DNA from: a virus
Length of the DNA: 25,334 bases
IMG/VR virus record: IMGVR_UViG_3300029268_000123
Location: 1-25,334 of that record
Direction: 5' to 3' (one strand)
Part shown: positions 1 through 25,334 of the stretch, piece by piece
Layout of the letters: each line of letters begins with the position of its first letter
How positions within the stretch are numbered: position 1 is the stretch's first letter
The notes under the pieces: model-generated
The model's database searches: none
What the model was told of the DNA's origin: nothing
The model's input: only the letters and a program-made list of their open reading frames with translations
Made by a program: the position numbers and the translations under genes

Positions 1-400
1 TTTTATTCAAATCTGAAACTTGACCATCAATTTTTTTGAAGACATCAGTCAAAGAAACAATATCATCTTCGATATCTTTCTTTTGGGAATTCAAGATTCC
101 TACAATTTTACTTAGGTTTTCAATGTCGGATTCTACTCCTGCTTTTTCCACTTGAATTCTTGAAAGCTCAATAAGCTGTCGGGTAACTAAATCTTTTTCT
201 TTTTTCTCTAATTCTTCAATTCGTCCAATAACTTTATTGATACTAGCCGTTATCTCTGTGTTAGAATCAGCCACTTCTCTATTCTTTTGTTCTAATCCCT
301 CTTTTTCATCACGGAGAGCAGAAATTTCCGAGAGGAGGGCATCTCTCTGACCAGCCCAAGTTTTCAGTTGTTCTTTTTGTTCTGGGGTAATTTCTTGCAT
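1..400 (-). CDS. Coiled-coil protein, C-terminal part outside the window
   Basis: The reading frame starts at the ATG at 398-400 (MQEITPEQKEQLKTWAGQRD) and stays open to the left edge, giving about 133 residues. The visible part is almost entirely charged heptad-like helix rich in E, K, L, I and D, with segments such as EISALRDEKEGLEQ and GRIEELEKKEKDLV, so a long coiled coil is expected. It starts 4 bp after the stop of the small virion-type protein at 405-731 and is probably co-transcribed with the capsid genes. Position downstream of the capsid gene fits a virion or tail component, but nothing visible fixes a function. The gene is not broken; it is cut by the window. Confidence 0.85.
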   Translation of the reverse strand, partial: MQEITPEQKEQLKTWAGQRDALLSEISALRDEKEGLEQKNREVADSNTEITASINKVIGRIEELEKKEKDLVTRQLIELSRIQVEKAGVESDIENLSKIVGILNSQKKDIEDDIVSLTDVFKKIDGQVSDLNK

Positions 401-404
401 GTTT

Positions 405-731
405 TTAGTACCTTAACGAATAATGACAGGACCCATTGAAAGTTCCACCAGTGACAATCAAGATAAAAGCTTCACCGGGACGACATTCAAACCGAGGAGC
501 ATTATCTTCACCCGGTTCATCCTGTTCGGTGATACCTTGACCGGCATCCAAAGTAAAGGAAGCGAGGGTTCGTGACCCGGCTTTTACGATTAGATTACCA
601 GCACTAGCGAGGTCTCCGATGAGCTCGTGAACATAAATCCAAGCTCCATCAACAGCGGCGATTACGGTCGTATCTCCAACTGGGGCTGCGACCGGAATGG
701 AAATTTTTCTTGTGTGTGCATCTTGTAACAT
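405..731 (-). CDS. Small beta-rich phage virion-type protein (108 aa)
   Basis: The pattern TTVIAAVDGAWIYVHELI, then a Thr/Ser/Gly-rich middle, then ECRPGEAFILIV and a hydrophobic end resembles a family of about 100-residue all-beta phage proteins often found near capsid or tail-fibre genes (typically TIVAAVxGKxIxVxxL...GEAL.L). The family role is not settled; a decoration or structural role is an inference from position just downstream of the major capsid gene. There is no signal peptide or membrane segment. A strong hairpin (775-803) separates it from the capsid gene, so it may be expressed at a lower level than capsid. Confidence 0.8.
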   Translation of the reverse strand: MLQDAHTRKISIPVAAPVGDTTVIAAVDGAWIYVHELIGDLASAGNLIVKAGSRTLASFTLDAGQGITEQDEPGEDNAPRFECRPGEAFILIVTGGTFNGSCHYSLRY

Positions 732-774
732 AGTTTTAAAATTAAGCGAATAAAGAGGTAGTTACCCTACCCAT

Positions 775-803
775 GTGAGAGCCCGGGTCAAGCGGGCACT
801 CAC
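775..803 (-). promoter_or_regulatory. Strong hairpin after the capsid gene
   Basis: The arms at 775-785 (GTGAGAGCCCG) and 793-803 (CGGGCACTCAC) pair over 11 positions with one mismatch, around a 7-nt loop. On the minus strand no T-run follows, so it is not a classical intrinsic terminator. A role as a partial terminator, RNA-processing site or 3'-end stabiliser that raises capsid mRNA over downstream mRNA is inferred from position. Confidence 0.6.
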
Positions 804-816
804 TGGAAAGGCTAGT

Positions 817-1854
817 TTAGACAGTAGCTCCGTCACCGTCAGACCACATCCAACCACGAAGGTCAGAAGCACCCATAACAGCAAGAGAGTTGAAGTTCAT
901 AACTAAGTCTTGGTTGCCCAGAGCATCAACAACAGCTGGCTCGGCTCGAGTAGGAAGAGCTTCAATATATTTGAAACCAAAATCTTCGTTCATCATCTTG
1001 GAATCAAACATACCCCACATCAACCCGTCCATAGCGAGATTTTCGTATGGAGACAACTCAACAATCTTGAATGTGTCAGTCGCAGGAGCGTTGTTGAACA
1101 CATTAGTCTGTTGAGGAGCAAGACCCTTATCAATCGTAGCCTTGATAGTCTTGGCGAACTGGGCGGTGGTAGAACCACGGCGACAGACCAAAGTATCTAG
1201 GTCAGAAATCAAAGGATTACCACGACCGTCCTTCTTTAGAGAGTGCAAGCGTCTTGCAGCCAATAATGAAGAGTAAGTGAACTGTGGGGAATTCGTTGCC
1301 CCATCGACAATAACATTAGACCAAGCAGCACCACCGTCTTCACGAGGGTGAACTTGAGACCAATATTCAACAGCATCCGCACCAATCGTAGAGACTGGAG
1401 TGGCAACTCCTACATTGTTAATAGGAGTCCAAGTGAACGAGGTGTTGAAACCTTGAGCCAAGAGAGATTGAGCAAAGTAGTTCTTGGCGTGTTCAATGGC
1501 ATTTTTCCCATCAAGCACTTTAGACTTAACTGAAGACTTGATTTTAGCAGCTGGACTTTCGAACAAGAAGAAGTTTGTCTGAAAAGTCAAACGAACTTTC
1601 TTGGTAAAGTGCATCTGGGTATAGTTCTTCGAATATCCCTGAATAGGGGCATCGGAAGCACCGATTCCGCCATCTGGAATAATTTCACCCATACCCAAAC
1701 CAGTTGCTCCAACATCGGTATAAATACGCTCGTTGTTATCAACCTTGTACATGAAGTCGAGATATTCCGGTTTAACATCCGGAGATACCTTTGGAGCGAC
1801 ATGCTTGAGGACATTGTTTACGATAACAGCGTAATCATTTATTGTTCCTAACAT
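817..1854 (-). CDS. Major capsid protein
   Basis: A 345-residue protein starting MLGTINDYAVIVNNVL. It has the layout of HK97-fold capsid proteins of the Mu/P22-like groups: a helical N-terminus, then a beta-rich extended region (MHFTKKVRLTFQTNFFLFE, about residues 81-99), a long helix (VKSKVLDGKNAIEHAKNYFAQSL), then a mixed domain ending in FNSLAVMGASDLRGWMWSDG. No long N-terminal delta domain is present, which fits the separate scaffold candidate encoded two genes upstream. The next gene upstream, 19 bp away, encodes a decoration-like protein, so the order scaffold, decoration, capsid is the usual one. The call rests on length, fold pattern and context rather than on a diagnostic motif. Confidence 0.85.
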   Translation of the reverse strand: MLGTINDYAVIVNNVLKHVAPKVSPDVKPEYLDFMYKVDNNERIYTDVGATGLGMGEIIPDGGIGASDAPIQGYSKNYTQMHFTKKVRLTFQTNFFLFESPAAKIKSSVKSKVLDGKNAIEHAKNYFAQSLLAQGFNTSFTWTPINNVGVATPVSTIGADAVEYWSQVHPREDGGAAWSNVIVDGATNSPQFTYSSLLAARRLHSLKKDGRGNPLISDLDTLVCRRGSTTAQFAKTIKATIDKGLAPQQTNVFNNAPATDTFKIVELSPYENLAMDGLMWGMFDSKMMNEDFGFKYIEALPTRAEPAVVDALGNQDLVMNFNSLAVMGASDLRGWMWSDGDGATV

Positions 1855-1873
1855 GATTTTCTATAATTAGCTA

Positions 1874-2287
1874 TTAAACAAATTCAACAAGAATTTTCTT
1901 GTCGCCTGTCGCTCCGAATACACCGACCTGCTTAACAACACCAGCTGGGTCCGTAGTCCCTGTGTTGTTAATTGTGTATGCGTTTGCACCAACAATCATC
2001 AATTGACCATTATGAGTGGCATCAGAGTTGTTGGTTGAATTTACTAAGAAAACATCACCCTTGAAAATTTCAATTACCGGGACTTGAGTGAGAGCCTCGG
2101 CAGCTGCGATAGTTTGATTACAAACACCAACGATAGTCGAAGGAGTTGCACCAGCCGCAGCATCAACAGCCAACCCGGAAGTCTCTACCATCAAGTAATT
2201 CTGCGTGGTAACAGTACCAGACGCTTTATTTACTAAACGAATAGAACGAGTTGGATTTTTGATTATAGCCTGAATGAATCCAGTCAT
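1874..2287 (-). CDS. Decoration-like capsid stabilising protein (137 aa)
   Basis: A small protein starting MTGFIQAIIKNPTRSIRLVNKASG, rich in Val, Thr, Ala and Gly with short alternating beta segments (TIVGVCNQTIAAAEAL, FKGDVFLVNS, PAGVVKQVGVFGATGDKKILVEFV). This is the style of DUF2190-like or head-decoration proteins encoded just before the major capsid gene in many phages. It has no Cys cluster, signal peptide or membrane segment. It lies 28 bp after the scaffold candidate and 19 bp before the capsid gene. The closing strand ILVEF and the central GV..G pattern favour decoration, but the exact family cannot be confirmed by eye. Confidence 0.7.
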   Translation of the reverse strand: MTGFIQAIIKNPTRSIRLVNKASGTVTTQNYLMVETSGLAVDAAAGATPSTIVGVCNQTIAAAEALTQVPVIEIFKGDVFLVNSTNNSDATHNGQLMIVGANAYTINNTGTTDPAGVVKQVGVFGATGDKKILVEFV

Positions 2288-2315
2288 TTTTTTAAGTTTG
2301 GATTATAGTAGCTAC

Positions 2316-3245
2316 CTAGTTATCAGAGAGAAGTTCTATTGCCTTTGATTCCGGCATCCCACTGGCAACCATTTCATCAATGGACTTACGCACCTCGGGA
2401 GAGAAATCGGTTTTTGGAACACTTCCACCGGGGAACTGCATCGCATTAACCTTTTCTTGAACATTAGCACTTTTGAGAACTCTTTCCTGAATGGTCTCTG
2501 AAGGCTTAAACATGTTTTCTCGAGCAAGTTCTAGGACCGTCATCAACTCTTTACCACTTTTGTTTTGCCAATTGTAGTTGTCGTCAACGAAATCAAAGAA
2601 TACTTCTCGAACATCTTCATCTTTAAGTTCAGCATGCCTTTCAACAAAATTTTCCAATGTGCTCTTGACTTCACCGGCTAAGCGTTCCTGTTGGATAACC
2701 GCTTGGATATCCTCTTTAGTCGCCCCACCTAGTTCTTTCAAGCGTTCTTTGTCGGCTTTCAAAGCTTCATCTTCAATATCTTCTCCTTCCTTCTTGGTCT
2801 CTACTCCGCCATTATTCAGCGGATTGATAATTTTGTCGGTTCCGTTAAGATTTTTTAATTGGCCTTTTGCCTTCTTAATTTCATCCGACAATTGTTGCTT
2901 CTGCTCGGGAGTCGTAGCGAGTTTGCGTCTTTTGACTAAATCAAGGAGAGCAATTCGTTTCTCGAAAGATTCATCAGATTCGAATTTTCCTTTATTTGGT
3001 ACTCGGAACTCATACTCACCGTCTTCCTTTTTTGCTTCTTCAACTGGAGGTTTTGCTGGTTCCCCCTCCTTCGGTGTTTCAGGAGTCTCCTCCTTATTCT
3101 CCTCCGGCTTGGCTGGCTCTTCCGATTTATTAGGAGAAGCCAACTCTTTTCCAGCTTTGACCGCAGAGATTGATTCTTCGAGTTCTTTATCGAGCTCGGA
3201 TTCGTCATCTACTGGTGTCTCTATTTTTTCTTTTTCTGGGTCCAT
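2316..3245 (-). CDS. Putative capsid scaffolding protein (309 aa)
   Basis: A highly charged protein. Residues 1-80 are low-complexity acidic and Lys/Pro-rich, residues 80-150 are basic and helical, and the rest is helical, ending PESKAIELLSDN. There is no visible enzymatic motif. Highly charged helical proteins encoded just upstream of decoration and capsid genes are the usual scaffolding (capsid assembly) proteins of tailed phages. Its acidic N-terminus and mobile linker fit that role, but no protease motif is visible, so a scaffold-protease fusion is not indicated. Its start lies immediately behind one copy of a 40-bp repeated leader (3243-3282) and the promoter at 3294-3322. Confidence 0.7.
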   Translation of the reverse strand: MDPEKEKIETPVDDESELDKELEESISAVKAGKELASPNKSEEPAKPEENKEETPETPKEGEPAKPPVEEAKKEDGEYEFRVPNKGKFESDESFEKRIALLDLVKRRKLATTPEQKQQLSDEIKKAKGQLKNLNGTDKIINPLNNGGVETKKEGEDIEDEALKADKERLKELGGATKEDIQAVIQQERLAGEVKSTLENFVERHAELKDEDVREVFFDFVDDNYNWQNKSGKELMTVLELARENMFKPSETIQERVLKSANVQEKVNAMQFPGGSVPKTDFSPEVRKSIDEMVASGMPESKAIELLSDN

Positions 3246-3282
3246 ATTTTTCCTACCCGTATCGTGGGTGGTGACGATGGTT
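3243..3282 (-). repeat. 40-bp leader repeat, copy 1 (upstream of scaffold gene)
   Basis: This 40-bp block is identical to 3851-3890. On the minus strand it ends exactly with the ATG of the gene it precedes. It can fold in two exclusive ways: ATCGT with ACGAT (loop CACCACCC) or ACCC with GGGT (loop ACGATAC). TAGGAAAAAT sits directly before the ATG, with only a weak ribosome-binding match. Confidence 0.85.
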
Positions 3283-3293
3283 TATTATTTATA

Positions 3294-3322
3294 ATTATAT
3301 AACGGCATATTTTAAACTGCAA
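3294..3322 (-). promoter_or_regulatory. Sigma70-type promoter of the scaffold-capsid block
   Basis: Read on the minus strand: TTGCAG (3317-3322), a 17-bp spacer, then a perfect TATAAT (3294-3299). The spacer contains ATGCCGT (3302-3308), the core of the variant operator repeat seen at 10744-10750 and 10791-10797. A perfect ACGGCACAA lies 27 bp upstream of the -35 at 3349-3357, inside the end of the preceding gene. The expected transcript carries leader-repeat copy 1 before the scaffold start. Confidence 0.75.
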
Positions 3323-3325
3323 TGA

Positions 3326-3853
3326 CTATCGGTCGGAAAACTTAACAAACGGCACAATTCTTTTCAATTTTAATTTAAGGGTATCTAAATTAACGGAGCC
3401 TTCTGTTAAAAATGAAATAGCGTGCTTCTGGAAATCGCCTTCCGTTGAATTGTTGTGTTCACCAACAGTAGACGAATACTTTATCGGGATAATAACAAGA
3501 TAAACTTCTTTGTCTCTCGCTTTGTAGAAGAGGATATTATCTTTCGGATTAAAGACCTTGTTGAAAACTTCCAACAAATCTTCACGGTCAACGGCATATC
3601 CACAGGATGCTTCAAATGACGATGGAGCTTTACCTCCAAAGAAATAATCAGCTTCAGACACCTCTTCGCCAATGGTATTCTTTAAAACAACCTTCTTGAC
3701 TGGCTTAGCTGCTGGAAGAGGATTGTTTTCTGGGGCTACTGGTGGAAGTCCGGTAATCGGATTCACTACCGGTGGGGCTGGCGGAGTCTGCTTAGGCTCC
3801 TTATTAGTAGTGGTATTCTTGTTGCCTTTTTTAATTGTTTTTTCTTTTGCCAT
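3326..3853 (-). CDS. Hypothetical virion-module protein with Pro/Lys-rich N-terminus (175 aa)
   Basis: Residues 1-55 are a low-complexity tail rich in K, T, N, P and A (AKEKTIKKGNKNTTTNKEP, then PPAPPVVNPITGLPPVAPEN), likely disordered. Residues about 56-175 look like a compact alpha/beta domain with ADYFFGGKAPSSF, ILFYKARDKEVYLVIIPIKY and a basic end. No family is recognised. It sits between a 156-residue unknown protein and the scaffold gene, and its start is preceded by the second copy of the 40-bp leader repeat. Its 3' end carries a perfect ACGGCACAA (3349-3357) next to the downstream promoter. A head-completion or minor structural role is a guess from position only. Confidence 0.8.
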   Translation of the reverse strand: MAKEKTIKKGNKNTTTNKEPKQTPPAPPVVNPITGLPPVAPENNPLPAAKPVKKVVLKNTIGEEVSEADYFFGGKAPSSFEASCGYAVDREDLLEVFNKVFNPKDNILFYKARDKEVYLVIIPIKYSSTVGEHNNSTEGDFQKHAISFLTEGSVNLDTLKLKLKRIVPFVKFSDR

Positions 3854-3890
3854 ATTTTTCCTACCCGTATCGTGGGTGGTGACGATGGTT
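3851..3890 (-). repeat. 40-bp leader repeat, copy 2 (upstream of the 175-aa gene)
   Basis: Identical over 40 bp to 3243-3282, and likewise ending at the ATG of the gene it precedes. It fills the whole gap between this ATG and the TAA stop of the preceding gene (3889-3891), overlapping that stop by two bases. No good promoter is seen upstream of this copy. Confidence 0.85.
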
Positions 3891-4359
3891 ATTTAATATC
3901 TACTTGTTTAAACGACTTATAAAACTTTTTTACATACTCCTCCATCTTGGGGGTTATTTTTTTCTTAACCTCATCAAGATATTCCTTCGTAATCTCAAAC
4001 CTTGGAACAGACATATCAATTTTTGCAATCTTGTACCCCTCTTCAATGATAGCGAATTCGAGTGGGTACGGATGCGAATAGTTGATATTTATTTCCTGCC
4101 CCGCTTTCATGTCTTTGTCTAACACGCACTTCAGCTGACGACCAACCTCTACCACATTCACCTTTGTCATCTCGACAAAAGTTGGAGATAAAGTATCAGT
4201 GTTCACCTGCTCGACCAAGAAACTAATCATCTCATCTGCCGATATTACAAATTCATCGCCAGACTTGCTGATAAATTTCATTAGTTTTTTTGCTTCCGCC
4301 TCCGGTGAGTATTTCAGCTGGATTGTATAATCCTTCTGTTTCAGTTCAATTGCGGTCAT
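3889..4359 (-). CDS. Hypothetical structural-module protein (156 aa)
   Basis: A 156-residue mixed alpha/beta protein starting MTAIELKQKDYTIQLKYSPEA. It has a middle part with VGRQLKCVLDKDMKAGQEI and a strongly basic helical end (YLDEVKKKITPKMEEYVKKFYKSF). No family is recognised, and no membrane segment or signal peptide is present. Its ATG overlaps the TGA of the 83-residue gene upstream (ATGA at 4356-4359), which indicates translational coupling. Its location between portal and scaffold fits a head-completion or internal protein, but the sequence does not show this. Confidence 0.75.
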   Translation of the reverse strand: MTAIELKQKDYTIQLKYSPEAEAKKLMKFISKSGDEFVISADEMISFLVEQVNTDTLSPTFVEMTKVNVVEVGRQLKCVLDKDMKAGQEININYSHPYPLEFAIIEEGYKIAKIDMSVPRFEITKEYLDEVKKKITPKMEEYVKKFYKSFKQVDIK

Positions 4360-4607
4360 TCTTTTGGTTCAAATAATCCTCCTTTTCTAATCATCTCAAG
4401 GTGGTCGACCATTGTTCGTAACATTGTACCCTGAACCTCAAGAGTAATAGCATTAACGATTGTCTTCCATTCCGTGTCTGCGACAATCGGGACTTTGGCC
4501 ATGATATCTTTCATCAATTCTATAATAACCGGAGCGTGTTCACTCTGGGCCAATTTTATCTTTTTTTGGTCTAAACTTTGTTCTACTGGAATTTCTTGGT
4601 CGTCCAT
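4356..4607 (-). CDS. Small helical hypothetical protein (83 aa)
   Basis: The start is chosen at the ATG at 4605-4607 (MDDQEIPVEQSLDQKKIKLA), one base after the TAA of the SleB-like gene. A longer reading starting at 4730 would overlap that gene by about 120 bp and is not credible. The protein is mainly helical (VIIELMKDIMAKV, then WKTIVNAITLEVQGTMLRTMVDHLEMIRKGGLF). No family is recognised. The TGA stop overlaps the next ATG, so it forms a tightly coupled pair with the 156-residue protein and may act with it. Confidence 0.75.
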   Translation of the reverse strand: MDDQEIPVEQSLDQKKIKLAQSEHAPVIIELMKDIMAKVPIVADTEWKTIVNAITLEVQGTMLRTMVDHLEMIRKGGLFEPKE

Positions 4608-4608
4608 T

Positions 4609-5178
4609 TTATCTAAATAGCTTTCGCTTATTATCGTAAGTAATACTTTCGTCTGGGTTATGAATATAATAGTAGGCTCCTTGAGTATTGTCTTGATAGT
4701 TTCCTGAACGAATTTGTTCGGAAATGGCATCTAAAATCGCATCAACTTCCTGCTTCTTAGCTAAAGCTACTGGGTCAGGTGGGTTATGATACGCCTGATA
4801 TTGTTTACCACCATACGCCTGATACTGGTTTGGCATTGCCACAATTTCCGCCAAGCTTTTATTCATCCCACGCTCTTTATAAGCTCGAGCTCGGTTAAGA
4901 GTTGTATTCAAAATAACATTCGCTTCCAATTCTTTTTTAGCCCTGTTGCGATTACTGATTTCACCATAAATAAGTGGACGCATTGCTTTCAAATCATCAT
5001 CTGTGATATCCACTCCTCGGTCTTTGAGGTTGTATCTTCCGGGGGCCGCCATTGCGACTGCCGCTGGTTGCTTCATCGCTTCAGCCACATACGGTTTTGG
5101 TTGGAACATCCCAGAAAGAGGCCCGGTCATTTTTCCTGCCATTTTGCTAACTGAATTGTAAATATCTTTTATCGCCAT
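4609..5178 (-). CDS. Putative SleB/CwlJ-like cell-wall hydrolase (virion lysin)
   Basis: After a 60-residue N-terminal tail rich in Met, Pro and Ala, residues 62-180 match the layout of the Hydrolase_2 (SleB/CwlJ) fold: LIYGEISNRNRAKKEL (residues 69-84, with the conserved-type Glu at 73), then ANVILNTTLNRAR (residues 86-98), then the QYQAYGGKQYQAY block (residues 118-130), then GAYYYIHNP (residues 167-175). This fold cleaves peptidoglycan glycan strands as a lytic transglycosylase or related enzyme. It starts 4 bp after the portal gene ends, so it probably belongs to the virion and helps local wall digestion during DNA entry, rather than being a lysis endolysin. There is no signal peptide. 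Similarity is pattern-level; the family call is likely but not certain. Confidence 0.6.
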   Translation of the reverse strand: MAIKDIYNSVSKMAGKMTGPLSGMFQPKPYVAEAMKQPAAVAMAAPGRYNLKDRGVDITDDDLKAMRPLIYGEISNRNRAKKELEANVILNTTLNRARAYKERGMNKSLAEIVAMPNQYQAYGGKQYQAYHNPPDPVALAKKQEVDAILDAISEQIRSGNYQDNTQGAYYYIHNPDESITYDNKRKLFR

Positions 5179-5181
5179 TTT

Positions 5182-7329
5182 TTATCCCGGAAAGAATCCG
5201 GTTGAATTAGCTGCTCGTCCGACAGAAGCATCAACCGCCGCTCCCATTGGAGCCTGTGGTCGTGGAACTTCGTTTGGATTTTGAGGTTGGGTTGGACTCA
5301 TTCCGTCACCGGCCATCTCCTGACCCATTGGCAAAGATTCTCCACCGCCAGCTTCTCCGCCGGCCATGTTTAACATCGCTGCTTCTTTAGCCTTACGCTT
5401 GATTTCTTCGTCCTGCATTTGTTTCTGCATTTCAGATGGTTGCTTCCCAAGAATTGCATCGTAATCAGCTTTGGAAATGTAGTCGTAAATATCCTGATTC
5501 TGAATATCCAATAATTGTTCCAAAGCCATCAGTTGCGAAGCCGCTGCTTCCGGGTCTTGATTGCGGAGAGAGAATATCAAAGTAATTTGATTGGTGATAA
5601 CAGGGAAGAGAGCCATGAAGGTCTGCTTCTGAATTTCCAGTGATGGCAAAAGCATCGAATCCGGGTCAATAATGAATTCAATATAGTCAGACATGTGTCC
5701 GGTATTCTTCAGCTCTTCGAACAACTTACGAGAAGAAATCTGACGAGTTGGAACATTTTCCATCATCTCCCCTTCCGGAGTAAAGTCAAAATTTAATCGC
5801 AGATTAGGAGAGGCGGCAGCAATCAATCCGGTCGCTAACCCTTCATCATTGATAACAGTTTCTGACTCTACGAAATAGTCCGGATTTTGTTTTACGAATT
5901 CCGCCAGTTGGTCTTCAGTATCAATCATAAAAATCTTATCCACTGAATAAATCTGAAGCATCCAAGTATTTGCAATGTGAGCATCTCTTTCCAACCCAGT
6001 CACCATCGAATTCTTTGGTGGAGTCAAACGATTGTAAGCCGCTTCTTTCAAGATAACGGTTGAGCCCAAGGTCGTTTCGGATTGTGTTCCCGCTACGATA
6101 TTGTTCACGCCGGTATTCTCTTCGATAGCTTGCTTTTGTTTGTCGGCAAATATAATTCCCTGCTGAACATTCCCGGAGGTTTTCACGACATCAATGTCTG
6201 ACCCGGGATGTTTTGGATTGACGATATTCGGACCACGCTTGTAAGTGGCTGTCCCATTCTGAACTTGAGCTCCGAACAAGAGAGGGAAAATTTCCGCCTC
6301 TACCTGTTGAGCATTTAAGGAATTGATATAGGTATAGATAGCGGTATTTCCTCTCATCATTTCGTACAGTCCTACTCCGTGTGGGTCGTTCATATCACGA
6401 ACAAAACACCGAGCGGTGACTACCGAACCGTGTGAGCCGTCATTAGGAAGTTCACCATCATAAATGAGCATCTTTCCACAAACAACAACATAGCGATTCA
6501 GCAATTCGTTTTCGTAGTAACCAATCGTGACATGAGTCTGAACTTTATCAGGATTTTCGTCTTTCGCTTCTTCCGAAGCCGAACAGTATTGCAGTTTCTT
6601 TTTATTCTTTTTCGCCTCGGGATACATCGCATAAAAATCATCCTTTGGAATATCCCGCTCGTAATAAACTTCACCCCAAGACCAGTAGTCTCCGTGGTTG
6701 AAGCCAACACCTAACCAAGTCCGGGCACAGTCCAAAGATTCTCGGTAAATATCATCAAACAAAATTTTAACTGTTCCCTTTCGTGGAACCTGCACTCGCC
6801 GTGGATAAACTCTCCACGCTGCCCAGCCGTAAGTGAAAAGATTCTGGTAGGTAAGCATCAGAGTATTTGCTCCGTTGCCTCCAGCCATAGACCAACTTCG
6901 CTTCCACAATTCGTAGGAAGCTTTGGCGTAAATTTTATCATCAGCAATAACTTTCGCATCCGGCAATTTACCAGCCAAGACGGAAGTAGCAATCATAATT
7001 TTTGAAAAAGCCAATGGTTCTTGAGACACCGGGACTCCCGAGCGATTTTGGTCTCGGTCACTAAGTTTCTGGGGATAGACATTGATGTCGTAAGCCCCAT
7101 TCGCCATCTTATTATAGAAGACCATCGAACCCCAGCCGGACTTCTCGTACAGTTTTTGCCCGTAACTTACTCCAGTATTCATCAAATTTCCGTCAATTTC
7201 ATTCTTTAGAGTATCGAATTTCTTACGATACTGCGTTTCTTTCATCTGTTTCTTCTTATTGTCGATGAAAGTTATTGACTCGGACTCCGATTTTTTATTT
7301 TTTTTATATTTTGAATTTTCTGGGTCCAT
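5182..7329 (-). CDS. Portal protein
   Basis: A 715-residue protein starting MDPENSKYKKNKKSESES. It has the portal layout of podovirus-like phages: a charged N-terminus, a wing/stem region with tryptophan and tyrosine clusters (about residues 140-260, e.g. LFTYGWAAWRVYPRRVQVPRK), the DMNDPHGVGLYEMMRGNTAI segment followed by long helices, and a Gln/Met/Pro/Gly-rich C-terminal tail (about residues 620-715). DPHGVGL followed by a helix with multiple N and Q residues is typical of P22/N4-like portals. It lies directly downstream of the large terminase gene and upstream of the capsid assembly genes, the standard order. A promoter of its own lies at 7359-7387. The C-terminal tail is low complexity and probably flexible. 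Confidence 0.9.
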   Translation of the reverse strand: MDPENSKYKKNKKSESESITFIDNKKKQMKETQYRKKFDTLKNEIDGNLMNTGVSYGQKLYEKSGWGSMVFYNKMANGAYDINVYPQKLSDRDQNRSGVPVSQEPLAFSKIMIATSVLAGKLPDAKVIADDKIYAKASYELWKRSWSMAGGNGANTLMLTYQNLFTYGWAAWRVYPRRVQVPRKGTVKILFDDIYRESLDCARTWLGVGFNHGDYWSWGEVYYERDIPKDDFYAMYPEAKKNKKKLQYCSASEEAKDENPDKVQTHVTIGYYENELLNRYVVVCGKMLIYDGELPNDGSHGSVVTARCFVRDMNDPHGVGLYEMMRGNTAIYTYINSLNAQQVEAEIFPLLFGAQVQNGTATYKRGPNIVNPKHPGSDIDVVKTSGNVQQGIIFADKQKQAIEENTGVNNIVAGTQSETTLGSTVILKEAAYNRLTPPKNSMVTGLERDAHIANTWMLQIYSVDKIFMIDTEDQLAEFVKQNPDYFVESETVINDEGLATGLIAAASPNLRLNFDFTPEGEMMENVPTRQISSRKLFEELKNTGHMSDYIEFIIDPDSMLLPSLEIQKQTFMALFPVITNQITLIFSLRNQDPEAAASQLMALEQLLDIQNQDIYDYISKADYDAILGKQPSEMQKQMQDEEIKRKAKEAAMLNMAGGEAGGGESLPMGQEMAGDGMSPTQPQNPNEVPRPQAPMGAAVDASVGRAANSTGFFPG

Positions 7330-7358
7330 TTTTTTATTATTAGAGATGTGTTCTAATA

Positions 7359-7387
7359 AGTATAATGCCTACTGTTTCAGTATGCAA
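7359..7387 (-). promoter_or_regulatory. Sigma70-type promoter of the portal gene
   Basis: Read on the minus strand: TTGCAT (7382-7387), a 17-bp spacer, then TATACT (7359-7364). The spacer begins with ACTGAAACAGT, an inverted repeat ACTG-AAA-CAGT that could be an operator. The portal ATG lies about 30 bp downstream. The 240-bp gap 7330-7569 has no other gene that can be supported. Confidence 0.65.
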
Positions 7388-7466
7388 GTGATTTTATGCA
7401 CTTTTACAAATCTCGGTCGATTTTTTCGAATTTTTTCTCAATTCTTCTCCAATAATCGCTGCCTTT

Positions 7467-7489
7467 GATGCCATGATGGCATCTTTTTT
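7467..7489 (+). terminator. Intrinsic-type terminator facing the plus strand
   Basis: GATGCCA (7467-7473), loop TGA, TGGCATC (7477-7483), then TTTTTT (7484-7489). This is a textbook hairpin and T-run in the plus direction, where no plus-strand gene reads into it. On the minus strand no T-run follows the hairpin. It could stop antisense transcription coming from the portal gene side. A palindromic operator is the alternative. Confidence 0.6.
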
Positions 7490-7569
7490 CCTTTTTTGAG
7501 CGTCTGGTGCGATGAGAACGATGAAAAACTACATTTTTACCGCCATTTACCGGATTTTGAAATTCTAAA

Positions 7570-9318
7570 TTATGATGGAGTGATTTGATTCGGGTACATC
7601 CCATTGCCTTCGTTGAACATCAAGGACATTGTGCTTACGCCTTCTCCGGGTTTAGTATCATCGACATACTTCCCTTGCTCTTGGAGTACAGCGTATCCAA
7701 TTGCCGAGGCCATAATCACATCATCGTGCTTTTTATCCATCGCTTCAGGACGGCCTTTTTGGTTTCTGATAAAAGTTAGCATCTCATTTAATAGTACCGC
7801 AGGGAATCCGTTCTCTTTCCTAAAGAATACCGCCTTGAGAGCCGCCAACGAGAATGGTCTAGTCGCCGCTGTGGTCTTCCAACCAAAAAACTTCGTCACC
7901 TTCTGGGTGATATCATCGAACACCTTCCGATAGTACAGATTGATGTAGCCCAGCTTCTCCAGTGCATCGTTGACCCAGAGCCCGTCCTTGTTCACCTCAA
8001 TCGCAAGCAGAGCCCAGTTGTAGAACTTCCCAAGCTTGTACGCCTCTCCCGCCAACTCATCCGGAGCAACTTGCGACCGGTAGACCGCCGCACAATCCTC
8101 GGTCTGGTGGTCAATCACATACAACACCTGTGCATCCCCGGAGGCCAAGCCTTCAGCCGTATCTCCTCCAATAATGTAGCGATGTCCCGGCTCTGGCTTT
8201 TTAAATACCTCCAAACTCCCAGCGGAATGTTCGTTGAAAATTACTTCCCCCTTATCATTATTCCCCAACTCACCTCTCGTCCCGGAAACAGTTTCATTCA
8301 ACAATCTCGCCACCTTCGCCGTTGAGAAATAAGTCTGTCCGGTAGACAGGAACGCCTCCTCGTGAGTCGTTGGAAATTCCTGCATCAATTTCTTAATCGC
8401 ATCCGGAGAATTCTTTCCACCGAACTGCAACCACTTCATATAATAGTATGTTATCTCCTTGTCGGTCAGGCTGTGCTCCTTCTGATACTCCGCCCAATCA
8501 ATCTCACACGCCTCCATCTTTGCGACCGGAATGTTTTCGTAAATCTTTTTCATTTCCATATCATCGTACTGCCAGTTGTAGAAGTGAGGCAGGAACTGCA
8601 CCTGTGATAGTAACGGAGTAATCTTTTCTCGAGACAACCAATTCTCGTTGAAGATTTCGTAGAATCTTCCCGCCATACCTTCCGCCGTACTTTCAATAAA
8701 TATAAATCCATCAAAAGGAACCGCCGGGAATGTTCCCGACTCAACCTCCTCCGCTCTTTTCGGAAACATCACGCACATCTTCGCAAATTCCGAAATGTGC
8801 ACATAGTGGTAAGTCCCCGACCGTCCAGATACGGAGACAGCAATACTAGAGGTGGAACCTTTCTCCGGTCCGTAATCAATCACCGACTGAATCTTTCGAG
8901 CGGAGTTGTGGTTAATTTTGAAATAAGCTCCCTTCACATCTTCAGCCATATTACGAACAGCAAAGTCAATCTTCTTGTCGAAAATCTGCGTGGCATCCTC
9001 AACCTTGTGAGCGATGATTATTCCTTCCTTATTATTATTAAAAAGAATCGAGTCCAAAAGGAAGAGGTCAATGAAAGTCGTGAAGCCCAACTGCCGACTC
9101 TTCAAGATACAGTGCCGATGGTACGGGTGGGGGATATTCAAATAATGGTCGAAGAAATGTTTCTGGGCTCGGTTCATCGAGAACACCTGCTTGTCTCCGT
9201 CCTTCGTAATAATCCAATACAAATTATTCAAACGCCACTCCTGATTTTTTATCAGGTCCAAATTTTGAGTTAGCAGTTCGACAATTCGTTCATTATGTTC
9301 CTTATATAAATTTGCCAT
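7570..9318 (-). CDS. terL: Terminase large subunit (ATPase-nuclease)
   Basis: 582 residues counted from the ATG at 9316-9318 (MANLYKEHNERIVELLTQ); an ATG directly before it or an upstream one at 9348 is possible but would extend the overlap with the preceding gene. ATPase: SRQLGFTT (residues 74-81, Walker A of the terminase type) and HISEFA (residues 174-179, Walker B with its Glu). RNase H-like nuclease: GGDTAEG (Asp 386), LAIEVN (Glu 441) and KHDDVIMA (Asp 532/533), so all three acidic metal ligands appear present. The enzyme packages DNA into the prohead through the portal and cuts the concatemer. It lies between terS and the portal gene. Confidence 0.95.
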   Translation of the reverse strand: MANLYKEHNERIVELLTQNLDLIKNQEWRLNNLYWIITKDGDKQVFSMNRAQKHFFDHYLNIPHPYHRHCILKSRQLGFTTFIDLFLLDSILFNNNKEGIIIAHKVEDATQIFDKKIDFAVRNMAEDVKGAYFKINHNSARKIQSVIDYGPEKGSTSSIAVSVSGRSGTYHYVHISEFAKMCVMFPKRAEEVESGTFPAVPFDGFIFIESTAEGMAGRFYEIFNENWLSREKITPLLSQVQFLPHFYNWQYDDMEMKKIYENIPVAKMEACEIDWAEYQKEHSLTDKEITYYYMKWLQFGGKNSPDAIKKLMQEFPTTHEEAFLSTGQTYFSTAKVARLLNETVSGTRGELGNNDKGEVIFNEHSAGSLEVFKKPEPGHRYIIGGDTAEGLASGDAQVLYVIDHQTEDCAAVYRSQVAPDELAGEAYKLGKFYNWALLAIEVNKDGLWVNDALEKLGYINLYYRKVFDDITQKVTKFFGWKTTAATRPFSLAALKAVFFRKENGFPAVLLNEMLTFIRNQKGRPEAMDKKHDDVIMASAIGYAVLQEQGKYVDDTKPGEGVSTMSLMFNEGNGMYPNQITPS

Positions 9319-9523
9319 CATCAACTTGGTTAAAAGTCTCCTCCGCAATCCGCAGAAGTTCCTCCTCCCTCTTCTGATAAAACCGCTGCATCTTCCGCAC
9401 CTCTTCCAACTGTTTGTAAATCAGGAACGGAGTCAACGGGTCCGGCCTTACACCCTGAAGAACCGTATCTCTCACTTGAAGCGGTAGCTTTGCAAACCTC
9501 CTATAAAATTCGTGGAGTTTCAT
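9302..9523 (-). CDS. Small coiled-coil protein between the terminase subunits (73 aa)
   Basis: A 73-residue protein (MKLHEFYRRFAKLPLQVRDTV), basic at the N-terminus and helical afterwards (YKQLEEVRKMQRFYQKREEELL). No family is recognised. It starts 2 bp after the terS stop and its end overlaps the start of terL by 17 bp, so it is tightly linked to packaging. A packaging accessory or terminase linker role is possible, but only from location. Confidence 0.75.
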   Translation of the reverse strand: MKLHEFYRRFAKLPLQVRDTVLQGVRPDPLTPFLIYKQLEEVRKMQRFYQKREEELLRIAEETFNQVDDGKFI

Positions 9524-9525
9524 AT

Positions 9526-10008
9526 TTAGAAATCGTTAGCGTCATCCTCCGTTTCATTGTCAACTGAATTGTTAACCACGGGAGCCTCGAGAATGTTTCC
9601 GGTATTCAGCGTCTGGTTTTCTATATGTTGCATCACCACGGTGCGGAGCTTGTTTCCTTTGGAATCATCCTCTCCTTTCTTTCTCGCCTCCGGATTAAAT
9701 TTCGACCATGCGTTTCCAATCGCATTAAGTGCTCCAACTAAATCCTTGTTTGAAAATCCATCGAACCCTCTCACCTTAAATTCATGCAGAGCCGCCAGTG
9801 CGACATTATTTGAATCAACAGCCAACTGGGCTATCGCCGAATGGAATCCGACTGTGTTTTCAATTTTACTTTTAATCGAGTTCGCAGCGTTCTCCGTATA
9901 TCCAACATCAAGGGCTATTTGTTTCTTACATTTTCCTTTACCACCAAAGAGTCGTTGAGCGTAAGCAAACTGTCTTGGGGTAGCTTCTCCTTTTCTAGTT
10001 CTAGGCAT
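9526..10008 (-). CDS. terS: Terminase small subunit
   Basis: 160 residues starting MPRTRKGEATPRQFAYAQRL. The N-terminal part (TPRQFAYAQRLFGGKGKCKKQIALDVGYTENAANSIKSKIE) is a helix-turn-helix of the type found at the N-terminus of small terminases, where it recognises the packaging site. The middle is helical (oligomerisation) and the end is acidic (NETEDDANDF), which commonly contacts the large subunit. It precedes terL by one small gene. The promoter at 10015-10042 places transcription start at or next to its ATG, suggesting a leaderless mRNA. Confidence 0.8.
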   Translation of the reverse strand: MPRTRKGEATPRQFAYAQRLFGGKGKCKKQIALDVGYTENAANSIKSKIENTVGFHSAIAQLAVDSNNVALAALHEFKVRGFDGFSNKDLVGALNAIGNAWSKFNPEARKKGEDDSKGNKLRTVVMQHIENQTLNTGNILEAPVVNNSVDNETEDDANDF

Positions 10009-10014
10009 TACTTA

Positions 10015-10042
10015 ATTATGAATAAATAAAGGGCTATGTCAA
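10015..10042 (-). promoter_or_regulatory. Strong sigma70-type promoter of terS, possibly leaderless
   Basis: Read on the minus strand: a perfect TTGACA (10037-10042), a 16-bp spacer and CATAAT (10015-10020). Only six bases separate the -10 from the terS ATG (10006-10008), so the expected transcription start coincides with the start codon. The -35 overlaps the stop codon of the RHH gene at 10039. Confidence 0.65.
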
Positions 10043-10353
10043 TTTTGAGAAGTGAATTCAGAGGTGTCTTTCGATTCCATTGCTAAAGTATTCGGATATT
10101 CCTGCTCCATTCCAGCTGGCAATTTTCCATCTTTCACCATTTGTTTTCTCCACTCCCAGTCCGCCAATCGTTCTTCTTCTGTCTGTTTTTCAACAGGAAC
10201 CTTTTCCACTTTTGGAACATCTTTAAATTCTTCACAGTAAGCAATTAGAGCGTGTTCGATAACCAACGACAGGCTCCAGCTATTTTGTTTAGCAACCTTC
10301 TCCAACTTTTCTCTTAAATTTTGGTCTAAATTAAAACTAAATAATTTCTTCAT
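10039..10353 (-). CDS. Ribbon-helix-helix regulator (104 aa)
   Basis: The N-terminal 43 residues (KKLFSFNLDQNLREKLEKV, then KQNSWSLSLVIEHALIAYCEEF) have the pattern of a ribbon-helix-helix DNA-binding domain: a beta strand with alternating F and N, a charged helix, a W/S turn, and a second hydrophobic helix. The rest is a charged tail that may be disordered (TEEERLADWEWRKQMVKDG). RHH proteins bind as dimers to inverted-repeat operators. The ACGGCACAA/TTGTGCCGT repeats lie about 220 bp upstream, beyond the second RHH gene. Its start overlaps the end of that gene by 17 bp. Confidence 0.75.
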   Translation of the reverse strand: MKKLFSFNLDQNLREKLEKVAKQNSWSLSLVIEHALIAYCEEFKDVPKVEKVPVEKQTEEERLADWEWRKQMVKDGKLPAGMEQEYPNTLAMESKDTSEFTSQN

Positions 10354-10498
10354 TTTTTTTATTTAAATATTTTCTTAATATACTCCGGACTAAGGCACTG
10401 ATATTTGTATATTCCTTTTTTGACTGTGCTAGAAGCAAATCTCTAAGCTCCTCTGTCACAACCAAGTGTAAATAAACCTTCTTTTTATAATAAGACAT
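10337..10498 (-). CDS. Small ribbon-helix-helix regulator (53 aa)
   Basis: The start is chosen at the ATG at 10496-10498 (MSYYKKKVYLHLVVTEELRD), because the upstream extension is a shadow of the intergenic repeats. The 53 residues are one complete RHH unit: strand KKVYLHLVV, helix TEELRDLLLAQSKKEY, turn TNIS, second helix ALVRSILRKYL. This is the length and layout of Arc/CopG-type repressors. It is the first gene of the leftward module and lies next to the operator array (10570-10862), so it is the best candidate for the protein that binds it. This pairing is inferred. Confidence 0.75.
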   Translation of the reverse strand: MSYYKKKVYLHLVVTEELRDLLLAQSKKEYTNISALVRSILRKYLNKKNEEII

Positions 10499-10519
10499 AC
10501 ATTTTATGTTGCTAGTAAT

Positions 10520-10548
10520 AACATAACAGTAACATAAGATGTTGTTAA
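10520..10548 (-). promoter_or_regulatory. Candidate leftward promoter of the RHH genes
   Basis: Read on the minus strand: TTAACA (10543-10548), a 17-bp spacer and TATGTT (10520-10525). The -10 falls in a direct repeat (TTATGTTACTG then TTATGTTATTAC). Just upstream lies the first operator pair (10570-10597). The match is moderate. Confidence 0.4.
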
Positions 10549-10675
10549 AATGAAGTGGATAACCTAAAAACGGCACAACCCCAAATACTTGTGCCGTGGA
10601 TTTTAACCTTATTCTTGAACCTACAATCACTAAAACGGCACAACGGCACAAGTTTCAGGAAACCCCATAGGGCGG

Positions 10676-10708
10676 TATATATGTATGTACTGGATATATA
10701 CATATATA
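10676..10708. repeat. AT-rich inverted repeat
   Basis: TATATATGTAT (10676-10686) and ATACATATATA (10698-10708) are exact reverse complements with an 11-bp loop. The stretch is nearly pure A/T and alternating, so it should melt easily. This would suit a duplex-unwinding element or promoter region. No function is proven. Confidence 0.7.
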
Positions 10709-10737
10709 TTACCCTTACTGACTCTTTGAAAAAATAG

Positions 10738-10803
10738 ATAGTTATGCCGTAAAATATGTCAAGTATGGCTAAGAATAAGGTTTTTGTAACACGGCATAAC
10801 TAT
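10738..10803. repeat. 13-bp inverted repeat, variant of the operator
   Basis: ATAGTTATGCCGT (10738-10750) and ACGGCATAACTAT (10791-10803) are exact reverse complements separated by 40 bp. The half-site differs from TTGTGCCGT at the third base (TTATGCCGT) and carries extra flanking identity. The spacing is about four helical turns between inner edges, which allows looped or cooperative binding. Confidence 0.85.
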
Positions 10804-10939
10804 TTCTTGTGCCGTCTTGTGCCGTGGAGTTGTTGTGGTTAAGCCATATAATCACGGCACAAGTATTATAACACGAAGGGGAGGTGGGTTAGTTCGCTTT
10901 GCTCACAGTCTAAATAAAATTTGTCCAACCACCCTTTTC

Positions 10940-10970
10940 AAAAAAATAGACCCGGGGGGGGCTTTTTTTT
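10940..10970. terminator. Possible bidirectional terminator
   Basis: An A-run, then CCC, eight G, C, then eight T give an imperfect hairpin with a T-run on both strands. The stem has a bulge and the G-run is atypical, so this is only a weak candidate. If real, it would insulate the two modules. Confidence 0.25.
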
Positions 10971-11079
10971 ATCAGAAGTTTAAGTTGGTGAGATAGAATA
11001 AAAATAAAACGGAGAAAAGAGGATTGGGTAAATTTTCTTGGTTCGCTGGAAGGTAGGGGACCCATTTTATAAAATAGAT

Positions 11080-11100
11080 GGGGGGGTATGGGCAAAGGGG
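11080..11100 (+). other. G-quadruplex-type motif
   Basis: Seven G (11080-11086), TAT, GGG (11090-11092), CAAA, GGGG (11097-11100). The seven-G run can supply two G-triplets, giving four runs with loops of 1, 3 and 4 nt. A palindrome ATTTTATAAAAT lies just before it at 11064-11075. Confidence 0.6.
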
Positions 11101-11201
11101 TCACCCCCTCGCCCGTCCACGCCAAACCTTTTCGCAATCACCATATAATTATTATATTGTCAAACATTTAAAGCTATCAATAGACAGGCATACTATATTG
11201 A

Positions 11202-11513
11202 CCGACACCGCCTAGACACCGCTTAGGCTGATACATACATCATCTTTTATTTTTGCGTGCGTTGTGGGGCATTGTAGAGGCTTGAAAAGTTTTGAGAATT
11301 AAAAAATAAAATCCCTCCCGCCCTATGATGTATCCCCAGCATACCCGCCCTAGTCATAGCCCTTCATTTTTAAAAGATATCCACAGTTTACCGCTATCAA
11401 TAACGCTATTTTTTGACCCGCTAAAATACTCTTATTTATAGCCGTATATCCGACACCGCTTTATATATTATACAATGTTTTAGAGCTTGTGCATAGTGTA
11501 CACCGACACCGCT
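11202..11513. repeat. CCGACACCGC repeat family (second regulon motif)
   Basis: Copies: CCGACACCGC at 11202-11211, 11450-11459 and 11503-11512; AGACACCGC at 11214-11222, which sits inside the inverted repeat GCCTA (11210-11214) / TAGGC (11224-11228). The reverse complement recurs at 16681-16690 next to a TATAAT box, and as GACACCG-TTGT-CGGTGTC at 23411-23428 over a promoter. A shared regulator for the early module is inferred. Confidence 0.7.
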
Positions 11514-11514
11514 A

Positions 11515-11534
11515 TCTGATATTATCTTATCAGA
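11515..11534 (+). repeat. Short inverted repeat before the first early gene
   Basis: TCTGATA (11515-11521) and TATCAGA (11528-11534) are exact reverse complements around a 6-nt loop. It lies directly after a CCGACACCGC copy and 72 bp upstream of the first rightward gene. There is no T-run, so an operator or 5'-leader hairpin is more likely than a terminator. Confidence 0.5.
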
Positions 11535-11605
11535 CACAACGCAGGATTTGCACCGCCGAACGGTAGCAAACATTTAAAAATAAAATTGCGTAGTGTTGAA
11601 ATGTT

Positions 11606-11782
11606 ATGACTAGAAAAGATTATGTTTTTATCGCAGAGACGATAAAAAGCCAGTTGGTGAATGAGGGCGGGGACTTTGAGACATTGCGGGGATTAGCTTT
11701 GCAATTTGCAGGTCGCTTGTCTGCTATCAATGCGAGATTTGACCAACGCCGATTTTTAGAAGCTTGCGGGGTAAATAAATAA
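11606..11782 (+). CDS. Conserved small phage protein (58 aa, MTRKDY family)
   Basis: A 58-residue protein: MTRKDYVFIAETIKSQLVNE, then FAGRLSAINARFDQRRFLEACGV. The pairing of MTRKDY at the start with FDRxRFLxACGV at the end is a very common arrangement in small early proteins of many unrelated tailed phages. Function is unknown. It is the first gene of the rightward early run. There is no Shine-Dalgarno. The neighbouring ATG at 11601 is out of frame and stops at once. Confidence 0.85.
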   Translation: MTRKDYVFIAETIKSQLVNEGGDFETLRGLALQFAGRLSAINARFDQRRFLEACGVNK

Positions 11783-11783
11783 T

Positions 11784-11891
11784 ATGCGACTAACTACCAA
11801 AAAATGGATAGGTGGTTTTATAGTGGGGACGCTTGCGGGCGGGTTGGGAATGTATATAGCAATGGCGAATTTTATCATCAATAACTTTTAA
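11784..11891 (+). CDS. Single-pass membrane microprotein (35 aa)
   Basis: MRLTTKKWIGGFIVGTLAGG continues into LGMYIAMANFIINNF. A positively charged N-terminus is followed by a Gly-rich hydrophobic stretch of about 25 residues, one predicted membrane segment with the N-terminus inside. It starts 1 bp after the preceding stop. No family is recognised; size and frame fit a real phage microprotein, but a membrane role is only inferred. Confidence 0.6.
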   Translation: MRLTTKKWIGGFIVGTLAGGLGMYIAMANFIINNF

Positions 11892-11895
11892 AAAT

Positions 11896-12162
11896 ATGAC
11901 ATATCAAAATATCGTAGATGATTTGCCGATTGGTGAATTGATAAACACAGAGAAAAGCCCGTTTTGGTACAAGGCGGGCAAGTATCCAAATTTGACCAAG
12001 TTTGGCGACAGATACCAACACGAAAAAGGAAAGACGGGCGATAGGTTTTTAGACGGCAACAACGGCGACAGTTGGAAAGTTTTAGCAATCAATACCGAAT
12101 ATCACAGGGCGATAGTTGAAAACTTATCACAAGGCGGGCGGAAGTTTGTATTTTGGGATTAA
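11896..12162 (+). CDS. Hypothetical early protein (88 aa)
   Basis: An 88-residue protein starting MTYQNIVDDLPIGELINTEK. It has a central stretch with aromatic and basic residues (FWYKAGKYPNLTKFGDRYQ) and a beta-like end (WKVLAINTEYHRAIVENLSQ). No cysteines, membrane segment or catalytic motif are seen. It starts 4 bp after the stop of the membrane microprotein with an A-rich leader, and is followed by a purine-rich stretch before the next gene. Function unknown. Confidence 0.75.
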   Translation: MTYQNIVDDLPIGELINTEKSPFWYKAGKYPNLTKFGDRYQHEKGKTGDRFLDGNNGDSWKVLAINTEYHRAIVENLSQGGRKFVFWD

Positions 12163-12191
12163 AAAAAATAAAAAAAATAATAAAAATTAAA

Positions 12192-12530
12192 ATGAAAAAA
12201 CTATCAGAGATAAAAGCAGAGGATTTGACTATTAAAGCCCGTGTACTTGCTGACGCTGACGGCGAGGTGGACTATATAAGAGAAGTAGCCGAACACGGGT
12301 GCAGTGGTGGAAGTTGTAGCGGGTTGATTTATTACAGCGACACGCACGCCTTTTATAATGAGTATGCAAGCGAGATTGACGACATTTTGCAGGATATTAA
12401 AGACCAGACAGGCGAGAGCATACTAGCCACGGCGGAAACGCACGGCGACTTGCGGAATTATCTTGCTTGGTTGGCTTATGAATATACCGCCCAAGAAATA
12501 ATGAGAGAATTAGACCCCGAGAATTATTAA
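12192..12530 (+). CDS. Conserved phage protein of unknown function (112 aa)
   Basis: The start is set at the ATG at 12192 (MKKLSEIKAEDLTIKARVLA). An upstream GTG-like reading from 12153 would add a lysine-rich artefact. The stretch HGCSGGSCSGLIYYSDTHAFYNEY, with a downstream GDLRNYLAWLAYEYTAQEIM, is a widespread phage pattern (I recall it as a DUF7222-type domain, not verified here). The His-Gly-Cys and Cys-Ser-Gly residues might bind a metal or form an active site, but no function is established. Acidic overall and cytoplasmic. Confidence 0.8.
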   Translation: MKKLSEIKAEDLTIKARVLADADGEVDYIREVAEHGCSGGSCSGLIYYSDTHAFYNEYASEIDDILQDIKDQTGESILATAETHGDLRNYLAWLAYEYTAQEIMRELDPENY

Positions 12531-12546
12531 AAAATAAAAAAAGACA

Positions 12547-12723
12547 ATGAACAATAAAAATTGGCTGGCCGTATTTTTTGAGTACGGCCGAGAAGCAAAA
12601 GAAGCAGGATTGCCCGAGGATTATATAAGAGCCGTAATGCACGAAGCAACGGCGAAAGACCGAAGACACTTTGACCAAGTTATGTGGGTTGAATTTTACA
12701 AGGTGCGAATGATTAAAAATTAA
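12547..12723 (+). CDS. Hypothetical small protein (58 aa)
   Basis: MNNKNWLAVFFEYGREAKEA, then GLPEDYIRAVMHEATAKDRR, then HFDQVMWVEFYKVRMIKN. It looks like one compact helical domain with many charged residues and conserved-looking aromatics. No family is recognised. It starts 16 bp after the preceding stop behind an A-rich leader and is followed 19 bp later by the next gene. Confidence 0.7.
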   Translation: MNNKNWLAVFFEYGREAKEAGLPEDYIRAVMHEATAKDRRHFDQVMWVEFYKVRMIKN

Positions 12724-12742
12724 AAGCTTAACAAATACAACA

Positions 12743-13330
12743 ATGAAAACATACAAAAAAGAGATTGAAAGCCCACGCCTAGTGATTAGATATGACAGCG
12801 ATATTGAAAGCCCAAGAGAGTGGAACAATGTCGGGTATCTTATCACGAAAGACAGCCGACAATATAGCCCAGATAAAAACCCGCATATTGAGGGGATTGT
12901 AAACACCACGGGCGATATTGCCGAGAACCAAGAAGACCATATCCGACTTATTACCGAAGTGTTAAACAATGAGGGCGAAGAGGTGGTTAAAATTTTCCCA
13001 GTGGTTAAGTATGAACACGGCGGGATATCTTATAAAATTGGAACGACACACGGCTTTGACTATTCTAACAACGGCTTTTATATTATTACCAAAAAGAGCT
13101 TGCAGGATTTTGGGATTGGAGTTGATGAGAACGACTTAGAAAAGCAGGTGAACGCCGAGATTGATTTGTACAATCGTTATATTAACGGGGAGGTTTATTG
13201 TTGGGAATTATTTGACGAGAACGGCGAGAGCGAAGGCACGCACGGCGGGTATTATTCTCTTGAGGATATAAAAGCCGAGTTGCCCGCCGAGTGGAAAGAC
13301 GAAGACTTGCGGGACTATCTGAAAGACTAG
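12743..13330 (+). CDS. Conserved phage protein (195 aa)
   Basis: The N-terminal SPRLVIRYDSDIESPREWNN, the central KIFPVVKYEHGGISYKIG, then NNGFYIITKKSLQDFGI and INGEVYCWELFDENGE match the arrangement of a widespread phage family (DxDxESPREWDNLG..., IYPVYLYDHSG..., GYIYVSKE..., YLTGDVYGFRL). Its biochemical function is not known to me. The protein is acidic, has no membrane segment and is the largest gene in this run of small early genes. Confidence 0.8.
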   Translation: MKTYKKEIESPRLVIRYDSDIESPREWNNVGYLITKDSRQYSPDKNPHIEGIVNTTGDIAENQEDHIRLITEVLNNEGEEVVKIFPVVKYEHGGISYKIGTTHGFDYSNNGFYIITKKSLQDFGIGVDENDLEKQVNAEIDLYNRYINGEVYCWELFDENGESEGTHGGYYSLEDIKAELPAEWKDEDLRDYLKD

Positions 13331-13332
13331 CT

Positions 13333-13740
13333 ATGAAAAAATTAAAATGTTTAATTTGCGGGAAAGAGTTTAAGCATTTAGGAAGCCATATTTGGCACGG
13401 GCATAAAATACTAGCGAAAGAGTACAAAGAAGAATTTGGCTTGCCGTACAATATGGCTTTGATATCCGATGAGATAAAACTAAAGAAGCAAGACGCATTT
13501 GAGCAAGACCGAGAACGCTATGTTGCGAACTTGAAAAAGGCGGGGAAAAAGTACCAGTTTGTCAAAGGACAATCAGGACAACACAGAACAAGCGAACACG
13601 AGCGGAAAGCCGTACTGGAACGAATAGAGAACTACAACGCCCGCCGAAAGCCCGAACAATGCCCTGTATGCAAAATGATATTTGACCATTTGGACAGTCA
13701 TTTGGCGAACAAACATAAATTATTAAGAATTAAAAGTTAA
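13333..13740 (+). CDS. Ros/MucR-like zinc-finger protein (135 aa)
   Basis: The start is set at the ATG at 13333 (MKKLKCLICGKEFKHLGSHI). Residues 6-24 form CLICGKEFKHLGSHIWHGH, with zinc ligands Cys6, Cys9 and His19/His24, followed by KILAKEYKEEFGLP. This is the diagnostic layout of Ros/MucR-type regulators. A second finger, CPVCKMIFDHLDSHLANKH, lies near the C-terminus. Such proteins bind DNA as transcriptional regulators in some bacteria; in phages the target is usually unknown. An in-frame upstream reading overlaps the preceding gene and is not used. It could regulate the early operon or act on host promoters. Confidence 0.8.
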   Translation: MKKLKCLICGKEFKHLGSHIWHGHKILAKEYKEEFGLPYNMALISDEIKLKKQDAFEQDRERYVANLKKAGKKYQFVKGQSGQHRTSEHERKAVLERIENYNARRKPEQCPVCKMIFDHLDSHLANKHKLLRIKS

Positions 13741-13780
13741 GGTCGGAAAGTTTAATAAGCGATAATCATATTAAAACAAA

Positions 13781-13960
13781 ATGGAAAAACAAGTACCAAA
13801 AAACGAGGACGAAGCCCGACAATATGCTATTGATTGGCAGAATTGGGCGGGAGAGCAGAGTTTATCTTATGGTGAGCTTGCCGAATGGGCGAGCGAGTTT
13901 GAAAAGATTGGAGAGGAATTTAATTTAACAGAAGAGTTTAAAGAAAATGGAATTATATGA
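13781..13960 (+). CDS. Conserved small phage protein (59 aa)
   Basis: MEKQVPKNEDEARQYAIDWQ, then NWAGEQSLSYGELAEWASEF and a short acidic tail. The segment EARQxAIDWQNWxxEQSLSYGELAEW is frequent in small early proteins of many phages. It has no known function. Acidic, helical and cytoplasmic. Its TGA overlaps the next ATG (13957-13960), so the two are probably translationally coupled. Confidence 0.8.
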   Translation: MEKQVPKNEDEARQYAIDWQNWAGEQSLSYGELAEWASEFEKIGEEFNLTEEFKENGII

Positions 13961-14130
13961 AACCAGAAATTGAACGAGGTATGGCGAGTATGCTTGTTGA
14001 GCTAGTGGACGGCAATATCACAGTCAAACACGGAGATGACGGGACTGTTTTGCTAGAGAAAAAGAATGTTGAAGACGGGAGTTGGGATAGGATTTGGGAA
14101 TTATTAAGAAATTTAAGAACAGTTGAATAA
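13957..14130 (+). CDS. Hypothetical small protein (57 aa)
   Basis: MKPEIERGMASMLVELVDGN, then ITVKHGDDGTVLLEKKNVED and a helix GSWDRIWELLRNLRTVE. It begins inside the stop of the preceding gene (ATGA) and ends 1 bp before the next start. The profile is a short beta hairpin and one amphipathic helix; no family is recognised. Confidence 0.7.
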   Translation: MKPEIERGMASMLVELVDGNITVKHGDDGTVLLEKKNVEDGSWDRIWELLRNLRTVE

Positions 14131-14131
14131 T

Positions 14132-14446
14132 ATGAACCTAGAAAAAACAATTGAGAAAATGGGTTGGAAGTTTGAGACCGAAGCCGAGTTGTTTAAGTTT
14201 GTGAAAGACCAGTGGGGAATGATTTGCAGTTGGTTGCGGGAACACGAGGGCGAGGTGGACGGATATTTTAAGGTAACGAGCGTAGCCCGTGAGGATTTGG
14301 AGGGCATAGGATACGACACGAGCAAGGTTGATGACGCTACAATGCAACGATTGGCGGACAAAATGGCGGACGCTTATTGCGACAATGGCTTTTGGATAGA
14401 CTTGCCGATTATCGCCGACTATTTAGAAATACCTAAACAAAAATAA
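14132..14446 (+). CDS. Hypothetical protein (104 aa)
   Basis: The start is set at the ATG at 14132 (MNLEKTIEKMGWKFETEAEL), because a TTG nine bases earlier overlaps the preceding stop. It has two clear blocks: an N-terminal helical part with a Trp pair (WGMICSWLREHEGEVDGYFK) and a C-terminal part (MQRLADKMADAYCDNGFWID). No family or catalytic motif is recognised. Acidic, soluble and likely cytoplasmic. Confidence 0.75.
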   Translation: MNLEKTIEKMGWKFETEAELFKFVKDQWGMICSWLREHEGEVDGYFKVTSVAREDLEGIGYDTSKVDDATMQRLADKMADAYCDNGFWIDLPIIADYLEIPKQK

Positions 14447-14447
14447 A

Positions 14448-14543
14448 ATGGTTACTATAAATTTATACTATGTTTTCTTTTTTCTTTTAGGTTGTTTCGT
14501 CACAGACATTTTGATTTTGATTTTTATTAGTTTAAAAAAATAA
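14448..14543 (+). CDS. Single-pass membrane microprotein (31 aa)
   Basis: MVTINLYYVFFFLLGCFVTD continues into ILILIFISLKK. The protein is almost entirely hydrophobic with a Lys-Lys end, so one membrane helix is expected. It starts 1 bp after the preceding stop and its stop lies 1 bp before the next gene. Function unknown; it could modify host membrane processes, but nothing in the sequence shows this. Confidence 0.5.
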   Translation: MVTINLYYVFFFLLGCFVTDILILIFISLKK

Positions 14544-14544
14544 T

Positions 14545-14844
14545 ATGACCAAGAACTTTTATGCAATGGGCTATCACGAACTTGCCTTACACGAAGGGCA
14601 TAAGCTTAATTTATCCGAGGCAATAGCTTGGTCGTCTAACCGCCCGTACTCTATTGAGATAAGGTGCGAGAACCCCGAGTGCGAGGGTTGCGAACCGCTT
14701 TTTGAAATGGATTTTCCGATTGAAGATATGGACAGGAAGCAGTTGGTATTTGCGATTGAAGAACACGGCGGAGAAACCGATGATTTAGAAACCGCCACGG
14801 ACGATGAATTAAGAGATTTAGTATTAAGTTTTCACGAAGATTAA
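14545..14844 (+). CDS. Hypothetical protein with Cys cluster (99 aa)
   Basis: A 99-residue protein starting MTKNFYAMGYHELALHEGHK. The central RCENPECEGCEPLFEMDF contains three cysteines in a C-x4-C-x2-C arrangement that could bind one zinc with another ligand. The C-terminal half is acidic and helical (LETATDDELRDLVLSFHED), in SAP/LEM-like spacing although too short for a firm call. No family is recognised. It starts 1 bp after the membrane microprotein. Confidence 0.7.
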   Translation: MTKNFYAMGYHELALHEGHKLNLSEAIAWSSNRPYSIEIRCENPECEGCEPLFEMDFPIEDMDRKQLVFAIEEHGGETDDLETATDDELRDLVLSFHED

Positions 14845-14855
14845 AAAATAAAACT

Positions 14856-15002
14856 ATGACTGAAAAACAAATTGAAGCTTTGAAGAAAAGAATTGACCGC
14901 CTTTATGCAAACATAGAGGCGGAGGTCGGAAGTAGCACAATGGATTTTATCCACGAGCTAGTTGAGTGTGAGATTACTTTAGAAGCCGAGTGTAACAAAT
15001 AA
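14856..15002 (+). CDS. Small helical protein (48 aa)
   Basis: MTEKQIEALKKRIDRLYANI, then EAEVGSSTMDFIHELVECEI. One long helix (a likely coiled-coil dimer) followed by a short acidic end. It starts 11 bp after the preceding stop with an A-rich leader. Function unknown. Confidence 0.65.
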   Translation: MTEKQIEALKKRIDRLYANIEAEVGSSTMDFIHELVECEITLEAECNK

Positions 15003-15006
15003 AAAT

Positions 15007-15072
15007 ATGGAAATTGCAATAGTTGCCGTAGCTATAATTATATTAGGAATTATGTTTTTACTTAACAAATAA
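15007..15072 (+). CDS. Membrane microprotein (21 aa)
   Basis: MEIAIVAVAIIILGIMFLLN ends with Lys. All but the ends is hydrophobic, so it is a single membrane helix. It lies in the 71-bp gap between two firmly called genes, with 4 bp before it and 1 bp after. So small a frame could be chance, but tight packing on both sides supports it. Confidence 0.45.
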   Translation: MEIAIVAVAIIILGIMFLLNK

Positions 15073-15073
15073 T

Positions 15074-15373
15074 ATGGAAACAAAACTATACTATACCGCC
15101 CCGAGCGATGAAATTTTTGAAGAAGTGAAGCAAGCGTCAATGGATTTATGGACGGAACGCTATCCCGAAGCGACAAGCCCTTTTTATGCAAAAGAAAAGG
15201 TTGACCGCATTAAAGATTGGGGAAATGTCGGAGATAATCTGATGTCTTTAGTTGCAATGTTTGATAGTGAGAACCAACAGCTTTTATCAATGAGGTTGAG
15301 TGACCCCGCCCGTGAAGCTATCCGAGAAAGAATGGTGGACGGAGGACAGCCATTAGCATATATTTTCTTTTAA
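15074..15373 (+). CDS. Conserved phage protein (99 aa)
   Basis: METKLYYTAPSDEIFEEVKQ, then VDRIKDWGNVGDNLMSLVAM and AREAIRERMVDGGQPLAYIF. The sequence IFEEVKQA...KVDRIKDxxNVGDNxMxxVAMFD...RERMxDGG is a recurrent pattern in phage early genes and in my judgement is one family. Function unknown. A-rich leader, 1 bp after the preceding stop. Confidence 0.8.
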   Translation: METKLYYTAPSDEIFEEVKQASMDLWTERYPEATSPFYAKEKVDRIKDWGNVGDNLMSLVAMFDSENQQLLSMRLSDPAREAIRERMVDGGQPLAYIFF

Positions 15374-15377
15374 AAAT

Positions 15378-15551
15378 ATGACAAACGAACCAAACCAAAA
15401 AATTATTGTGCCTATATCACAAAGTGAGTTGGAGGATTTAATGAGAGAAGAGGATTTTAATTGGACTTTTCCGACAGGAAGCGGAGAGTTGATTGATGTC
15501 CACCTTGAATTAGAAGAAGACGGGGATATGGACGAAGACGATGACAGCTAA
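15378..15551 (+). CDS. Small acidic protein (57 aa)
   Basis: MTNEPNQKIIVPISQSELED, then LMREEDFNWTFPTGSGELID and an acidic tail ending DEDDDS. A beta-like start leads into a strongly acidic C-terminus. Acidic small phage proteins can mimic DNA, but this is speculative here. It starts 4 bp after the preceding stop and is followed 4 bp later by the next gene. Confidence 0.65.
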   Translation: MTNEPNQKIIVPISQSELEDLMREEDFNWTFPTGSGELIDVHLELEEDGDMDEDDDS

Positions 15552-15555
15552 AACT

Positions 15556-15810
15556 ATGAAAAAAACTTACGACAGCCGAGGATATAGCGGGTACGAATTA
15601 GAGATTGAGGGCTACCAGTGCCAGCTCTTTGAAACCCCGCAAGGAAACTGCTCTATTGGCGTACCTATGGGCGACAACGAGTACGACAAGAAAATGTTTG
15701 ATGATTTGGTGTACTACAACAAGCCCGTCTATCACGCCGACAGCAAAGAAAAAGTGATAGAACAGGTCGCAACATTTATTAGAAACTATAAAAACCAGCC
15801 AGCAATATGA
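15556..15810 (+). CDS. Hypothetical protein (84 aa)
   Basis: The start is taken at the ATG at 15556 (MKKTYDSRGYSGYELEIEGY), since an ATG at 15541 would overlap the preceding gene. A beta-rich N-terminal half (YQCQLFETPQGNCSIGVPMG) and a helical end (EKVIEQVATFIRNYKNQPAI). No family is recognised. Its TGA overlaps the following ATG (15807-15810), so the pair is coupled. Confidence 0.7.
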   Translation: MKKTYDSRGYSGYELEIEGYQCQLFETPQGNCSIGVPMGDNEYDKKMFDDLVYYNKPVYHADSKEKVIEQVATFIRNYKNQPAI

Positions 15811-15941
15811 AAGACGAAGAGAAACCTATTTGTGATTGTTGTGGGTGCGAGGTGTTTTTTAACCTTGATATTTATGAGCTGACGGGTATGTGCGGAACTT
15901 GTAGCACAGGCGAAGCCCGTCTTAATTACGAAGAAGACTAA
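15807..15941 (+). CDS. Zinc-ribbon microprotein (44 aa)
   Basis: MKDEEKPICDCCGCEVFFNL, then DIYELTGMCGTCSTGEARLN. Five cysteines in CDCCGC and CGTC give two CxxC-like knuckles, the signature of a small zinc ribbon. It may contact nucleic acid or a host protein. It starts inside the stop of the previous gene (ATGA overlap). Confidence 0.7.
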   Translation: MKDEEKPICDCCGCEVFFNLDIYELTGMCGTCSTGEARLNYEED

Positions 15942-15942
15942 A

Positions 15943-16230
15943 ATGAAAATAGAAAAAACAAACGAGGAGATAACAAATATCAGAAAGACGACTGTCTATG
16001 ATTTTATTTTGACCAACGACAAAGGCGAAGAGAAAGAGATACGGATATCCACCTATTATTGTGATGATGAGATGACGGGGTATGACAATGACGAAACTTT
16101 TTACGAAGTGAACGACAAAAGAGAAACCGAGATTGATAGTTGGGAAGACTTTGTGGAAAAGTTTTTTGGTGAGGACGCTGACGCTGATGAAATTTTGGAC
16201 GAGATACACGATAAAATGAAAGAAGACTAA
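15943..16230 (+). CDS. Acidic hypothetical protein (95 aa)
   Basis: A 95-residue protein starting MKIEKTNEEITNIRKTTVYD. It contains a beta-rich half (FILTNDKGEEKEIRISTYYC), a middle with many D and E, and a helical, strongly acidic end (FFGEDADADEILDEIHDKMK). No family is recognised. It starts 1 bp after the zinc-ribbon gene. The overall negative charge is notable. Confidence 0.7.
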   Translation: MKIEKTNEEITNIRKTTVYDFILTNDKGEEKEIRISTYYCDDEMTGYDNDETFYEVNDKRETEIDSWEDFVEKFFGEDADADEILDEIHDKMKED

Positions 16231-16241
16231 ACTTTTTCCTA

Positions 16242-16268
16242 TTGCGATTTTTTGGTGAGTGATATACT
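16242..16268 (+). promoter_or_regulatory. Possible extended -10 promoter, leaderless
   Basis: TATACT (16263-16268) with TG one base before (16260-16261) is an extended -10 form. A poor -35-like TTGCGA lies at 16242-16247 with a 15-bp spacer. Only six bases separate the -10 from the ATG at 16275. Low-to-moderate support. Confidence 0.3.
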
Positions 16269-16274
16269 TATACT

Positions 16275-16352
16275 ATGACAGTGAACAGAATAATTGTCTT
16301 GGTGATATTCGCTTTATTTGTTTGGGCAATGATGGTGATTGTTGCTGAATAA
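16275..16352 (+). CDS. Membrane microprotein (25 aa)
   Basis: MTVNRIIVLVIFALFVWAMM ends VIVAE. One hydrophobic helix with an N-terminal Arg. It fills the gap between the acidic protein and the zinc-ribbon gene at 16407. Its possible promoter lies directly before it, suggesting a leaderless message. Confidence 0.5.
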   Translation: MTVNRIIVLVIFALFVWAMMVIVAE

Positions 16353-16406
16353 AAAAACGGATATTAAATTAGGTCTTTATCACTTTGAAAGAAAGGGAGT
16401 ATTAAG

Positions 16407-16580
16407 ATGTGCAAAACAAAAGTATGCCCGCAATGTCGGAAGAACCGCATTGCCGAAACACAAGCAGTCTGTTACCAGTGCGAAGAAAAACTGGAACGAG
16501 ACCGCAACGCCCGCCGTCTTTCCCACCAGCGTATCCTCGCTGACATTCAACGCCGAGACACTGAACTGTATCGGAGCTGA
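16407..16580 (+). CDS. Zinc-ribbon protein with basic tail (57 aa)
   Basis: MCKTKVCPQCRKNRIAETQA, then VCYQCEEKLERDRNARRLSH. Two CxxC knuckles (Cys7/Cys10, Cys22/Cys25) form a zinc ribbon, followed by a basic helix (RILADIQRRDTELYRS). This frame is preferred over the longer overlapping one at 16339-16695, which lacks such structure. GGGAG lies about 10 bp upstream of the ATG as a weak ribosome-binding site. A DNA- or RNA-binding role is likely from the ribbon and charge. Confidence 0.75.
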   Translation: MCKTKVCPQCRKNRIAETQAVCYQCEEKLERDRNARRLSHQRILADIQRRDTELYRS

Positions 16581-16605
16581 ACCCGCCTTTCTACCTGCCA
16601 AGGTC

Positions 16606-16636
16606 GCCGTGTACCTATCCTTAAACACGGCTTTTG
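16606..16636 (+). terminator. Intrinsic terminator of the first early operon
   Basis: GCCGTGT (16606-16612), a 12-nt loop and ACACGGC (16625-16631), then TTTTGT. The stem is 7 bp and perfectly paired with a short T-run. It sits after the zinc-ribbon gene and immediately before a new promoter, marking an operon boundary. Confidence 0.75.
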
Positions 16637-16667
16637 TCTGGAAAAAGTTATCCCCCTTTTCATCTTG

Positions 16668-16696
16668 TTTTCATTTTTTAGTGTCGGTGCTATAAT
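16668..16696 (+). promoter_or_regulatory. Promoter of the replication block with GTGTCGGTG motif
   Basis: TTTTCA (16668-16673), a 17-bp spacer, then TATAAT (16691-16696). The spacer ends with GTGTCGGTGC (16681-16690), the reverse complement of the CCGACAC repeat of the control region. AAAGTTATCCCC (16644-16655) lies just upstream and is shared with the promoter at 23409. The leader of about 90 nt contains a small hairpin GTCGG (16736-16740) / CCGAC (16748-16752). Confidence 0.7.
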
Positions 16697-16793
16697 AAGG
16701 ACGATTTAATTTCTCTAGTCAAGAAACAAAATCTGGTCGGGAGATTTCCGACTTATTAGCTAAAAAATGGTGGTAGTCCACTAAAAAAAGTAT

Positions 16794-17252
16794 GTGCAAA
16801 AACAAGACCTAGAAAAGCGTAGAGAACGGGGACGAAGAAGTTATGCCCGTCATCGGGAAAAAATAATTGCCAAAACAATTAAGTGGCAAAAAGATAATCC
16901 CGACAAAGTAAAAGAAAGCAGAATAAGATTTAAACTTAATAATCCAAATTACCGAAAAAATCTTAAACAAGAAAATCCAGAAAAGTTTGCCGAGCAAAGA
17001 TTCAAGTCGTTAATGTGGAGAATAAAAGTAAAAATGTCTTATGAAGATTTTAAGCTTATGCTTAAAAAACAGAATGGTAAATGTGCGATTTGTAGAGAGC
17101 CAGAAGTTAAAAGAAGAATGTCGGTTGACCATTGCCATAAGACGGGGAAAGTAAGAGGGTTATTGTGCCAAATGTGTAATACTTCTCTTGGCGGGTTTAA
17201 AGACAATCCGAAGTTGTTAAAAAAAGCGATAAATTACTTAAATAAAAAATGA
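16794..17252 (+). CDS. Endonuclease VII-like HNH nuclease 1
   Basis: 152 residues from the GTG at 16794; the only near ATG (16792) is in another frame and stops early. The N-terminal half is basic and Arg/Lys-rich (SYARHREKIIAKTIKWQKDN) and likely binds DNA. The C-terminal half is a recombination endonuclease VII-type (T4 gp49) zinc-nuclease domain: CAIC, then MSVDHCHKTGKVRGLLC, QMC and NTSLGGFKDNP, with the central DHCH catalytic histidines. Enzymes of this group resolve branched DNA, and some act as free-standing homing nucleases. It heads the operon, 22 bp before the SSB-like gene. A similar protein follows at 18076-18615. Confidence 0.85.
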   Translation: MQKQDLEKRRERGRRSYARHREKIIAKTIKWQKDNPDKVKESRIRFKLNNPNYRKNLKQENPEKFAEQRFKSLMWRIKVKMSYEDFKLMLKKQNGKCAICREPEVKRRMSVDHCHKTGKVRGLLCQMCNTSLGGFKDNPKLLKKAINYLNKK

Positions 17253-17274
17253 TAGTATTCTATCAAATAAACAT

Positions 17275-17916
17275 ATGGGACTAGAAACTAGACAAGAGGG
17301 CAAATTCATAACTATATTGGGCGGAAAATTTTGTATCCGTGTTCCGCAAGGAACGGAAGGTGCAGTAGAGCGAGTGAACAAGTTGGGTAAAACTGTTTAC
17401 GAAAAATTTTATGAGAAATTCACTGGTCGCCTCGTTAGTATCAAAGTAACGGACGGGACATACGGCAAGAGTTGGAACTTTGGTTTCAAAGATAGCGAAG
17501 AAGTTTATACATTGCAGTTGAGTTATAGCAATTCATTTGCCACCGCTTTCTTGAAGATGTTGCCGAACATTGATTTGGATAAAGAGATGACTGTCTCCCC
17601 TTCTGTTAAAGAAGTGGACGGCAAGAACAAAAGCTCTCTGTTCGTCAATCAAGACGGCCAGCCAATCAAGCACGCTTACACTATGGCTGAACCGAACGGC
17701 TTGCCTCAAATGGAGCAAATTACGATTAAGGGTGAATTAGTTTGGGACGATACAAAACGCTTGATATTCTTACAGGAAATGGTGGACACGAAGATTATTC
17801 CAAAACTCCACACCGCCACAGCCGAAGCTGGAATTGTCGCTAGTGCAGGATTAGAAGGAGAAACTGTCCTAGATGATAATGGCGAAGATATAGATGCCGA
17901 GGATGTGCCATTTTAA
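17275..17916 (+). CDS. ssb: Single-stranded DNA-binding protein
   Basis: A 213-residue protein starting MGLETRQEGKFITILGGKFC. Beta-strand rich N-terminal two thirds (e.g. GRLVSIKVTDGTYGKSWNFG, then VYTLQLSYSNSFATAFLKML) with an OB-fold feel, a linker, and an acidic tail ending DAEDVPF. The acidic end with a terminal Pro-Phe is the hallmark SSB C-terminus that recruits replication proteins. It lies between the two endonuclease VII-like genes and before the primase-helicase. The call comes from the tail and neighbours; the N-terminal fold is not certain by eye. Length is greater than a typical bacterial SSB but usual for phage versions. Confidence 0.75.
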   Translation: MGLETRQEGKFITILGGKFCIRVPQGTEGAVERVNKLGKTVYEKFYEKFTGRLVSIKVTDGTYGKSWNFGFKDSEEVYTLQLSYSNSFATAFLKMLPNIDLDKEMTVSPSVKEVDGKNKSSLFVNQDGQPIKHAYTMAEPNGLPQMEQITIKGELVWDDTKRLIFLQEMVDTKIIPKLHTATAEAGIVASAGLEGETVLDDNGEDIDAEDVPF

Positions 17917-17926
17917 AGAGAGCTAA

Positions 17927-18058
17927 AAATGCAACAATCAAATGCAACACAATCAACAAAATAATATCAGTAGCAAAATGAAGACAGTCAGACCTTGGGG
18001 GTTTAGTTGCATTTACCCTCGCACAGGCTCTGGCTGTTTTCATTTTGCTACTGATATT
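17927..18058 (+). ncRNA. Long 30-bp hairpin with alternative pairing
   Basis: Left arm 17963-17992 and right arm 18029-18058 pair over 30 positions, 28 Watson-Crick and two G-U in the plus-strand RNA, so the RNA pairs better than the DNA. Pairing continues weakly for several more positions inward. The 36-nt loop contains GTTGCATTT (18006-18014), complementary to two upstream copies of AAATGCAAC (17927-17935 and 17940-17948). No T-run follows, so it is not a normal terminator. The G-U pairs favour selection on RNA. It lies between the SSB-like gene and the next nuclease gene, in an otherwise empty 159 bp. Confidence 0.7.
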
Positions 18059-18075
18059 TGAGTTGGTATATTTCT

Positions 18076-18615
18076 ATGAAAAAAAACGCAACGCCATTTT
18101 TAAATATCCCTACCAAACTTAACGACTATGTTCGCTATGGTAAAAAGTGGCGGGAAAAAAATCTCGATAAGCTTAAAGCCCAGCGACAGAGATACCAGAC
18201 TAAACACAGGAAAGAACTTAACGATAAACTAAAGATTTGGCAAAAAGAAAACCCCGAAAGAATTATAAAATATCGGAAATCCTATGAAGAAAATAATCCA
18301 GAAAAGTTAGAATTAAAAAATTTTAGAACAAAAGCATATTTTTTGAGGAAGATTGATTTGTCTTTTGATGAATTCAAAACCCTCTTAAAAAAACAAAAAG
18401 GACTTTGTGCTATTTGTACTAAGCCGGAAACTTCCAAACACCAGAGCGGAAAACAACGACTTCTTTCAATAGACCATTGCCATACAACAAACAAGGTTCG
18501 GGGTTTGTTATGCAAAAAGTGTAACAGTGCCATTGGCTTTTTTGAAGACAACCCTGTCTTAGTAAAGAAAGCTTATGATTATTTAATAAAAACCAAAAAT
18601 GAAAACAAAGCATAA
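18076..18615 (+). CDS. Endonuclease VII-like HNH nuclease 2
   Basis: 179 residues from the ATG at 18076 (MKKNATPFLNIPTKLNDYVR); a TTG at 18058 lies on the hairpin arm and is less likely. Basic N-terminal helices (KKWREKNLDKLKAQRQRYQT) precede an endonuclease VII domain: CAIC, then LLSIDHCHTTNKVRGLLC, KKC and NSAIGFFEDNP. The DHCH core is intact. The organisation matches nuclease 1 (16794-17252) so the two look like paralogues, although identity is modest. It overlaps the start of the primase gene by 17 bp and may be a mobile homing nuclease or a recombination enzyme. Confidence 0.85.
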   Translation: MKKNATPFLNIPTKLNDYVRYGKKWREKNLDKLKAQRQRYQTKHRKELNDKLKIWQKENPERIIKYRKSYEENNPEKLELKNFRTKAYFLRKIDLSFDEFKTLLKKQKGLCAICTKPETSKHQSGKQRLLSIDHCHTTNKVRGLLCKKCNSAIGFFEDNPVLVKKAYDYLIKTKNENKA

Positions 18616-20977
18616 ACCATTTTTGGAATTTTTTCCAAATCACTGTTACCGATATATTGACCAGACGGGAGCGGGAAGACCGCCTGTTTCCTCTACTGAA
18701 AAACGAGATGACCTCAATATCCAAGGCTATGAGGCGTATTTTACCGTGAATGGATTTAAGAACGCCCCGAACGCCCAGAAAGAAAACTGCTCATCACTCA
18801 ATGCTTTCTTTGTGGACATTGACGGACGAAAAGATTTGGAAGAACTGGAAGAAATCAAGAAGAAGCTTGACCCGACTTTTATATTAGAAACGAAGAACGG
18901 CTACCACCTTTATTGGTGCTTAGACGAGTCGATTTACAAAGACGAAGTATCTAAAGAAGAATGGGAACTGGCAGTGGTTCGGTGGGAGAAGATTGAACAA
19001 AGTATCGTTACCGCCCTGAAAGCTGACCCCGCCGTCAAAGACCTGACCAGAATTCTAAGACAGCCGAATACTTTTTATTGGAAGAAATCCGGCGGAGCGT
19101 GGATTGAGGGAACTGATGATGTTTTCAAAATTGTTGGACGATATAAAGAAGAAGCGAACCGCTACACAATGGAGCAGGTAGAAGAGGTCTTTCCAGTTGT
19201 GGAACAGACTCTGACTTTCTCCAATGTCGCCAATCCGTCTAGTGAGAAGGCCAAGAAGATGAGTGAAGCGGAAAAGCGGAATTTCTTTGAGCGGGTGAAC
19301 GAAGCCTATCCAATGGAGGAGCGGGAGAGCTTTAAACGGCTCATTTCGGGGAAAGAGGGCACATTACCCGCCTCGGGTCTTAGAAACCACGCCTTGCTCA
19401 TCACAGGGACTCTGGCACGGCAAGCAGGGTGGACAAAGGATAAGTTTTTAGCTCATATCAACAAGGTGGGGTGGCACGGCATAGAGAAGGAGCGGGGCGG
19501 GGCTCAAGAAATAATGAACACAATCAACAGTGCCTTCTCTGGTGGCTACACCTATTCCTATAAAAACGAAATCATTGCTCACAATATGAGCGAGGAGGAG
19601 CAGATGAAAATTCAAGACGCTTACACGGGAGTTTTGAAGTCCCGCCGAGAAGCCGACAAGGTGCGATTTTCCAATTACGAACGGGAGATTTTGGCTCAAC
19701 ATCCCCACCTAAAAAAGAACGAAATCGGAATTGTCTTTGACTACAAGGACGGGGTGTATGAAATGCTGACTGACCAACAGGTATCGGACATTGTTTTGAA
19801 TGGCCTTTACGAAGATATGTTGTGGGGCTATCGGACGAAGAAAAATGTCTCTGACAAAGTAGCCTGTCTGATATCAATTATTCCCAGCCTTGAAATATCG
19901 GACGACCACGGTTTTTGGATAAATGTAAAGAACGGTCTATTGAACATTTATACCCGAGAATTGCGACCACACACACCAATGTTTGTGTCCTTAATCCAAT
20001 ATCCTGTCGTTTATGACCCGAAGGCGACCTGTCCGACTTGGGATATGTGTATTCACGATTGGATGGCCGGGCCGGAATGTGAAGAAAAAATTACTTTGCT
20101 GAAACAATACTGCGGATACATTTTGTCGTCTTCTATGCACTACGACCGAGCTCTGTTTATGGTTGGTGACGGCGGAAACGGCAAGAGCACTTTCATTGAT
20201 ACCATTGCAATGGTTGTTGGCACGCAAGCCACTTCCCATATCGACCTCGAAGCCCTATATGGCCAATTTGGTATGCAGGGACTCGTGGGGAAGAGATTGA
20301 ACATCATTGAAGAGGTGGCTGGTAATTACTACCAGAGCAACAAATTAAAAAAGCTTATTTCTGGCGAAGAAGTGACGATAGACATAAAATATAAGCCTCA
20401 ATTTACTTTCCGACCGCAAGCGAAATTCGTGTTCTCGGTGAATATGTTCCCGAGGGTTGATGACACTTCTACTGCTACCGAACGCCGAATTTGTGCGGTG
20501 ACTTTCCGCAACAATTATCGTAAAAATCCGAACTTCCAATTACGGTCTAGCCGTGGTTTGCTCGCTAAAGAACTCTCCGGAATTCTGAACTGGATGTTGG
20601 ACGGAGCGTGCGATTTGGCCGAGAAGAAAAATTTCATCATCACCGAAGAGCAGACTCAAATGCTGAACGAGTACCGCCAAGAAAATTCCTCGGTGGAAGG
20701 TTTCATCTCGGAGTGTATTTTACTTGACCCAGAGGAGTCGGTAGATGTTCCAACTCTTTACGCTGAATATAAAAAATGGAGTCAATCGGACGGAGGGAGA
20801 AAGATTAAAGCTAACATCACTTTCACTAAAGAGGTAAAAACCTACGGAGCTAAAAATGACCGCTTTGGTTTCAGGCCCCGAGACCACGGAAGTGATGAGG
20901 CGAAATTTATTGGTATTAGGTTGAATCCGTTGTGGACAAAACAAAGCAATCCAAATGGCGGGTTCGGTAACTTTTAA
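18599..20977 (+). CDS. Primase-helicase (AEP-type primase + SF3 helicase)
   Basis: 792 residues. The N-terminal part has the archaeo-eukaryotic primase motifs: FFVDIDG (Asp73, Asp75), TKNGYHLYWC (His103) and KADPAVKDLTRILRQPNT (Asp148, Arg151). This indicates a primase or primase-polymerase active site. A linker leads to a D5-like region and the SF3 helicase: Walker A GDGGNGKST (residues 523-531), acidic Walker B in RLNIIEEV (Glu571/572), sensor-type VFSVNMFP (Asn615) and ERR (Arg629/630). Such enzymes prime and unwind phage DNA at the origin. A C-terminal winged-helix-like region follows (about residues 690-790). The gene starts inside the end of nuclease 2. Confidence 0.9.
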   Translation: MKTKHKPFLEFFPNHCYRYIDQTGAGRPPVSSTEKRDDLNIQGYEAYFTVNGFKNAPNAQKENCSSLNAFFVDIDGRKDLEELEEIKKKLDPTFILETKNGYHLYWCLDESIYKDEVSKEEWELAVVRWEKIEQSIVTALKADPAVKDLTRILRQPNTFYWKKSGGAWIEGTDDVFKIVGRYKEEANRYTMEQVEEVFPVVEQTLTFSNVANPSSEKAKKMSEAEKRNFFERVNEAYPMEERESFKRLISGKEGTLPASGLRNHALLITGTLARQAGWTKDKFLAHINKVGWHGIEKERGGAQEIMNTINSAFSGGYTYSYKNEIIAHNMSEEEQMKIQDAYTGVLKSRREADKVRFSNYEREILAQHPHLKKNEIGIVFDYKDGVYEMLTDQQVSDIVLNGLYEDMLWGYRTKKNVSDKVACLISIIPSLEISDDHGFWINVKNGLLNIYTRELRPHTPMFVSLIQYPVVYDPKATCPTWDMCIHDWMAGPECEEKITLLKQYCGYILSSSMHYDRALFMVGDGGNGKSTFIDTIAMVVGTQATSHIDLEALYGQFGMQGLVGKRLNIIEEVAGNYYQSNKLKKLISGEEVTIDIKYKPQFTFRPQAKFVFSVNMFPRVDDTSTATERRICAVTFRNNYRKNPNFQLRSSRGLLAKELSGILNWMLDGACDLAEKKNFIITEEQTQMLNEYRQENSSVEGFISECILLDPEESVDVPTLYAEYKKWSQSDGGRKIKANITFTKEVKTYGAKNDRFGFRPRDHGSDEAKFIGIRLNPLWTKQSNPNGGFGNF

Positions 20978-20993
20978 AAAATAATTATAAAAT

Positions 20994-21350
20994 ATGGAAA
21001 AAGAATTTAAAATAATTTGCGAGAACGGAAAAGTTGATGTTTCTGACGGGTATCACACTTTTGATGAACTTTATAATCATCGAATCACTCTGTTTATCGC
21101 TTTGTGTAAAATGACGATGGCCAACACTTATGTGAATCTCGATATTTGGAGGTCTCAAAAACATTCTGATGGGTCAAATATAGATGGCTGGTTTATTCTT
21201 GGAATAAACAAAAAGAAAGGAGAACAAATCACCTATCATTTACCAAACGAGCGGTGGCAAGAAACCAGTTTTGCAGAGACACTAGAAACCGCTCCAGAAT
21301 GGGACGAGCATACTCCGGAAGATGTTTTAGAGAGACTAAAAAATTTATAA
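20994..21350 (+). CDS. Hypothetical protein (118 aa)
   Basis: A 118-residue protein starting MEKEFKIICENGKVDVSDGY. It contains HTFDELYNHRITLFIALCKM and the middle segment RSQKHSDGSNIDGWFILGIN, which resembles a phage family that keeps a W-x-SxxHxDG-x-xxGWF core. Function unknown; soluble and acidic. It lies 16 bp after the primase gene. Confidence 0.75.
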   Translation: MEKEFKIICENGKVDVSDGYHTFDELYNHRITLFIALCKMTMANTYVNLDIWRSQKHSDGSNIDGWFILGINKKKGEQITYHLPNERWQETSFAETLETAPEWDEHTPEDVLERLKNL

Positions 21351-21355
21351 AAAAA

Positions 21356-21619
21356 ATGAAAGCATTAAAATTGAGAGGAAAAAATAAAGGGGAAGAGGTT
21401 GAAATCAGTCAATGGTGTAATGATTGGTTCTCTCTGATGAATGGAGATATCGTATCACCAACCTCATTAGCTTTTAAGTCAAAAGATTTCAAGATAATCT
21501 GCGACCATAAAAACAATGGGATGTTATTCGGATGGTTTGAACCGGCATTATCGCCAGCTTGGTGTGGAAATTTCATCTATACTTTTAAAAAGATAAAAAG
21601 GAGGTTTTCTAATGATTAA
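21356..21619 (+). CDS. Hypothetical protein (87 aa)
   Basis: The start is chosen at the ATG at 21356 (MKALKLRGKNKGEEVEISQW); a reading from 21254 overlaps the preceding gene. It is beta-rich with several Trp (QWCNDWFSLM, GMLFGWFEPALSPAWCGNFI) and a basic end. No family is recognised. Its 3' end carries the perfect Shine-Dalgarno of the next gene. Confidence 0.7.
   Translation: MKALKLRGKNKGEEVEISQWCNDWFSLMNGDIVSPTSLAFKSKDFKIICDHKNNGMLFGWFEPALSPAWCGNFIYTFKKIKRRFSND
21597..21603 (+). promoter_or_regulatory. Strong Shine-Dalgarno for the 75-aa protein
   Basis: The AAAAGGAGG run ends seven bases before the ATG at 21612, inside the end of the previous gene. Almost all other genes here have no such site, so this one is exceptional. 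Confidence 0.7.
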
Positions 21620-21839
21620 AAAAATGTCCTGCAAAATAAGACGAGGGAGAAAATATAGTTTGTATCCAAACGGTGTGGTTTACGAGGGTTCTAAATACAT
21701 CACCACTATTGCCGACAATCGGCTACTGGAGCAATTTCAAGAAGAGAAAATGACGAAAGATAAATTTGATGAAATTATTAGCGGAGGGGAAGATGCAATA
21801 AAAAAATTCTATGTCAAAAAATTCTACGACAAAAAGTAA
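21612..21839 (+). CDS. Hypothetical basic protein (75 aa)
   Basis: MIKKMSCKIRRGRKYSLYPN, then GVVYEGSKYITTIADNRLLE and a charged end. A basic, beta-rich N-terminus is followed by a helix; the type is unknown. It overlaps the preceding gene by 8 bp and the following zinc-ribbon gene by 29 bp. It is the only gene in the window with a near-perfect Shine-Dalgarno: AAGGAGGT with GGAGG seven bases before the ATG. Confidence 0.7.
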   Translation: MIKKMSCKIRRGRKYSLYPNGVVYEGSKYITTIADNRLLEQFQEEKMTKDKFDEIISGGEDAIKKFYVKKFYDKK

Positions 21840-22041
21840 TCGGCCGAAATGCTATTACTGCAAGATTCACGAGTCCGAGGAGAAATGTATTTATTGTACT
21901 CGTTGCCGATTAAAAATGGCGAAAGGGGAAATCCGGTCGAACTATGGGACAGAGAGAATTTGTCAGATTTGCGGAAAAGAAATCAACGAGATGAAGCCAG
22001 CCTCCAATGTTGTCTGTCGCCAGTGTATAAACGAAATATGA
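21811..22041 (+). CDS. Double zinc-ribbon protein coupled to the helicase (76 aa)
   Basis: MSKNSTTKSNRPKCYYCKIH, then CIYCTRCRLKMAKGEIRSNY and ICQICGKEINEMKPASNVVC with a final RQC. Eight or more cysteines in CxxC pairs give two zinc ribbons. Its ATG lies within the end of the 75-aa gene, and its TGA overlaps the helicase ATG at 22038 (ATGA), so it is translationally coupled to the helicase. It may help that helicase or bind nucleic acid; this is inferred. Confidence 0.75.
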   Translation: MSKNSTTKSNRPKCYYCKIHESEEKCIYCTRCRLKMAKGEIRSNYGTERICQICGKEINEMKPASNVVCRQCINEI

Positions 22042-23315
22042 TTCCACCACTTTATGAACATCAGAAAAAAATCATCAGAGAAGACCGAAAGCGGTGCGGT
22101 CTTTTCCTCGGTACTGGTGCATCCAAAACAAGAACAGCTTTGGAAATGGCCGAAGGTAAAGTCCTCGTTATCTGCCCTAAACAGCAACGAGAAGATAAAA
22201 CTTGGCAAAATGAAAACGAAAAATGGGGGACGAAAAAAAATCTGACTGTCATCTCTAAAGAAGACCTACGGCGAGACTGGGATATCTTACCGGTCTACGA
22301 TACTGTCATCATTGACGAGTGCCACTACAATCTCGGAGTTTTACCGCAATTAGTCCAGAAAAATAAAATTCAGAGACCCAAAACTTCCCAGATTTTTGAA
22401 GCCACGAGACAATTTCTGATTAAAAATCCTCCAAAAAGATTTTACTTGCTCTCCGCCACACCAGTCTCCAAGCCGTTGAATATCTGGGCGATTGCCACTC
22501 TTCTTGGTCAAAAATGGGACTTCATCGCTTTCCGTTACAAGTATTATATTGAAATCAGAATTGGTGGGACGAGGAGAATTTGGATGCCGAAAAAGGGAGA
22601 TGAATTGAAATCCCAACTGGCGGAATTGGTGCAGAAATTCGGCTACACTGGCGGGCTCAATGACTTCTTTGATGTCCCCGAGCAGACCCATAAAGTCGTG
22701 GAGATTGAATTGTCGCCGGAACAAAAAAGAGGGATTTCTGAATTGCAATTTGCTGAAGCCGACCCGCTGGTACGCCGAGCCCGACAGAGAACGATTGAAA
22801 ATGGAGTGCTCTACGCAAAAAAAATTGAAGAGATAAACCAGTACACTGACAAGATGAGTAATGAAACGAGAATTTTCCCGTCACGAAAAATTGATTACAT
22901 TTTGGAGCGAGCAATAGAGTTTCCGAAGCTTCTAATCTACGCCAACTACACCGCCCAAATCAATGAAATCGCCAAAGCGTTACGGGATGAAGGCTACACT
23001 GTTTCCACCCTGACTGGAGCAACAAAAGACCGCACCTTTATAAAACGAGTTGATGAATCCTCTGAACCGCACATCATCATTGCTCAAGCCAGTATCTCAT
23101 CCGGTTACGAATTACCGAGCTTCCCGTGCGTTATCTATGCCTCAAAATCTTGGAAATATGTGGACTACGAGCAGTCATTAGGACGAGTGCTCCGGTCGAA
23201 CCACTTGAAGAAAAATCTCTACATTCATTTGATTGTGGACGGGTGCGACAGTGATTGCCACGAGGCGATTATGTCGGGCCAAGATTTTCAGGAAAAATTA
23301 ACCTTAAATATATAA
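22038..23315 (+). CDS. SF2 DNA/RNA helicase
   Basis: The start is set at the ATG at 22038 (MIPPLYEHQKKIIREDRKRC), because the upstream 63 codons lie inside the zinc-ribbon gene in another frame. 425 residues. Motif I FLGTGASKT (residues 23-31), motif Ia region VLVICPK, motif II DECH (residues 93-96), motif III SATP (residues 139-142), and a C-terminal RecA-like domain with LIYANYTAQINEIAKALRDE, ASISSGYELPSF and motif VI QSLGRVLR (about 379-386). All core motifs look intact. The role is probably in replication, recombination or DNA repair. The Walker A is a variant (GTGASKT). Confidence 0.9.
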   Translation: MIPPLYEHQKKIIREDRKRCGLFLGTGASKTRTALEMAEGKVLVICPKQQREDKTWQNENEKWGTKKNLTVISKEDLRRDWDILPVYDTVIIDECHYNLGVLPQLVQKNKIQRPKTSQIFEATRQFLIKNPPKRFYLLSATPVSKPLNIWAIATLLGQKWDFIAFRYKYYIEIRIGGTRRIWMPKKGDELKSQLAELVQKFGYTGGLNDFFDVPEQTHKVVEIELSPEQKRGISELQFAEADPLVRRARQRTIENGVLYAKKIEEINQYTDKMSNETRIFPSRKIDYILERAIEFPKLLIYANYTAQINEIAKALRDEGYTVSTLTGATKDRTFIKRVDESSEPHIIIAQASISSGYELPSFPCVIYASKSWKYVDYEQSLGRVLRSNHLKKNLYIHLIVDGCDSDCHEAIMSGQDFQEKLTLNI

Positions 23316-23386
23316 TGGAACAGGAAATATATAGTAGGTTGGGGTGGATAATCTTTTGGTTAGTAATGATATTCATTTTTAAGTGA
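23315..23386 (+). CDS. Membrane microprotein (23 aa)
   Basis: MEQEIYSRLGWIIFWLVMIF ends IFK. Its ATG overlaps the helicase stop (TAATG). One hydrophobic helix. Its size is low, but the overlap suggests coupling. Confidence 0.45.
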   Translation: MEQEIYSRLGWIIFWLVMIFIFK

Positions 23387-23408
23387 TAAAGTTATCCCCA
23401 GATAGATG

Positions 23409-23437
23409 TTGACACCGTTGTCGGTGTCTGATAAACT
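23409..23437 (+). promoter_or_regulatory. Promoter with overlapping inverted-repeat operator
   Basis: TTGACA (23409-23414), a 17-bp spacer, then TAAACT (23432-23437). GACACCG (23411-23417) and CGGTGTC (23422-23428) form a 7-bp inverted repeat with a 4-nt loop over the -35 and spacer. This is the same core as the control-region repeat family. AAAGTTATCCCC (23388-23399) is directly upstream. A repressor at this site would occlude RNA polymerase. The next gene starts 50 bp downstream. Confidence 0.75.
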
Positions 23438-23487
23438 TACAGCAGAAAATATCAAGGTCGAAATTATAAACAATAAAAAATACCAAT

Positions 23488-23667
23488 ATGGACTTATCAA
23501 CAAGGAGTATCGTGGAATTGAAAGCAATGGGTTATGACCAACTAGCGATTATGGAGAACGCTCAAAAGAATCTCGGAGCAATCAATCAGGAATTAGCCAG
23601 TCGCCGGGTGATGGCCGATAAAGAGCCGGGGGAAACAACTCCGGAAAAAGATGAAGAAGGAAGCTAA
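23488..23667 (+). CDS. Conserved small phage protein (59 aa)
   Basis: MDLSTRSIVELKAMGYDQLA, then IMENAQKNLGAINQELASRR and an acidic tail. The SVxELKAxxYDxLxxxExxQxNLxxINQ pattern occurs in many phage early genes. Helical and likely dimeric. It is the first gene after the promoter and overlaps the following gene by 17 bp. Function unknown. Confidence 0.75.
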   Translation: MDLSTRSIVELKAMGYDQLAIMENAQKNLGAINQELASRRVMADKEPGETTPEKDEEGS

Positions 23668-24028
23668 GTGGCAGACAGTTTTCAATCAGTATGTGCGAGA
23701 GAAAAAGCTTTATGGGTTCTTTGAATTAAAACAAACAAACTTAAAAACTTTTCCTTTTGCTAAGATTGAAATAGTGCAGTATGACGGTTTGCAAGCAACG
23801 GAGAAAAATGGGTTGGTCTGGAAATTGTCCGATGAAATCTCCCGTCCAAAACCCTGTGATAGTTTCTCCATTCCGCCACTTCCGTCTTATGTTGTAATCA
23901 AGTTTGAAGACGGATTCTACATGATACGAATTGGAGTGATTGTGGAAATGCGGGAATCCGGGCTCATCTCGATTACTCGAGACCAAGCCGAAAAATTAGC
24001 CGAGAAAATTATTAAAATAAGTAAATAG
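23651..24028 (+). CDS. Putative PD-(D/E)XK-like nuclease/resolvase (125 aa)
   Basis: A 125-residue protein starting MKKEAKWQTVFNQYVREKKL. FFELKQTN (an ELK, matching the E-x-K part of a PD-(D/E)XK site), FAKIEIVQYDGLQATEKNGL, SRPKPCDSFSI and SYVVIKFEDGFYMIRI reproduce the order of a small phage family I associate with Holliday-junction-resolvase-like or other nucleases. The key acidic residue before E-x-K is not clear, so activity is uncertain. It overlaps the preceding gene and ends 2 bp before the next. Confidence 0.5.
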   Translation: MKKEAKWQTVFNQYVREKKLYGFFELKQTNLKTFPFAKIEIVQYDGLQATEKNGLVWKLSDEISRPKPCDSFSIPPLPSYVVIKFEDGFYMIRIGVIVEMRESGLISITRDQAEKLAEKIIKISK

Positions 24029-24030
24029 AA

Positions 24031-24228
24031 ATGTTTTACGCAATCATAATCCTGTCTGTTATCGTTTTTGTCCAAATCTTTGAAATTAGTAATTTGAATC
24101 GGGATGTTCGTAGACTAAAGGAAGTCAGTACAATCTTAATGAAGGATAAATTAAAAAACGAGGCTGGGAAAATCATGAAGGGGTTGGGATCCGACAGAGA
24201 GGAAAAACTATATTCCAATTTTCGATAG
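24031..24228 (+). CDS. Membrane-anchored coiled-coil microprotein (65 aa)
   Basis: MFYAIIILSVIVFVQIFEIS, then NLNRDVRRLKEVSTILMKDK. An N-terminal membrane helix is followed by a charged helix. This layout is common in small phage membrane proteins of unknown function. It starts 2 bp after the preceding stop. Confidence 0.65.
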   Translation: MFYAIIILSVIVFVQIFEISNLNRDVRRLKEVSTILMKDKLKNEAGKIMKGLGSDREEKLYSNFR

Positions 24229-24281
24229 CGAAGGTTGGGTAAATAGAAAGGTCGTAAGAGAAAATAAAATTAAAAAAATCC

Positions 24282-24446
24282 ATGAAGCCAAGGAAAACAG
24301 AACCATTCGTAAGAATCAACTCAAGGGTTAGGGCTGACCAATTGAAGTTTGTGAAAACTTACGCAAAAGCCAGAAAGATTGGAGAAGGACAAGCCCATCG
24401 AGATATCTTAGATTCATTTATATTAAGCATAAAACCAAAGAAATAA
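24282..24446 (+). CDS. RHH-like regulator (54 aa)
   Basis: MKPRKTEPFVRINSRVRADQ, then LKFVKTYAKARKIGEGQAHR and ILDSFILSIKPKK. The layout is strand (FVRINSRV), helix (RADQLKFVKTYAKA), turn, helix (AHRDILDSFILSI), which is the RHH fold of Arc-like proteins. It is the third RHH-type protein of the window and could bind the GACACCG sites, but that is a guess. It begins 53 bp after the preceding stop and ends 1 bp before the next start. Confidence 0.65.
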   Translation: MKPRKTEPFVRINSRVRADQLKFVKTYAKARKIGEGQAHRDILDSFILSIKPKK

Positions 24447-24447
24447 A

Positions 24448-24744
24448 ATGCAACAGAACACATACGAGGAGTACGCCATCATTGATGCCAAGATTGCCGA
24501 GTTAGAGGCTCAAAAAGCCCCGCTCCGGGTAAAGATTTTGGAAGAGATGGTTGATAGAGGAGAAAAAAAGGTCGAAACCCCATTTGGAAGTTTCTCGGTC
24601 TCACCACGCAAGACTTGGACCTATACGGAAAAAGTCAGTGAAGCAGAAGAAAAATTCAAAGCATTAAAAGCCAAGGAAGAATCTACCGGTGACGCAACAT
24701 TCACCGAGACACCTTCCCTTCGATTTACTCAAGTCAAATTATAA
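24448..24744 (+). CDS. Conserved phage coiled-coil protein (98 aa)
   Basis: A 98-residue protein starting MQQNTYEEYAIIDAKIAELE. It has AQKAPLRVKILEEMVDRGEK, ETPFGSFSVSPRKTWTYTEK and a helix, ending ATFTETPSLRFTQVKL. N-terminal coiled coil, then a short beta hairpin (GSFSV...TWTY), then a helix. The order YEEYAxxDAxIxxLExxKxxLR...KTWTY...STGxATxTExxSLRF recurs in many phages. Function is unknown; partly similar to siphovirus Gp157-type proteins in feel, not in proven homology. Confidence 0.75.
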   Translation: MQQNTYEEYAIIDAKIAELEAQKAPLRVKILEEMVDRGEKKVETPFGSFSVSPRKTWTYTEKVSEAEEKFKALKAKEESTGDATFTETPSLRFTQVKL

Positions 24745-24746
24745 AC

Positions 24747-25334
24747 ATGAAAAACGCAACAAAAAAAGAAAAGAAAGTGGTCGCTCCTAAAGTAGCAAAA
24801 AAGGTTTTGGCCAAAAAGAAGCCAGTCGCTAAAAAGAAATCATCAGCTAAAAAAGTTGTAGTTCAAAAAAAGGTGGAGATGATTAGCTACGCAATTAAAA
24901 TGGTCATTCCGACCGGAGCGTACGCCAACATCCAACCGGAAATAGTTGTCAAAGCCGGTGATATGGAAACTGCTCACGCCTTTATCGCACCCCACATCAA
25001 CAAATTGTGGAAGGAATACTACATGGTCAGTGAGCGAGTCAATCAACCGGCTCCAGTTGCCCCAAAAGTTGATACAACCCCCAAGCCGGCCCCTAAAACA
25101 GCGGAAACGGCCCCTGAAGCTCCAAAATTGCCCGTAGATGAGAATAACAAGGTAAATGTGGCCACAGTTGTCCCTCCAGCCCCAGCTAGTGCTGTTGCCC
25201 TCGACAAAGCCAGTAAGGCAATCTCATCTTGCATGAGTTTGGAAGCCCTGAATTTGATTTCTACGCAGGTTGAAAAGTCAGTGAAGCTCACTGATGACAA
25301 CAAAGTCGTATTACGAGCATTGGTTGTTGAAAAA
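24747..25334 (+). CDS. Lys-rich protein, C-terminal part outside the window
   Basis: 196 codons with no stop before the right edge. Residues 1-48 are a Lys/Ala/Val-rich tail (KKVLAKKKPVAKKKSSAKKV) of the histone-H1 type. Residues about 49-100 (MISYAIKMVIPTGAYANIQP, EIVVKAGDMETAHAFIAPHI) match a widespread phage domain of unknown function. A Pro/Ala-rich linker and a helical part follow. It could bind DNA through the Lys-rich tail. Confidence 0.8.
   Translation, partial: MKNATKKEKKVVAPKVAKKVLAKKKPVAKKKSSAKKVVVQKKVEMISYAIKMVIPTGAYANIQPEIVVKAGDMETAHAFIAPHINKLWKEYYMVSERVNQPAPVAPKVDTTPKPAPKTAETAPEAPKLPVDENNKVNVATVVPPAPASAVALDKASKAISSCMSLEALNLISTQVEKSVKLTDDNKVVLRALVVEK

Follow-up and report, generated by a model that had tools for sequence, protein, structure and literature searches.

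A long, near-perfect hairpin lies between two genes of an uncultured phage, and its function is the question addressed here. The stretch of DNA analyzed, called the window, is a 25,334-nt contig from a virus record. Its terminase and portal genes are on the minus strand. The plus strand carries a putative single-stranded-DNA-binding protein (SSB) gene (17275-17916), the gene for an endonuclease VII-like protein, nuclease 2 (18076-18615; PF02945, E 2.9e-19), and a D5/P4-type primase-helicase gene (18599-20977; DUF5906 and D5_N; phrog_864, DNA primase). SSB is only the likely name of the first gene. Its product has an SSB-like acidic C-terminal tail terminating in VPF, and the gene is syntenic in relatives. 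A Pfam search with this protein gave zero matches and a PHROG search gave one match, to a family with no assigned function.

Two other features of the window were recorded. An identical 25-nt sequence, CACCCACGATACGGGTAGGAAAAAT, is found directly 5' of the ATG of two minus-strand genes (3246-3270 for gene 2316-3245 and 3854-3878 for gene 3326-3853), and it may serve both genes as a promoter or translation signal. Three moderate hairpins are clustered at 10499-10805, in or near the gap between divergent gene blocks, making this region a candidate origin or promoter region.

The hairpin in the window and in related phages

The window hairpin is real and occupies 17963-18058 (+), in the gap that separates nuclease 2 from the putative SSB gene. 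Its outer stem pairs 17963-17992 with 18029-18058 over 30 bp. Two G.U pairs are the only exceptions to Watson-Crick pairing in this stem, just as an earlier note on this DNA had described. An apical extension, which contains one C.C mismatch and a third G.U pair, extends the 5' arm to 17997 and begins the 3' arm at 18024 (17963-17997 and 18024-18058, both +), as seen from the fold and covariation. Hairpin and leader together (17927-18058) have a predicted fold of -59.8 kcal/mol, compared with -23.3 ± 3.2 kcal/mol for 200 dinucleotide shuffles (z -11.4), none of which was equally good. When the inverted repeats of the window were ranked, the hairpin scored 29.5 and the runner-up 15.5. There is no T-run after 18058, which agrees with the earlier note, and no T-run of a consistent kind is found 3' of the hairpins in relatives. 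An intrinsic terminator or attenuator, which calls for a G+C-rich hairpin followed by a T-run, was therefore rejected.

Relatives were gathered by protein searches with the SSB and the primase, using both single queries and profiles. This yielded ~40 non-redundant loci from one uncultured phage family, in which primase identity to the window protein is 58-75%. In 34 loci, or 32 once near copies are dropped, the interval from the SSB gene to the primase gene contains a hairpin whose arms measure 18-35 bp. L013 is the single locus with a complete interval and no hairpin; the others are either truncated or distant. The genes in this interval vary among relatives, yet the position of the hairpin, 5' of the primase or of an inserted nuclease, is retained. 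In most relatives the leader is followed immediately by the primase gene, while in the window nuclease 2 comes first and sits between the two.

The SSB-primase interval is also an insertion hot spot (L005, L006, L008, L104, L162). By eye, it contains a methyltransferase-like gene in L005, L006, L008, L104 and others; endonuclease VII genes are found there too, as well as a tRNA-like gene in L162. Two loci have a second long hairpin directly behind the first and ahead of the primase gene (L147:3859-3966 and L151:309-391).

Outside this family, a DNA search against isolated phages gave no match. The nearest SSB of an isolated phage is that of Cellulophaga phage phi46:1 (28%), and a scan of 3.5 kb covering the surroundings of this SSB gene and the DNA 3' of it found no comparable hairpin. 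Bacterial genomes contained no related prophage, with best matches of only 25-31%. The arm sequence also had one match in L003, a contig with no relation to the family, and this was attributed to chance.

Pairing in the stem and loop and the leader reading frame

The earlier note took the G-U pairs as a sign of selection on RNA and proposed a covariation analysis across relatives. In the window clade (10 sequences), 16 of the 37 pairs of the stem and the loop/upstream helix have changed on both sides, compared with 6.9 in shuffles and 3-6 when partners were slid. None of 500 shuffles reached any of five covariation measures, although the loci share ancestry, so that this figure and those of the swap test below overstate independence and are optimistic. 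Outside the window clade, the arms are largely unalignable and pairing is equally good. When stem mismatches were scored symmetrically, there were 91 G.T and 23 A.C, with G.T favored in 32 loci and A.C in 2, pointing to the + strand, in gene sense, as the strand that would fold. This excess supports RNA without proving it, since a folded + strand of single-stranded DNA would be expected to give a weaker bias in the same direction. The strong covariation of the arms and the G.T excess thus favor the claim of selection on RNA, and they support a hairpin that is probably conserved as an RNA structure while its sequence changes.

The note also proposed that the loop can pair with two upstream copies of a short sequence. 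The apical loop contains element a' (GTTGCATTT, 18006-18014, +), which is antisense to the leader start region. Its exact complement, element a (AAATGCAAC), is present upstream at 17927-17935 (+), where it opens an 11-codon ORF (17929-17964), and at 17940-17948 (+), where it overlaps the ATG of the leader ORF (17942). This 9-mer has four copies in 25 kb compared with 0.44 expected. Complementarity with the second upstream copy is kept across relatives, while the sequences themselves differ: the two paired sequences are, for example, GTTACATTT/AAATGTAAC in L004 and L103, TTAGCATTT/AAATGCTAA in L143 and L155, TTCTACATTATC/GATAATGTAGAA in L005, TTTGCGGGTTAT/ATAACCCGCAAA in L150, TTGTCGAAG/CTTCGACAA in L120 and GTAGCATGTT/AACATGCTAC in L162.

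In a swap test, in which loops were exchanged between upstream regions, own pairs scored 20.1 and swapped pairs 14.6; the best permutation reached 16.8, and none of 20,000 was as good as the own pairs. On the primase tree, 17 pairing classes need 18 changes, and the a:a' pairing has been rewritten at least 16 times with complementarity kept. The swap test and these many rewritings uphold the proposed loop pairing. The same swap test with the downstream flank showed no significant complementarity to the loop. Eight-nucleotide loop matches are present at the primase start in L021, L113, L143 and L155, but pairing with the primase start was rejected as a general rule since the downstream signal is not significant overall. 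The fourth AAATGCAAC of the window (24446-24454) lies over the start codon of an ORF (24448-24744), and the loop could pair there. Orthologues of this ORF in relatives do not track their own loops, and this candidate trans target is probably due to chance.

In seven loci (L006, L014, L105, L106, L115, L116, L139), the a:a' match, by eye, is divided into two colinear segments. One segment is in the apical loop and the other in an internal loop, and the start codon is inside or adjoins one of them. Element a usually holds or adjoins the AUG. In some loci without an ATG in the element, such as L147, L150 and L151, it is located a few codons inside the ORF.

A feature overlooked in the earlier note is the leader ORF itself (17942-18061, +). 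It has 39 codons (MQHNQQNNISSKMKTVRPWGFSCIYPRTGSGCFHFATDI) and spans the whole hairpin, and its terminal TGA is separated from the ATG of nuclease 2 (18076) by 14 nt. A frame that begins with an ATG ~20-36 nt 5' of the stem and has no stop codon over at least 90% of the hairpin length was found in 21 of 32 loci, compared with 5.6 expected from shuffles that preserve stem pairing and the upstream sequence. After grouping by eye into eleven subclades, nine had at least one open-leader member. The leader stop is at or over the next start codon in several relatives. In loci with the primase as the very next gene, its distance to the primase ATG is -1 (ATGA) in L004, L103, L143 and L150, -4 in L105, -5 in L154, -7 in L009 and +6 in L010 and L162; it is farther elsewhere. 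Frameshifting from the leader into the primase was rejected because their relative frames vary between loci.

Substitutions in the leader are synonymous as often as chance predicts, which gives no sign of purifying selection on the peptide. A conserved leader peptide was ruled out, as the changes fall as if random. The comparison of sequences therefore suggests that the conserved feature is a translatable frame and not a peptide, and it is the openness of this frame that argues for coding by the leader. Not every locus has the leader ORF: the ATG in element a is followed directly by TAG (start-stop) throughout one subclade (L005, L008, L022, L104, L119), and the upstream element a was not found in L012, L021 and L113. 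That no nearby gene explains the hairpin, as had been stated in the earlier note, is now doubtful, because the hairpin is inside the leader ORF and its SSB-primase position is kept across the family.

A proposed self-antisense leader and the rival readings

The reading we consider rather probable is that the element is a self-antisense leader of the phage replication operon. Pairing of a' with a would block initiation on the leader ORF. If this ORF is translationally coupled to the gene that follows, which is the primase in most loci and nuclease 2 first in the window, the block would lower the output of that gene. A translated leader would bring ribosomes to the start codon behind it. Ribosomes passing along the leader would also melt the hairpin, and in this way the element could sense its own translation.

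The a:a' contact could be made in two ways, which we rate as equally likely and propose only tentatively. It may occur in trans, with the hairpin cut from the transcript as are the P4 CI and P1 c4 RNAs, or in cis, either before the 3' arm is made or while a ribosome holds the stem open. In ~10 loci, the linker is too short to span the closed stem (2-10 nt for stems of 64-98 Å). Examples are L150 (5 nt, 25 bp), L151 (2 nt, 25 bp) and L154 (5 nt, 29 bp). Since the tip is out of reach of its own element a in many loci, pairing would have to occur before the 3' arm is made, with a stem opened by a ribosome or between molecules. For nascent RNA ending before the 3' arm, a:a' pairing was predicted in 16 of 27 loci, including the window.

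The hairpin could also be an RNase III processing site that separates the SSB and primase messages, with loop pairing being secondary. RNase III sites separate the early genes of T7, and near-perfect stems of 18-35 bp between co-directional genes would suit a nuclease of double strands; the missing T-run, which excludes a terminator, is in keeping with this. We consider a processing site unlikely as the explanation, since it would not explain the kept loop complementarity to the upstream start region or the open frame through the stem. It is, however, compatible with a self-antisense leader.

Another possibility is an element at the level of DNA, such as a replication origin or single-strand initiation site, with the + strand forming the hairpin and the repeats acting as binding sites. 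The location between two replication genes and the iteron-like inverted repeats would fit this, and the G.T over A.C excess could arise in single-stranded DNA of the + strand. However, the repeat has been rewritten at least 16 times among phages whose primases share 58-75% identity with the window primase, which is ill-suited to the sites of a conserved protein. The favored strand is the coding strand, and the leader ORF through the hairpin would have no role. This makes a DNA element improbable.

We likewise give little credence to a switch acting purely in cis with no leader translation, in which an upstream strand competes with the hairpin to set pausing, termination or access to the start codon. 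In L005, L008, L022, L104, L119, L021 and L113, a further upstream strand pairs with the 5' arm, which gives true competing hairpins, and in the window the nascent RNA is predicted to fold with a paired to a'. This further strand is confined to one subclade, where the leader may, from the predicted folds, be a two-state device too. At equilibrium, the complete stem, with energies mostly between -30 and -68 kcal/mol, would win and the alternative would be short-lived; the leader ORF would also be unexplained.

The suggestion in the earlier note of a mobile-element relic tied to nuclease 2 is far-fetched, and so is a part in the regulation of this nuclease. In favor of such a link, nuclease 2 begins 14 nt behind the leader in the window, and two relatives have nuclease ORFs (L006:5242-5889 and L116:5024-5530) that form an in-frame fusion with the leader ORF and start inside element a. 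Most relatives, however, lack the nuclease at this place and have the hairpin regardless, and of 47 homologues of the nuclease in other places, not one is preceded by a comparable hairpin. Nuclease 2 therefore appears to be incidental to the hairpin.

Taken as a self-antisense leader, the element appears to be a so far undescribed RNA brake that acts on replication genes of phages. A further and more doubtful step would be to see it as a self-destroying inhibitor, a new class of phage regulatory RNA with an antisense hairpin encoded inside the ORF that it controls. Translation would then destroy the inhibitor and the inhibitor would stop translation, and fast diversification of the recognition sequence could allow each phage to gauge its own copy number without cross-talk at co-infection. 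If the brake is real, a core replication gene in an uncultured phage family that seems to lack integrase genes is controlled by a kind of RNA circuit described until now mostly in temperate phages and plasmids. The rapid turnover of a and a' would then document, in nature, selection for self-recognition. Ready-made variants are available in the compensated changes, and exchanging loops between relatives gives direct, testable predictions.

Comparison with known systems

Rfam contained no family that matched at the gathering score. In searches with E up to 1, and up to 10 on 17900-18100, the sub-threshold matches were weak and mostly to eukaryotic microRNA precursors, which are generic long hairpins. 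In the limited set of open papers searched, no earlier description of such an element was found.

Two known elements are similar in location. The STAXI motif is a pseudoknot-structured element near SSB genes that is small, is found as tandem repeats and often has UUCG loops (PMC2864571). Both are structured elements close to an SSB gene, but the hairpin described here is not a small tandem pseudoknot and did not match the STAXI Rfam model. RNA hairpins are also found ahead of the phage homing endonuclease genes I-TevI, segB, mobE and seg43, where they sequester or abut the ribosome binding site of the nuclease (PMC2988022). The window likewise has a stable hairpin 5' of a phage nuclease gene. 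Here, however, the hairpin belongs to the primase operon, does not go with the nuclease and is kept without it.

Closer likenesses are found among systems that control replication. In plasmids R1 and ColIb-P9, a short leader ORF is coupled to the replication gene, and antisense or pseudoknot pairing is involved. References on this leader-peptide control of plasmid replication, by R1 CopA/tap-repA and in ColIb-P9 repZ, are listed in PMC10724649. The element shares with these a short leader ORF ahead of a replication gene and antisense-type pairing. Their antisense RNA comes from the opposite strand, in contrast to the same strand, inside the leader, in this family.

The P4 CI RNA is derived from a leader and pairs with leader sites upstream (seqA) and downstream (seqC) (PMC4825925). 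Control of a replication gene would be a likeness, the primase here being of the D5/P4 type, and in both cases leader RNA would pair with complementary sites in the same leader. CI is described as derived from an untranslated transcript and as causing transcription termination, whereas here a frame spans the hairpin. CI also has a downstream site; here the upstream site is strongly supported and a downstream one is not significant overall, with 8-nt matches at the primase start in four loci (L021, L113, L143 and L155).

The c4 RNA has three short stem-loops and controls an antirepressor gene. It is excised by RNase P to give a stable RNA of ~77 nt. In P1/P7, c4 is a phage RNA on the transcript of its own target (PMC5320573, PMC12197685), and both c4 and P4 CI are excised from the transcript and act in trans (PMC5320573, PMC4825925). 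As in c4 (RF01695), the element has short complementary segments in loops, on the same transcript as a target that is a translation start region, and pairing in two segments is seen in several loci. By the swap test and by the position of element a relative to the leader ATG, the loop is complementary to a putative translation start region on the same predicted transcript. The c4 covariance model (RF01695) did not match the hairpin at the gathering score, with E up to 1, or even with E up to 10 on 17900-18100. One long stem is present instead of three short stem-loops, the target is upstream and an ORF passes through the hairpin itself. The element is ahead of a replication gene instead of an antirepressor, with no sign of lysogeny genes in relatives. 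A search limited to the integrase and resolvase families PF00589 and PF00239 found none in 14 relatives of 40-46 kb, whose completeness is uncertified. Because none was found, there is no indication of a part in immunity such as c4 or CI plays. By the tests made, the element belongs to none of these systems, since it has no Rfam match, a different architecture and a different gene order, but by analogy it would act like c4, CI and the leader-peptide control of plasmids.
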